Under the pieces are notes generated by a model. The model was not told the DNA's origin, made no database searches, and was given only the letters and a program-made list of their open reading frames with translations. 51,657 bases of DNA from Bacteriovoracaceae bacterium (GTDB lineage: Bacteria > Bdellovibrionota > Bacteriovoracia > Bacteriovoracales > Bacteriovoracaceae), in contig JAONMX010000006.1 in assembly GCA_028378565.1 (NCBI GenBank), forward strand, positions 1 through 51,657, given 5' to 3'. The position numbers and the translations under genes are program-made. Position 1 is the stretch's first letter. Each line of letters starts with the position of its first letter. Positions 1 through 51,657 of this stretch are shown here, one piece after another.

Positions 1-108
1 ATAATTGCTTTAATTAAAGTTTATTTTGTTGATGGTTTTGTTTATTACGTCTCAAGAGAGCGTTTAAGAGATATACAAATTAATAATAGTCTTAGTGTAA
101 ATGTTTAA
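1..108 (+). CDS. 3' end of an unknown gene, cut by the window edge
   Basis: The frame is open from base 1 to a TAA at 106-108 and gives the last 35 residues of a protein (ending NSLSVNV). It contains alternating hydrophobic and aromatic residues (KVYFVDGFVYYVSRERL), which looks like a beta-strand followed by a basic helix. Too little is present to name it. After the stop come about 60 bp with stops in this frame before any further open frame. Confidence 0.5.
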   Translation: MIALIKVYFVDGFVYYVSRERLRDIQINNSLSVNV

Positions 109-294
109 CTTATTGTAAAAGTTTTATTTAGACACTAGGCTTAATCGTTACTGTAAAAGAGACAAACAGAATGAAAAGGAATGTGCTTGAAATCGATCAT
201 ATATTTAGTATAAGATTGGAAGTATAAATCAAAAAGAGCACCTACTAGGGGATCGTATCGCCTTGTTGAAAAACTTGTCAAAGAAGTTAGAGAT

Positions 295-513
295 ATGAAT
301 AATTATGAATTCTCAATGCTTGAAAATATAAAAGAGATTAGTCGCTCAGGTGTTTCTTTTGATGAAAAGTTACAAAAAGCAAAAGAGTTAAAACAAAAAG
401 AGCCTTCATCTAGATGGGTACGACTTTTTTACTCTACTCTTTTAGCCGACAATTCTCAGTATATGAAGTTTGGTTGGGAAATAGATCTAAGAAAAGCCAT
501 AACAACCTTATGA
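295..513 (+). CDS. N-terminal piece of a frameshifted gene (with 671-3457)
   Basis: This short frame encodes 72 residues, helical and charged (FDEKLQKAKELKQKEP), and stops at 511-513. The next frame (+1) is already open from 503, has no ATG until far downstream, and reads QPYELVFNNTNSL on into the 671-3457 protein. A single extra base in 503-513 would join them, with ITT followed by YELVFNN. The frame used here is also open upstream from 214 with a coding-like stretch (RAPTRGSYRLVEKLVKEV), and that in turn is reachable by another one-base shift from an ATG at 171. The most likely reading is the 5' part of one damaged gene; independent function of this peptide is doubtful. Confidence 0.4.
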   Translation: MNNYEFSMLENIKEISRSGVSFDEKLQKAKELKQKEPSSRWVRLFYSTLLADNSQYMKFGWEIDLRKAITTL

Positions 514-670
514 GCTTGTTTTTAATAATACGAACTCTCTAGTTTTAGAAAATGTACCTTCTGAAAACCTTGCTCTATCATTTACATTCTCAAATAATCA
601 GAGTTGGATAAATGTATTACAAAAAAATGCAACTAATTTAAGTATTAATTACTCAAATTATAACTTAGAG

Positions 671-3457
671 GTGAATAGAAATCTTTCATTGGAAGAAGGT
701 TTAAGCGGTTATGGTCTCGTTCGTGGAAGTTACGATTTGGTTTCGAATAAAGGAGATGTATTCAATGCACCAGATCCTGGGAAAATGGATATTCAACTAT
801 CTAAAGATCAAAATGGGGTGTCATACTTTAAAACTAAGCTTCTTAATGAAAATGATAAAACAAGGTATTACTCCATAACGATGGACTTAATCAAAGGAGT
901 TGAGGGGTTTGCTCTTTTTAAAAATACTCACATAAATGGAGAAGTAAAGTACGACATTTTTGATCTCTCATTAAACTTAGATCAATCTATAGTTGCCCAG
1001 AACTTATATACTAGCTCACCAGTTTCACAATTATTACCAAATGAAATTTTAGAGTCTGAAGTATTTATTTTTCAGGAGGGTTCAAATCAAGTTGTAGATA
1101 TTGGAAGATCAATTTTTAATGAAGCTTTTGCCCAGTCAGGTAGTGGAGCAACTGGTTCCATTATAAATATTAGAGAGGGTCTCTCTTTTATAAATATTGG
1201 GCCACTGGAAGATGCATTAGGTAGAGGGAATGGGAAAACTGTGACTAATTTACCTACAGGTCTTTTTCCTCTTTATTTAAATGAAAACTTTAGATCTAAG
1301 TATCTAATTAATCCATTTATATCTGATAATGTTGATCTTGAATCTCCTATATTGATAAATATTTGCGACACTTCATTTTTAAATTGCAAATCCCTACCTT
1401 TGAGTAGTGAAGGTAATTTTAGTTACAAATCTGGAGATGTAAATATAGGTGATAGGTATCTTACTGCTTGTATAGATAAAACTTCCCTAAAGGGAGCGCT
1501 ATTGGGGAATCCTTGTTTAAGGTTAACGAGAGGTCGTTCACAGAGAAGAAGTGATCATTATTTCAATAATATAATAAGTGCATCTGGAAATTTGATACTT
1601 GATATTGGAAAAACAACAGGGGCTTTTTATCAGGATACAGTTGCTGGTGGAGCGAGATATGGCCTTAGAGATGGGGGAAATGGAGGAGAGATTAGTGATG
1701 GTGGAGATGATTGGATAAATATTGATTATGTGAATGAAATATCAAGCTTAACAAGGCTTATTGCTAAGTATCCTGTTTTTGACGAAAATTCTCAAAAGGT
1801 GAGGTATGGAACATTTCCACTTAGGATTGATGATATTAACCATATCGGTGCATCTGGTTCAGGATCTGGAACTGGACACACTAATCATTTAAATGGAACA
1901 GGGATTGATGCTAGGTTTAATGATTTAAATGAAATTTCATTTTCTGACATAGGGCAAGGTGTAAATTCTAGTGTTTTAAATTCATACTATGATGGAGCAA
2001 ACCTTGCGGGTGTTATAAGTCAGTCAGATTTTAATATTGGAAAAATATTAGTATCTTCATTTTTACTTAATTCAAACATAGCAGGAAGTTTGCAGGCTGA
2101 TGCAAGTAGTTTTGAAAATTCAGGACATTATAGTTCATTATTTTTTTCAGTACTTACACCTGCAGAGAAAGTTATTTTTTCAAGTTGTGGAGATGGAGGA
2201 GAAATTATTTCAAATTATATTCTAGATCAAAGAGATCATTCAAACCACTTTCATGTTCAGTTAATTAAAGAAAAAGACAAGGATGATATTAGGCGGTTTC
2301 GAGATGAGGTTTTAAGCTATAATATTTCTTCTGATGCATTTTCTATATCTATGAAGTGGGAAGATCATAATATTAAGTTTTCTTTTAATGCTCCGGAAGA
2401 TATTCCACAGAAAGCAGTCGAATTAAGACTTTTTGCTTCTAAAGAGCTTGAAAATATTTCAAAAGATGGAGCAAGTATTAAGCTAGAAAAAGAGTTTCAA
2501 AGTGACATATTTGAAAGAGAAATCTTATCACTGGGATCATTTTCTGTGAATTCTGGAATTAACGAATTTGAAATCGATGATGAATTTTTATATAAACAGA
2601 TTGCTATGGGAGGTTTTTCCTTTAGCGGATATTTAGTTTTTCAAGATGGAAAAAAGAAAGAAAATGAGGTAATTTCTAATGAAACAAACTATTATCAATA
2701 CTGTAAGAAATTTATTGTAAGTGATGTTCAATTTGATATTACTCCTCAGCCATATTCTAATCTCAACCTAGTTGATGTGGCAGAAAGTCTTTTTGGTAGC
2801 GTTGGTCATCTTACTAATTATAAAAATAAGTTAATAATTGAAAAAACTGAAAAAACAGGAAATATGCATCCATCTGATTCTCTTGTTACTTTCAAAGCAC
2901 CTTCTAATGATGCGGGGTATATGTCTTCAAAGATTAGGAGGTCTGCTGCAGGGGAGGGGAGACTTTCTTTAGAGGATGTATGTGATAAAGAGGACTCGAC
3001 TACGTGTACAATAGATGACTTAAATAAAGCATTTCGATTGGAAGGATCTATCGGTGAGTTTGATTACTTGGAAGGAGTCCATGAAAATGTATCAGACTTG
3101 CAAGAAGAGTTTCAGCCTCATTCTTCAAATAAGATTTTATATTATGGTCGTGACTTTCTAGGGCGAGGGGTCGCTATTGCAGAGTTTGATATTTTTGTAA
3201 GAAATATTTTTTCTCCTCCAACAGATTGTCAGTTTATAAATAAATGTGAAGTTACTCAGCGACCTGGTGAAACTGAGTGGATTGTGGTTCATGCGCCATC
3301 AAATAACTTCTCAGTTGAATGTACGAATGGTAATCATAAAGGGTATGGTTTAAAATTTAACAGTAATGATGGTTCATATGATTTAAATGTTCTAGATTTT
3401 AAAAATGTTGAACATTTTATTGATAAGAAAGTATGTGACAAAGTGCCATATTTTTAA
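671..3457 (+). CDS. large protein with LAS-type (M15/M74-like) zinc-peptidase signature; 5' end frameshifted
   Basis: The protein has 928 residues from a GTG at 671, but the frame is open back to 503, and the GTG has no good ribosome site, so the true 5' end is probably lost to a frameshift (see 295-513). No signal peptide is visible for the same reason. Residues about 290-535 carry the hallmark of LAS metallopeptidases: HLNGTGID (H406, D413; the HxxGxxxD pattern) and then NHFHVQL (H526, H528), the order and spacing seen in murein endopeptidases of the MepA/M15 group, where His, Asp and His bind zinc. Glycine-rich stretches lie around 330-345 and 395-400. The flanking ~280 N-terminal and ~390 C-terminal residues are beta-rich and unrecognised. 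It is followed after 20 bp by an exported protein. Peptidoglycan cleavage is inferred; if the frameshift is real the gene is dead. Confidence 0.55.
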   Translation: MNRNLSLEEGLSGYGLVRGSYDLVSNKGDVFNAPDPGKMDIQLSKDQNGVSYFKTKLLNENDKTRYYSITMDLIKGVEGFALFKNTHINGEVKYDIFDLSLNLDQSIVAQNLYTSSPVSQLLPNEILESEVFIFQEGSNQVVDIGRSIFNEAFAQSGSGATGSIINIREGLSFINIGPLEDALGRGNGKTVTNLPTGLFPLYLNENFRSKYLINPFISDNVDLESPILINICDTSFLNCKSLPLSSEGNFSYKSGDVNIGDRYLTACIDKTSLKGALLGNPCLRLTRGRSQRRSDHYFNNIISASGNLILDIGKTTGAFYQDTVAGGARYGLRDGGNGGEISDGGDDWINIDYVNEISSLTRLIAKYPVFDENSQKVRYGTFPLRIDDINHIGASGSGSGTGHTNHLNGTGIDARFNDLNEISFSDIGQGVNSSVLNSYYDGANLAGVISQSDFNIGKILVSSFLLNSNIAGSLQADASSFENSGHYSSLFFSVLTPAEKVIFSSCGDGGEIISNYILDQRDHSNHFHVQLIKEKDKDDIRRFRDEVLSYNISSDAFSISMKWEDHNIKFSFNAPEDIPQKAVELRLFASKELENISKDGASIKLEKEFQSDIFEREILSLGSFSVNSGINEFEIDDEFLYKQIAMGGFSFSGYLVFQDGKKKENEVISNETNYYQYCKKFIVSDVQFDITPQPYSNLNLVDVAESLFGSVGHLTNYKNKLIIEKTEKTGNMHPSDSLVTFKAPSNDAGYMSSKIRRSAAGEGRLSLEDVCDKEDSTTCTIDDLNKAFRLEGSIGEFDYLEGVHENVSDLQEEFQPHSSNKILYYGRDFLGRGVAIAEFDIFVRNIFSPPTDCQFINKCEVTQRPGETEWIVVHAPSNNFSVECTNGNHKGYGLKFNSNDGSYDLNVLDFKNVEHFIDKKVCDKVPYF

Positions 3458-3477
3458 GGACAAGAATAGGAGTTCAA

Positions 3478-4653
3478 GTGAAGTTATTTTTTAAAGTTCT
3501 TTTGGTGTTGATGTATGTAGCAAGTACGCATGGATTTGTACTTAATCCAAGAGTGGAACTTCACGAGCTGTATTATGATCAAGATATTCTTTTTGTTTCT
3601 GAAAAAATAATGCATAAAAAGACAGTAGACGGTAAAAAGAAGACTTTTGTTTACCCTTTCATAAAAGTCTATGGAGATAAAAAGTTTACCAAAGAAGTCG
3701 GAAGGTTTGATGAATCAGGTGTGAAAGTTAATAAAAAACAGGTTTGCTTTACTAATTATGTAAATATATATTACTCTATTTTATTATCTAATGGTGCGGA
3801 TCTTGGAAAGAAGACAAATGAATATATTGGAGTATTGTCTAGTCGCTTTCTTGTTCAAAACGATGATGAGTTTACAATGATTAGAAAGTTACGTTCGGAC
3901 AATAACTTTTGTAAAGATATTAGAGTTGCAGCATGGGTTAAGGATGCAAAAGAGCAGAAAGTTGGCTTGATTTTTTTTTTAAAAGATTACAATCTAGAAG
4001 AAGGTTGGATTGAGCTTTATAATAAAAACGATGAAGCAAAGCTATTTTTAAAAGTAAAAGATTTAGGTAATGTCACAACTGTTTTTGATACTTACGATAA
4101 TCCTATAAATAAAAGTGCAAAAGTTTTTCAAGATATTAAGGTGAGCTTTATTATTCCTCCATTATATAAAGTGTTTGATGAAAAACTGAAAGATAAAGAG
4201 TTGTTTGGAAAAATAAAGAACCTCGTGCAGGATTATTATTCAATTTTAGAAGAGAATTGTTCAGGAGTTAAGAATTTAAATGTCTCGAGAGAGTTGAATT
4301 GTTTGAAATGCGGAAAACGTAAACAACTTGAACTTGTAAAAGAAATTTTAACAAAGAAAGATGTTCAAGCTTTTAGTGAAATGGTTGCAAGCTTTAATAA
4401 TATGTGTAGAGGTTTAGATTTTAAAAGATGGAGCAGAGAGAAAATTCTTGTTGATTATTCAGAGGGTGCAGAGAGTAGTATCATTGGAATGCTTAAGGCC
4501 ATAGAAAAAATTAATACAAAAAAAGAGGATAAAATATCAATAAAGGTGTTAATGCCATCGCATTCTTCTGTATTTCTAGTTACGAATATTAGACGTGATC
4601 CACGTTATGAGTTCAACATTGTTATTGAAAAAGTTAATGAAAAGTCTATTTAG
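3478..4653 (+). CDS. secreted protein of unknown function
   Basis: The start is GTG at 3478, preceded by AGGACAAGAATAGGAG. The 391-residue protein begins with a basic residue and a hydrophobic stretch (MKLFFKVLLVLMYVASTHG), a Sec signal peptide. The mature part is lysine-rich, with a cysteine cluster near residues 261-280 (NCSGV, NCLKCGK) and single cysteines elsewhere, which could form disulfides in the periplasm. I recognise no family. It lies 20 bp after the LAS-like gene and is probably co-transcribed with it, so it may have been a partner of that enzyme. Confidence 0.7.
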   Translation: MKLFFKVLLVLMYVASTHGFVLNPRVELHELYYDQDILFVSEKIMHKKTVDGKKKTFVYPFIKVYGDKKFTKEVGRFDESGVKVNKKQVCFTNYVNIYYSILLSNGADLGKKTNEYIGVLSSRFLVQNDDEFTMIRKLRSDNNFCKDIRVAAWVKDAKEQKVGLIFFLKDYNLEEGWIELYNKNDEAKLFLKVKDLGNVTTVFDTYDNPINKSAKVFQDIKVSFIIPPLYKVFDEKLKDKELFGKIKNLVQDYYSILEENCSGVKNLNVSRELNCLKCGKRKQLELVKEILTKKDVQAFSEMVASFNNMCRGLDFKRWSREKILVDYSEGAESSIIGMLKAIEKINTKKEDKISIKVLMPSHSSVFLVTNIRRDPRYEFNIVIEKVNEKSI

Positions 4654-4729
4654 ATGATCTTAAGTGGTGATACTAAAATAATATCCAAAAGTAGTAAGGA
4701 ACTAACTACTTGTACCTCTTGATGTGATT

Positions 4730-5005
4730 TTAGGAAGTTATAAGTTTGCTACAAGTTTTTAACTTATATTCTAATAATTCAAACATTAATACACTTTTAT
4801 TGCAGACCGTGAAATAGCTGTATGCGATTAAGCATTCAGACTTACTTAAAGCTGAGAGACGACGCTGAACATATATGTTCAGCGGGGCCATCGCAATCAC
4901 TTGTAGGGTATAAGAAAAAATATGGCGGGGCAGATAATCACTCCTGTTTATGTTAGTATTCTGTTCATTTGCGGGGATTACTCGTGGCACTTTTAGTTTT
5001 AACAT
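4730..5005 (-). CDS. doubtful small ORF with foreign codon use
   Basis: This minus-strand frame (91 residues from the ATG at 5005; a TTG at 5020 is also in frame) lies in the long gap 4654-5132. It uses codons such as CCC, CGC, GCG, CCG and CTG that are rare in the neighbouring genes, so the block looks imported. The start of the protein (KVPRVIPANEQNTN) reads like coding sequence, while the C-terminal half is leucine- and serine-rich and unremarkable. A 22-bp perfect palindrome lies inside it. It may be a degenerate gene or a mobile fragment. Apart from this ORF and the repeats listed, I see no gene in 4654-5132. Confidence 0.25.
   Translation of the reverse strand: MLKLKVPRVIPANEQNTNINRSDYLPRHIFSYTLQVIAMAPLNIYVQRRLSALSKSECLIAYSYFTVCNKSVLMFELLEYKLKTCSKLITS
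4863..4884. repeat. 22-bp perfect palindrome
   Basis: The half-site CGCTGAACATA is followed directly by its exact reverse complement, with no spacer. No T-run follows, so it is not an ordinary terminator. It resembles a dimer-binding operator or a recombination core; the GAAC-N6-GTTC core has two bases too many for a Gram-positive LexA (GAAC-N4-GTTC) box. Confidence 0.6.
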
Positions 5006-5094
5006 CTTTTTTGATTTCAAAAGCTTATCTTCTCAAATCATAGCAATCATTCGGTTTGAGCTATTCCAGTATTTTCATCATTTTTCACCAGTTG

Positions 5095-5113
5095 ATCGGT
5101 ACAGAATCGGTAC
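5095..5113 (+). repeat. direct repeat ATCGGTAC x2, 11 bp apart
   Basis: ATCGGTAC occurs at 5095-5102 and 5106-5113, one helical turn apart, and its core returns inverted as ACCGAT at 5120-5125. The set lies just upstream of the 5168 gene and could be an operator on one DNA face. There is no independent evidence of function. Confidence 0.4.
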
Positions 5114-5167
5114 TTATTAACCGATAAGATTAATGAAATATAAAATTTTACAAGTTTGGGAAGAACT

Positions 5168-5539
5168 ATGAGATGGAAGACTTTTTTTTACCTATATTTT
5201 ATAAGATTTAATTCTATTTATTCTCTAAAAAATGCACCATGTACAAGACCATTATTTGTCTTTTTAATCTCATATCCAGTAGTACTTTTTGTCTTCTTTA
5301 TGCTTGTGATGAAATCATTTGTAACTCCTGAAGTTCTAGAATATCTAAAGATCACAAGAACTACTTTTATTCAATTATTAGGCTTTGTTTCTTTATTATC
5401 AATTGCTCTTTTAAATGAGATGTTTTTTAAAAATCTTATGTTTCATAAGACTGGAATTAAGGGCGAAGCAGTTCGAAAATTTCATATGATTTTGCTAGCA
5501 ATTTGCCTAATACAAGTAGTTTTAAGGACTCTTTATTAA
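5168..5539 (+). CDS. small membrane protein, unknown function
   Basis: The ATG at 5168 is chosen over the TTG at 5156 because GGGAAG lies just upstream of it. The 123-residue product has a basic amphipathic start (MRWKTFFYLYFIRF) and three predicted membrane segments: about 30-52 (LFVFLISYPVVLFVFFML), 70-90 (FIQLLGFVSLLSIALL) and 105-120. No family is recognised. A 12-codon frame (5133-5171) precedes it and its TGA overlaps this ATG as ATGA, so the gene may be translationally coupled to a leader peptide. The direct repeats at 5095-5113 lie just upstream. Confidence 0.55.
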   Translation: MRWKTFFYLYFIRFNSIYSLKNAPCTRPLFVFLISYPVVLFVFFMLVMKSFVTPEVLEYLKITRTTFIQLLGFVSLLSIALLNEMFFKNLMFHKTGIKGEAVRKFHMILLAICLIQVVLRTLY

Positions 5540-5591
5540 GGTTTGTGTTGAAGAGATTAGTATAAGTTTATCGTAATTAAGGGAATTGTAA

Positions 5592-6059
5592 ATGGCGAAT
5601 AAAAAGAAATGGACTAGAGAGAAATGTGTAGAGATTGTATCAAAGTGCAATAATTATACAGATCTTCGAAATAATTATCCAGTCGCTTACCGTGCTATGC
5701 TTAGATACGGTTGGAATGATTTACTGAATCTCCTACCAAGAACAACTCGACCAAATGGATACTGGAGTAAGGAGAGATGTTTAAAGGAAGCTCTTAAATA
5801 CAGTTCTCGAAAAGAGTTTAGTGTGGGTTCTCACTCTGCTTATATAGTGCTTATGAACTTGGGGCTGCTTGATGTTGCCTGTTCGCACATGGTACCCATA
5901 AGACGTCCTTCTGGATATTGGACAAAAGAGACAATACTAGAATCAGTAAAGGGTTTCAAGTCTCTTAAGGAATGGAGAAAGAAGTATTATAGAGCATACG
6001 ATAAAGCTCTTGAGTTAAATATAATTAATAAAGTTAAAAGAATAATAGAATGCAATTAA
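5592..6059 (+). CDS. triple-repeat protein of phage/homing-endonuclease-associated type
   Basis: The 155-residue protein consists almost entirely of three ~40-residue repeats: WTREKCVEIVSKCNNYTDLR (from residue 7), GYWSKERCLKEALKYSSRKE (57-76) and GYWTKETILESVKGFKSLKE (107-126). Each continues with an AY motif and a hydrophobic helix; the second ends in LLDVACSHM. The W-[ST]-K-E start, the Y/F-x-S/T-R pattern and the CSHM ending are familiar from tandem repeats in phage proteins and proteins linked to homing endonucleases, thought to bind DNA. No nuclease domain is attached. The start has AAGGGAATTGTAA upstream. It lies in the GGCC-poor accessory arm and is likely horizontally acquired. Confidence 0.6.
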   Translation: MANKKKWTREKCVEIVSKCNNYTDLRNNYPVAYRAMLRYGWNDLLNLLPRTTRPNGYWSKERCLKEALKYSSRKEFSVGSHSAYIVLMNLGLLDVACSHMVPIRRPSGYWTKETILESVKGFKSLKEWRKKYYRAYDKALELNIINKVKRIIECN

Positions 6060-6079
6060 CATTTTGAGTAAAGATGTTT

Positions 6080-6844
6080 CTAAAAGAGAAGCATACCTTT
6101 GCTAGGAGTCCATGTCCAAATGGCCAAGGCGGTGGCGTTATTTGACTTCCAGCGAGTGCGATAAGTACCAAGACCAAGAGTGATGACATAATCTTTTTGA
6201 AGGTAGCGGCCGATGAGTACCTGCATGGAAGAGCGATTTCTTAGGTGCTTCATTGAGTTGTTCTTGTATAGAGCACCTATTTCATAAGTTGAGGTGAGTT
6301 TGTAACCAAGGATTGATATTTTCTCTAGGAGAGTATCTCCACCTGCACGACCAATAAGATTAGCGAGCTCTTCAGCATAAATTTGATTCATCTTGTCTTT
6401 GAGTTCCGTTTTAGTCCACTTAACTCTTTGTACAAAGTAAACAGATCCTGCAGCAAGGGCCATCTTTGCTTCGAAAAACTTTCTTTCCACATTACTTGAT
6501 CGACAGGCGATCACTTGACAGTCAAAAGCATCAAATTCATTAAATTCACGAGAGCTTTTTGAAAAGCCAGTACTTAGCCCAAAGAATGAAATTGGATATA
6601 TTTCTAGACTTGCTTGGGCCTTATTAATGGCAACACTACTTTTTATTTGTCCAGCAACTCTAGCAAAGCCATAGAACGGCTTTTTCTTATCAACTGTTCC
6701 CCAGAGTTTAAAACTCTTTCCAACTTCCCCAAGAGTGTAGAAGCCTTTTGGATATGATCTTACAAGAGCTTCAACTTTTGTATCAACTTCTGCTTGGGCC
6801 AAAAGAGTAAAGTTTAAGGCCAATAAAAGTACTAAAACTTTCAT
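6080..6844 (-). CDS. exported protein, probably envelope-associated, unknown function
   Basis: The 254-residue product starts with a clear signal peptide (MKVLVLLLALNFTLLAQA, cleavage near residue 18-19). The rest has alternating strands rich in aromatic and small residues (YPISFFGLSTGF, VITLGLGTYRTRW, TALAIWTWTPSKGMLLF), consistent with an outer-membrane barrel or a protein packed against one. Its ATG overlaps the stop of the 76-residue gene upstream (TAATG), so the two are coupled and are the last genes of the liv transcription unit. Function unknown; it converges on the triple-repeat gene 20 bp away. Confidence 0.65.
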   Translation of the reverse strand: MKVLVLLLALNFTLLAQAEVDTKVEALVRSYPKGFYTLGEVGKSFKLWGTVDKKKPFYGFARVAGQIKSSVAINKAQASLEIYPISFFGLSTGFSKSSREFNEFDAFDCQVIACRSSNVERKFFEAKMALAAGSVYFVQRVKWTKTELKDKMNQIYAEELANLIGRAGGDTLLEKISILGYKLTSTYEIGALYKNNSMKHLRNRSSMQVLIGRYLQKDYVITLGLGTYRTRWKSNNATALAIWTWTPSKGMLLF

Positions 6845-7074
6845 TAAAGACCTAGTTTTTCGTTAAGTTGATCATTGGTAACATGACCTTGGGCCACATG
6901 CGCTTTCACAACCATGAGGGCCTTCTCATACTCTGGTCTTTCTTCAGCTGTGGCAACAGATAGGTCAAGATGTTTTTGACCTTTTATATGAGAATTTTTT
7001 ACGATTTTTTTTAAAATATTGATAGCTTCATCAAAACTTAATTGGTTCAATTTACCCTCGTTGTTATCTTGCAT
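6844..7074 (-). CDS. small helical cytoplasmic protein downstream of livF
   Basis: A 76-residue, charged, helical protein without signal peptide or membrane segment (SFDEAINILKKIVKN, EERPEYEKALMVVKAHVAQG). It starts 11 bp after the livF stop, with CTAGAGAAGT upstream of its ATG, and its stop codon overlaps the start of the next gene. The family is not recognised. Placement suggests co-transcription with the liv genes, although no functional link can be read from the sequence. Confidence 0.6.
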   Translation of the reverse strand: MQDNNEGKLNQLSFDEAINILKKIVKNSHIKGQKHLDLSVATAEERPEYEKALMVVKAHVAQGHVTNDQLNEKLGL

Positions 7075-7085
7075 ACTTCTCTAGG

Positions 7086-7805
7086 TTAGTGACCTAGGTA
7101 AGCTTTTTTAATTTCTTCGTTAGTAATTAATTCTTTGGCCTCACCACTCATAGAAATTTCTCCGGTCATGAGAACATAACCTCTGTTGGCAATCTTAAGA
7201 GCAGCGTAAGCATTTTGTTCAACTAAGAGAATTGTCATCTTTCTTTTTTTATTAATCTCGACAATGGCATCAAAGATAGCTTGAACAAGAATTGGTGCAA
7301 TCCCTAAAGATGGCTCGTCTAATAAAAGCAGTTTTGGTGCGGCCATGAACGCTCTTGCAATGGCCAGCATTTGTTGTTCACCACCTGAAAGTGTTCCCGC
7401 CAATTGCTTACTTCTTTCTTTTAGGATTGGAAAAAGAGAGTACATATATTCTAAGTCTTCTTTAATTCCTTTATTGTCCTTTCTTAAAAAAGCACCCATT
7501 TCTAAATTTTCTTTTATCGAAAGATCTGGAAAGACCATTCTCCCTTCAGGAGACTGGGCTATTCCGTTACTGACAATTTTATGAGCAGGCAAAGACTGAA
7601 TTGGTTTTCCATCAAAGAGAATTTCTCCACTGCTAATAGGAATTAATCCTGAAACAGAGTGTAGAGTTGTGGTTTTACCAGCACCATTAGAACCAAGAAT
7701 GGTAACAATTTCACCTTCGTAAACTTTTAGATCAATTCCGTGAATGGCATGAATGGCACCGTAGTGAACATGCATGTCTTTTATATGTAGTAGAGGATCA
7801 CTCAT
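7086..7805 (-). CDS. livF: branched-chain amino-acid ABC transporter ATP-binding protein LivF
   Basis: The 239-residue ATPase shows Walker A GSNGAGKTT (residues 38-46), the ABC signature LSGGEQQMLAIARA (about 139-152), Walker B LLLLDEP and the H-loop region LVEQNA typical of the LivF branch (LivG-type proteins have IEHDM here). Full family length. With LivG it powers import of leucine, isoleucine, valine or related amino acids through LivH-LivM. Its ATG overlaps the livG stop (TAATG), and GGAGAAGC precedes it. A run of five adjacent genes in the order K-H-M-G-F makes the assignment firm, though the substrate may be another amino acid. Confidence 0.93.
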   Translation of the reverse strand: MSDPLLHIKDMHVHYGAIHAIHGIDLKVYEGEIVTILGSNGAGKTTTLHSVSGLIPISSGEILFDGKPIQSLPAHKIVSNGIAQSPEGRMVFPDLSIKENLEMGAFLRKDNKGIKEDLEYMYSLFPILKERSKQLAGTLSGGEQQMLAIARAFMAAPKLLLLDEPSLGIAPILVQAIFDAIVEINKKRKMTILLVEQNAYAALKIANRGYVLMTGEISMSGEAKELITNEEIKKAYLGH

Positions 7806-8608
7806 TATGCTTCTCCTGGTGTTGGACCTGTTTCTTCTGTTTCAGAAGTTCCAAGATAGGCCTCAATAACCTTTGGATTTGATTGAATATCTTTCGGGGC
7901 ACCTTGAGCAATAAGTTCACCATGATCAACCACGTAGATTCTTTCACAAACTTCCATGACTAGTTTCATATCATGCTCAATTAAAAGGACTGCAATTTGA
8001 AACTTATCACGAACCCAACGAATTAATTCAGTAAGGTCCTTTGTTTCTTTTGGATTCATCCCAGCTGCCGGTTCATCAAGTAGAAGTACTTTTGGCTTAG
8101 TGGCCAGAGCTCTTGCAATTTCTAGGCGTCTCTGCTGGCCGTAAGGCAAGTTCTTAGCAAGGTGATATTTCTTATCTTCCAAGCCAAAAATTTTCAAAAG
8201 TTCCATGGCCTCATCGTGAACTCTTTTTTCTTCTGCATGATACTTCTTCGTTCTGAAAATATTTGCAAGGAGTCCATACTCAACAGTGTAGTGAGCTGCT
8301 AAGCGAATATTATCTAAAACAGTTAGATCTTTAAAAAGTCTAATGTTTTGAAAGGTTCTAGCGATTCCACTTTGAGTGATAAAAGCTGGTCTTAATCCAT
8401 TAATATTCTTACCTGAAAGATAGACTGTTCCTTCCGTTGGCTCATAGTGACCAGTGACCATATTAAAAATGGTTGTTTTACCAGCACCATTTGGTCCAAT
8501 TACTCCAACAAGATCTTTTGATCCAAGCTCCATAGAGAATCTATTGACGGCAACGAGTCCACCAAAGCGCATTGTTATTGAATCGATTTTTAAAATAGGA
8601 GAGCTCAT
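7805..8608 (-). CDS. livG: branched-chain amino-acid ABC transporter ATP-binding protein LivG
   Basis: 267 residues with Walker A GPNGAGKTT, the signature region LPYGQQRRLEIARAL (a LivG-type variant of LSGGQ), Walker B KVLLLDEPAAGMNP and the H-loop LLIEHDMKLVMEVC. The long insertion after Walker A (ITQSGIARTFQNIRLF) is typical of LivG/BraF. It forms the heterodimeric ATPase with LivF. The start overlaps the livM stop by 4 bp (ATGA) and has GAGGAGGC upstream. The C-terminus extends beyond the fold in a short acidic tail (TEETGPTPGEA). Confidence 0.93.
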   Translation of the reverse strand: MSSPILKIDSITMRFGGLVAVNRFSMELGSKDLVGVIGPNGAGKTTIFNMVTGHYEPTEGTVYLSGKNINGLRPAFITQSGIARTFQNIRLFKDLTVLDNIRLAAHYTVEYGLLANIFRTKKYHAEEKRVHDEAMELLKIFGLEDKKYHLAKNLPYGQQRRLEIARALATKPKVLLLDEPAAGMNPKETKDLTELIRWVRDKFQIAVLLIEHDMKLVMEVCERIYVVDHGELIAQGAPKDIQSNPKVIEAYLGTSETEETGPTPGEA

Positions 8609-9492
8609 GAGTTTGCCTCCTCTTTTTTACCAATGCCTAAGAATTTAAGAACATTGAATTCATGTTTACCAAATATTCCACCTGGACGAGCAAGCATCAG
8701 ACTGATTAATAGTAGAGAATAAATAACCATTCGCCACTCACTAACCGTTTGTCCAAAGAATCTTAAAAACTCTGGAAGGAGAGTAAGAATAATTGCTCCA
8801 ACAACAGAACCAGTAATACTACCAAGACCACCTAGAATAATCATAAGTAGAATAATCACCGACCACATAAAAGTGAATCCCATAGGGGAGATAAACTCTT
8901 GAGTGTGAGCGTAAAGAGTTCCAGCTACTCCAGCAAAGCCTGCACCGATGACAAAAGCGAGTGTCTTATATTTGAAGGTATAAATACCCATACTCTCTGC
9001 TGCAATTTCATCTTCACGAATACTGATAATTGCTCTGCCATGACTTCCGCGAAGAAGGTTTGAAACAAAGACAATAATAATAACAACCCAAAGGTAGACC
9101 CAACCAATATTGGCCAGCTTCGGAATATCAGTGAATCCTCTAGGGCCTCCAACTGAATCCATATTCATAATAACGATTCTGATAATTTCACCAAAGCCCA
9201 GAGTGGCAATGGCCAGATAATCCCCTCGAAGTCTTAGGCATGGAACACCAATAAGAAGTCCTGCTAATGCGGCGGCAATAAAAGAGACTCCGCAACTTAA
9301 AAAGAGATTAACAAAACCTGGAACTGGAAGATCTAAGAAGACAGTGAAGGCTGCACCTGTATAAGCACCAACCGCCCAAAAGCCTGCGTGGCCTAAACTG
9401 AATTGCCCACAAATTCCATTAATAAGATTTAAGCTAACAGCGAGGATAATAAAAATTCCGCTCAGCTGAGCAAGATAGATAAAATAATCCAT
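8605..9492 (-). CDS. livM: branched-chain amino-acid ABC transporter permease LivM
   Basis: A 295-residue inner-membrane permease with about eight hydrophobic segments. It carries the family blocks NLINGICGQFSLGHAGFWAV near the N-terminus, RGDYLAIATLGFGEIIRI (residues about 88-105), RGSHGRAIISIREDEIAAES (the ATPase-coupling loop) and LGGLGSITGSVVGA. These are diagnostic of LivM/BraE. It overlaps livG by 4 bp and its ATG overlaps the livH stop by one base, with AAGGAGAAAG as ribosome site, so translation is coupled along the operon. Confidence 0.93.
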   Translation of the reverse strand: MDYFIYLAQLSGIFIILAVSLNLINGICGQFSLGHAGFWAVGAYTGAAFTVFLDLPVPGFVNLFLSCGVSFIAAALAGLLIGVPCLRLRGDYLAIATLGFGEIIRIVIMNMDSVGGPRGFTDIPKLANIGWVYLWVVIIIVFVSNLLRGSHGRAIISIREDEIAAESMGIYTFKYKTLAFVIGAGFAGVAGTLYAHTQEFISPMGFTFMWSVIILLMIILGGLGSITGSVVGAIILTLLPEFLRFFGQTVSEWRMVIYSLLLISLMLARPGGIFGKHEFNVLKFLGIGKKEEANS

Positions 9493-10391
9493 TACACTTT
9501 CTCCTTTCTGTTAACTCCAAGTAAACCGGCAGGTTTAAAAAGAAGAATAATGATGAGGATACCAAAAGCGATAGCGTCTCTATAAGTGGATACCCAAAAA
9601 CCAACCACTAGGTTTTCGGCCACTCCTAAGACAAGTCCACCAAGAACGGCTCCAGGAATAATTCCAATACCACCAAGAACGGCGGCGACAAAGGCCTTAA
9701 GTCCTGGGATGAGCCCCATCATTGGTTCCACTGTATTGTAATAAAGTCCAACGAGCACTCCGGCAGCTCCAGCAAATGCTGAACCTACAAAGAAAGTAAA
9801 ACTAATGATTCGATCTGTATTGATTCCCATTAGCTCGGCTGCATTTTTATCAAAAGAAGTCGCACGCATGGCCTTACCAATTTTTGTATGTCCTACAAGC
9901 CACCAAAGAAAAACCATCAGTAGAAACGTAGAACCGAAAATAATAAGCTGAATATTTGAAATATAAATTTCACCAAATTGATAAGTTTTTACGGCAATTG
10001 CTTGTGGAAAAGCTTTCGGATCAGCACCAATTGTTTGTTGTCCAAAGTATTGAAAGAAAAGTGATGTTCCCAGAGCAGTAATGAGTGCCGGAATTCTTCC
10101 TGCATGTCTGATGGGGCGATAAACGATTTTTTCTACGATGACTGCAATAATTCCTGCTCCAAACATGGCAAGAGGTAGGGCAATCAAAAACGGCATACCG
10201 CTGGTTATAGAGAAGTAACCAATAAAGGCACCAATCATATAAAATTCACCGTGAGCAAAGTTAATGAGTTTAATGATCCCGTAAACCATGGTGTAACCCA
10301 AGGCGATCAATGCATAGATCGAGCCTTGAGTTAGTCCATTAAGAAGATAAGTTACAAGATCATAGAAAAAAAATGTGAGATTTTCATCCAT
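9492..10391 (-). CDS. livH: branched-chain amino-acid ABC transporter permease LivH
   Basis: The 299-residue permease has the LivH/BraD signatures NGLTQGSIYALIALGYTMVY (residues 18-37), KLINFAHGEFYMIGAF, RPIRHAGRIPALITALG and the coupling loop KIGKAMRATSFDKNAAELMG, followed by LGGIGIIPGAVLGG. About eight membrane spans. It pairs with LivM as the transmembrane channel. GGATAGAATCTC precedes the ATG. The gap to livK is only 26 bp and holds no obvious hairpin, so the binding protein is probably co-transcribed without the attenuating stem-loop often found at this position. Confidence 0.93.
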   Translation of the reverse strand: MDENLTFFFYDLVTYLLNGLTQGSIYALIALGYTMVYGIIKLINFAHGEFYMIGAFIGYFSITSGMPFLIALPLAMFGAGIIAVIVEKIVYRPIRHAGRIPALITALGTSLFFQYFGQQTIGADPKAFPQAIAVKTYQFGEIYISNIQLIIFGSTFLLMVFLWWLVGHTKIGKAMRATSFDKNAAELMGINTDRIISFTFFVGSAFAGAAGVLVGLYYNTVEPMMGLIPGLKAFVAAVLGGIGIIPGAVLGGLVLGVAENLVVGFWVSTYRDAIAFGILIIILLFKPAGLLGVNRKEKV

Positions 10392-10417
10392 GAGATTCTA
10401 TCCGTATGTTTAAATTA

Positions 10418-11617
10418 TTAAGGGTTAACCTTTTGTTCAAACGCCATCCCCTCTGGAAGGGTTTTTAAAACAACAGCACTCTTTCTAGCATTTCTATTTT
10501 CATCAATAGTGATGGAACCAGTAATACCTTTAAAACCTTTTGTGCCAATGATGGCATTGTTAATTGCAGCATACTCTAGAGACTCTGATCTTTTAAGAGC
10601 GTCAAGAATAACAAGCATTCCGTCATAACCTAATGCGGCCATGGCCCCTGGTCTTTGGTCTCCATAATTTTCTTTGTATTCTTTAACAAATGTTTGAACT
10701 GCAGGGTCTTGATCATCAGGTGAGAAGTGAGAACTAATATAGTTTCCTTTAACACCTTCAGCTCCGGCAAGCTCTTGAAGTTTTGGTGAGTCCCAACCGT
10801 CTCCACCTAGGAAAGGAACATTTAATCCCATTTGTTTCGCTTGCTTTAAAATAAGTCCAGCTTCTGTGTAGTAACCAGGTAGGAAAACAACATCAGGCTT
10901 CGTTCTTTTTACTTTTGAAAGAAGAGATCTAAAGTCAGTATCTTTTGCTGTGTAAGTGAACTCAGTATCAATAATTGTTCCACCCATTTTTTCAAACTCA
11001 GTTTTAAAAACTTTGCTTAGTCCTTTAGAGTAGTCAGAAGCATTATCAACAATGATAGCGGCTTTTGATTTTCCAAGACTTTCTTTTGCAAACTTTGCCA
11101 TCACGACACCTTGAAAATTATCGGTGAAGCAAGTTCTTGAAATAAAGTTTCCAGTTTGAGTTACTTTTTCATTAGTAGAAGCAGGAGTCATTAGTGGAAC
11201 ACCAGCTTTTTGAGCAATCGGTGCACCAGCTAAAGTGTTAGAAGATGCGACTGATCCAACAACAACATGTACCTTATCAATTGTGATTAGCTTTCTAACA
11301 GCATTGGCGCTTTCTGTTGGCTCACCTTTATTATCTTCAACAATAAGTCTAATGGTTTTACCTTTAATCTTATCGATTCCATATTTCTTAAGTGCTAGCT
11401 TAATACCATTTACTGACTCTTGCCCGTAAGTAGCGATAGGACCTGTCATAGGAAAAACAGCTCCAATAACGATCTCATTACCAGATGTTGGTGAGTTTGC
11501 TGTCACTTCTTCAGAAGATGAAGAGCCAGTTTCTTTTTTACTATTACACCCAGTAAATAAAAGTAATGATGCTAGGATTGTTAAAATTGATAGGTGAAAA
11601 TTCTTTTTCACTTTCAT
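10418..11617 (-). CDS. livK: branched-chain amino-acid-binding lipoprotein LivK
   Basis: I place the start at the ATG at 11617 rather than 11671: it has GGAGTGGCAC upstream and begins a lipoprotein signal (MKVKKNFHLSILTILASLLLFTGC). The lipid-modified cysteine and the short Ser/Thr linker (SSSSEEVTANS) tether the protein to a membrane. The mature part is a type I periplasmic binding protein of normal length: IVIGAVFPMTGPIATYGQES, VHVVVGSVASSNTLAGAPIA, YSKGLSKVFK and FLGGDGWDSPKL are family blocks that line the amino-acid pocket. It delivers substrate to LivHM. A lipoprotein anchor is unusual for Gram-negative LivK, which is normally free in the periplasm. Confidence 0.92.
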   Translation of the reverse strand: MKVKKNFHLSILTILASLLLFTGCNSKKETGSSSSEEVTANSPTSGNEIVIGAVFPMTGPIATYGQESVNGIKLALKKYGIDKIKGKTIRLIVEDNKGEPTESANAVRKLITIDKVHVVVGSVASSNTLAGAPIAQKAGVPLMTPASTNEKVTQTGNFISRTCFTDNFQGVVMAKFAKESLGKSKAAIIVDNASDYSKGLSKVFKTEFEKMGGTIIDTEFTYTAKDTDFRSLLSKVKRTKPDVVFLPGYYTEAGLILKQAKQMGLNVPFLGGDGWDSPKLQELAGAEGVKGNYISSHFSPDDQDPAVQTFVKEYKENYGDQRPGAMAALGYDGMLVILDALKRSESLEYAAINNAIIGTKGFKGITGSITIDENRNARKSAVVLKTLPEGMAFEQKVNP

Positions 11618-11673
11618 GTGCCACTCCATGTTGCAGATAGTTAATATATGTATATGTTTTGTAAATCCCAATC

Positions 11674-11702
11674 ATTATGATCAGCTAATATGTGTCTGTA
11701 AA
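11674..11702 (-). promoter_or_regulatory. candidate sigma70 promoter of the liv operon
   Basis: On the minus strand TTTACA (11702-11697) and CATAAT (11679-11674) are separated by exactly 17 bp, each close to the -35 and -10 consensus. The -10 box lies 57 bp before the livK ATG at 11617. An inverted repeat (AACTATT ... AATAGTT, 11728-11751) lies upstream and could bind a regulator. Confidence 0.5.
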
Positions 11703-11769
11703 GAGCTAAGGCCATGTTTTTATTTAAAACTATTCGTAAATACTAATAGTTAAGAAGTAAAAAGAAATT

Positions 11770-11796
11770 TAATATTTGAGTATAAAACTCCGATAA
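11770..11796 (+). promoter_or_regulatory. candidate sigma28 (FliA-type) promoter
   Basis: TAAT, 15 bp, then TCCGATAA: one mismatch in each box to TAAA-N15-GCCGATAA. It lies 20 bp upstream of the ATG at 11817, leaving room for the ribosome site GGGGTGAG. One of eight similar sites in the window. Confidence 0.55.
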
Positions 11797-11816
11797 GAAA
11801 ATAGTGGGGTGAGTCT

Positions 11817-12077
11817 ATGAAAGTTTCTATCTTTATAATGTTTTTATTAGCAGCTAATACTTTTGCAGTAGAAGATGAACGGCCATCTGGGGTTTATGAT
11901 GGTGTTTATCATGTAGCAAAATCAACTTCACAGGAATTTAACTACGACCTCGATGCAGTAAGGCTGGCCCATAAGATAGTTTGTAGTGATAAGTTTTCAC
12001 CTAAGCTTAATTTCTCAAAAGAGTATTTTGAACTTCATAGCACTTCTTATCTAAATGATAATGTTGAAAAAAAATAA
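11817..12077 (+). CDS. secreted protein, 5' part of a gene split at a slippery A-run
   Basis: 86 residues starting with a signal peptide (MKVSIFIMFLLAANTFA) after the ribosome site GGGGTGAG. The frame ends GAA AAA AAA TAA. The heptamer A_AAA_AAA (12067-12074 is a run of eight A) sits in exactly the phase needed for -1 slippage right before the stop. A -1 shift continues as EKKIKEMSKHFSS into the 12083-12454 frame, which is cysteine-rich and has no export signal of its own. The two therefore probably make one exported protein of about 212 residues when slippage occurs (ribosomal or by RNA polymerase), or the run has lost one A. Family unknown. It is driven by a sigma28-like promoter. Confidence 0.6.
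   Translation: MKVSIFIMFLLAANTFAVEDERPSGVYDGVYHVAKSTSQEFNYDLDAVRLAHKIVCSDKFSPKLNFSKEYFELHSTSYLNDNVEKK
12067..12077 (+). other. in-phase A_AAA_AAA slippery heptamer before a stop codon
   Basis: The eight A at 12067-12074 followed by TAA read as gaA AAA AAA taa in the upstream frame, the canonical -1 slippery arrangement. After slipping, the next codons are ATA AAA GAA ATG and the downstream frame stays open to 12454. Only a weak possible downstream stem (ACACT with AGTGT about 20 nt later) is seen, so transcriptional slippage is as likely as a ribosomal one. Confidence 0.5.
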
Positions 12078-12082
12078 AAGAA

Positions 12083-12454
12083 ATGTCCAAACACTTTAGC
12101 TCTGATTATAAAAAACAGTGTCAAGATAATGGATACTATTCCTTTAATGCTCAATCTTGTTTCCATAAATGTCATAATGGGTTTAAGCCCATCGATTCCT
12201 TTTTTCCAAAAAAAGAAAATATTAAAATAAAAGAAATGAAAAGTAATTGTTTATCAACATGTAGCTCTATTAGAAATAAAATAAGTAATGTCTTTGATAG
12301 TATTGATGACTTTGTTAAAAGTGATGATGCAAAAAGCAAGTTATGTAACACAGACTATAGAGGTGTGAATAATAGAAATAGGGCCCCTAAGGATGATGTC
12401 CGAAGTATTTCAGGCGATGTTGATGAAATTATTAACTCAACTTCAGATAAATAA
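12083..12454 (+). CDS. cysteine-rich C-terminal part of the same secreted protein
   Basis: 123 residues with seven cysteines in its first two thirds plus one later (QCQDNGYYSFNAQSCFHKCH, NCLSTCSS, KLCNTD), as expected for a disulfide-bonded extracytoplasmic domain, yet with no signal peptide. The ATG at 12083 has no clear ribosome site: the bases before it are the A-run and stop of the upstream frame. It is best read as the second half of the 11817 gene reached by a -1 shift. The C-terminal tail is acidic and disordered-looking. It converges on the NamZ gene 16 bp away. Confidence 0.55.
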   Translation: MSKHFSSDYKKQCQDNGYYSFNAQSCFHKCHNGFKPIDSFFPKKENIKIKEMKSNCLSTCSSIRNKISNVFDSIDDFVKSDDAKSKLCNTDYRGVNNRNRAPKDDVRSISGDVDEIINSTSDK

Positions 12455-12470
12455 GAAAAAAATTCTTTGT

Positions 12471-13655
12471 TTAGTATAAAAGTATTGAACCACGGTTTTT
12501 TACGAAATCGTCTAAAGAGTCACTGCAAATAGCATTAAGCTCTCCCAATGATCCTTTCTTTTCCACCCATTCACGAAGCTTTGTTGTGCCGTTGATGTAG
12601 TCGATGGCCAGATTTTCATATTGATATTCATAAGGCTGATCATTCCATTTAAAATCGAAATATTTTTGGTGATAAGATTCTTGAAGAAGAAGTTGACCTA
12701 GTTTCCAACTTTCAAATTTATGATGATCGGTGCAGTGAATATGAACACCGCCACAATTTTCACCAGAATGTTTTTGAAACATAGGATAGAACTGGAGTGG
12801 CCTGAGAACGAAACCTTCTAACTTCCATTCTTTAACTTTTTGATTGAGATGGTCGCACCATTCATAAGCGTCGATTTTAGGAGCACCAATAACCTCTAGC
12901 GCTCTCGTTGTTCCTCGTCCTTCTGAAATATTTGTCCCTTCAAAGAGAACTGTTCCACAAAAAGATAGAGCAGAGTTGGGAGTGGAAAGATTAGGGCTTG
13001 GATTAACCCAAGGAAGACCGGTCTCATCCCAGCTCATAGAGCGTTTCCAATTTTCCATTTGAATAACATGGTAGTCACATTCAAGATCAAAATGCTTGAG
13101 ATGAAAATGACCAACTTCTCCCATGGTCATAGCATGTCTCATAGGTATAGGGAGATGGCCGACAAAAGATTTCCACTCGGGTTCTAGGATATTTCCTTCA
13201 ATCATCTCGCCACCAACAGGGTTAGGACGATCGAGGACAATAACGCGTTTTCCAAGCTTAGCAGCTTGATCAAGCACATAACTGAGAGTTGTAATATAAG
13301 TATAAACTCGGGTACCAACATCTTGTAGATCAACAACAATGGTATCAATTCCCTCCATCATTTTTTCAGACGGAACTCGGGTTTCTCCGTACAGGCTTTC
13401 TATCGGCAGATCAAAGTAGGGGTGGTGAAAGTTAGAGCTTTCCACCATGTTATCTTGGACGTCAGTAACAAAACCGTGTTGAGGACCCCAAATCTTCTTT
13501 AAGCGTGCCCCTAATATATCTTTCAATACTAAGACACCTATTTTAAAGTTTTGATCCACAGATGCCGAATGGCATAGGTAGGCAACATTACCCAATAAGA
13601 GTTTTTGCTTTTCAGTATTCTGAGATAAGACCTCAAGTCCAGTTAATGTCATAGT
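12471..13655 (-). CDS. namZ: NamZ-like exo-beta-N-acetylmuramidase (DUF1343), without signal peptide
   Basis: I use the ATG at 13655, preceded by GGAGG, rather than the upstream in-frame codon at 13700. The 394-residue protein has the DUF1343 blocks in order: KKIWGPQHGF, DTIVVDLQDVGTRVYTYI, VIVLDRPNPVGG and EGNILEP, FVGHLPIPMRHAMTMGE, GLPWVNPSPNLSTPNSAL and the very characteristic LFEGTNISEGRGTTRALE. NamZ releases terminal MurNAc from peptidoglycan fragments. Characterised members are usually exported, but this one starts MTLTGLEVLSQNTEKQ with no signal, which suggests a cytoplasmic role in recycling muropeptides. It is divergent from the START-domain gene. Confidence 0.88.
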   Translation of the reverse strand, partial: TMTLTGLEVLSQNTEKQKLLLGNVAYLCHSASVDQNFKIGVLVLKDILGARLKKIWGPQHGFVTDVQDNMVESSNFHHPYFDLPIESLYGETRVPSEKMMEGIDTIVVDLQDVGTRVYTYITTLSYVLDQAAKLGKRVIVLDRPNPVGGEMIEGNILEPEWKSFVGHLPIPMRHAMTMGEVGHFHLKHFDLECDYHVIQMENWKRSMSWDETGLPWVNPSPNLSTPNSALSFCGTVLFEGTNISEGRGTTRALEVIGAPKIDAYEWCDHLNQKVKEWKLEGFVLRPLQFYPMFQKHSGENCGGVHIHCTDHHKFESWKLGQLLLQESYHQKYFDFKWNDQPYEYQYENLAIDYINGTTKLREWVEKKGSLGELNAICSDSLDDFVKNRGSILLY

Positions 13656-13733
13656 GCCTCCGTAAAGTTTAATATTAATGGGAAACTTTTGTTCCAACAA
13701 GTTGAGATGACGTTATTTTGGTAAAATAATTTG

Positions 13734-14453
13734 ATGAAATTTTTGAAAACCCTAATCAGCATTTTTATGATCCTAATTACCTGCCAACAAGTTTTTGGTA
13801 TGGGTGCTTTTTTTAATAAAGGCTGGAAGAAGGAAAAGTCGAGAGAAGGTTTCAGTGTTTATACAAGAGATGAGCCCAATAGTGACTTGGTAGGTATAAA
13901 GGTTGAAGGTAATATTAAAGCAACTCTACCTTGTGCTATGAGTACTCTTAGAGAGGTCGAGGGAGCAGTTGAATGGATACCTGGTCAAATCTCAAAAACA
14001 ACAATTGAAAATATTTCTGATTTAGAGGCCATTACTTACTCTTTGAGTGATCTTCCATGGCCACTAAGTAATCGGGAAATGGTGCTTCATAATAAGCTCC
14101 ATCTGGATTTAAAGAAGGATCTTCTATTTGTCATTTCAAAAACAGTTGTCCATCCAAAGTATAAAAAAGTTGCTGATGGTACAGTTAGGGCCATTGTTCA
14201 TTATAGCAATATTGGGCTTAGACCTATTGATAAAGAGACTACTTTTATCGACCTGACAGTATTTGTAGACCCAAAGGGGAGTATTCCTTCATGGGTGGTG
14301 AATTTTTATCAACAAGGTTGGCCAGTAGAGTTTTTGAAGGCCCTTGAAACACGTTGCGGTGAGACAAAACCAAAATTATTACCTGGTCTACGGCGTTATA
14401 TGAATCGACTCTTAAAACATATGAAGCTTCCAAGAAATATGTTCAAAGAATAA
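13734..14453 (+). CDS. exported START-domain (lipid-binding fold) protein
   Basis: 239 residues from the ATG at 13734. A signal peptide (MKFLKTLISIFMILITCQQVFG) is followed by a START/polyketide-cyclase-like fold over residues about 30-220: VKVEGNIKATLPCAMSTL-type first strands, WIPGQISKTTIENISDLEAI, the block LSDLPWPLSNREMVLHNKL (the SDLPWPLSxRD element is a hallmark of bacterial START proteins) and IPSWVVNFYQQGWPVEFLKA in the long C-terminal helix. These proteins hold a hydrophobic ligand in a helix-grip pocket. Ligand unknown; probably periplasmic. Its start lies 78 bp from that of the divergent namZ. Confidence 0.75.
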   Translation: MKFLKTLISIFMILITCQQVFGMGAFFNKGWKKEKSREGFSVYTRDEPNSDLVGIKVEGNIKATLPCAMSTLREVEGAVEWIPGQISKTTIENISDLEAITYSLSDLPWPLSNREMVLHNKLHLDLKKDLLFVISKTVVHPKYKKVADGTVRAIVHYSNIGLRPIDKETTFIDLTVFVDPKGSIPSWVVNFYQQGWPVEFLKALETRCGETKPKLLPGLRRYMNRLLKHMKLPRNMFKE

Positions 14454-14639
14454 AGTGATCTTTAGCTATTCTATATTCTATTAATTCAATAACTTAATTT
14501 TTCGCGTCATCAAACATATGAAAAAAGGTTGGTTTGGTTAGACTTTGATAGATTATTTATCTTTTACAAAATTGAATTTTCACGAGAAACTATTAGCAAC
14601 ACAACAACACACACGATTTGAAAATTTACGGGAGACAGA

Positions 14640-15437
14640 ATGAAGCAATATCTTGATTTGATGAAGCACGTTCTTAAAGAGGGTCAGGAAACTAAAGACA
14701 GAACTGGAGTGGGAACACTTTCAACCTTTGGTTACCAAGCTCGCTACAATTTGGCAGAGGGATTCCCTCTTGTGACTACTAAGAAATTACATTTAAAGAG
14801 TATCATCCATGAACTTCTATGGTTTTTGAAAGGTGATACCAATATTCGTTACTTGAAAGATAACGGTGTTCGAATTTGGGATGAGTGGGCAGACGAAGAG
14901 GGTAACCTTGGTCCTGTTTATGGAAAGCAGTGGAGATGTTGGGAATCAAGAGAAGGTTTTTGCATCGATCAAATTGCCAATGTTATTCAAGATATTAAGA
15001 AGAATCCTCAAAGTAGAAGACTTATTGTTTCTGCTTGGAACCCTTCAGATATTCCTAATATGGCCCTTCCTCCTTGTCATACATTTATGCAATTTCATGT
15101 TTCTCAGGACGGTCGTTTAAGTTGTCAGCTCTATCAAAGATCAGCTGATGTTTTCTTAGGTGTTCCTTTTAATATTGCAAGTTATGCTCTGCTTACGTTA
15201 ATGATTGCTCAAGTTACAGGTTATAAGCCGGGTGACTTTATCCACACAATGGGTGATGCACATATTTACTTAAATCATCTAGAGCAAGCAGCGATGCAGA
15301 TTAAGAGAAAGCCTCATCCACTTCCGCAGATGAAGTTGAATCCAGATGTAAAAGAAATCTTTGACTTTAAGTTTGAAGATTTTGAATTAACAGAATATCT
15401 ATCTCATCCTCATATTAAAGCACAGGTCGCTATTTGA
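14640..15437 (+). CDS. thyA: thymidylate synthase ThyA
   Basis: 265 residues, the normal bacterial length, ending in the family-typical QVAI. It makes dTMP from dUMP with methylene-tetrahydrofolate as methyl donor and reductant. The catalytic cysteine is C146 in [12 protein letters not shown]; other blocks are [58 protein letters not shown] (dUMP and folate contacts) and [12 protein letters not shown]. Ribosome site GGGAGACAG. The stop TGA overlaps the TTG start of folA, so dihydrofolate produced by ThyA is reduced by a co-translated partner. Confidence 0.97.
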
Positions 15438-15922
15438 TCCTCTCTTTAGTTGCAGGTATTGGTAAGAAGAGGGAGCTTGGCAAAGACAACAAGCTCCTTT
15501 GGCATATTTCAGAAGACCTTAAAAACTTCAAAAAAATTACTCTTGGTGCTCCTATGATAATGGGAAGAAATACCTTTGAGAGCTTACCTGGAAAATTGCC
15601 TGGTCGTGATCATATTGTTCTTTCAAAAACCATGGGTGAGACACAAGGGATATATGTCGTTTCTAATATTGAAGAGGCCTTAGAAAAAGTAAAAGAGCTG
15701 GGATTTGATAAAGCATCAGTGGTTGGAGGGGCCAAGGTTTATGAACAATTTCTCCCTCTGTGCCAGCATATTCATATTAGTTTTGTAGACTTCAGTGGAG
15801 AGGCGGATACCTTCTTTCCCACCTATGATTTTGATAAGTTAGAGCTTATGGAAGAGAAAAATTTTGAAGGCACGGAAAAAACTCTGCCATGGCGCTACTG
15901 TCATTATCAACAAAAAATCTAA
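15434..15922 (+). CDS. folA: dihydrofolate reductase FolA
   Basis: The start is TTG at 15434, forming a 4-bp TTGA overlap with the thyA stop; this gives the usual N-terminus ([28 protein letters not shown]) and 162 residues. The active-site acid is in the position after LLWHIS (E27), with the NADPH-binding block [11 protein letters not shown], then HIVLSK and [13 protein letters not shown]. It regenerates tetrahydrofolate from the dihydrofolate left by ThyA. Translational coupling with a weak TTG start is expected to keep DHFR below ThyA. Confidence 0.95.
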
Positions 15923-15929
15923 TAATTCC

Positions 15930-15956
15930 TAAAGTATTATGAATATTGTCCGACAA
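15930..15956 (+). promoter_or_regulatory. candidate sigma28 (FliA-type) promoter
   Basis: TAAA (15930-15933; extended TAAAGTAT matches TAAAGTTT at seven of eight), 15 bp, then TCCGACAA (six of eight to GCCGATAA). It sits 32 bp before the lipoprotein ATG at 15989, with AGGAGAG as ribosome site in between. Confidence 0.55.
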
Positions 15957-15988
15957 GTTTAATATGTTTCTAAAAACAGGAGAGTAAT

Positions 15989-16216
15989 ATGAAAAAGGTT
16001 TTTCTAGCGATGATGCTAATCGGTTTTGTTGGTTGTGCAAGTAACTCAAGAGATGTTGCAAGTGCTGAGAGTTCTCATTGTTCACTCAAAAAGCATCCAA
16101 CTAAGAGCTGGTACAAAGTACAAGTTCACGGGAAGTCTTATAACAAGTACTGGTATAGCGAAAAGAAAGCAAATGAGTTAATGGATTCAGTTGTTGCTTC
16201 TGGTAAATGTGACTAA
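15989..16216 (+). CDS. small lipoprotein, unknown function
   Basis: 75 residues with a lipoprotein signal (MKKVFLAMMLIGFVGC). The mature ~60 residues are basic and aromatic (KSWYKVQVHGKSYNKYWYS) and carry two more cysteines, C32 and C74, which could pair. AGGAGAG precedes the ATG. It is monocistronic: a sigma28-type promoter lies upstream and a hairpin terminator follows 25 bp after the stop. Such a small, abundant-looking lipoprotein gene under its own promoter is typical of a structural envelope component, but no family is recognised. Confidence 0.75.
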   Translation: MKKVFLAMMLIGFVGCASNSRDVASAESSHCSLKKHPTKSWYKVQVHGKSYNKYWYSEKKANELMDSVVASGKCD

Positions 16217-16240
16217 TTTTTTTTAAAAAAAATAAGAATG

Positions 16241-16266
16241 AAGGCATCCGTAAGGGTGCCTTTTTT
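16241..16266 (+). terminator. Rho-independent terminator
   Basis: A stem of GGCATCC with GGGTGCC (one G-T pair, extendable by two A-T pairs) around the loop GTAA, followed by six T. It closes the 15989 lipoprotein unit. Confidence 0.85.
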
Positions 16267-16379
16267 GCGTCGAGTTAAAATATTTTCTAACTTTAACGAA
16301 AAAATTCCCTTAAAATTGGTCAAATTGTCCGCTGTCTCATAGAATTTCTCAAATTAAAAAACTCAAGTATGGAGTCTCT

Positions 16380-17531
16380 ATGAAGCACGTTGCTGGAATA
16401 ATATTATTACTACTATCTATCAGTACTTTTTCACAATTTGATGGTGATTCAGACACTAGAACAGATATGCAAAGAGATGCTGGAAAGATTGAATGCCGGA
16501 ATGAAGTTTCGCGATGTACTTATTCAACTCAGCACTTAACGGCCAGAACACTTGTTAGTCGAATTGAAGCAGTTCTGAAGCCAGGTGACATCATTACCCC
16601 AAAAGAAGGTTATGTTAGTGTTGAAGGTCTTAAGGTTATTTCTTACTGGTTTTATAATGAAGAATTAAAAACAAGATTTGAAGCACTCCTTCCACTCCTT
16701 GATGTACTTGAAGACGGTGTTCCATCTCATCTTGTACAACTGACCACAGAAATTTATTCACTTTCTGATAGAGGGCTAAAGAGTATTGATGCAAGCATTA
16801 GTAGTGCTGGTGGAGATGCTCAGGATGGTCCAGATTGGGACTTTTCTGATCTTGGTGGAATTCTTGATATGAATCTCAATGTTGGAACAAAGCTGCTATC
16901 GATGCTCTTAAGTGGCTCAGTTACTCGAAGCGAATCTTCACAAGTAACAAAAGTCGTTCAGTTGATCCCAAACTTTGCAGGTGTTAACTATAAAAGAACA
17001 ACAAAAATTTATATTTCTCCTACAGCAGGTTCTGTAAAAGAAAAAGAAGCAGGTCTGACTATTGGTGGAACAGTAAGTATTAATGCTCGTGATAATAACC
17101 TCGTTACTATAAAAGATTATAATTTTAAATACGGAGTTCTTAAGCCTGGACTTGATGACAGTGATAATGATCAGGTGACAATTCTTAATGTCTCAAACCC
17201 GCAACTCTATCTTTATAAAGATGTAAATACGATGATTGTCTCTTCTCAAACAAGTACGACAATGAATGATCGTGGTTTTCGTTTCTTTGGTTTTGGAGCA
17301 TCTAAATCGAAGACTTTTAGTAAGTTGATGGTAGTAACGCGTGCGAAGGCCATTAAGTTTGATGACTATAGAAAAGAGATGAAGAAGTATGCTGATCTCG
17401 TTCTCTTTAAGACCTTCAGTGAAACTCAAGTGGATAATATTCCAACTAAGAACTCTAATATTGAAGCAGTTCTCAATAGTCTTAAGCCTTATACTTATAT
17501 GACGACTTCAGGTAGGCGACTAGGCGACTAG
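16380..17531 (+). CDS. exported protein, possibly secretin-like; 3' end displaced by a tandem duplication
   Basis: Signal peptide MKHVAGIILLLLSISTFS; ribosome site GGAGTCTCT. The 383 residues end early (TTSGRRLGD) because the 8-bp unit TAGGCGAC is present twice at 17513-17528. Removing one copy, and one copy of the 11-bp duplication at 17708-17729, restores an open frame to a TAA at 17803-17805 that overlaps the next ATG as TAATG, giving a 468-residue protein. Strand-rich blocks (HLVQLTTEIYSLSDRGL, TRSESSQVTKVVQLIPNFAGV, KTFSKLMVVTRAKAI) faintly recall the core of secretins, with the VVTRA stretch where secretins have LVVLITP; I hold this loosely. It heads a three-gene operon of exported proteins. 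Confidence 0.6.
   Translation: MKHVAGIILLLLSISTFSQFDGDSDTRTDMQRDAGKIECRNEVSRCTYSTQHLTARTLVSRIEAVLKPGDIITPKEGYVSVEGLKVISYWFYNEELKTRFEALLPLLDVLEDGVPSHLVQLTTEIYSLSDRGLKSIDASISSAGGDAQDGPDWDFSDLGGILDMNLNVGTKLLSMLLSGSVTRSESSQVTKVVQLIPNFAGVNYKRTTKIYISPTAGSVKEKEAGLTIGGTVSINARDNNLVTIKDYNFKYGVLKPGLDDSDNDQVTILNVSNPQLYLYKDVNTMIVSSQTSTTMNDRGFRFFGFGASKSKTFSKLMVVTRAKAIKFDDYRKEMKKYADLVLFKTFSETQVDNIPTKNSNIEAVLNSLKPYTYMTTSGRRLGD
17513..17528 (+). repeat. 8-bp tandem duplication (TAGGCGAC x2) causing a frameshift
   Basis: Two perfect adjacent copies, followed by TAG. With one copy the frame reads GRRLVGLRLDPKFAAKDN and onward; with two it stops at 17531. Confidence 0.8.
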
Positions 17532-17805
17532 TTGGATTTAGACTAGATCCTAAGTTTGCTGCAAAAGATAATATTAAGAGAAATTTTGATATTAGTATTC
17601 GTGGTGGTGGTATCAAAATGAAGAAAACAAGATCAGTTGAAAATCTTATGTTAAGTGGTTTTAAATTTGATGAATTTTCTGAAAGATACTTAAGTAAGAG
17701 TAGGTTTAAAATTAAAATAAAATTAAAATAAAAGAATTTAACGGAACTGGTAGCTATTCTAAAAAATTCTATTATGACCCAGAAAGAAATGTTTTTATTA
17801 AATAA
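17532..17805 (+). pseudogene. displaced 3' part of the 16380 gene
   Basis: Read in the restored frame, this stretch gives 87 further residues, including RLDPKFAAKDNIKRNFDISI, a glycine turn, RSVENLMLSGFKFDEFSERY and the terminal FYYDPERNVFIK. The last 27 are in frame only if the 11-bp repeat at 17708-17729 is also reduced to one copy. The restored stop overlaps the ATG of the next gene by one base, a coupling pattern common in this window, which supports this as the original end. As sequenced it has no start and is not translated from its own signals. Confidence 0.65.
17708..17729 (+). repeat. 11-bp tandem duplication (AAAATTAAAAT x2)
   Basis: Two perfect adjacent copies in the 3' part of the 16380 gene. 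One copy gives KIKIKEFNGTGSYSKK in frame; the second copy creates a premature TAA at about 17729. Confidence 0.8.
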
Positions 17806-18803
17806 TGAAAAACTTATTCTTTCTTCTCACATTCTTTCTTTCTCTAAACCTTTGGGCCTTACCAAAGGAACTTCCAACAATTGATAATATTGTTGAAGAA
17901 TTTAGAGGGGCATTAAAAATAAAGGTTGGAGAGTTAGGGAAGAACTTTATTCGTCGCACGCGAAATGATCAAGTCCATTACCTTAATAGTGAACCCACTG
18001 CTTGTTTAATGTGGATGGTTCCCGCTAAAGAAACTCTTGTAAAGATTCAGTATCGTCATCAATTAAATGAAACCAAGACTGAGTTAAGTGAAGAAGTTGT
18101 TTACTATGGCTGTAAGAACGAACTTGCGTTAAGAGAGAAATTTACTAGTAAAGGAACTGATCTAGAAAGACGTCCAATATCTACTATTGAAAAAGGTAGT
18201 AGATCATTTAAGCTTGCAGAAAATGAAAACTTTCTCAATTACCAGATTGTGAATGATCGAAATGATGTACTTTTTCACTTAACTCAAAGAAGAGAGGATG
18301 AAAGTACTTCTTTTGAAATGAGAGTTCTTGGTGAGCTCTTTTTGAGAGGACAGTTTCGTCAGGATAGAGCAGTCTTTAGGTTTTATCCCTTTAATATTGA
18401 TTATAAACGCGACTATATGGGAATTGGAAGTCGTAATGAGTTTACTCCTTACACCATCAAAGTTGTAGAAGTTGAAAAAGATAAGTGGAGATATCTTGGT
18501 GCAACAGGAGTTCAGCTAAGTCTCAATAATTTTCTTCGTTATCTTTCGAGTAGTCTCAATGAAAGAGTCTTAAGTTCAATTACCTCTATGGTTAAGTATC
18601 AACTCTATTGGTTTCCTGCTACATCCTTCACTGGTGGAGCTGGAAAAAGTCAGCGTTTGATCAACGAGTTTAAGTTACTTCTTACTCGTCTTCTCAACAA
18701 CACTCCGACTGAGCTTACTTTGGTAAAGAACTTTGTTAGAAACTTTATTACGGCCATTGAAGGTGGTGAGATTGTTGATAATAGAAAGGATGAGGCGAAG
18801 TGA
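17805..18803 (+). CDS. exported protein of unknown function
   Basis: 332 residues with a signal peptide (MKNLFFLLTFFLSLNLWA, cleavage before LPKELP). The mature part alternates strands and helices with two cysteines (C66 in EPTACLMWM and C104 in YYGCKNEL) that may pair in the periplasm. No known domain is recognised. The start overlaps the restored stop of the upstream gene and its own TGA overlaps the next GTG (GTGA), so it is the middle gene of a coupled three-gene unit whose members are all exported and presumably act together. Confidence 0.7.
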   Translation: MKNLFFLLTFFLSLNLWALPKELPTIDNIVEEFRGALKIKVGELGKNFIRRTRNDQVHYLNSEPTACLMWMVPAKETLVKIQYRHQLNETKTELSEEVVYYGCKNELALREKFTSKGTDLERRPISTIEKGSRSFKLAENENFLNYQIVNDRNDVLFHLTQRREDESTSFEMRVLGELFLRGQFRQDRAVFRFYPFNIDYKRDYMGIGSRNEFTPYTIKVVEVEKDKWRYLGATGVQLSLNNFLRYLSSSLNERVLSSITSMVKYQLYWFPATSFTGGAGKSQRLINEFKLLLTRLLNNTPTELTLVKNFVRNFITAIEGGEIVDNRKDEAK

Positions 18804-19507
18804 AAGCTTTGAAAAGTCTCTGTCTTTTTCTTTTTCTTGTTACACCTATTATGTCTGTGCCAGTGAAGGCAGAACATATAGGACTTGTTGATGAAAAGAA
18901 TGTCCTACAAAACTTCTTTTATAATCTTAATCAATATATCGATACACTTGAAAAAGAGTCTGTGGTTACAAGGTATAAGGATTGTTTTCTCTTGGAATAT
19001 CGTCCATTAGGTAGGGCCGTTCAGGCAAAACTTTGCTTAACTGAGATAGAGGAGGGGAAGTACTTCCATCAATTTATCTTTAATAATTTAGTTGTCTTAA
19101 AGACTGTAATTATTGGAGAGTTTGATGAGAGTGAGCTAGAAGATCTTCATTTTTATCGAATTAGTAATTTTGATCGATTGAAAGAATTTCGCTTTATTAA
19201 TTTTTATTTTGAATATAAGAATAATCATTCAGGAAGTGCACATCTGCTATTTGATAGTTTTAAAATCTTTATTGAAAAAACAGACGAGAGTATTACTTAT
19301 TATCCGAAATGTTCATGGTGTAATGGTTGGGCCAAGGCCAGGATTTCTGACTTAGGTATTGTTTATATGTTAGAAAGTTCAGGTAGTGAAGTTGGACCTA
19401 TAAGCTTTTACAAAGAATTAGATAGTCATATTAATATGTTTTCTAATGTTCTGAGTTCGTCTCTTCTTGGTTATTTTCAGCGCTCGGGTCTTCCGAAGAA
19501 TCCATAG
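18800..19507 (+). CDS. exported protein of unknown function, third gene of the unit
   Basis: The start is GTG at 18800, in a 4-bp overlap with the upstream TGA. 235 residues with a signal peptide (MKALKSLCLFLFLVTPIMSVPVKA). Notable cysteines are C63 and C78 early, and a CSWC pair at about 172-175 (YYPKCSWCNGWAKA), a CxxC that could bind metal or be redox-active. Not recognised. Its last 65 bp overlap the 3' end of the convergent TPM gene on the other strand. Confidence 0.68.
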   Translation: MKALKSLCLFLFLVTPIMSVPVKAEHIGLVDEKNVLQNFFYNLNQYIDTLEKESVVTRYKDCFLLEYRPLGRAVQAKLCLTEIEEGKYFHQFIFNNLVVLKTVIIGEFDESELEDLHFYRISNFDRLKEFRFINFYFEYKNNHSGSAHLLFDSFKIFIEKTDESITYYPKCSWCNGWAKARISDLGIVYMLESSGSEVGPISFYKELDSHINMFSNVLSSSLLGYFQRSGLPKNP

Positions 19508-20168
19508 TTTCAATAGGCTTCGTTTCTTCTTTCTTTTTTATTCCGTCAATAACCAGTTGGTTTGATAGCTCATTTTGATTATCTTCCGTTTTAGGGAAGT
19601 GCTCAATAAGGTGTTTTCCACATTCATTAATCGCCTCTACAATTCCGCCATTAATATCACCTGATTTAATTTTTTTAGTAAGTCCTTGGCATATTTCTTT
19701 CCAAGTATTCTTATTCACTTTCTGATTAATTCCATAGTCGGCCATAATCTCAACTTTATGTTCTAAGAGGCTAATGGCAATGAGGATTCCTGTGTTGTCT
19801 TTTGTGGTGTGCAGTCCGTTTTCTAGAAACGCCTGCGTGCATCTTTGATAAACCTCTTCTTTCATTTCTCCAAAAGTACAAAAAAGTCTTTTCATGCGAT
19901 CATTAAAAGTAAGAACATAACCAAGTAGTAAACCCGTTATTTGCCCATAGACATAGAGTTCAGGACGATCAAAGTCGATTGGAATCATATAGATAATAGC
20001 AGGAATGAGCATACCAAAGAGTATGGCACATCTTAAATGCGCTCCAGGATAATTGTCAGATTTTCTAAAGATGATTGGGATAACTTCAGCATCAGTTCTT
20101 GCTTCAACTAAAGAGATCGCTTCTTCAATTCTTTTCTTATCAATATCTGTATATTTCACTTTTCTCAT
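19443..20168 (-). CDS. TPM-domain membrane protein, second of a pair
   Basis: 241 residues. An N-terminal TPM-type domain (DIDKKRIEEAISLVEARTDAEVIPII) is interrupted by two membrane segments (CAILFGMLIPAIIYMIPI and VYGQITGLLLGYVLTF) and followed by the other TPM half (TGILIAISLLEHKVEIMADYGI). This split architecture matches YgcG/DUF5130-like partners of LemA. The C-terminal ~45 residues are acidic and disordered, and this tail overlaps the convergent 18800 gene by 65 bp. AAAGG precedes the ATG; the upstream TPM gene ends 18 bp before it. Confidence 0.75.
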   Translation of the reverse strand: MRKVKYTDIDKKRIEEAISLVEARTDAEVIPIIFRKSDNYPGAHLRCAILFGMLIPAIIYMIPIDFDRPELYVYGQITGLLLGYVLTFNDRMKRLFCTFGEMKEEVYQRCTQAFLENGLHTTKDNTGILIAISLLEHKVEIMADYGINQKVNKNTWKEICQGLTKKIKSGDINGGIVEAINECGKHLIEHFPKTEDNQNELSNQLVIDGIKKKEETKPIETMDSSEDPSAENNQEETNSEH

Positions 20169-20186
20169 TTTATAACCTTTGTCGAA

Positions 20187-20903
20187 TTACCAACTACCAC
20201 TTGCACCGCCGCCGCCAAAGCTTCCGCCACCACCGGACCAGCCGCCGCCGCCACTTCCAAAGCCACCGCTACTAAAACCGCCACCTGAGGAATGTCTTGA
20301 GCCACCGATATACCAAAAAGATGAGCGTCTTTTACCAAAGATCATTAAGATAAAATAAAGAATGAAAAAGATGGCGATAAATATTCCGTTAGTCTTTGAT
20401 TTAATTTTCTTTGTCTTAACTATATTTGTTTCTTTTAAGTCATTACCTGTAAGTAGTGCCATTTGTTTAAGGGCAATGACGATGCCAGATGAATACTGTC
20501 TGGCCTTGAAGTAGGGAACAAGTGAATGAATGATACGGCCAGCTTCTACATCTGTGATATCTCCTTCGAGTCCATCACTTACTTCAAGCCTCATTTTTCT
20601 ATCATTTAAAGCAATAAAAAGGAGAGCCGCCTTATCGTCTTTTTCGCCACCAAGTTTCCATTCATCTACGGCCTTAATTGTATAGTCTTCAATAATTTCA
20701 CCTTCAAGTGAATTGGTAATGAAAACTTGAAACTGTATGCCAGTGTCTTTGTAGAATTTTTTAAGAATATAATTGATTTTCTTTTCTGTTCCCCAGTCAA
20801 TGATATCTGGCTGATCGATAACAGGGGCATTGAGGGAAGGAACGACTTTTGCTTGTGTAAAAGTAATGATTGAAAGAAGAAGGATTGATAATAAAAATTT
20901 CAT
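20187..20903 (-). CDS. TPM-domain protein (YgcG family) with Gly-rich tail
   Basis: 238 residues: signal peptide (MKFLLSILLLSIITFTQA), TPM domain (VIDQPDIIDW..., FYKDTGIQFQVFITNSLEGE, DDKAALLFIALNDRKMRLEV, LEGDITDVEAGRIIHSLVPY; residues about 28-150), one membrane helix (GIFIAIFFILYFILMIFG, near 173-190) and a tail made of GGG, SGG and FGG repeats ending ASGSW. This is the standard YgcG layout. Its ATG overlaps the lemA stop (TAATG). LemA-TPM pairs are common and have been linked to envelope stress and protein quality, but the molecular role is not settled. Confidence 0.85.
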   Translation of the reverse strand: MKFLLSILLLSIITFTQAKVVPSLNAPVIDQPDIIDWGTEKKINYILKKFYKDTGIQFQVFITNSLEGEIIEDYTIKAVDEWKLGGEKDDKAALLFIALNDRKMRLEVSDGLEGDITDVEAGRIIHSLVPYFKARQYSSGIVIALKQMALLTGNDLKETNIVKTKKIKSKTNGIFIAIFFILYFILMIFGKRRSSFWYIGGSRHSSGGGFSSGGFGSGGGGWSGGGGSFGGGGASGSW

Positions 20904-21490
20904 TAGAACTTAACCTTAGGGGCTTGTTTAACTTCATCTAGATTATCTACTTTGAACTGTGGTGCTTTTTCATGTTTATAGAACATTGAATTAAACCAGC
21001 TCGTTGGTGGAACTGTAATTAAGTTATTGTATCTTTTTATAGATTCGATATATCTTTTTCTGGCCACACTGATTCTATTCTCAGTTCCTTCAAGTTGTAT
21101 TTGTAAGTCTCGAAAGTTTTGATTGGCCTTTAGGTCAGGGTAGCGTTCACTAATGACCATTAACTTTCCTAAGGCCTGTGATAGTGAACCTTGTGCTTGT
21201 TGAAACTTACCCAAAGAATTTGCATCTAGTTTAGTAGGATCGACAGTTATTTGAGTTGCTTTTGCTCGAGCACTAATAACGGCCTCTAGTGTTTCTTTTT
21301 CATGAGAGGCATAACCCTTAACCGTGGCCACTAAGTTAGGGATGAGGTCACTTCTTCGTTGATATGTATTTTGGACTTCCGCCCACTGTGCCTCTACCTC
21401 ATTTTTAGCAGTAGGAATGCTTTGCATACCACATGAGGTTATGACAGTGGTGAGAGTTAGCAGTATTATTGTGTTGATCATGGTTTTCAT
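20903..21490 (-). CDS. lemA: LemA family lipoprotein
   Basis: I choose the ATG at 21490 (GGAAAATCTT upstream) over 21502, giving 195 residues. The signal ends in a lipobox-like TSC (LTTVITSCGM), so the protein is probably lipid-anchored. The LemA domain follows: EVEAQWAEVQNTYQRRSDLI, PNLVATVKGYASHEKETLEA, VISARAKA, LMVISERYPDLKANQNFRDL, QIQLEGTENRISVARKRYIE and the terminal FNSMFYKHEKAPQF. This is a complete, canonical member with a long four-helix bundle. First gene of the lemA-TPM-TPM unit. Confidence 0.92.
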   Translation of the reverse strand: MKTMINTIILLTLTTVITSCGMQSIPTAKNEVEAQWAEVQNTYQRRSDLIPNLVATVKGYASHEKETLEAVISARAKATQITVDPTKLDANSLGKFQQAQGSLSQALGKLMVISERYPDLKANQNFRDLQIQLEGTENRISVARKRYIESIKRYNNLITVPPTSWFNSMFYKHEKAPQFKVDNLDEVKQAPKVKF

Positions 21491-21606
21491 AAGATTTTCC
21501 ATTGTTTTGGATCATATTTCAGTTAAAATGATATTCTAGAGAGTCTTAGAGAAGTAATCAAGATGATTAGCAAAATAGGATTACTTCGCAGATTCCTAAG
21601 TTTGAT

Positions 21607-21634
21607 TAAATTTTATTAACCTAGTAACCGATAA
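21607..21634 (+). promoter_or_regulatory. candidate sigma28 (FliA-type) promoter, leaderless arrangement
   Basis: TAAA (21607-21610), 16 bp, ACCGATAA (21627-21634). Exactly 7 nt separate the -10 box from the ATG at 21642, so transcription should begin at or next to the start codon. No ribosome site is present in those 7 nt. Confidence 0.5.
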
Positions 21635-21641
21635 TAAAGAT

Positions 21642-22073
21642 ATGAAAAAACTAATAATGGTATGTCTTCTTCTTGTGTCATCGCTTTATGCCAAAAAAGC
21701 TGATCATATGAAATGGAGATCAATTCTCTTTAATGATACTTTCTATATTCAGAATGTTAAAAATGCGGACTTACGTTATCCAATGACGTCTTTGAATATG
21801 AACCCCGAATTTAAAGGCGAGGTTTTAAATAAGAATGAGCGATTAAGTCTTATTATCTATGTCAGTGGAGAAGCTGGTACAAGTGAAATTGTTCGTGAGA
21901 AAAGGGCCATCATTTTTGATAAGAAACTAAAAAAGTTCTTGGGTGATTTTCCTTATCAATATAGCGGTAAATTTAAGAAAAAGATGCCACAGCCAATGTG
22001 GGTAATACGTCATGATCTTATTTCAATTAAAGACAAGCAGACGGGTCTCGATAAAACAATTTTGCTAAAATAG
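21642..22073 (+). CDS. small exported protein of unknown function
   Basis: 143 residues: signal peptide MKKLIMVCLLLVSSLYA, then a basic, strand-rich domain (KWRSILFNDTFYIQNVKNAD, RLSLIIYVSGEAG, REKRAIIFDKKLKKFLGDFP) without cysteines. No family recognised. The ATG has no ribosome site and lies 7 nt after a sigma28-type -10 box, so it may be translated from a leaderless mRNA. It is monocistronic and convergent with the FecR-domain gene. Confidence 0.7.
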   Translation: MKKLIMVCLLLVSSLYAKKADHMKWRSILFNDTFYIQNVKNADLRYPMTSLNMNPEFKGEVLNKNERLSLIIYVSGEAGTSEIVREKRAIIFDKKLKKFLGDFPYQYSGKFKKKMPQPMWVIRHDLISIKDKQTGLDKTILLK

Positions 22074-22098
22074 TCTTTCTAAAGTCATTTATACTATT

Positions 22099-22974
22099 TT
22101 ATTCTTTTAGTTTTTTATTAAGTTCTTTAAGGGTATTCTTCCAGTTTGGTTTTTCTTCTTCTTGATAAATATTCATCTTGTTAAAGTCAACAGATGTGTC
22201 TTCATCCTCAACTTCATCGGCCGTAACGGTTTTTCCTTCATGGTCTATGATTGGTTCAAAAGGAAGAAGCGGTAAGAAATCTTTATCTGCAGCGGTTTTG
22301 CCTTTGTAATGGTCATGTTCATGATTTTTTATATTAATAAGTGTTTTCTTATGTTTTTTATTTTTAAAAGTTGATGAAATATAATGATCTTTTGGGGATA
22401 GAACCTGTTCATGATCATGATGTTTATCAATAATATGACCTTCACCTTCTATAAGTAAAATTTGAGATTGGTGATAATCTTTGGACTGAGTTGTCGTTGC
22501 TAGGATCTTTGTTCCTCTGACACCCATACTTACATGTTTCACACGAACCTTTAGAGCATCTTTCTTTGGAGCTTTGATATTGAAGTGAACTCTCATCTTT
22601 CCATTGATAAGCTTTAAAACAGATTCTCTATCTTGCTTGGTTCGATAGACGAAGTGATCAAATTTCATTTGGCTTTTTGGCCCTATAATGAGAGTTGTAT
22701 TATCGACCATTTTTATTTTCACAAGAGTGCTACTAGTTGTTTCAACGATGTCTTTTTTATAGATCTTCATGTCTTTTTTAAGAGTTGTCTTTTTTTGAGC
22801 TTCGTTTATTCTGTAGGCTCGACCCCTTAACACAGCTACTTTTCCTACATAGTTTGGAACAATAGAGTTTGATTCCTTATCAAAAGAAAACTCTTTTGCC
22901 TTCTCTTCTTGAGCAAAAGTGTTTCCAGCATATAAAAAGTTTATTAGGCAAAATAAAGTTGTGATATATTTCAT
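22099..22974 (-). CDS. FecR-domain exported protein
   Basis: 291 residues with a signal peptide (MKYITTLFCLINFLYAGNTFA). The FecR domain spans about 42-175: VGKVAVLRGRAYRINEAQKK, KIYKKDIVETTSSTLVKIKM, DNTTLIIGPKSQMKFDHFVY, LKLINGKMRVHFNIKAP and VRVKHVSMGVRGTKILATTT, the last being the conserved GVRGT block. The rest is rich in His, Asp and Lys (DYHQSQ, KHHDHEQ, HEHDHYKG) and could bind divalent metal. Unlike FecR proper, there is no membrane helix and no sigma factor gene nearby, so it belongs to the stand-alone periplasmic FecR-like proteins. Confidence 0.8.
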   Translation of the reverse strand: MKYITTLFCLINFLYAGNTFAQEEKAKEFSFDKESNSIVPNYVGKVAVLRGRAYRINEAQKKTTLKKDMKIYKKDIVETTSSTLVKIKMVDNTTLIIGPKSQMKFDHFVYRTKQDRESVLKLINGKMRVHFNIKAPKKDALKVRVKHVSMGVRGTKILATTTQSKDYHQSQILLIEGEGHIIDKHHDHEQVLSPKDHYISSTFKNKKHKKTLINIKNHEHDHYKGKTAADKDFLPLLPFEPIIDHEGKTVTADEVEDEDTSVDFNKMNIYQEEEKPNWKNTLKELNKKLKE

Positions 22975-23000
22975 TTTCTTTCCTGTTAAGTCCTTTTTGG

Positions 23001-25190
23001 TTAAGGACCCATTATTTTATATTGAAAGTTAAGCCAACGTTTTACTTCATTAGAATAATAGCGACTAAAAGGGTTTTCACTTGGCCCTCCAGCTAATATC
23101 GAAAAACCATGATCACTAGACAAATCAGATATAAACCTCCAGCTAGGACAAAATGTAGAGTCTCTTCCTCCAGTCCTATAAACCTGACCTTGAACGATGG
23201 TGGCCCTATTGCCTTCAAGAGCATAGGGACCTTTGTTAAGAAGGTAGCTGAAAGGTTTAACATCGCCTAAGAGTAAATGTTTCATGGTAAAGCGATTGAC
23301 ATCTCCCCACGTTTTAACTTTTGAAGATGGCCAACATTTCATGGTATTATTGATGGCCTGTTTATAGTATTCATCTCGAGTTTTTCTTCTAAAGAAATAA
23401 TCCCACTGATTAGAGTGATCATCTAAAAAAGGTCGATCGAAGAGATGGTAAAAGTCAGTGAAGAGGCAAGTCTCGTCAAAAATATGATCCCATTCTTTTC
23501 GTCCAAGAATATTTTCTTCAAAGAAAAGGGCCAATAATTCTCTGTAAACCTCTTCAAAAATAAAGGCACCTTTTGATTCTTTATTATATCTTAAGTCCCA
23601 TTCGCTTAGAATTTTGCCTGTAGGTGTATTTGGTATAAATTTTTTAAATCGTGTAAGAAATTTTTCTGCTTGAATGGAATAGAGGTCACTTTGAATGGCC
23701 TTCATATCGATAACATCATATTTTTCTTTATCACTTAAAAGTTGTCTTATCCTTTCAGCTCTATAACTTCCCATAGGTAAATTAATAGAAAGAGGTTTAC
23801 CTTTCTGGTTCCAATCATCATTGGCCGTGGCAATAAATCCTTCAGGTGGGTTTTCTAAAAAACTTAAATCTTCTTTATCTTGAAGGCCAGACCATGCGTT
23901 ATTTGAATCCCAGCCTGGTAGAGGATAGAGTCCTGAATGACTTCGGTTTGGCAAGTGTCCACTTTGCTGATATATCACATTTCCTTCAATATCTGATAAA
24001 ACCCAGTTGCAACTAATAAATACTTTTTGGCATTCTTTTGCTGCTTGCTTTGCATCTTGGGTAAAAGGAAGTTTCATAAGGGCATCTATCGTCGTGTGAG
24101 TGTCAAATTGGTAAGCACTCCAAGCACGAGATAAATATAGGCCATTTGTAAGAGGCTTAAAAGGATCCCTTTCAATCACTCCATTTTCTGTTTCAAATAT
24201 TTCCCACACAAAATCATTAGATTTTTTTCTTTTTATAACTTCAGTACGTTTGTTTAGTGTGTGTTGGAATTGATCACTTAGGTATGTTCCATCTTTTAAA
24301 TCTTCAATAAAGTAATCGATGGTATCCATAAATCCATACGTAAAACCAAAGCCTACTTTTTGGCTTCTACCCATGGGCATGCCAGGTACACCGGGCATAC
24401 TAATTCCCATTAAGTAGTTATTATTTGTTTTCAAAATCATTTCATACCAAACAGCTGGTAACCGATTTGCTTCGAGATGAGGATCATTACAATGAATGGC
24501 GCTGCCTGACTTTGTTTTGTCTTTTGTAAGACTCCAATTATTTGAATTCTTCATTACGGGAACAAAGGGAATTTCTGGTAGAGAAGTCCAATAGAGATTT
24601 GTTTTCTTTAAAAGTTCCTGATCATCTTCTTTCCATTCATTGAGGTGAGGAAAAAGAAATGTACGTAAACCTTCTGAATCAACACCATTTTTAATGGACT
24701 CAATGATAAACTTTTCCATTGTCTGCTGTGTTTGTGCTAATCCAATATAGGCCATAATCCTCATGGTGGCGAGTGTGTCAACGGGCTGCCAAGGTTCAGG
24801 CTTATATTTGATGAGTTTAAAGACAGGATTCAAGGATTCACTTAAAGCTTTATTGATTCCTTCTGAATAGAATTCGAGGAATGTAAGGGTGGAACTAGGT
24901 AGTCTTGAAAGCTCTTTCTTTGATTGTTGATAGATTCCTAGCTCTCGCATGTAGATATCAGTTTTCAATAACTCTTCTGTATCATCAAGAATTTCACTTG
25001 CTCTTCCTTGGCATATGATTCTAGTGAATACCATTTGCATGCCACGATCGAGCCCATGGCAGAGTCCTTGAGCATAGGCCATACTTTGGGTATTGGTGGC
25101 ATCAACGACGGGCACACCGTGCTCATTTCTTTTAATAGAGACTTGTCCCTTAGAAAAAGAATATTTTTTACTATCTTTTGTTATCTTCAT
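23001..25190 (-). CDS. penicillin-acylase family (S45) Ntn hydrolase, no signal peptide
   Basis: 729 residues, family length. The self-processing site is at N215-S216 in MKNSNNWSL (family pattern G/N-SNNW): cleavage would free S216 as the N-terminal nucleophile of the beta chain. GSAIHCNDPHLEANRLPAVW follows as the usual substrate-pocket block; N-terminal IKRNEHGVPVVDA and AQGLCHGLDRGMQMVFTR are alpha-chain hallmarks. ATANDDWNQ carries the oxyanion-hole Asn. The family hydrolyses amides, including acyl-homoserine lactones. Characterised members are exported, while this one begins MKITKDSKKYSFSKG with no signal, so a cytoplasmic location is inferred. GGAAGGAAA precedes the ATG. It lies 24 bp after a plsC-type gene and is probably co-transcribed with it. 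Confidence 0.9.
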   Translation of the reverse strand: MKITKDSKKYSFSKGQVSIKRNEHGVPVVDATNTQSMAYAQGLCHGLDRGMQMVFTRIICQGRASEILDDTEELLKTDIYMRELGIYQQSKKELSRLPSSTLTFLEFYSEGINKALSESLNPVFKLIKYKPEPWQPVDTLATMRIMAYIGLAQTQQTMEKFIIESIKNGVDSEGLRTFLFPHLNEWKEDDQELLKKTNLYWTSLPEIPFVPVMKNSNNWSLTKDKTKSGSAIHCNDPHLEANRLPAVWYEMILKTNNNYLMGISMPGVPGMPMGRSQKVGFGFTYGFMDTIDYFIEDLKDGTYLSDQFQHTLNKRTEVIKRKKSNDFVWEIFETENGVIERDPFKPLTNGLYLSRAWSAYQFDTHTTIDALMKLPFTQDAKQAAKECQKVFISCNWVLSDIEGNVIYQQSGHLPNRSHSGLYPLPGWDSNNAWSGLQDKEDLSFLENPPEGFIATANDDWNQKGKPLSINLPMGSYRAERIRQLLSDKEKYDVIDMKAIQSDLYSIQAEKFLTRFKKFIPNTPTGKILSEWDLRYNKESKGAFIFEEVYRELLALFFEENILGRKEWDHIFDETCLFTDFYHLFDRPFLDDHSNQWDYFFRRKTRDEYYKQAINNTMKCWPSSKVKTWGDVNRFTMKHLLLGDVKPFSYLLNKGPYALEGNRATIVQGQVYRTGGRDSTFCPSWRFISDLSSDHGFSILAGGPSENPFSRYYSNEVKRWLNFQYKIMGP

Positions 25191-25214
25191 TTTCCTTCCA
25201 TGGAGAATGCAACA

Positions 25215-25940
25215 CTATGATTTGATTTCGACTTCCTTATCAAGTATTGCTACTTTTTCTCTCATCAGCTTTTCGCACTTATCTTTTAAGTCTTTTACAT
25301 CTTCTTTTGTTAGTTTATCTGTTGGGATAGGTTCAAGTACTTCAATAATAACTTTACCAGTATTCCAACGATTAAAATTAATGGCCTTGTGATATTGTGA
25401 AACACAAACAATTGTTAAGGGGCGACCAGATGAGATGGCCGTGTGAAAAGCACCTTTTTTGAAGGGAAGTATTCCGCGCCCTTTGCTTCTTGTTCCCTCA
25501 GGCATGATCCATATACTTATATTTTTTTCTTTCATGGTTTCGTAAGCTTTATTCATGGAAGCAATTGCTCTCCAACGATTTGAGCGATCTATTAGAATAT
25601 TTCCACCTAGCCAGTATAGCTGACCAAAAAAAGGAATCCATTTAAGAGCCTTTTTTCCAATGCTAACAGTTCTTGAGGGTAGGATATTTCCAATAGTGAA
25701 GAGATCCATATTATGCTGATGGTTACTGATGAAAACCACTGGTCGTTCTTTATAGAGGTTTTCTTTCCCTCGAAGTTCAAAGTCTATATTTAAAATCTTC
25801 AAAGAACCGAAACCAACGAGCCTACCCATGACTGTTGAACCAAAAGAATCAAAAGGTCGTATGCATGCACATATAAGTGCCACAAATGAGACAAGCAAAA
25901 AGTAGGGAACTACAATAGTCATTCTGATGATTTCTAACAT
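25215..25940 (-). CDS. plsC: 1-acyl-sn-glycerol-3-phosphate acyltransferase (PlsC family)
   Basis: The ATG at 25940 is preferred to a TTG at 25976 because it starts directly with the N-terminal membrane anchor (MLEIIRMTIVVPYFLLVSFV); no clear ribosome site helps. About 241 residues. Acyltransferase motifs: HQHNMD in FISNHQHNMDLF (HX4D catalytic motif), then ILIDRSNRWRAIASMN (block II), WIMPEGTRSKGRG (block III, phosphate binding) and IVCVSQ (block IV). It acylates lysophosphatidic acid to phosphatidic acid at the inner membrane. A paralogue specific for another lyso-lipid is possible. Confidence 0.88.
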   Translation of the reverse strand: MLEIIRMTIVVPYFLLVSFVALICACIRPFDSFGSTVMGRLVGFGSLKILNIDFELRGKENLYKERPVVFISNHQHNMDLFTIGNILPSRTVSIGKKALKWIPFFGQLYWLGGNILIDRSNRWRAIASMNKAYETMKEKNISIWIMPEGTRSKGRGILPFKKGAFHTAISSGRPLTIVCVSQYHKAINFNRWNTGKVIIEVLEPIPTDKLTKEDVKDLKDKCEKLMREKVAILDKEVEIKS

Positions 25941-26047
25941 GTTAAAAATAGTATAGTTTTTGAACCATAATGACAAAATGTTATGATTTTTTCATAGGTT
26001 ATCAATGTCATTTTAGATACTTATGGCGCAGTAGGTCATTTCGCCGA

Positions 26048-26075
26048 TAGATTTTTATACTAAAATAGCCGATAA
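26048..26075 (+). promoter_or_regulatory. candidate sigma28-type promoter, leaderless arrangement
   Basis: TAGA (26048-26051), 16 bp, GCCGATAA (26068-26075), the latter a perfect -10 match. The ATG at 26083 follows after exactly 7 nt. An AAGGA lies in that gap but abuts the ATG, too close to act as a ribosome site. Confidence 0.42.
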
Positions 26076-26082
26076 ATAAGGA

Positions 26083-27597
26083 ATGCAAATATTTAAATTT
26101 CTTATTCTATTTTCTCTTATGGCCTTAACTTTAGATATAGTCTCTGCAGGGCAAGTTGCATTTGACCCTCTAGCTTCGCAAGATGTTACACCTGTAGTTA
26201 GTGGAAATGTGATTGAAGCCTTTTCAAGTAATACGTTAAAAATCTTAGAACGTCTCAAGGTTAAAGTTCCAGTTCATTCGAGAAAGGAGATCTACGAATT
26301 CGAGAAATTGCACTTTCTTAGCTTTAATCCACAAATTGTTCAATATTCTCTTATTTGTGGAGGTAGGGTAGATGAAGTTGAGGCTAGAAAAAGGAAAAAT
26401 GGTGATAGTCTTTTGATTCCAATAAAGCCGAGTGATCTACCTCAAGGACGTGTTAATGAAATAATTATTGAAGATTCAAAGCATTTATTTATTTTATCAA
26501 AAGTTGAGATAAATGGCATTGAAGCCTTTGCCGTTATGAAGTCCTCAGAAGGTGTTTTAGAAAGTATTGGTTATTATACAATTAAAGATGAAAGTTTTGT
26601 TTCCTACACTGGCCAAGAAAAAGCTCCTACTACTAACGATGTTGTTATTTCTGATACGCATAATTTAAACTTAAATAAAAAAGGTGAAGTGGAAAATGCG
26701 ACAATAGGATATGGAATTTCTAAAAAGTCACAAGATGACAGTGATGAGCTAAGAATTGATTTAAGTATTTTTGGTGACAAAGAGAATAACTACACAGTTA
26801 AAGAAGATTTTAATTACCAAAAAAGTTTAAATGAAAATATAGACATCAATGGTAGCTTAAACTTAAGTCAGAAGAATGAGATAAACACTACTAATGTCGG
26901 CCAAAGAATTGTCTTTACTCCAACTGAGAATATAAGCCTTTATGAAGAAAGCTCATTTGGTATAGAATTAGAAAATAATGATACAACTAGCAGTAACCTT
27001 ATTGGTGTAGAGTTAACTCATGAAGACAGTTCTCTTGTGGTTGAGTCTTTAGAAAATTATAGTAACTCCAAACTAGAATCTAAGAATATCGATGTTTCAG
27101 TTTCTAATCCTATAATCTCTGGTAGTCATAGTCACACCATTGAGTTTGATCCAGTAGATGGACCTGTTAATAAGAATGATACCTTTTCAGCACAGGTTAA
27201 TCTGACTGATGAAACAAATTTAAGAGTTGAGAAAGGAAATAGTCGTGAACTTAATGAAGATATATCTTCTCGGACAAATGCTGTTGGAATTTCTACTAAT
27301 ATTGATGGAACTGAGGTTAGTTTTGATAATAGGAGAACTGTAGACTTAGACTATGGAGATCAAACGGTAAGCGATGAACTAAACGTTGCTCTTACAAGAG
27401 ATAGTTTCAGTGGAAGTTATACTCATACTCGTGAGGTTGGACCAGATATAAATCTTTATGCTGATATTGTTGATTTAAGTTTTCTAGATCAAGATGGTAG
27501 GTCTTATAGTGTTATGTTTTCAAAAGAGACAGATAAGCTAGAAGATATGTCTACTTACTCAGGTGAATTGGCCATGAAAAGTCGTCAGAGTCTATAA
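26083..27597 (+). CDS. exported beta-rich repeat protein; frameshifted near its 3' end
   Basis: 504 residues with a signal peptide (MQIFKFLILFSLMALTLDIVSA). After a ~170-residue mixed domain comes a long run of alternating polar and hydrophobic strands with repeated themes of the kind NLNLNKKGEVENATIGY, NINGSLNLSQ-like and FSGSYTHTREVG, reminiscent of barrels or beta-helices in which each strand reads [ND]-x-[ND]-x-S. The frame ends MKSRQSL, but the +1 frame continues YKVYHSQSREETNTKLSYLY for 63 residues to 27781, ending FGFELYSR. One A fewer in the AAAA of ATGAAAAG (27574-27580) would join them as AMKVVRVYKVYH. The gene has a sigma28-type promoter. Probably an outer-membrane or surface protein. 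Confidence 0.62.
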   Translation: MQIFKFLILFSLMALTLDIVSAGQVAFDPLASQDVTPVVSGNVIEAFSSNTLKILERLKVKVPVHSRKEIYEFEKLHFLSFNPQIVQYSLICGGRVDEVEARKRKNGDSLLIPIKPSDLPQGRVNEIIIEDSKHLFILSKVEINGIEAFAVMKSSEGVLESIGYYTIKDESFVSYTGQEKAPTTNDVVISDTHNLNLNKKGEVENATIGYGISKKSQDDSDELRIDLSIFGDKENNYTVKEDFNYQKSLNENIDINGSLNLSQKNEINTTNVGQRIVFTPTENISLYEESSFGIELENNDTTSSNLIGVELTHEDSSLVVESLENYSNSKLESKNIDVSVSNPIISGSHSHTIEFDPVDGPVNKNDTFSAQVNLTDETNLRVEKGNSRELNEDISSRTNAVGISTNIDGTEVSFDNRRTVDLDYGDQTVSDELNVALTRDSFSGSYTHTREVGPDINLYADIVDLSFLDQDGRSYSVMFSKETDKLEDMSTYSGELAMKSRQSL

Positions 27598-27781
27598 AGT
27601 TTACCACTCTCAAAGCAGAGAAGAAACGAATACAAAATTAAGTTATTTATATGAAATAAAAGAGGATGAAAATGCGAGTGAAAATATTGTTGGAAATATA
27701 ACTGCATGGGTAGAAATTAAGAAAATAAATAACATAAATAATAATGGTGGTGGCTTTGGTTTTGAGTTATATTCTCGCTAG
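27593..27781 (+). pseudogene. displaced 3' end of the 26083 gene
   Basis: The frame reads YKVYHSQSREETNTK, then EIKEDENASENIVGN and a glycine-rich GGGFGFELYSR before TAG at 27779-27781. An aromatic-containing C-terminal strand fits a barrel-type protein. It lacks a start codon and ribosome site and is coding-like throughout. Its end overlaps the 3' end of the recombinase gene on the other strand by 15 bp. Confidence 0.55.
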
Positions 27782-28777
27782 TTCAGAACGAAAGTCCTTT
27801 GTTTCAATATAGGTTTGTGTCACTTTAGCGTCACTATGATTTAGGTAGTCTCTGACAAGTAAAAGGTCTTTAGTATGAGAGTACAGTTCTGTTGCACAGG
27901 ACTTTCTAAAGCTGTGGGGAGCTAGTTCATCCCTTAATCCAGCTTTCTTGATGAGGTTTTTGACCCTTTGATACATGGCCCGTTGTGAAAGGTGAGAGTC
28001 TTTATATCGATTAGGGAAGAGAAACTCATTTGGAGATTTTAGAGTCTGTGCAAGCCATAGTCTTTCGATGGTAGGGGCTTTTTGAACATAGTAGTGATGT
28101 CTTTTACCACCTTTTCTAATTATATTAAGTTCACCTGTTTCATGGTTAAAGTCTTTCTTCTTTAATTTCGAAACCTCGGCAATTCTTAGGCCGGCATAAA
28201 ATAGCAGATGAAGCATTAATTTATCTTCAACTTTCCATGCTTGTTCAAGCAAATGACTCCAGTATTTAGCAGGAAAAATCTCAGTATGATCAACATCTTC
28301 ATCTTTCAATTTTATATGGTGAAGGTGTTTAACGATTGGACTTTGCTTAAAACGCTTTTTCCAAAATGGAAAATCACGCTCCCTTTGATACAAGAATTCA
28401 AAAAAGCTATTAACGCTGCTCATAATGCGGCGCTGTGATGAGATAGACATTTTTGATTGTTCATATTTTATAGTTTCATGCTTTAGGGGAACTGAAATTT
28501 TCCAAACCCTAATTTTCTTATAAATCTTGCCACCATTTTTAAGAAGGAGAATAAATTGTCCAATATCAGATGATTTGATCTTCCAAAGTGGCTTCTTTGG
28601 TGCATAGGCCTGCCACCAACAAATCAACTTGATCACATCTCGTCGATAATTCTTGATGGTATGTGGGCTTTTATTTTGATGGACCAATAAATCTTCAAAG
28701 GTTTTAAGAAATTGCCGATGAATATTTTGATTAAATGAAGTGACTTGAACCTCTTTTTTAATGACTCCATTATTCAC
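27767..28777 (-). CDS. tyrosine recombinase (XerC/D-like)
   Basis: 336 residues from GTG at 28777. N-terminal SAM-like core-binding domain (about 20-135: HQNKSPHTIKNYRRDVIKLI). C-terminal catalytic domain with all residues in place: R198 (AGLRIAEVSKLK), K222 (RKGGKRHHYY), H288 and R291 (PHSFRKSCATEL), H314 (YLNHSDAKVTQTY) and Y323. It therefore should cut and rejoin DNA. An extra basic insert near 80-110 and 137-160 makes it longer than XerC (about 300). There is no partner gene, excisionase or visible att repeat beside it, so it may be a chromosomal Xer-like enzyme or the remnant of an integrated element. Confidence 0.88.
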   Translation of the reverse strand: MNNGVIKKEVQVTSFNQNIHRQFLKTFEDLLVHQNKSPHTIKNYRRDVIKLICWWQAYAPKKPLWKIKSSDIGQFILLLKNGGKIYKKIRVWKISVPLKHETIKYEQSKMSISSQRRIMSSVNSFFEFLYQRERDFPFWKKRFKQSPIVKHLHHIKLKDEDVDHTEIFPAKYWSHLLEQAWKVEDKLMLHLLFYAGLRIAEVSKLKKKDFNHETGELNIIRKGGKRHHYYVQKAPTIERLWLAQTLKSPNEFLFPNRYKDSHLSQRAMYQRVKNLIKKAGLRDELAPHSFRKSCATELYSHTKDLLLVRDYLNHSDAKVTQTYIETKDFRSELARI

Positions 28778-28880
28778 CTAAAAACCGCCTTTCTTTACAG
28801 ATAATATTAATTATATGTCGTTAATTAATCATAAGTCATTGTAAGTTTGTTTTCAAACCTATATTTCGTTTATAAAACTT

Positions 28881-29978
28881 TTAGAAGTTCTTAGTTAAAC
28901 TAAGGTCGAAGCGAGTTGTGTCATTTTGGTAAAGACTAGATTTTATTTTTTTCATTTCACTCATTCTAAATAAGTAAGAAAGCTTAGATGTTTTAAGTTT
29001 GCCACTAATACCTGCGGCAACGCCTTCTTTATTATTATGACCGTAGAGGCCAGCATTATAAAAGGCCACGGAACTATCAGATTCATTTCTGAAAAATTCT
29101 CCAAATATTTCGTGTCCATATATTCCAAGACCAAACTTAAGTCTATTTCCTTTATTTCTTCCTTCAGGTGCTTTGTCATTGTACAGGTATTGCCCCTCAA
29201 GATTCAGACTAAGCATATCACTTAATTGAGATGATACTTCACTGTAAGCACTTATTCCGGAGTAACCATAGATGAATTTACTTGTAGAACTGTCTCCACC
29301 ATTGGTGCTATTTCCAAGAAAAAGCGAGCGAAAAGCAACGCCACTAGATAAACCAGTATAATTCCATTTTCCAACACTACCTTTTATGGAAAGCACATTT
29401 CCATCTAATTTTGCACCTAAGCGATGATGCATAAATTGAGGGTTACCTTGATTTGTTTGACCGATTCTTTCGCTCAAACTTTGGTTATTTGGTATGGCCT
29501 GTTCTGATTCAAAATATATTTCATGGTCTGGCGTGAAGGGAATACTTACTTTTTGTTTGGCACTGGCAAAAGCATTGCCACCAACAAGGAGTGGATTATT
29601 TAAATGTTTCTGATTAAGAGCACCAAGTTGAACATTGAAAAAGCTTATTGGTTGCCATGAAACCTTCGCTTCTTTTAAAGTCCAGTTTTTAGAGGGTTCA
29701 AACTCATTAATAAATTGAGCATTATTGGAGCCTGATTCTAGATTAGCACCAACTTCGAAAGAAGCGTCTAGAGCTTCATAGAGTTGATGCGATCCTTTCA
29801 ATCTTAACTTAAAGGAGACAAGCTTGGCATTAACAAATGTTTCTTGAACGCTGGTTGCACTTAACCCTGCTGAGAAATTAAGAGTGCTAACATCACTTTT
29901 AATGAGGCCCTTACTGGCAGTATTAGTACTGGCAAATAAAAGAGATGAAAACAAAACTAAATTTTTACTTTTTATCAT
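28881..29978 (-). CDS. outer-membrane beta-barrel (porin-like) protein
   Basis: 365 residues with a signal peptide (MIKSKNLVLFSSLLFASTNTA). About 14-16 amphipathic strands alternate with short turns and longer polar loops (ALDASFEVGANLESGSNN, SFFNVQLGALNQKHL, KLKFGLGIYGHEIFGEFFRN-type). The C-terminus ends in strand DLSLTKNF with a terminal Phe, the recognition signal for the BAM machinery. No known porin family is recognised; alginate-export-like and phosphate-selective porins are possibilities. AGGTAA precedes the ATG. Monocistronic. Confidence 0.78.
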   Translation of the reverse strand: MIKSKNLVLFSSLLFASTNTASKGLIKSDVSTLNFSAGLSATSVQETFVNAKLVSFKLRLKGSHQLYEALDASFEVGANLESGSNNAQFINEFEPSKNWTLKEAKVSWQPISFFNVQLGALNQKHLNNPLLVGGNAFASAKQKVSIPFTPDHEIYFESEQAIPNNQSLSERIGQTNQGNPQFMHHRLGAKLDGNVLSIKGSVGKWNYTGLSSGVAFRSLFLGNSTNGGDSSTSKFIYGYSGISAYSEVSSQLSDMLSLNLEGQYLYNDKAPEGRNKGNRLKFGLGIYGHEIFGEFFRNESDSSVAFYNAGLYGHNNKEGVAAGISGKLKTSKLSYLFRMSEMKKIKSSLYQNDTTRFDLSLTKNF

Positions 29979-30075
29979 AGTGATTACCTGTATTTTCTAG
30001 TTCAGTTTATTATAGTTTTTTTTAGCCTAGCTTTCTACACTAAAATTATTACAATGGTGAAACGAGGAGTTTTCA

Positions 30076-30831
30076 TTGATTGAATTAAAAAGTGTATCAA
30101 AGTCATATGGTCAAAATGTTGTGATCCCATCTTTAGATCTTAAAATCCTGCACGAAAAGACTCACTGTCTTTTGGGAACCAGTGGTAGTGGTAAGACAAC
30201 AATATTAAGACTTATTTCGGGGCTAACCCCACTTAACTCTGGAGAGGTAAGTATTCAAGGAGCACCTCTTTCTAATCTATCCCGACAAGAATTTGCCTCA
30301 AAAGTTGGTTTTGTTTCACAGGACGGTGGGCTTTTTCCTCACATGACCTGTTGGGAAAATATTCTACTTCCTGGAAAAATACATAATAAAGATTTAGAAG
30401 TGCTTCGTAGTAGATGCTATGAGTTTTCTAAAATGGTGGATTTGCCAGTAAGTTTACTTGATAAAGTTCCCGCACAACTTAGTGGTGGTCAGAGGCAGAG
30501 GGTTGCTCTTATAAGAGGGCTTATTCTAGATCCTGATATTCTTCTTTTGGATGAGCCAATGAGTGCTCTTGATCCGATGGTACGTGCTAGTTTGCAAAGA
30601 CAGTTAAAAATAATGTTTAAAGAGTTAAAGAAAACGGTCCTTATTATTACTCATGATTTACATGAAGCTTCATTTCTTGGAGATGTCATTCATTTGCTCA
30701 ATGGAGGAAGGATTATTCAAGAGGGGAGCTTTAAAGAATTATATGAGAGGCCTAAGGAAGACTTTGTGGATGAGTTTTTAAAAGCTCAGATTCCAGATGA
30801 ACTCTTAAATCATAAGGGCTCGCAGTCATGA
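30076..30831 (+). CDS. osmoprotectant/ergothioneine-type ABC transporter ATP-binding protein
   Basis: 251 residues from a TTG start at 30076 (GAGGAG seven bases upstream). Walker A GTSGSGKTTILRLI, Q-loop FVSQDGGLFPHMT, signature LSGGQRQRVALIRGL, Walker B ILLLDEPMSALDP and H-loop IITHDLHEA are complete. The FVSQDGGLFPH block is typical of the glycine-betaine/choline (OpuCA/OsmV) and methionine-like branch. No CBS domains follow, in contrast to OpuAA and OpuCA, so ionic-strength gating by those is absent. It overlaps its permease gene by 4 bp (ATGA). Confidence 0.87.
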   Translation: MIELKSVSKSYGQNVVIPSLDLKILHEKTHCLLGTSGSGKTTILRLISGLTPLNSGEVSIQGAPLSNLSRQEFASKVGFVSQDGGLFPHMTCWENILLPGKIHNKDLEVLRSRCYEFSKMVDLPVSLLDKVPAQLSGGQRQRVALIRGLILDPDILLLDEPMSALDPMVRASLQRQLKIMFKELKKTVLIITHDLHEASFLGDVIHLLNGGRIIQEGSFKELYERPKEDFVDEFLKAQIPDELLNHKGSQS

Positions 30832-32324
30832 AGGTTCTTATTTTTTTCATCTTGTTTCATTCCATGTCTGTCTTTGCTAATGATGCTAATAATAAAGAAC
30901 CTAAAGATACAATGGTGATAGGTTCTAAAAACTTTACCGAGTCATATATTTTAGCTGAAATCTTGGCAAAAATTGCTACTCAAGTTGGTGAAGCAAAAGT
31001 CATCAGAAAGTTTGGTATGGGTGGAACTGGGATTTGCTACCAAAGTTTAGAAAACGAGGCCATCGATATTTATCCAGAATATACAGGTACAATATCTGAA
31101 GTAATCTTGAAGAAACCGAGCTTGAAAAGTTGGAATGAAATTCAGAAGGAACTTTTTAAAGACGGTTATGACATTTCTTCAGAGATTGGTTTTAATAATA
31201 CCTATGCCTTGGCCACTAGACTTAGTTATGCTACCGAAAAACAAATTAAAAAGATTTCTCAGCTTAAAAACATGAAAAGTTTTCGTATGGGCTTTACCCA
31301 CGAGTTTCTAAAAAGAGAAGATGGTTATCAGCAATTAAAAAAACACTATCAATTTGGAGAACATGATACTTTGGGGATCGAACATTCACTGGCCTATGAA
31401 GCACTTAATTCTGAAAAGATTGATTTTATGGAAGTCTATTCAACAGATGCAAAAATTTCTAAATTTGGGTTGAGAGTATTAGAAGATGATTTAAATTTTT
31501 TCCCTAACTACAAAGCAATATTATTTTATAAAAAGAGCTTTTCAAATCGCTTTCCAAAAACTTACAAGGCCTTTAATCAGTACCTCATAGGAAAAATAAG
31601 TAATGAGCAAATGATTAAGCTTAACAGCCTTGTTGAAGTGGATCAAAAAAGTTTTTCTGATGCCGCTTTTGCTTTTTTAGGAGAGGGGTTTTCAAAAAGT
31701 AAGAAAGTTAAAAATCTTGAGTTAAAGAGAATCTTAACTCTATCTATTGAACATATGAAGCTTGTTTCAGTGAGTTTAATTTTTGCAGTTTTGCTAGCTG
31801 TTCCAGTAGGTATTTTTGCTTTTCATCATCGTGGCTTTGGGCAGGTGCTTTTAGGGATGACGGCAATTATGCAAACGATTCCCAGTTTGGCCTTGCTTTG
31901 TTTTCTTATTCCTTTTCTAGGGATTGGAAATCCTCCGGCCTATTTTGCACTCTTTCTCTATGGACTGCTTCCAATTGCGAGGAATACATACTTAGGTTTT
32001 AGTTCAATACCAACAAAATTAATTGAAACTTGTGAGCTTATGGGGATGAGTTCTTGGCAACGACTTTGTTATGTAGAATTTCCTCTTGCTTTTAAGAGCA
32101 TTCTCTCAGGAGTTCAAACCAGTGCTGTCATAAATGTAGGAACGGCCACCCTCGCGGCTTTTATTGGAGCAGGAGGTTTGGGGACTTTAATTAATACAGG
32201 CCTGGCCCTCAATAATACAAAAATTATATTAACAGGGGCCATTCCAGCTGCTTTTTTGGCGATCCTTGTCCATGTCTTTTTTGAAGTCATTGAAAAGAGG
32301 AATTTCTTTAGAAAAGACCATTAA
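30828..32324 (+). CDS. fused substrate-binding protein and permease (OpuC/OpuF/EgtU type), binding domain first
   Basis: 498 residues: signal peptide (MKVLIFFILFHSMSVFA), an OpuAC-type binding domain over about 28-290 (VIGSKNFTESYILAEILAKI, GMGGTGICYQSLENEAIDIY and PEYTGT are the family blocks for quaternary-amine ligands), then an MetI/OpuBB-type permease from about 300 (LVSVSLIFAVLLAVPVGIFA, IMQTIPSLALLCFL, ETCELMGMSSWQRLCYVEFP with the EAA coupling loop, and NVGTATLAAFIGAGGLGTLI). Known fusions such as OpuFB and EgtU place the permease first; here the order is reversed. Ligand: betaine, choline, carnitine or ergothioneine; the sequence does not decide. Confidence 0.85.
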   Translation: MKVLIFFILFHSMSVFANDANNKEPKDTMVIGSKNFTESYILAEILAKIATQVGEAKVIRKFGMGGTGICYQSLENEAIDIYPEYTGTISEVILKKPSLKSWNEIQKELFKDGYDISSEIGFNNTYALATRLSYATEKQIKKISQLKNMKSFRMGFTHEFLKREDGYQQLKKHYQFGEHDTLGIEHSLAYEALNSEKIDFMEVYSTDAKISKFGLRVLEDDLNFFPNYKAILFYKKSFSNRFPKTYKAFNQYLIGKISNEQMIKLNSLVEVDQKSFSDAAFAFLGEGFSKSKKVKNLELKRILTLSIEHMKLVSVSLIFAVLLAVPVGIFAFHHRGFGQVLLGMTAIMQTIPSLALLCFLIPFLGIGNPPAYFALFLYGLLPIARNTYLGFSSIPTKLIETCELMGMSSWQRLCYVEFPLAFKSILSGVQTSAVINVGTATLAAFIGAGGLGTLINTGLALNNTKIILTGAIPAAFLAILVHVFFEVIEKRNFFRKDH

Positions 32325-32331
32325 CAAACAC

Positions 32332-32361
32332 CAAAGCTCTGTTTTTTTAGATAGGGCTTTG
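32332..32361 (+). repeat. inverted repeat with a T-run in the loop
   Basis: CAAAGCTC pairs with GGGCTTTG (8 bp including one G-T) around a 14-base loop containing seven T. It lies 8 bp after the permease stop. Because the T-run is in the loop and not after the stem, it is not a standard terminator; it could act as a weak one or as an mRNA 3' stabiliser. Confidence 0.4.
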
Positions 32362-32423
32362 TGGTAAAGTTCTCTTACTTGATTACCGAAAAGCATAGGT
32401 GGATGATGCCATTTGGGAGAATT

Positions 32424-32891
32424 ATGTTAACAGATGATGATAAAGCTTTTTTAATTGATACGGCCAAGGAAACTGCTGAGGATATTGAGTCTAAAGCAAC
32501 TCCTTTGTTTAATAGTATATCAAAAATATCTTCCAATGATTTTAATGAATTTCATGACTTATTTGAAAGTATCGCAATAATATTTGAAGAGTTTGGTTTT
32601 AAAACCATGGCAAAACATACAAAAAGTATGCAGCGGTTATGTCATTATTGCATGAATCTAGAGAATCCAAAAGCACACCAAAAGAGTCTGTTTCTCATCA
32701 AAGATTTTGGTCTTATGTTAGATGGGTTCACTGCCATTTTCTCAGATAAGAAAGCTTTAGTTGCAATCCGTAGAAAATTTGATGTTCAAAATGTAAAGGT
32801 TGAACGTCTTTTTTGGGAGAGTTTTATTCAATGCATAAAGCTCAAAAATCAGATAAAGATATGTCTAAGCCAGCGAGCTAGTTCCTTTTAA
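32424..32891 (+). CDS. helical cytoplasmic protein of unknown function
   Basis: The ATG at 32424 follows GGGAGA at good spacing and is preferred to the GTG at 32361. 155 residues, almost all helical, with no signal or membrane segment (DDDKAFLIDTAKETAEDIES, LFESIAIIFEEFGFKTMAKH, KSMQRLCHYCMNLENPKAHQ). The layout of four or five amphipathic helices is compatible with a histidine-phosphotransfer-like bundle, but the HxLKG motif is missing. It sits 68 bp before the KamA gene. Confidence 0.5.
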   Translation: MLTDDDKAFLIDTAKETAEDIESKATPLFNSISKISSNDFNEFHDLFESIAIIFEEFGFKTMAKHTKSMQRLCHYCMNLENPKAHQKSLFLIKDFGLMLDGFTAIFSDKKALVAIRRKFDVQNVKVERLFWESFIQCIKLKNQIKICLSQRASSF

Positions 32892-32959
32892 AAACATCTT
32901 TAACTTTTAAAATTAGACCCTATAATGAAGAGGTTATACCATTTTATTAGGAGGGGTTT

Positions 32960-34321
32960 ATGGTTGAGACCCACAAAGTTGAAAGTATTAATGAGCTTAA
33001 TAAAAAGCTTCCTGAATTAGAGCATCGTAATTTTAGAGATGATGATTTTTGGAAGTCTATTCCTGCTTGGTCTCAAGTGACTCGTGAAGAGTTTGGAGAT
33101 CATCTATGGCAACAAAAAAATAGTATTAGAAAAATTGATCAAGTGAAAAAGGTTCTAGGAGATCTTGCAACACCGGAACTCATGGCCGACATGGAAGACG
33201 GACAACGTAAAACTCCTATGAATATTAGAATCACTCCATATATTTTTTCACTCATTGATTGGAAAAATGCGTGGGATGACCCACTAAGAAAGCAATTTCT
33301 ACCGCTTGGTAGTCAGTTTCTTCCAGAGCATCCTCAACATATGTCTGATAGTTTAAGTGAAGATGAGGATTCACCAGTTTCTATGCTGACCCATAGATAC
33401 CCAGATAAAGTTTTATTTTTACCGACGACTTTATGCCCAGTTTATTGTTCTTACTGTACTCGTTCTAGAATTATTGGTGGATCCACAGAAAGTGTTGATA
33501 AGTCATCTTATGGGGCAAATCAAAAAAAGTGGGATGAAGTATTTGATTATCTTAGAAAAAGTCCTTTGGTAGAAGATGTTGTCATCTCCGGTGGCGATAG
33601 TTTTATGCTAACTGCTGCTCAATTAAAATATATTGGTGAAAGCCTTTTAAAGATTCCTCATATTCGAAGAATTCGTTATGCCACAAAAGGTATCGCGATT
33701 TTCCCTATGAAGATTACTTCTGATAATGCTTGGTTTGAGGCCTTGAAAGATGTCCATAAGTATGGACTTAGTTTAGGAAAGCAAGTTGTCGTTCACACTC
33801 ATTTCTCTTGTCCTAAGGAGATTACACATTGGTCACAGCTGGCCATGGAGAAACTCTTTAGAGCAGGTATCATTGTTCGGAATCAAGCTGTTCTTCAGCA
33901 CGGTGTGAATAATGATGTTTCAGACATGGTCCTTCTTACTAGACAAGTGGGATATTTAAATATTCAACCTTACTATGTTTATATGCATGATATGGTTCCA
34001 GGGTGTGAGCACTTTAGAACAACCTTAAGAGAAGGTATTGAATTAGAGAAAGCTGTAAGAGGTACAACAGCAGGATTTCATACCCCTACATTTGTTTGCG
34101 ATCTTCCTGGTGGTGGCGGTAAACGGCATGTTGCTAGTTATGAATACTACGATGAAGAAAACGGAATTAGTGTTTGGAAGGCTCCTTATGTAAAACCTGG
34201 GGAAGTTTTCACTTACGTTGATCCAATTCATCGTCTTTCGCCCGAGGCCCAAAAACGTTGGCAAGATCCAGAGACAGCAAAGAAAATGATTGCTGATGCT
34301 ATAGCGAAAGCAAAAGATTAA
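32960..34321 (+). CDS. kamA: KamA-family radical SAM aminomutase (lysine 2,3-aminomutase-like)
   Basis: 453 residues, ribosome site AGGAGGGG. The radical-SAM cluster motif CxxxCxxC is C159-C163-C166 (TTLCPVYCSYCTRSR), the SAM-binding GGDSF is at 211-215 (ISGGDSFML), and the PLP lysine is K388 in DLPGGGGKRH. N-terminal FWKSIPAW resembles the FWKDVP-W segment of KamA, and NIRITPYIFSLID matches the family (the MxxTPY segment). KamA moves the alpha-amino group of an amino acid to the beta carbon. Substrate may be lysine, glutamate or another; the EF-P-modifying EpmB is shorter (about 340) and lacks the N-terminal arm. No beta-lysine pathway gene is nearby. Confidence 0.82.
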   Translation: MVETHKVESINELNKKLPELEHRNFRDDDFWKSIPAWSQVTREEFGDHLWQQKNSIRKIDQVKKVLGDLATPELMADMEDGQRKTPMNIRITPYIFSLIDWKNAWDDPLRKQFLPLGSQFLPEHPQHMSDSLSEDEDSPVSMLTHRYPDKVLFLPTTLCPVYCSYCTRSRIIGGSTESVDKSSYGANQKKWDEVFDYLRKSPLVEDVVISGGDSFMLTAAQLKYIGESLLKIPHIRRIRYATKGIAIFPMKITSDNAWFEALKDVHKYGLSLGKQVVVHTHFSCPKEITHWSQLAMEKLFRAGIIVRNQAVLQHGVNNDVSDMVLLTRQVGYLNIQPYYVYMHDMVPGCEHFRTTLREGIELEKAVRGTTAGFHTPTFVCDLPGGGGKRHVASYEYYDEENGISVWKAPYVKPGEVFTYVDPIHRLSPEAQKRWQDPETAKKMIADAIAKAKD

Positions 34322-35607
34322 TCGTCGCTACGTCGACGAGTTACTTTTTGCATATTTTCTAAAAGCTCAGGAAATGACTCTATAATTCTTAGGAAATCTT
34401 CTTTTTTGAGCTTATAGAGGTCGCAATAAGTTTGCGCTCTTACGTTTGCATTTCTTGTTGTTTCTTTTAAAAGAGCGGCCTCTCCAAAGAATTGTCCCTC
34501 ATGAAGAGAAGCAACAACATTTCCATCTTTTAAGATTACATCAATGACCCCGTGACCAATGATGAACATCTCTTCTCCTAACTCTCCAATTCTAATAATG
34601 GTATCATTTGGCCCATAGTAATTTTGCTCTAGAGAGGCAGCGATAGCTTTTAAACAGGCTTGGGATGAATACTTAAAAACGGGTAGATTTCTTATGAGCT
34701 TCATATTCATATAGATTTGTAGCTCTTGTTTTAAAGCAAGTGGAAGCTCTCCAATAATCTGTTGATCATTGTCTGAAAGTCTTTTACTAAAGAGATGGTT
34801 ATAGTAATTAAAAACAGCAGATTGAAGCCTGTCAGGAATATGATAATGTTTCATAAAGAGACTAAGGTCTTGAAACTTTTCACGAGACTGTTCTTTATAC
34901 CGAGCGGCTTCAGCAAAAATTCTTGAAATATTACCGATGACAAGACCATAAACACCAACACCTAAAATCATTATGATCATGGTATAGATTCTATCACTAA
35001 TTCCAGTAGGGGTAATATCTCCATATCCAATTGTGGTAAGAGTGGTGACGGCCCAGTAGAAGGATTTTACATAATATTCAACCTGGCTAGTGTCATAGAC
35101 AGGATGAAGAAGTATCCAGCCACAAGCAATCCAATGAATTACAATAAGAGAAGAGACAACGACTAGTTGAAACTTTACATAGCTTGGGACAATGGTAAGG
35201 CTATCAACAACACTGAAAATTTTGACGATTCGAATGAGTCTAAATAAACGAATGAGCTTAAGAAACTTTCCAGCACTCACGCCTATACCAAATAAGTAAA
35301 AAGTAAGATCAAAGGGAATACAAGAAATTAAATCAACAGCTAAATAAATAAAATCTTTATTATTGATTTTATTGCGAAGTAATTTATTCTTATGTTTTTT
35401 TCTAAACTCTCTTAAATGGTAGATAAAATCTATTGTAAAGATAATAGAGATAATTACATCTGACCAAATCTGCCATGACTGAAGTTTTGTACTAAATGTA
35501 AAAGAGTAGGGAGCTTCGGCGGCAGTAAATGTTACCGACCAGAAGATGATACCAAACCATATCATCTCACCTTTAGACTTTTTTGCCTTCATAATCATTT
35601 GTGGCAT
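34318..35607 (-). CDS. cyclic-nucleotide-gated potassium channel
   Basis: 429 residues. Six-helix voltage-sensor-like channel: S4-like segment KFLKLIRLFRLIRIVKIF (residues 114-131) with regularly spaced Arg/Lys, pore helix and filter TTIGYGD (191-197), S6 IMILGVGVYGLVIGNISRIF. A cytoplasmic cyclic-nucleotide-binding domain spans about 305-420: GELGEEMFIIGHGVIDVIL, then the phosphate-binding cassette GQFFGEAALLKETTRNANVRA (F374, E376, R385), complete for cAMP/cGMP. Of the MloK1/CNG type. The -10 of a sigma28-type promoter ends 25 nt upstream of the start at 35607. Its stop overlaps the end of kamA by 4 bp. Confidence 0.9.
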   Translation of the reverse strand: MPQMIMKAKKSKGEMIWFGIIFWSVTFTAAEAPYSFTFSTKLQSWQIWSDVIISIIFTIDFIYHLREFRKKHKNKLLRNKINNKDFIYLAVDLISCIPFDLTFYLFGIGVSAGKFLKLIRLFRLIRIVKIFSVVDSLTIVPSYVKFQLVVVSSLIVIHWIACGWILLHPVYDTSQVEYYVKSFYWAVTTLTTIGYGDITPTGISDRIYTMIIMILGVGVYGLVIGNISRIFAEAARYKEQSREKFQDLSLFMKHYHIPDRLQSAVFNYYNHLFSKRLSDNDQQIIGELPLALKQELQIYMNMKLIRNLPVFKYSSQACLKAIAASLEQNYYGPNDTIIRIGELGEEMFIIGHGVIDVILKDGNVVASLHEGQFFGEAALLKETTRNANVRAQTYCDLYKLKKEDFLRIIESFPELLENMQKVTRRRSDD

Positions 35608-35632
35608 CCCAATATTTTTGTTTTATAGCTAT

Positions 35633-35659
35633 TTATCGGTCAGAAATGACAAAATTTTA
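35633..35659 (-). promoter_or_regulatory. candidate sigma28 (FliA-type) promoter of the K+ channel gene
   Basis: On the minus strand TAAA (35659-35656; extended TAAAATTT, seven of eight), 15 bp, ACCGATAA (35640-35633, seven of eight). This is the best match in the window. Confidence 0.65.
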
Positions 35660-35756
35660 GTAAGTTATAGGGTTTTCTAGGGATTTAGGTCAACTTTTTG
35701 TTAATTCGGTTGAGCAGATATTGACTTTAGGGGGGAAGAAATCAAAATAGAGGCAT

Positions 35757-35776
35757 ATGAATTGCTGATAATTCAT
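35757..35776 (+). repeat. hairpin just before the htpX ribosome site
   Basis: ATGAATT and AATTCAT (7 bp, perfect) flank the six-base loop GCTGAT; the ribosome site GGAGA follows three bases later and the ATG at 35790. An AT-rich stem this close to the ribosome site of a heat-shock-type protease gene could modulate translation with temperature. Confidence 0.4.
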
Positions 35777-35789
35777 CTGGAGATTTAAT

Positions 35790-36665
35790 ATGAAAAGAAT
35801 TGTCTTATTTATTGCTACAAATATTCTCGTTATGGCCGCTGCCACAATTTTAATGAAGGTTTTAGGAGTAGGTAATTATATAGAAGGCACTGGACTCAAT
35901 TACTCGTCTTTGATGATTATTTGTCTTATTTGGGGTGGACTAGGTTCTTTTGTTTCCCTACTTTTATCAAAGTGGATGGCCAAAACAATGATGGGTCTCC
36001 AAGAAATCTCAGTTAATGGGCCCTACGGATCTATTGTTAGAAAAGTTCATGAGTATGCAAGAAGATCAAATTTAGAAAAAATGCCTGAAGTCTATGTTTA
36101 TAATTCACCGGAGCCAAACGCTTTTGCCACCGGACCTTCGAGAAATAATTCACTTGTTGCCGTCTCTACAGGATTACTTGAGGCCATGAATGAAGACGAA
36201 GTTGAGGCGGTACTTGCTCACGAAGTTTCTCATATTGCCAACGGTGATATGGTTACTATGGCCTTGGTTCAAGGTGTGGTTAACGCCTTTGTGATGTTCT
36301 TTGCTAGAGTAGCTGCTTTCGCTATAGATAATGCTCTTAGGGGTGATGATGATAACGGAAAAGGTTTAGGTCACATTGGATACTTTGTGGCGACAATGGT
36401 GTTGCAAATAGTTTTTGGTATTTTAGCGGCTCCTATTACTATGTGGTTTAGTCGTTGGCGTGAATTTAGAGCTGATGCTGGAAGTGCAAGACTTGTGGGC
36501 AAAGAGAAAATGATTGCAGCTCTTGAAGCATTGAAGAGAAATACTGACAAAATGCTTAATGAAAATAAAGAAATGGAAGTGATGCAAATTTCATCTAAGA
36601 AAGCAATGATTGAGCTATTTGCAAGTCATCCACCTTTAGACAAGAGAATTGCGGCGTTACGATAA
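35790..36665 (+). CDS. htpX: membrane zinc protease HtpX
   Basis: 291 residues. Two N-terminal membrane spans (IVLFIATNILVMAAATILM; SLMIICLIWGGLGSFVSLLL), the zinc motif H144-E145-V-S-H148 in LAHEVSHIANGDMVTM, two further spans, and the third-ligand region RWREFRADAGSARLVG. The N-terminal cytosolic block YVYNSPEPNAFATGPSRNNS is diagnostic of HtpX. M48 protease that degrades misfolded inner-membrane proteins. GGAGA precedes the ATG, with a small hairpin in the leader. The last 40 bp overlap the 3' end of the convergent fabK gene. Confidence 0.95.
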   Translation: MKRIVLFIATNILVMAAATILMKVLGVGNYIEGTGLNYSSLMIICLIWGGLGSFVSLLLSKWMAKTMMGLQEISVNGPYGSIVRKVHEYARRSNLEKMPEVYVYNSPEPNAFATGPSRNNSLVAVSTGLLEAMNEDEVEAVLAHEVSHIANGDMVTMALVQGVVNAFVMFFARVAAFAIDNALRGDDDNGKGLGHIGYFVATMVLQIVFGILAAPITMWFSRWREFRADAGSARLVGKEKMIAALEALKRNTDKMLNENKEMEVMQISSKKAMIELFASHPPLDKRIAALR

Positions 36666-37573
36666 GCTTTTTCGTATTCACTCATTAAGTTTGTAACTAA
36701 TTCTTGGCAGGTGAGTTGCTCTTTTATCATAGCACTCACTTGACCAATCTCAAGTTCACCATTATCAAGATCGCCTTCTAGCATTCCTGCTTTTGCACGG
36801 CCCTTTCCAAGTAATTTGATAAATTCTTCTTTTGAAGCACAAGAGCTTTCTAATTTCTCAACTTCTTCAAAAAATTTATTTTTTAATAATCTTACGGGAA
36901 CAACATTTTTCATCATTAATTTGGTATCTCCAAATTGCGAGTCGATGATTGCTTGTTGAAAGTTTTGATGGGCAGAAGATTCTTTTGTCACGGCGAAGCG
37001 AGTTCCTATTTGAACACCACTGGCCCCGAGTGCGATAGTCGCCATCATCTGTCTACCGTCAGCAATTCCGCCTGCTGCAATCACGGGAATACTAACAGCA
37101 TCAACCACTTGTGGAATGAGTGACATGGTTGTTATTTCTTCTCTTCCGTTATGACCTCCGGCCTCAAATCCTTCGGCCACTATGGCATCAACTCCTGCAT
37201 CTTCGCATTTTTTTGCAAGCAAAGGTGATGAAGTGACATGAACAACGGTGGCTCCGTGATTTTTAAGAAATTTTGTATATTTCTTAGGACTACCTGCACT
37301 AGTAAAGAAAATACTAATTCCTTCCTGCAGACATGTTTCTAATTGCTCTTCCACTCCATGATAAAGAAGGGGAACATTGACTCCAAATGGATTCGTGGTC
37401 AGAGACTTTGCTTTTTGGATATGAGTTTTTAATAGTTCCGGCTTCATACTACCGGCTCCAATAAGACCTAATGCTCCAGCATTACTTGCAGCCGCTGCTA
37501 GCTTACCACCAGAGACCCAGACCATTCCTGCTTGTATGATAGGGTATTTAATTTTGAAAAGTTTGGTAATCAC
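36626..37573 (-). CDS. fabK: FabK-type enoyl-ACP reductase II / nitronate monooxygenase family
   Basis: 315 residues from GTG at 37573 (GTGA overlap with the upstream stop). FMN TIM-barrel: KYPIIQAGMVWVSGGKLAAA, ASNAGALGLIGAGSM, TTNPFGVNVPLL, AIVAEGFEAGGHNG (the EGxEAGGHxG block shared by FabK and nitronate monooxygenases), IPVIAAGGIADGRQ and GASGVQIGTRF. The order, length and AWV-type N-terminus match FabK of firmicutes more than class I nitronate monooxygenase. It would perform the last reduction in fatty-acid elongation with NAD(P)H. No other fab genes adjoin, so the call is by similarity of motifs alone. Confidence 0.75.
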   Translation of the reverse strand: MITKLFKIKYPIIQAGMVWVSGGKLAAAASNAGALGLIGAGSMKPELLKTHIQKAKSLTTNPFGVNVPLLYHGVEEQLETCLQEGISIFFTSAGSPKKYTKFLKNHGATVVHVTSSPLLAKKCEDAGVDAIVAEGFEAGGHNGREEITTMSLIPQVVDAVSIPVIAAGGIADGRQMMATIALGASGVQIGTRFAVTKESSAHQNFQQAIIDSQFGDTKLMMKNVVPVRLLKNKFFEEVEKLESSCASKEEFIKLLGKGRAKAGMLEGDLDNGELEIGQVSAMIKEQLTCQELVTNLMSEYEKAYRNAAILLSKGG

Positions 37574-38928
37574 TTTTTCTTACGCTTTTTAAGAGTGTTT
37601 TCAAGGGCCTTAATGGCCTTCACCATTTCAGGATCAGGATATCTTGAATATAAGTCAGAGATAATTGGAGAAGGTTCTGCACCAGTTTCTTTGTATCGTA
37701 GGTGCTCTTTCACAAACTCGCAGGCCACAATAAATATTTTAGCAAGGCCTGGTATATCGGCACTATTAGTTACACTAAAGCCTTTACCATTGGAGGCACC
37801 ATGATGATGCTTAATTACAATATCAGTTCCCTCAGGAGCACTTGGATTTTTTGTGATGAAGACACTTGCTTCAAGAGCATGATTAAAAACTAAGTCCCAA
37901 TCTTGTTCGTTTAGCTTAGAGTTCTCTAGTTGCTCGTAGGAAGTAATTTTTGCTAACTCTGGAAGTTCTACAAATGAAGTGTCACAAAAGAAAGCGGCGT
38001 AGGCCATAATTTCATGTTGTTCTTTTTTTTTTATACCGAGATAATTTAAACATTCAGAAGCTACGATGGAAACCATATGACTGTGTTGGTAGAGATAGCT
38101 TGACTTTGAGTTGATGACCTTATGAAGCAGGTTAGACATTTCTGGGGTGTTCTCAATGGTTTTAATCATAGAAGAGATAATTCCGTCAGTCAGCTGGATA
38201 GTTGCAGGAGTAAAACCAAGATTAAGAATTTCTTTAATGGCGATGTCAAAACTTTCGCTAATGATTTCGATTTGTTCGTTAATGCCTTCATTTTCAATGG
38301 CATCTTCAAGTTTTGCTACAAGCTTATCACTTAAGAAATTGGTAAAGTTGTCTTGATATTCTTTTTGTATATAGAAAAATTTTAAACCTTGTTCTAAATA
38401 TCTTTTAATGGCCTGACGACTAAACGTATCACCATTATGAATTCTTTTTACGAATTGATTTTCATCCGCCGACTTTTTAATTTTAATATAAACATCACAA
38501 CAAGTAGTCTCTAAGTTAAAGAAATAATCGATGGGAATAGGGATAAAGTCAGGTCTTATTTTTCTATTTACTTGATCAGGATTTACACCGAGTATTTTAC
38601 AAGCAGCATCGACAATCTTTTCAATGTCATGAGGGTTTTTAATACCAACGCATATTTCACTGGCAAATCCTGGGACTTCACCTAGAACGATTATTTGAGT
38701 TTCTAGTTGATGTGTTTTTATATATTTTGCAATTTGGTTAATAATATTTTCGCCATCAATCTTCTCACGACACACTACTAATTCAATGTCCGGAAGAATT
38801 GAGAGAATTGAAATAACTTCAGCAGGTAATGTTCGCGGAATAACTTCTGAGCCAGTATAAGTATTAAGGTTAATACTTATAAGGTCACTTAAATCTTTAT
38901 GTGGCTCTAATACTACTATTTGTCCCAT
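37570..38928 (-). CDS. receiver-like plus degenerate HD-GYP domain protein
   Basis: 452 residues. N-terminal ~115: receiver-like alternation (MGQIVVLEPHKDLSDLISIN, TQIIVLGEVPG) without the usual phospho-Asp pocket. Residues about 125-215 form a PilZ/sensor-like strand-rich piece. The C-terminal HD-GYP region (about 265-420) has HSHMVSIVASECLNYLG where the first His lies, but FFCDTS stands where HD is expected (Cys before Asp) and HHHGASNGKGF replaces HHE...GxGYP, so c-di-GMP hydrolysis is doubtful. A c-di-GMP-binding or scaffold role is inferred. Overlaps fabK by 4 bp; tail very basic (KKRKKK). Confidence 0.65.
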   Translation of the reverse strand: MGQIVVLEPHKDLSDLISINLNTYTGSEVIPRTLPAEVISILSILPDIELVVCREKIDGENIINQIAKYIKTHQLETQIIVLGEVPGFASEICVGIKNPHDIEKIVDAACKILGVNPDQVNRKIRPDFIPIPIDYFFNLETTCCDVYIKIKKSADENQFVKRIHNGDTFSRQAIKRYLEQGLKFFYIQKEYQDNFTNFLSDKLVAKLEDAIENEGINEQIEIISESFDIAIKEILNLGFTPATIQLTDGIISSMIKTIENTPEMSNLLHKVINSKSSYLYQHSHMVSIVASECLNYLGIKKKEQHEIMAYAAFFCDTSFVELPELAKITSYEQLENSKLNEQDWDLVFNHALEASVFITKNPSAPEGTDIVIKHHHGASNGKGFSVTNSADIPGLAKIFIVACEFVKEHLRYKETGAEPSPIISDLYSRYPDPEMVKAIKALENTLKKRKKK

Positions 38929-38937
38929 ATAAGTATT

Positions 38938-39735
38938 TTAACTTATTATTGTCTCGTCCGCTAGTGGTAGGGCCTTGCCGTGGTTTAGAACATGAATAAG
39001 GCTTGGGTCATCTTCACCGGTGTTCAAGCAAAGAGTTTTTGATTTTTTTCTTCCAAACCCTTTTTGATTATGAACCTTCCATCCTGCTTTATGCATACTT
39101 TTTCTAACGGATGCAGATGAACTATAGGTAGAAAGAATACAGTCCTGTGCTGAGTACTTTCGAAGAAGTTCAAACCATTGCCATGTCCAAAGACTTGGGT
39201 TTTTTCTGGGGCTAAAAGCGTCTTGATAAACTGACTGAAGTAATAGGTCTTTGTGAGTGTCGAAATATTTAGGTGCTTCAATTCTTATATCGCCTTCAAT
39301 AATAATAAGAGTGTTATTAGTTTTTTGGGCCTGCCATATACCATCTCTTGTTTTAACAAGATCACAAAATTCAGGAAACTTAGGATGGTGATGTTTTTTA
39401 GAAGAACCTTTAACAAACTCAATGAGTGTTGGATCAATTTCACAGCTTATAAAAGTAAGAGCGGCCTTTGATTGAATACTCTTCAATTTGACTACAGTCG
39501 CTAAATAGCCAAGACCTAACCCTAGGCCTACTTCAAAAATGGTGAAAGGTTTTAAGGACGTCTCGTAACGTGAAGCGACCTTGCAAGAGTCCACGTAATT
39601 AAAAAGGGTTTCTTCCCAAGCACCATCTGTAGAATGGCAATTTTCATCAAAAGCTTCACTGTGGAGAGTAAAACTACCGTCTCCCGTGTCTATAAATGTG
39701 TATCTACCTAATTTTCCAAGAAAAGATTCCTTCAT
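38938..39735 (-). CDS. mnmD: MnmD-type tRNA (mnm5s2U34) methyltransferase, stand-alone
   Basis: 265 residues from the ATG at 39735 (a TTG at 39765 is in frame; neither has a ribosome site). The MnmD domain blocks are all present: TGDGSFTLHSEAFDENCHST, GAWEETLFNYVDSC, FTIFEVGLGLGLGYLATVVK (SAM motif), FISCEIDP, and VYQDAFSPRKNPSLWTWQWF with LSTYSSSASVRKSMHKAGWKV. It methylates nm5s2U at the tRNA wobble base. In enterobacteria it is fused to the MnmC oxidase; here that FAD domain is absent, as in B. subtilis and plants, which implies nm5U is made by direct ammonium use of MnmEG. Divergent from the 39797 lipoprotein. Confidence 0.87.
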   Translation of the reverse strand: MKESFLGKLGRYTFIDTGDGSFTLHSEAFDENCHSTDGAWEETLFNYVDSCKVASRYETSLKPFTIFEVGLGLGLGYLATVVKLKSIQSKAALTFISCEIDPTLIEFVKGSSKKHHHPKFPEFCDLVKTRDGIWQAQKTNNTLIIIEGDIRIEAPKYFDTHKDLLLQSVYQDAFSPRKNPSLWTWQWFELLRKYSAQDCILSTYSSSASVRKSMHKAGWKVHNQKGFGRKKSKTLCLNTGEDDPSLIHVLNHGKALPLADETIIS

Positions 39736-39761
39736 AAGAGTTATTTTATCAGAAATGATGC

Positions 39762-39789
39762 TCAAGAAAAACCAACTATTTACCGATAG
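39762..39789 (+). promoter_or_regulatory. candidate sigma28-type promoter, leaderless arrangement
   Basis: TCAA (39762-39765), 16 bp, ACCGATAG (39782-39789). The ATG at 39797 follows after 7 nt with no ribosome site. The -35 is weak; the -10 and spacing to the ATG match three other genes. Confidence 0.38.
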
Positions 39790-39796
39790 TATCTAT

Positions 39797-40498
39797 ATGT
39801 TAAAGGCCAAATTCAGCCATTCAATACTTACCATCGCATTGCTAGCATTTGTTGGCTGTGGTGCCGGTCATAAAGGTACACAAGAGAAAGTCGTTCTTAA
39901 TCAAAGTATTTCTGCTGGTGGATCTGTGCTGAATGATACTGAAGTAGCGACGGCGCTTAGAATTTGTTACGCCTTTCGATCAAAGAAAACTCAATTTAGG
40001 GCCACAAAATTAAATACTGATTTTAAGTACAGTACTTCTTTTAAAGATTGTGATGAAAGACTTTTTAGTCCAACCGCAGTGATCACAACAACTCTTAAGC
40101 AACTGCTAGAATCAGAGCCAATGGTATATGATTCCTCTTCTGATCTTCCTTATTTAAAAGTGGTTCAGACCCACATGGATGGAGCTATAGAGGGAATATG
40201 TGATCAAGTTCTTAAAGGGGAAACTCCTCTTAATGTTCAAGAGGTTTCACCAACTGAAATAATACAATATGCATTCAAGTCTTCTTTGGCCAATGGCGAT
40301 TCGTATGAAGTTATGCACGCTAAACGTGAGAGTACGACGGTTAATGAATTTATTGTAGATAAAGTTGAAAAATTTAAAGTCCTAACAAATGCTACCGTTG
40401 CAGGTGATCTGTTAGGACTAGTATCAGAATATGAATCACATGAAAATTGTGAAGATGAAGACTTTGTGAAGACTTTCATTCAAGATTATCAACCTTAA
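39797..40498 (+). CDS. lipoprotein of unknown function
   Basis: I start at the ATG at 39797 because it opens directly into a lipoprotein signal (MLKAKFSHSILTIALLAFVGC); longer readings would begin within the divergent mnmD gene. 233 residues. The mature protein has two or three cysteines (RICYAFRSKK, KDCDERLF, GICDQVL, HENCEDED) and an acidic C-terminus; no family recognised. The start has no ribosome site and lies 7 nt after a sigma28-like -10. The stop overlaps the end of the convergent acyl-CoA dehydrogenase gene by 4 bp. Confidence 0.7.
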   Translation: MLKAKFSHSILTIALLAFVGCGAGHKGTQEKVVLNQSISAGGSVLNDTEVATALRICYAFRSKKTQFRATKLNTDFKYSTSFKDCDERLFSPTAVITTTLKQLLESEPMVYDSSSDLPYLKVVQTHMDGAIEGICDQVLKGETPLNVQEVSPTEIIQYAFKSSLANGDSYEVMHAKRESTTVNEFIVDKVEKFKVLTNATVAGDLLGLVSEYESHENCEDEDFVKTFIQDYQP

Positions 40499-42261
40499 GC
40501 TTTTCTCAAATCCCAGTCAGTATAGATGGCCTCAAGCCTTGGTTTCACAAGTCTTAAATAGCGATCAAATAAAGCCTTTCTCGATGAGTCTTTATTTGCG
40601 TGATCACATAGAACACGAAGTGTTTCCATGTAGCATAAAGCTTGGCAAAGAGTCTCTGCGTGTTCCATCAGGGCGTTGACATTATCGGGGTTGGTCCAGT
40701 TTTTAAAGTCTAACATCTTGCTTGCTTCAGGACGAAGACAGCTTACTAAAAGTGCTACAAGATTTTTCTTAAATTTATAATGAGTCGATTTAAAGTCACC
40801 TGACCATTCATTTTCTCTATTAAGAAAAGAAGTTGTTGGGTGTTTAAAAATCATATTAGAAAAGAACTTCTTAGGATCACTCATGGCGTATTTAATAATA
40901 TCTTTGAGTGCCATTAAGGCCTGAATTTGTGATGTACCTTCATATAACAATGGCCCAAAGCTATCGCGGTGATAACGCTCTACCGGATACTCTTGAATAA
41001 AACCATATCCACCTAGCACTTGAATGGCCTTTTTAGAGAGATCAGTATAGGCCTCCGTTGCGTAGTATTTTACTAGGGGAGTTCTCTTTCTGGTCCAGAT
41101 ACTTGCTTCTTTAAAGAGATCAGATTCTTCTTTAGAGAGATCCCCTTTTACTTTTTTACTATCAAGTTTCAAGTAAATATCAAACCAGCTCATGGTGTCG
41201 GCAATTAGAGCGCGAAGAGCGTCTCTTTCAGTTTCAAAATCTTCTAAGTTTCTCTTCATTAGGGGAAGTTCACTAATTGGTTTACCAAATTGAATTCTCT
41301 CATCAGCATATTTTCTTGCATAGCCAAGGGCCCCTTCAATTCCTCCAAGAGACTGTATGGCCACAACAATTCGGGCTTCATTCATCAGGTGAAGCATGTA
41401 CTTAAAGCCTTTACCTTCTTCTCCGACAAGTTTCGCAACTGAATTTTCATAAGAGATCACTGTTGTGAAACTACCGTGCATTCCCATCTTCTCTTCTGAT
41501 TTATCAACGCTATAGTTGAGAATTTTTTCGCCATTTACCTCTATGTCTTGTTCGACAAAGAACATGGAAATACCATCAAGAGTATCAGGAGCACCCTTAA
41601 CTTTTGCTAGAACAAATTGAATACCGCCACCACCATTAGTGATAAAAATTTTCTGACCATTGAGAAGATAAGTTCCATTTTCTTGAGGAAGGGCTTGAGT
41701 TTTAATCATGGATAGGTCGGAGCCGCATCCTGGTTCTGTTAAGTTCATAGAGCCTGAAATATCTCCCGCAACAACTTGAGGCACAAGACGTTCAATTGTT
41801 TCTTGATCACAAAAGCGATGAACCATATCACCGAGACTAGTATAAAAAGCGATGAGGGTAGATGAGCTAATGCAACTTCTTGCTACTTGGTTAAGAAACA
41901 TCATGTAAACAAGCGCTGGGGTTTCTAGTCCGCCATATTCTCTTGGAAGAAGAAGGCCAAAAACTTGTAGCTCTTTTGCTTCATTAATAATTTGTTGAAG
42001 GACGGGACCGTAGTGAGTTTTTCCATCACGTACTTCACCAGCACCTTCTTTATCTAAGAGATCGCCTTTTTCTAATAAGCTTGTTCCGGCCCACTCTCCA
42101 GTGTTAGTAAGAATTTCTTTTAAGAAGTCTTCCACCTCTTCTTTTGATTCAAGTCCTTCTTCACTTGGATAGCTTGGGTAATAGAGGGGAAGAATGGTGT
42201 CCCAATCAATTGCATTTTTAAAGAGCCATTGCCATTCACTTTCATCACTAAAATAATTCAT
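40495..42261 (-). CDS. acyl-CoA dehydrogenase, long form
   Basis: 588 residues, of the ~600-residue class (as in AidB, FadE-like and DmdC enzymes). FAD acyl-CoA dehydrogenase blocks: AKELQVFGLLLPREYGGLET, MNLTEPGCGSDLSMIKTQA (substrate and flavin contacts), YLLNGQKIFITNGG, MGMHGSFTTVISYENS, ARIVVAIQSLGGIEGALGYA and QVLGGYGFIQEYPVERYHRD. The catalytic base is the Glu of LLYEGTSQIQALMALKD. It oxidises an acyl-CoA in beta-oxidation, passing electrons to ETF. The C-terminal 130 residues are an extra helical domain. GGATAGAAA precedes the ATG; monocistronic. Confidence 0.92.
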   Translation of the reverse strand: MNYFSDESEWQWLFKNAIDWDTILPLYYPSYPSEEGLESKEEVEDFLKEILTNTGEWAGTSLLEKGDLLDKEGAGEVRDGKTHYGPVLQQIINEAKELQVFGLLLPREYGGLETPALVYMMFLNQVARSCISSSTLIAFYTSLGDMVHRFCDQETIERLVPQVVAGDISGSMNLTEPGCGSDLSMIKTQALPQENGTYLLNGQKIFITNGGGGIQFVLAKVKGAPDTLDGISMFFVEQDIEVNGEKILNYSVDKSEEKMGMHGSFTTVISYENSVAKLVGEEGKGFKYMLHLMNEARIVVAIQSLGGIEGALGYARKYADERIQFGKPISELPLMKRNLEDFETERDALRALIADTMSWFDIYLKLDSKKVKGDLSKEESDLFKEASIWTRKRTPLVKYYATEAYTDLSKKAIQVLGGYGFIQEYPVERYHRDSFGPLLYEGTSQIQALMALKDIIKYAMSDPKKFFSNMIFKHPTTSFLNRENEWSGDFKSTHYKFKKNLVALLVSCLRPEASKMLDFKNWTNPDNVNALMEHAETLCQALCYMETLRVLCDHANKDSSRKALFDRYLRLVKPRLEAIYTDWDLRKA

Positions 42262-42353
42262 TTTCTATCCTTAAGTACTCAATATTATATCCTTGTTATT
42301 GTATCTTTTTCATTTGGTTGACAGTAGGCGTAATTATGGTGAATATTTACTTT

Positions 42354-42545
42354 ATGGAAACACAAAAGGCTGAACATTTAGAGAAACTAGAGGAACTTCA
42401 AAAGAGTGCTCATGTGGACCGTTATGGTTTAGGTTTTGTGACTCAGAAAGGTTTAAAAGGTGAGACAGTGGCCTCAATTCTAGACCATCACTTGGATATT
42501 GAGAGTGAACCTAACCATTCGAAAACATTAGAAAATATTCAATAA
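42354..42545 (+). CDS. short protein of unknown function
   Basis: 63 residues from the ATG at 42354; the ATG at 42336 adds six residues (MVNIYF) and is equally possible, as ribosome sites are weak for both. The product is charged and probably helical (KAEHLEKLEELQKSAHVDRY, then GLKGETVASILDHHLDIESE). It is not recognised. A possible sigma28 promoter for the next gene begins 8 bp after its stop. Confidence 0.5.
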   Translation: METQKAEHLEKLEELQKSAHVDRYGLGFVTQKGLKGETVASILDHHLDIESEPNHSKTLENIQ

Positions 42546-42552
42546 TCAAATT

Positions 42553-42579
42553 TAAGAAAGTTGTGTAAAAGACCGATTA
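42553..42579 (+). promoter_or_regulatory. candidate sigma28-type promoter, leaderless arrangement
   Basis: TAAG (42553-42556), 15 bp, ACCGATTA (42572-42579), each box one or two off consensus. The ATG at 42587 follows after exactly 7 nt, with no ribosome site between. Confidence 0.45.
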
Positions 42580-42586
42580 AATAAGT

Positions 42587-43696
42587 ATGAGATACCTCAT
42601 TCTTACTTTGCTTATATTCATATCAAATTCTCATGCCGACATGGTCTTGTTGGGCAACGGCTGGATGAATAAATTTAGTCCTGAAGGACTTAGTAAAACT
42701 GAGAAGGCCTCTTCTTCAATTCTTTATAACTCTCAAAATAAGAAAATATATGTTCAGCAATACCCTGTCAGTATTGAGCTAGGCAGTACCGAAGATTTAA
42801 CAACTTTATTAAGTCAGGGTGAATTTAGTTCAACTGGGGAAAACGACTTTCCAAGCGAGGGGATTTCTGGTGAAGCCTTAGAGATCCAAAAAGATATTAT
42901 CAATATTTCTTCTGTAAATTTAGCGACACAAGGTTTGGTCTTAAAAGTTGGAGAGTCAGTTTCTTCTTGTGGGGAAAGTTCTCAATCAAGCTCATCTAAT
43001 CTTGCTGAAGTTCTTTCAACAACTCCCTGCGAATCAGTTCCTCCGATAACTTCTGATGTTGATTTATGCTCTAGAAGTAATCGACAACTAAAAGCAATGA
43101 GCTGTCTCAAGAAAGATTTCAACATGCGTGATCTTCCATCTGACTTTGAAAAGAATGAAAACTTCGATCTCTTTGCCATGCGGTTAGAAGAATCTCTAAT
43201 TAATTCGGCCATACTACCATTTGCCGCTTGTGAAGATAGAAACAAGTGTACACAGTGTGAAAGAAAATTATCGGATAGCTCAAAACATAAAATCTATAAG
43301 AAATTACTTAATAAAGAACCTGTAGAGATTCCCGGTTATCAAAGTATTGAAGAGTTCTATCAAGACAACCGTGATGGAATCAATAAGTATTTAAATCGTC
43401 GAGCGAGAAGTTACAGAACATTCCGTAGGGCCATTGGAAGAGGTCGTATTACACTTAGAAGTAGAAGAAAAGAATGGGGTAGAGATAGGGAAGAAGTTCT
43501 CACTCATTTAAATTCACTTAAGCTACAAATTGAAACCACTGGTCCTGTTACGCAACAACTTTTAACATCATTCAGGACCAAAGATAAGTCTCACCCAGTA
43601 AAGGTCCACCAAGTTCATGATGATATGTCTCTTGAAATAGAGCTAAGCTCTGGTGAGAGAACTCTCATTCCTTTTGATCGAGAGAAGGAAAAGTAA
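42587..43696 (+). CDS. exported protein of unknown function, partner of the 43718 gene
   Basis: 369 residues: signal peptide MRYLILTLLIFISNSHA, then a serine-rich low-complexity region (EKASSSILYNSQ, SSCGESSQSSSSNLAEVLS) and a C-terminal basic helical domain (YLNRRARSYRTFRRAIGRGR). Nine cysteines, several in pairs (DLCSRSNRQLKAMSCLKK, AACEDRNKCTQCERK) that suggest two disulfides or a small metal knot. It is preceded by a sigma28-like promoter and no ribosome site, and followed after 21 bp by a permuted-NlpC-like gene; the pair may be an enzyme and its binding or immunity partner. Confidence 0.62.
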   Translation: MRYLILTLLIFISNSHADMVLLGNGWMNKFSPEGLSKTEKASSSILYNSQNKKIYVQQYPVSIELGSTEDLTTLLSQGEFSSTGENDFPSEGISGEALEIQKDIINISSVNLATQGLVLKVGESVSSCGESSQSSSSNLAEVLSTTPCESVPPITSDVDLCSRSNRQLKAMSCLKKDFNMRDLPSDFEKNENFDLFAMRLEESLINSAILPFAACEDRNKCTQCERKLSDSSKHKIYKKLLNKEPVEIPGYQSIEEFYQDNRDGINKYLNRRARSYRTFRRAIGRGRITLRSRRKEWGRDREEVLTHLNSLKLQIETTGPVTQQLLTSFRTKDKSHPVKVHQVHDDMSLEIELSSGERTLIPFDREKEK

Positions 43697-43717
43697 CTCT
43701 ATAATGGAGAAGAAGTT

Positions 43718-45064
43718 ATGGTGGCCAATCCACTTCCGACAAAGAATATGGCCAAGAGAATGTTTGGACGTTACTTAAAAGACACTTCTTTTAGCAAAGA
43801 GAGAAATGATTTTTGTGAACCACTTTTGGCCTTCACGAAAGGAAATGCGAGAAGATTAAAAGATATCTGGGGAAATCAGAACGAAGGTTTTTGGACTAGG
43901 CTTTTTAAATATCCCTTCCGTCTGGTTTATCACACTGTTAATCGTACCATTGGTGGACGTACCGTTGGGTCAGTTGGGGATTTGGCCAGGGGACAGTATC
44001 AGGACAGTATCGTAAATATTCCTATGACAGTTCATAATATTGCCATGGACGTTGGCCACTTAGCTACGGCGCCTATTGATGCCGCCTTTCCTTCAACAAA
44101 GAGAATTGAGCTCTGTACCTCCAATCTTATTTATAATTTCATGAGCCGAAACGGCAAGCTTTCAGGTAAAGATAGGGCCATCGCTTCTCTTAATCCAATA
44201 CTTCACGTAGGGGTTGTGATTGATGATCAATACGAAACAAGAGATGCTTTGATGGACAATAGTGATGGTACTCTCCGTAATGCTGAAGTAGAGGCCGATC
44301 TAGATTGTGTGAAGTTATCCATTCGATCAAATGAGCCGGAGTCTGTTGTGTTAGAAAGACTACGTTGTCTAAATGAAACTTTCGGAGGGGCCATGGGATA
44401 TAAAGATTATAGTCTCTTTGGATATAATTGTGGTGGGTATACCAGAGATATCTTGGAGGCAGCAGGTTTAAGTATGCCGGTAGGGATAAATTTTGGTATT
44501 GGTTCTGTCATTAGAAATAGAAGTGAAGAGATGGAGCGTAAATTTGAAAATGCAAAAGAGTATTGTCATAACCATATGCGATTGAGTCGTCTTATGATTA
44601 ATTCTCTTGAGAATGATACATTAACAGATCAATTCTTAGAGAGCTTTGAAGATCATGTTTTGGGAGCTCCAGCAGGCACGGGTGACTCAATGGGGATTGA
44701 TAAAGATAAAACAACTCTCTATTCTCCAAGTCCTGACTTACTTCTGCAGCTGATGATAAGTTCGGCCCGAAGTAAAGATGAAAATAATATTGGGCGAGTT
44801 AAAGAATTATTAGAAAAAATTATGAATGAGTCTGAGTCACGTGGTGGGGATGCTAAAGATAGTTATAAACTATATGATGGAGTGAAATTCTTTGATCATT
44901 TTCTAGAAGATAATGAAAGTGTTGAAGGGAAAAAGGTGGTAAAGAGAAAGTACAAGAAGCTTCTGAAAGAAATGTTCGGTGACATTAACATCGAAGAGCA
45001 ATCAAGACTTTCTCATTTCCCGGGAGCACCAGAGGTACTCCTTGCTTTAGAACAAACCCCTTAA
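43718..45064 (+). CDS. putative permuted NlpC/P60-like (YiiX/LRAT-type) protein
   Basis: 448 residues, ribosome site GGAGAAGAAG. Residues 160-250 carry the two landmarks of permuted papain-fold amidases: LNPILHVGVVIDDQY with H163 at the start of a strand, and YNCGGYTRDILEAAGL with C238 at the start of a helix, in the His-then-Cys order of YiiX, LRAT and related families. The preceding ~130 residues (IPMTVHNIAMDVGHLATAPI) contain amphipathic segments; the C-terminal ~200 are helical. No signal peptide is visible, although the upstream gene is exported. Activity (amide or ester hydrolysis, or acyl transfer) is inferred from the motif pair only. Confidence 0.55.
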   Translation: MVANPLPTKNMAKRMFGRYLKDTSFSKERNDFCEPLLAFTKGNARRLKDIWGNQNEGFWTRLFKYPFRLVYHTVNRTIGGRTVGSVGDLARGQYQDSIVNIPMTVHNIAMDVGHLATAPIDAAFPSTKRIELCTSNLIYNFMSRNGKLSGKDRAIASLNPILHVGVVIDDQYETRDALMDNSDGTLRNAEVEADLDCVKLSIRSNEPESVVLERLRCLNETFGGAMGYKDYSLFGYNCGGYTRDILEAAGLSMPVGINFGIGSVIRNRSEEMERKFENAKEYCHNHMRLSRLMINSLENDTLTDQFLESFEDHVLGAPAGTGDSMGIDKDKTTLYSPSPDLLLQLMISSARSKDENNIGRVKELLEKIMNESESRGGDAKDSYKLYDGVKFFDHFLEDNESVEGKKVVKRKYKKLLKEMFGDINIEEQSRLSHFPGAPEVLLALEQTP

Positions 45065-45454
45065 TTATTTTCTAAAGAGACGATCTAAACTAAGCTTCCC
45101 ACCATCAGTAAAAAAGAGTGCGATATATCCACATAGGTAGATAAATGCTAATTCTCTTTTTCCAAAAGGATCAGTTCCGTGAACCACAAAGAATATAACA
45201 AAGAAGGTTATGATCAATGGAATCACTGTATATCTTGTGAAAACACCAAGAGAAATTAAAGCAGCACAAATGAATTCAGAAAAAACAGCTAATGCTAAGC
45301 TAAAGCTATTACCAACCCCGAGTGGATCAGGAAAAGTGTTCATCTTGGCAGAGTAGTTCATAAGTTTTGGTAGGCCATGGGCAAAGAGCATGGTGAGGCC
45401 TAGAGACAATCTTAAAATGAGTAGACCAAGGTCTACGGTAAGTAGTTTTTGCAT
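45065..45454 (-). CDS. DoxX family membrane protein
   Basis: 129 residues, four membrane spans. DoxX signatures: DLGLLILRLSLGLTMLFAHG near the N-terminus, SLALAVFSEFICAALISLGV (the xExxxGxxLxLG helix), RYTVIPLIITFFVIFFVVH and a final LAFIYLCGYIALFFTDGG. Members are small inner-membrane proteins sometimes linked to thiosulfate:quinone oxidoreductase or thiol stress. Ribosome site AAGGAG. Convergent with the 43718 gene: the two stops abut. Confidence 0.85.
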   Translation of the reverse strand: MQKLLTVDLGLLILRLSLGLTMLFAHGLPKLMNYSAKMNTFPDPLGVGNSFSLALAVFSEFICAALISLGVFTRYTVIPLIITFFVIFFVVHGTDPFGKRELAFIYLCGYIALFFTDGGKLSLDRLFRK

Positions 45455-45586
45455 AAAATCTCCTTATTTTATTCTCTAATTTTAAGCAGATAGCTGATGC
45501 TATTGCAAATATTACACAGAGTCTTTATCTATGATGCGCGTTGCGTCACGATGTGGGCGAGAGAAATTATAACAAGAGAGAGAGAA

Positions 45587-46171
45587 ATGAAAGCTTTACT
45601 AAGCCTATGCATCGCTATTTTTGCGATATCTACTAATGCCTTTTGGGGTACAAAAATTAAAGACCAAAATTGTAATATTACAATCAAGACTGATCTTGGA
45701 AAAGAAGCTAGTGAAGAGCTTGAATATCGTCTTCATAACAAAGGATTTTTTGTTGTGGCAGCTGAAGATGTTAATGAAGAAAACAAAGTTATGAGTCTAG
45801 AACTTCGAATGGAGAAAGACTTCAAGAGAAGGACTCGAAAGGTTCGTCATGTGAATACTTTCGTCATACATAGAAGTGAACTTTCGGACTTTAAACATAG
45901 ATATAATGGAAAAGTTAGAATCTCGAAGAGACGTCATGTGAATTTTCGTCATGGTTACATCTATGTTGAACTAAGTTCATATATTGATAAAACAGAAACG
46001 GTTGCTACTTATTGTAAGGTTAAATCCGTTTATAAGAACTCTGACAATGTTGTTGTTGAAATCATGGAAAGTGATGTTAAATTAAAGTATGAGCATGAGA
46101 GTTGTAAGGCCAATAGAGTTGAAATTGCCAAAGAGATTAAGCTTCCAAAGTGTAAATTGAAGAAGAATTAG
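45587..46171 (+). CDS. exported basic protein of unknown function
   Basis: I start at the ATG at 45587 (purine-rich AAGAGAGAGAGAA upstream), which opens into the signal peptide MKALLSLCIAIFAISTNAFWG; the TTG at 45497 would place 30 non-hydrophobic residues in front. 194 residues, strongly basic (KDFKRRTRKVRHVNTF, RISKRRHVNFRHG). Four cysteines (NCNITI, TYCKVK, ESCKAN, PKCKLK). A two-strand plus helix pattern (EASEELEYRLHNKGFFVVAA) is consistent with a small alpha/beta periplasmic domain. No family recognised. Its stop overlaps the end of the GLUG lipoprotein gene by 4 bp. Confidence 0.65.
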   Translation: MKALLSLCIAIFAISTNAFWGTKIKDQNCNITIKTDLGKEASEELEYRLHNKGFFVVAAEDVNEENKVMSLELRMEKDFKRRTRKVRHVNTFVIHRSELSDFKHRYNGKVRISKRRHVNFRHGYIYVELSSYIDKTETVATYCKVKSVYKNSDNVVVEIMESDVKLKYEHESCKANRVEIAKEIKLPKCKLKKN

Positions 46172-49100
46172 TCAGTGAAATATTCTGGATATTGTTCAAA
46201 ATGAAACTTGGGTGCTTCTCCCGGAAAGAGCATCCAAGGATTATCAGTGAGACCTGTTGTTAGAGTGCTCGTTGTGAAAACATCATATAGATTTCCTACA
46301 TCTCTTTCGGCAATAGTACCATCTGCAACTGTCTCATTTCCAAACCTAAAATAAAGATTATTTGTATAAGTCGTGTTGGCATTATCACCAGAGAAGTAGT
46401 CTGTTGTTGAAGCATTTACGGATAACGGGGCTGCGTAGGAATTACTTATTGTAGTGGTTGTTGTTGATTGTCCTAAAATGGCTCCAACAGTTCCACCAGA
46501 AACAGAACCTGTACTATAAACAGTACTGAGTGTTGTTAGGCCATTAGCATAGGCCATTACTCCACCGGCTCTTGTGCTTCCTGATACATTACCCTTATTG
46601 GCCACTGCAAAGAGCTCGACAGTTCCATTAGAAATAATACCGCCTGCATTTACGCCGTAAACATTTGCAGTATTAATTGAATTCTTAATCATAATATCTG
46701 AAGAGTTGGCACTACCAACAACGCCACCAACGTAACTAGCAGTGCTACAGCCACCATTATCAAATGTACCATTAAAGAAAAGGTGTTCAATATTTGATTT
46801 TAAAGTGATGCCCGTATCATAAATAGCTCCAATAATACCGCCCGCACTAGCAAAACAATCTAAGATAGTTGCACTTGAAGTAATGTGTCTTATCTCTGTT
46901 TGGTTGTTAGTAAGACTAAGCTTTCCAATAAGACTTCCATTTTCATCAGCAGGAGAATCGAGACTTCCTCCTGAAATAATAATATCTCTAATAAGAATAT
47001 CGTTTCCTGCACCAACTGAGTCAGTCAATTCGCTGGTAAAGATACCGCCAGCAGAACCGCCACCTGAAAAATCAGAGGTGAAATTAATATTTTCTAATGT
47101 TAAAGTTGCGGGAGCTCCATTAACTTCACTATCAAATCTTGCTCCACTACCAATTTCTCTAAAGACTCCAATTTGCTCAGTAGCAGAAGTCTCAGACAAA
47201 GTAACATTTCTTATGGTGTTATTATTCCCTAAGAACTGACCAATGAATGGATTGGTCGAAGATCCTATTGGAGTAAATGAGACTCCACCATTTAAAAAGT
47301 CTAGGTCATTTGCTAGCTTGTAGGCCTTATCCATTAAAAAACCATTATCTGAAATGGCATTCCACTGAGTCGTTGTTGAAAGCTGAAAAGGATCAATTGG
47401 ACTACCTAAATAACTGGCCCCAAGAGTTTCTAGAGTATTCCAATTTGCTAAGACTGGTGATCCACCATTTGGATCATCTACGAAGGCTGGATCGATAGCA
47501 GGAGTGTTATAATTAGTAATATTTGTAATATCTGCAGACACGTCGGTACAGCCAATACCTGGACCACCACCAACAAGCTGTGTCCCTGATTTCGTTGAGT
47601 CGTAATAACAAGCCCCTGAAAAACCAGAATGTGACCCAAATAGCCAGGCAGTTGTACCAGAACTAGTTGTGACATTTCCGACATTGTATAATTGAACGAC
47701 TGCAGTTCCAGGAGAAACATTTCCTAAATTTCCTGCGATACCTCCCGAAAAGCCAGTTATGGAAGTAATGTTTCCTGTATTGTAAGACTTCTTGAGTAGA
47801 CCTGTTCCTGCACCAGAGCGATTACCAACTATCCCGCCAACATTTCCACCACCTGAGATACTTCCTTCATTATGAGACTCCATAATTTCAGAGTTCGCAG
47901 TATTTGAAGGCCATGCTCCAACAATTCCACCGACACTAAAACCAGTTGATGTAACATTTCCATAGTTATGAGCATTGTTTATTTTTATACTTCCTGCTGT
48001 ATCAGTTATTGTACCAATGATACCTCCACATGTTCCAGCACATGAAATATTTCCGTAATTACGAACAAATTTCATATCATATGGTCCACCAGCAACAAGT
48101 AATGCTGATCCAACAATACCACCAATACCAAAGGCAGAAGGTGTCGTGATCACCACTTCAGAGATAGCATTTTCAAGAAAAGCTGTGCTTGATTGCCTTA
48201 AGGTTCCAACGACACCGCCAACAGTGTAGCCTGCGCCTGTGAGATTAATGGTACCAGTTGCTTTTAGTTCAGAATTTGTGGCATTTGTGGCAACAGTTGA
48301 GTCACCCACATATCCGATAACACCACCTATTGAGCCAGAAGCTTGTATAGCATAAAGCGTTTGGTCGAATGCAACACTCGTTACAATATTTCTTATCTCG
48401 CCATAAGTATTTCCAACGGCACCACCAAGGTTAGAAAGTGTGGAACTATTATTTTTTGCTTTAATATTTGTTGCTGTTGATTCTAAAAGAGAGCCACCAT
48501 CATTTATACGGCCAACAATACCACCGACATTTTTGTTATTCTTCATATTCAACATGACATCATTAACGCTAACTTTAACAATTACAGAATTGAGAGTTGG
48601 ACCACCTGTAGGTTTAATCGCCCCGACAAGACCACCAAAGTCTTCTTTTTGTGCTGTTCCATCTACAACTTTTAGATCGGCTATATTAAGACTAACATTT
48701 GAAACTTTTGAATAGGCCTCCATATTTCCGACGAGAATCCCGACATTATAAGCAACAGCAGAGTCATTATGATTAATAGTGATATCATTTAACTTTAAGT
48801 GAGTAATCTTTGCGAATGTAAGAGCAGTTCCACCTTTGATGACACCAAAGATTCCCACATCAGAACCAGGAGTATCTGCTGATGTGTAATTGGAAATGGT
48901 GTAATCATTACCATAAAAGATTCCAGCAAACTCAGTTCCGCTAGCACCAATTGGACCGCTTGGTGTAACAGAAGTGTAGTCAATATCTTGTCCTAGAATA
49001 TAAATATCATCTCTATTGGCCGCTGTTGCCATAGCACCAACCATATTATCCATTTGACTTGCATTACAAATAATATGTTGTTCTATTGCTCCTGCAGTTC

Positions 49101-49965
49101 CAGAAGTTGAATGACGATAGAGAGAACCTTCAACAGATGTTACCGTACGACAAAGATTTGATGTGAGCCTAATTGTATTTGTTAACCCTGGAATACTTTG
49201 GAAAAAAGTAACATCAGGAATTGGGTTTTTAATACCGTCTACCATTAGGTACTGATCATAATCGCTGCCACATCCAGCTTCATCATAAGCACGAATAATA
49301 GTGGGAACGGGAAAAGCCAGGATAGGGACTTTCAAAGATGAGAGGCTTGCTGGCAGAGTTGTATTTCCGGAAGGAGTAAAACAAGGACTTACAACTCCAA
49401 GGCTTTCTGTTGCTCCCGCAGGTCCAAAAGTGAAACCAGGGAAACTAACTTGATAACTTTGAGCGATACCTTTTATTGAAATATTTTTTGGATTGTAATT
49501 ATCATAGAGACATGATCTATTTCCACAAGTGGCAAAACTAAGTGGGTTAGGAGCTCCTGTGCTATCTTTAGTTTCTGCTGGACCAAAAAAGTCATTTAGG
49601 CAGTTCGATGTATTTAAAGAGAGAGGAGCTTCAACATCTGCCCCGTTTAAAACAACAGAAGTTAGTCCACATCTTAAGGTACCGGAGAAGGCTTGGTTTT
49701 CCCAAGCAAGGGCCGCAATATCCCAGTTACCGTTCTCTAATTCAAGAATTTGACCCGTATACTTTACAGCAATTCTTTGAGGAGATTGCCTATGGGAAGC
49801 AAAGATCATAACCCCACCACTTACAAGTGACGTGTCGCCAGAAAAAATATTCCCAAGCACAATCTTGGCAGAAGTTTTTTTCTTTTTCTTACCACCACAA
49901 GAGTTTGTAAAAACAAGAGCGAAGGCCAAGATGAAAATGTTAATAGCGTAAGTTAATTTCATCAT
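46168..49965 (-). CDS. giant GLUG-repeat lipoprotein
   Basis: 1265 residues, probably surface-exposed. Lipoprotein signal (MMKLTYAINIFILAFALVFTNSC) followed by GGKKKKK. About 14 repeats of the GLUG/IgA-peptidase type (GG[IV][VI]G preceded by a strand): VGGIVGRINDGGS, IGGVIGYVGD, VGGVVGTLRQ, CGGIIGTITD, VGGIVGAWPS, VGGIVGNRSG and so on, alternating with N-rich short strands such as NYGNISC and NEGSISGG; this predicts a right-handed beta-helix. The protein is built of two modules: HIICNASQMDNMVGAM...DIYILGQDIDYT and FQLSTTTQWNAISDNGF...AYKLANDLDFL each open an array. Ribosome site AGGAAA; a sigma28-type promoter lies upstream. Adhesion or prey contact is inferred. Confidence 0.82.
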   Translation of the reverse strand: MMKLTYAINIFILAFALVFTNSCGGKKKKKTSAKIVLGNIFSGDTSLVSGGVMIFASHRQSPQRIAVKYTGQILELENGNWDIAALAWENQAFSGTLRCGLTSVVLNGADVEAPLSLNTSNCLNDFFGPAETKDSTGAPNPLSFATCGNRSCLYDNYNPKNISIKGIAQSYQVSFPGFTFGPAGATESLGVVSPCFTPSGNTTLPASLSSLKVPILAFPVPTIIRAYDEAGCGSDYDQYLMVDGIKNPIPDVTFFQSIPGLTNTIRLTSNLCRTVTSVEGSLYRHSTSGTAGAIEQHIICNASQMDNMVGAMATAANRDDIYILGQDIDYTSVTPSGPIGASGTEFAGIFYGNDYTISNYTSADTPGSDVGIFGVIKGGTALTFAKITHLKLNDITINHNDSAVAYNVGILVGNMEAYSKVSNVSLNIADLKVVDGTAQKEDFGGLVGAIKPTGGPTLNSVIVKVSVNDVMLNMKNNKNVGGIVGRINDGGSLLESTATNIKAKNNSSTLSNLGGAVGNTYGEIRNIVTSVAFDQTLYAIQASGSIGGVIGYVGDSTVATNATNSELKATGTINLTGAGYTVGGVVGTLRQSSTAFLENAISEVVITTPSAFGIGGIVGSALLVAGGPYDMKFVRNYGNISCAGTCGGIIGTITDTAGSIKINNAHNYGNVTSTGFSVGGIVGAWPSNTANSEIMESHNEGSISGGGNVGGIVGNRSGAGTGLLKKSYNTGNITSITGFSGGIAGNLGNVSPGTAVVQLYNVGNVTTSSGTTAWLFGSHSGFSGACYYDSTKSGTQLVGGGPGIGCTDVSADITNITNYNTPAIDPAFVDDPNGGSPVLANWNTLETLGASYLGSPIDPFQLSTTTQWNAISDNGFLMDKAYKLANDLDFLNGGVSFTPIGSSTNPFIGQFLGNNNTIRNVTLSETSATEQIGVFREIGSGARFDSEVNGAPATLTLENINFTSDFSGGGSAGGIFTSELTDSVGAGNDILIRDIIISGGSLDSPADENGSLIGKLSLTNNQTEIRHITSSATILDCFASAGGIIGAIYDTGITLKSNIEHLFFNGTFDNGGCSTASYVGGVVGSANSSDIMIKNSINTANVYGVNAGGIISNGTVELFAVANKGNVSGSTRAGGVMAYANGLTTLSTVYSTGSVSGGTVGAILGQSTTTTTISNSYAAPLSVNASTTDYFSGDNANTTYTNNLYFRFGNETVADGTIAERDVGNLYDVFTTSTLTTGLTDNPWMLFPGEAPKFHFEQYPEYFTD

Positions 49966-49986
49966 TTTATTAGTTTTCCTAATGGT

Positions 49987-50013
49987 TTATCGTCTTTTTA
50001 TAGTTTAATTTTA
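49987..50013 (-). promoter_or_regulatory. candidate sigma28 (FliA-type) promoter of the GLUG lipoprotein
   Basis: On the minus strand TAAA (50013-50010), 15 bp, GACGATAA (49994-49987; one mismatch). 21 bp separate it from the ATG at 49965, with AGGAAA as ribosome site. Confidence 0.6.
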
Positions 50014-50149
50014 GCGTTGGGATTGGTTATTTAGCGGACTATTTTTATTTAGTTTGTAAGGACCTAGAATTACTAATTAATTACTTAAATGCTGAAAAAT
50101 GAAGGAATCGTCACATTTTAAAATTGCCAAGAAAATGGGTGATTACGGG

Positions 50150-51352
50150 CTATTCACCTATGAGAGTCTTCCTCATGGGATAAACCAAAGTATCGTACAT
50201 GATGGAGTAAGCACTAAAAATAAGGGCCGCTTTCATGATGGCCATTTTTGGTTTGAGAGAGGCCATGCACATCGTTTGATATATTCTAGTGGTAACAAAA
50301 GTATCTATAAACATAAATGGAATTCCAATCATGGAATAATAAGCATAACGATCAGCTCCATAAGTTCCTAGACTCATTTCACCAGACTCATCTTCATACA
50401 TATCTTTAAGAGCCGCTTCCATCATTAATTCTTGAACTTCAGGATCATCTAAATTTTCAAGAGAGATAGTGTCGAGATCGAATTGTTTTTTTTCATCTTT
50501 TAACTTTGCTTGAACTAAAAGCTTAGAAAACTTCTCTTTCAATTTATCCATAAACTTTTCACGCTTTAAAAGCTCAACAAGTTTTTCCATTTCTTTTTGG
50601 GCCTCAGGATCTTTTTTTAGTTCTTCAATTTTTTGTTTAGCATCCGTTTCTCCTTCTCCAAAGATTTGCTCCCAAACTAGAGCATCAGTAAAGATAAGGG
50701 TGTTGTCGGCAAGGTACATTTTAATTGATTTCTTTAGAAATGTTCCCGATGGATCTTTAAAAACCCAAGAGGCGAGGGCGGCCCACAGGGCATCACCGGT
50801 CATTTCATAGGAGAGTTTCCCAAAAAATTCTTTGGTTAAAAACTCTGGATCATCATAATTACTGTAAGTATAGAAGGCTCCAGAGCTTAAAGCGGCTATG
50901 GAAATAGTGAATGCAGTAAAGGCCTTTCCGCCTTGAGCGTGTTCTAAAGTCATTCCTTTAGTATTACAACCTTTATATAACTTTTTAAATTTATCTACTC
51001 TTTGGAGTGCTTCCTTTTTACTAAATCTCTTAAGTTGCTTTTGCTCATAGTTATCAAACTTTTTTAATGTCTTACGAAACTTCTTAAAGTCTTTAACACT
51101 TTCCCATGAACCATCATAGAGAGCTTCAAGCTTAAGAAAGGCCTTCTTTTTTTGGCCAGGAAAAAGTGTTTGAAGATAAAGCATATAATCTTTAGTACGT
51201 TGAATATCTTTTCTATTCTTAGGGAAAGTATTTAGATTTGCCACAACTTCTTTAATAAGGTCGTCACTATCTTTAGCCTCTTTGAAAGACTCGAGTAATT
51301 CTTTTTGATACTTTTTAGGTATTTTGGATTCTTCAAAAACACTGAGCTTCAT
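50150..51352 (-). CDS. membrane protein of unknown function with charged helical N-terminus
   Basis: The ATG at 51352 has GGAAGGC upstream and is preferred to an upstream in-frame codon at 51376. 400 residues: a lysine-rich helical N-terminal ~135 residues (KKYQKELLESFKEAKDSDDL, FRKTLKKFDNYEQKQLKRFS), a hydrophobic block (GGKAFTAFTISIAALSSGAFYTY), a second charged coiled-coil-like region (QKIEELKKDPEAQKEMEKLV) and two or three C-terminal membrane segments (YYSMIGIPFMFIDTFVTTRI, MAIMKAALIFSAYSIMY). Not recognised. Its start overlaps the end of the 65-residue gene upstream by 20 bp. Confidence 0.65.
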   Translation of the reverse strand: MKLSVFEESKIPKKYQKELLESFKEAKDSDDLIKEVVANLNTFPKNRKDIQRTKDYMLYLQTLFPGQKKKAFLKLEALYDGSWESVKDFKKFRKTLKKFDNYEQKQLKRFSKKEALQRVDKFKKLYKGCNTKGMTLEHAQGGKAFTAFTISIAALSSGAFYTYSNYDDPEFLTKEFFGKLSYEMTGDALWAALASWVFKDPSGTFLKKSIKMYLADNTLIFTDALVWEQIFGEGETDAKQKIEELKKDPEAQKEMEKLVELLKREKFMDKLKEKFSKLLVQAKLKDEKKQFDLDTISLENLDDPEVQELMMEAALKDMYEDESGEMSLGTYGADRYAYYSMIGIPFMFIDTFVTTRIYQTMCMASLKPKMAIMKAALIFSAYSIMYDTLVYPMRKTLIGE

Positions 51353-51530
51353 TAGAAGCCTTCCAGCGCTCAACAACCATATTATCTATAAAAGAGATGA
51401 TAGCTTTTAAAAATCCTGGTATTCCTTCAATTTCAAAGAGGTTTTTAGTTTCTAAGATCAGCTCATCAAAAGAAAATGATAATCCTGATAGACAAGTTTT
51501 GATATTTAAAGCTATATTTTTAGTGATCAT
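51333..51530 (-). CDS. short ORF upstream of the 51352 membrane protein
   Basis: 65 residues (from ATG at 51530, with AAGGAAGGC upstream), helical with an acidic middle (FDELILETKNLFEIEGIPGF) and the end FIDNMVVERWKASNEAQCF. It has a good ribosome site and no export signal. It overlaps the next gene by 20 bp and is probably the first gene of a two-gene unit. The pattern of an acidic helix followed by IDxxxxxR-W faintly recalls the N-terminus of some transposases, but there is no other trace of one. Function unknown. Confidence 0.5.
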   Translation of the reverse strand: MITKNIALNIKTCLSGLSFSFDELILETKNLFEIEGIPGFLKAIISFIDNMVVERWKASNEAQCF

Positions 51531-51657
51531 GGGCCTTCCTTGGCTGAAGTTTATTGGTGTCGTAACCTAAATTAGACCAGTTAGGCTCTGATCTTTCAAA
51601 AAAATCGTATAAACTTCCGACACTTTTATTTTAACAAGTAAAGATTTCAATTGACCT

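Follow-up and report, generated by a model that had tools for sequence, protein, structure and literature searches.

Frames that meet at an in-phase adenine run can be read either as a site of productive slippage or as one gene that has been broken, and the question is which of the two applies to positions 11817–12454 of the DNA analyzed here. The whole stretch, hereafter called the window, has a length of 51,657 nucleotides and is contig C123 of a metagenome-assembled genome (MAG) of a Bacteriovoracaceae bacterium (1.96 Mb, 56% complete, 166 contigs).

Two reading frames meeting at an A8 run

The upstream frame (11817–12077, forward strand, 86 codons) starts with the signal-peptide-like leader MKVSIFIMFLLAANTFA, is preceded by the plausible ribosome site GGGGTGAG, and carries the first conserved cysteine. 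It ends in gaA AAA AAA taa, with the stop codon TAA at 12075–12077 directly behind the run. Read directly from the sequence, the run comprises exactly eight adenines (12067–12074), and the heptamer A_AAA_AAA at 12068–12074 lies in the zero frame and conforms to X_XXZ_ZZN. A −1 step at the A8 run leads into ATA AAA GAA ATG and onward to TAA at 12452–12454, so that 126 codons stay open after the slip. As only 95 of 52,000 composition-shuffled stretches of equal length were open, the downstream frame is not a product of chance. This second frame (12083–12454, forward strand, −1 relative to the first and open from 12074) contains six conserved cysteines, and neither a ribosome-binding site nor a signal peptide of its own was found. 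The initial annotation had described the same arrangement, i.e., an 11817 frame ending in A_AAA_AAA and taa, a −1 slip into the 12083 frame, and a cysteine-rich second frame devoid of leader and ribosome site, and in all these points the sequence agrees with it.

One intact gene in the sister species

The only other genome of the genus, the MAG Oligoflexia bacterium Ust_19, contains a homologous gene that is a single uninterrupted frame of 186 codons (G001:C60:114390-114947, in JAAEST010000061.1). The alignment passes from the first frame over the break and through the second frame to its end with 39% identity, the downstream frame itself being conserved at about 38–39%. The homologous protein carries a signal peptide, and all seven cysteines of the mature protein are common to both species, one located before and six after the break. 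At the junction the sister species reads ATGACTATCATTAATAAAATGTCA, with no A run and no interruption of the frame; about 29 residues of the upstream frame in the window are missing from its protein. Most of the window has counterparts on the same sister contig in largely the same order, and the same convergent gene, encoding the exo-beta-N-acetylmuramidase NamZ (12471–13700, reverse strand), adjoins in both species. Because of this collinear block and the shared NamZ neighbor, we regard the gene as the orthologue. The sister species has an additional gene for a secreted protein between the orthologue and NamZ (204 aa, L003 872–1486, reverse strand), which is absent at that place in the window.

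Searches of the two genomes of the genus, of 129 genomes of the family (also with a profile), and of genome contigs yielded no orthologue beyond the sister species. One match in genome G072 (E 0.005) was not accepted as a relative, as it covered about 60 positions and contained two internal stops. Neither half of the gene nor the orthologue matched a Pfam family, apart from one sub-threshold chance match (E 0.22), and the predicted structure of the orthologue, with a pLDDT of 40, is uninterpretable. By sequence comparison, the two frames are the halves of one gene for a cysteine-rich, putatively secreted protein that is not known from outside this genus. This is in line with the earlier proposal that both frames together make one cysteine-rich protein with a signal peptide, of which the orthologue is the unbroken form.

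With an intact orthologue at the same locus and an interrupted frame here, the gene has the features of a pseudogene or an indel-interrupted gene. The initial annotation had named orthologues with an uninterrupted frame and A9 in the same place as evidence against slippage; the uninterrupted frame was found, whereas instead of A9 there is no A run at all. Values of dN were about 0.62 in the upstream and downstream halves alike, and dN/dS, being near saturation for two diverged sequences, does not separate the halves. Since the downstream half shows no faster decay, any break must be very recent. Counted against an interrupted gene is that the searched genomes provided a single orthologue, which is only 39% identical.

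Broken genes and A runs elsewhere in the genome

We compared 264 non-overlapping genes of this genome with their counterparts in the sister species. Mid-gene breaks were present in 3 of 41 genes inside the window and in none of 223 outside (Fisher P = 0.0035, post hoc). The second broken gene (16380–17802, forward strand) runs through three frames, and its orthologue is intact (486 aa, 72% identical). Relative to the sister species its lesions are tandem duplications, namely an 8-bp repeat with the unit TAGGCGAC (17513–17531) and an 11-bp repeat (17707–17733). In the third (42587–45064, forward strand), an in-frame TAA at 43694–43696 separates the ORFs 42587 and 43718 (369 and 448 aa, same frame), which form one ORF of 814 aa in the sister species, and conservation persists across the stop, in the residues NGEEVMVA. 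All three genes encode a signal-like leader and belong to no Pfam family. Only the A8 gene is broken at a homopolymer, the other lesions being tandem duplications or a substitution, and 35 A/T runs of 8–10 sit in conserved genes that are unbroken at those runs. Of two candidate breaks on contig C1, one proved to be an antisense ORF and the other an over-extended start, and neither was retained. Internal stops occurred in 14 alignments of this genome; apart from the stop at 43694, all were situated within about 20 codons of an alignment end, either ahead of the probable start codon or close to the C-terminus, and were discarded.

In a genome this rich in AT, the heptamer occurs often. Across 293 kb of conserved coding sequence, an in-phase A_AAA_AAA was counted in 73 A runs within intact frames, distributed over 59 of 288 conserved genes, and 24 A8 runs lie in conserved frames. 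Within about 0.67 Mb sampled, the heptamer was located close to the end of eight ORFs (minimum 60 aa), four of which are followed by a long −1 frame. One of the four is the A8 gene; two others are shadow ORFs, and the last is an ordinary overlap of genes of the SufS/NifU type, which leaves the A8 gene as the only split gene of such shape in the sample. Regarding stimulatory elements, the 101 nt downstream are no more prone to folding than shuffled sequences (z 0.24; 115 of 200 shuffles equal them), and inspection of the upstream 20 nt by eye revealed no Shine–Dalgarno (SD)-like stimulator. Neither the motif nor the frame transition is conserved in the single orthologue found.

Mutation, assembly error, and slippage

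The evidence argues strongly for one secreted-protein gene whose frame was broken by a length change of the A run, without the break being programmed. In the GeneTack scheme, the case belongs to the singleton transitions for which an intact homologue exists, a class expected to represent sequencing error or a recent indel (PMC3711429). We judge that the break is somewhat more probably a real, recent indel of this lineage than anything else, and a real mutation is more likely than an assembly error. According to the latter explanation, which retains a substantial though smaller share of the probability, the true gene is uninterrupted and the A run was called at the wrong length. The incomplete, fragmented MAG and the intact frame of the sister species are compatible with such an error, as is the expectation of the GeneTack authors that BLAST-supported singletons are mostly sequencing errors (PMC3711429). 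Against it stand the 35 long A/T runs that are unbroken inside conserved frames, the lack of mid-gene breaks in the 223 genes outside the window, and the neighboring breaks, which are tandem duplications and a substitution rather than homopolymer errors. With three breaks in the window and none in 223 genes elsewhere, actual decay of dispensable genes explains the pattern better than an assembly of poor overall quality, although a local misassembly may still have contributed. If the indel is real, a one-base length change in the A8 run would disrupt an ordinary secreted-protein gene; normal translation would stop at 12075, yielding the leader and a fragment of 69 residues and nothing more, so that most of the product would be a leader piece without use. 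Homonucleotide repeats often acquire indels, and these are also bypassed, 8A included (PMC3812077). Judging from published work, A8 may be leaky for both RNA polymerase and ribosomes, by which some full-length protein may arise, and a low-level, incidental bypass is plausible.

Programmed or selected slippage, either by −1 ribosomal frameshifting or by an A added by RNA polymerase, would produce a short secreted peptide and a full-length, disulfide-rich protein. The in-phase heptamer directly ahead of the stop and the −1 frame leading into the rest of the gene fit this scheme, and slippage at A runs is known from tssM of C. rodentium (11 As; PMC4256274) and from IS elements (8–9 As; PMC1088944). 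It nevertheless appears very unlikely to us, given that the orthologue has an uninterrupted frame without the motif, that neither an SD-like stimulator nor a structure was found, that 59 intact conserved genes contain the same heptamer, and that the other broken genes of the window have lesions which slippage cannot repair. Motif constructs without a stimulator in E. coli shift at most about tenfold over a background near 0.05% (PMC4066793). With regard to RNA polymerase, selection against slippage usually becomes apparent in runs of nine bases, although eight may suffice in some species (PMC1088944); efficient slippage in bacteria usually involves nine or more, and the run here has eight. The productive slippage proposed by the initial annotation is thus not borne out, the orthologue being uninterrupted, the motif unconserved, and a stimulator lacking. 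Slightly less probable still is that slippage at A8 was selected specifically in this lineage, in a secreted, cysteine-rich protein restricted to the genus, and sets a fixed ratio of short secreted peptide to full-length protein. The alternative of a contingency tract, also raised at the outset, assumes that cells differ in the length of the A8 tract and that the secreted protein is thereby switched on or off. Phase switches typically reside in a homopolymer near the beginning of a gene for a surface or secreted protein. Replication slippage increases with repeat length (PMC3812077). But the orthologue has no A run, the tract is represented by one copy in one assembly, a run of eight As is short and frequent in the coding sequence of this genome, and the long A/T runs in unbroken conserved genes likewise give no positive evidence for switching; we consider phase variation about as improbable as programmed slippage. 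Least credible of all are two separate genes, of which the downstream one would be translated by termination-reinitiation from ATG 12083. The short distance of 5 bases between the stop and this ATG would suit such a mechanism, yet the second ORF has no ribosome site, its cysteine-rich product would have no signal peptide, and the orthologue is a single chain.

Among known systems, the gene resembles frameshifted pseudogenes and the GeneTack fs-gene singletons, in which a single genome shows the frame transition, an intact homologue exists elsewhere, and a conserved recoding motif is missing (PMC3711429); it differs in that its break lies in a homopolymer, where a slight leaky bypass could occur. 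In pseudo-pseudogenes (Baranov et al. 2005, PMC1088944), too, the frame is interrupted at an A run and slippage would restore the protein; in contrast, the A8 run falls below the nine-base length usual for selection against slippage. The tssM1 gene of Citrobacter rodentium likewise has a poly-A run before a premature stop, with slippage giving short and full-length products; its run comprises 11 As with a measured transcriptional frameshifting of 20–25% (PMC4256274), whereas the gene described here has 8 unconserved As. With −1 programmed frameshifting at X_XXZ_ZZN, as in dnaX and IS elements, it shares the heptamer in the correct phase, but it is neither dnaX nor a mobile element and lacks both stimulator and conservation.

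Annotations should join both ORFs into a single interrupted gene; the case has little importance beyond that. It does call for caution, as an in-phase A_AAA_AAA before a stop is weak evidence for recoding in an AT-rich genome unless it is common to orthologues. Three broken orphan genes for secreted proteins on one 51-kb contig are a mild hint of relaxed selection on genes of this type in this lineage. Regarding other long runs, A/T runs of at least 8 were about twice as frequent per Mb in samples of this genome as in those of the sister species, with only slightly lower GC. The window also contains two T10 runs: one (3971–3980) lies inside ORF 3478–4653, for which no counterpart was found within the sampled sequence of the sister species, and the other (38023–38032) lies inside ORF 37570–38928 on the reverse strand, the frame of which is intact relative to its orthologue.
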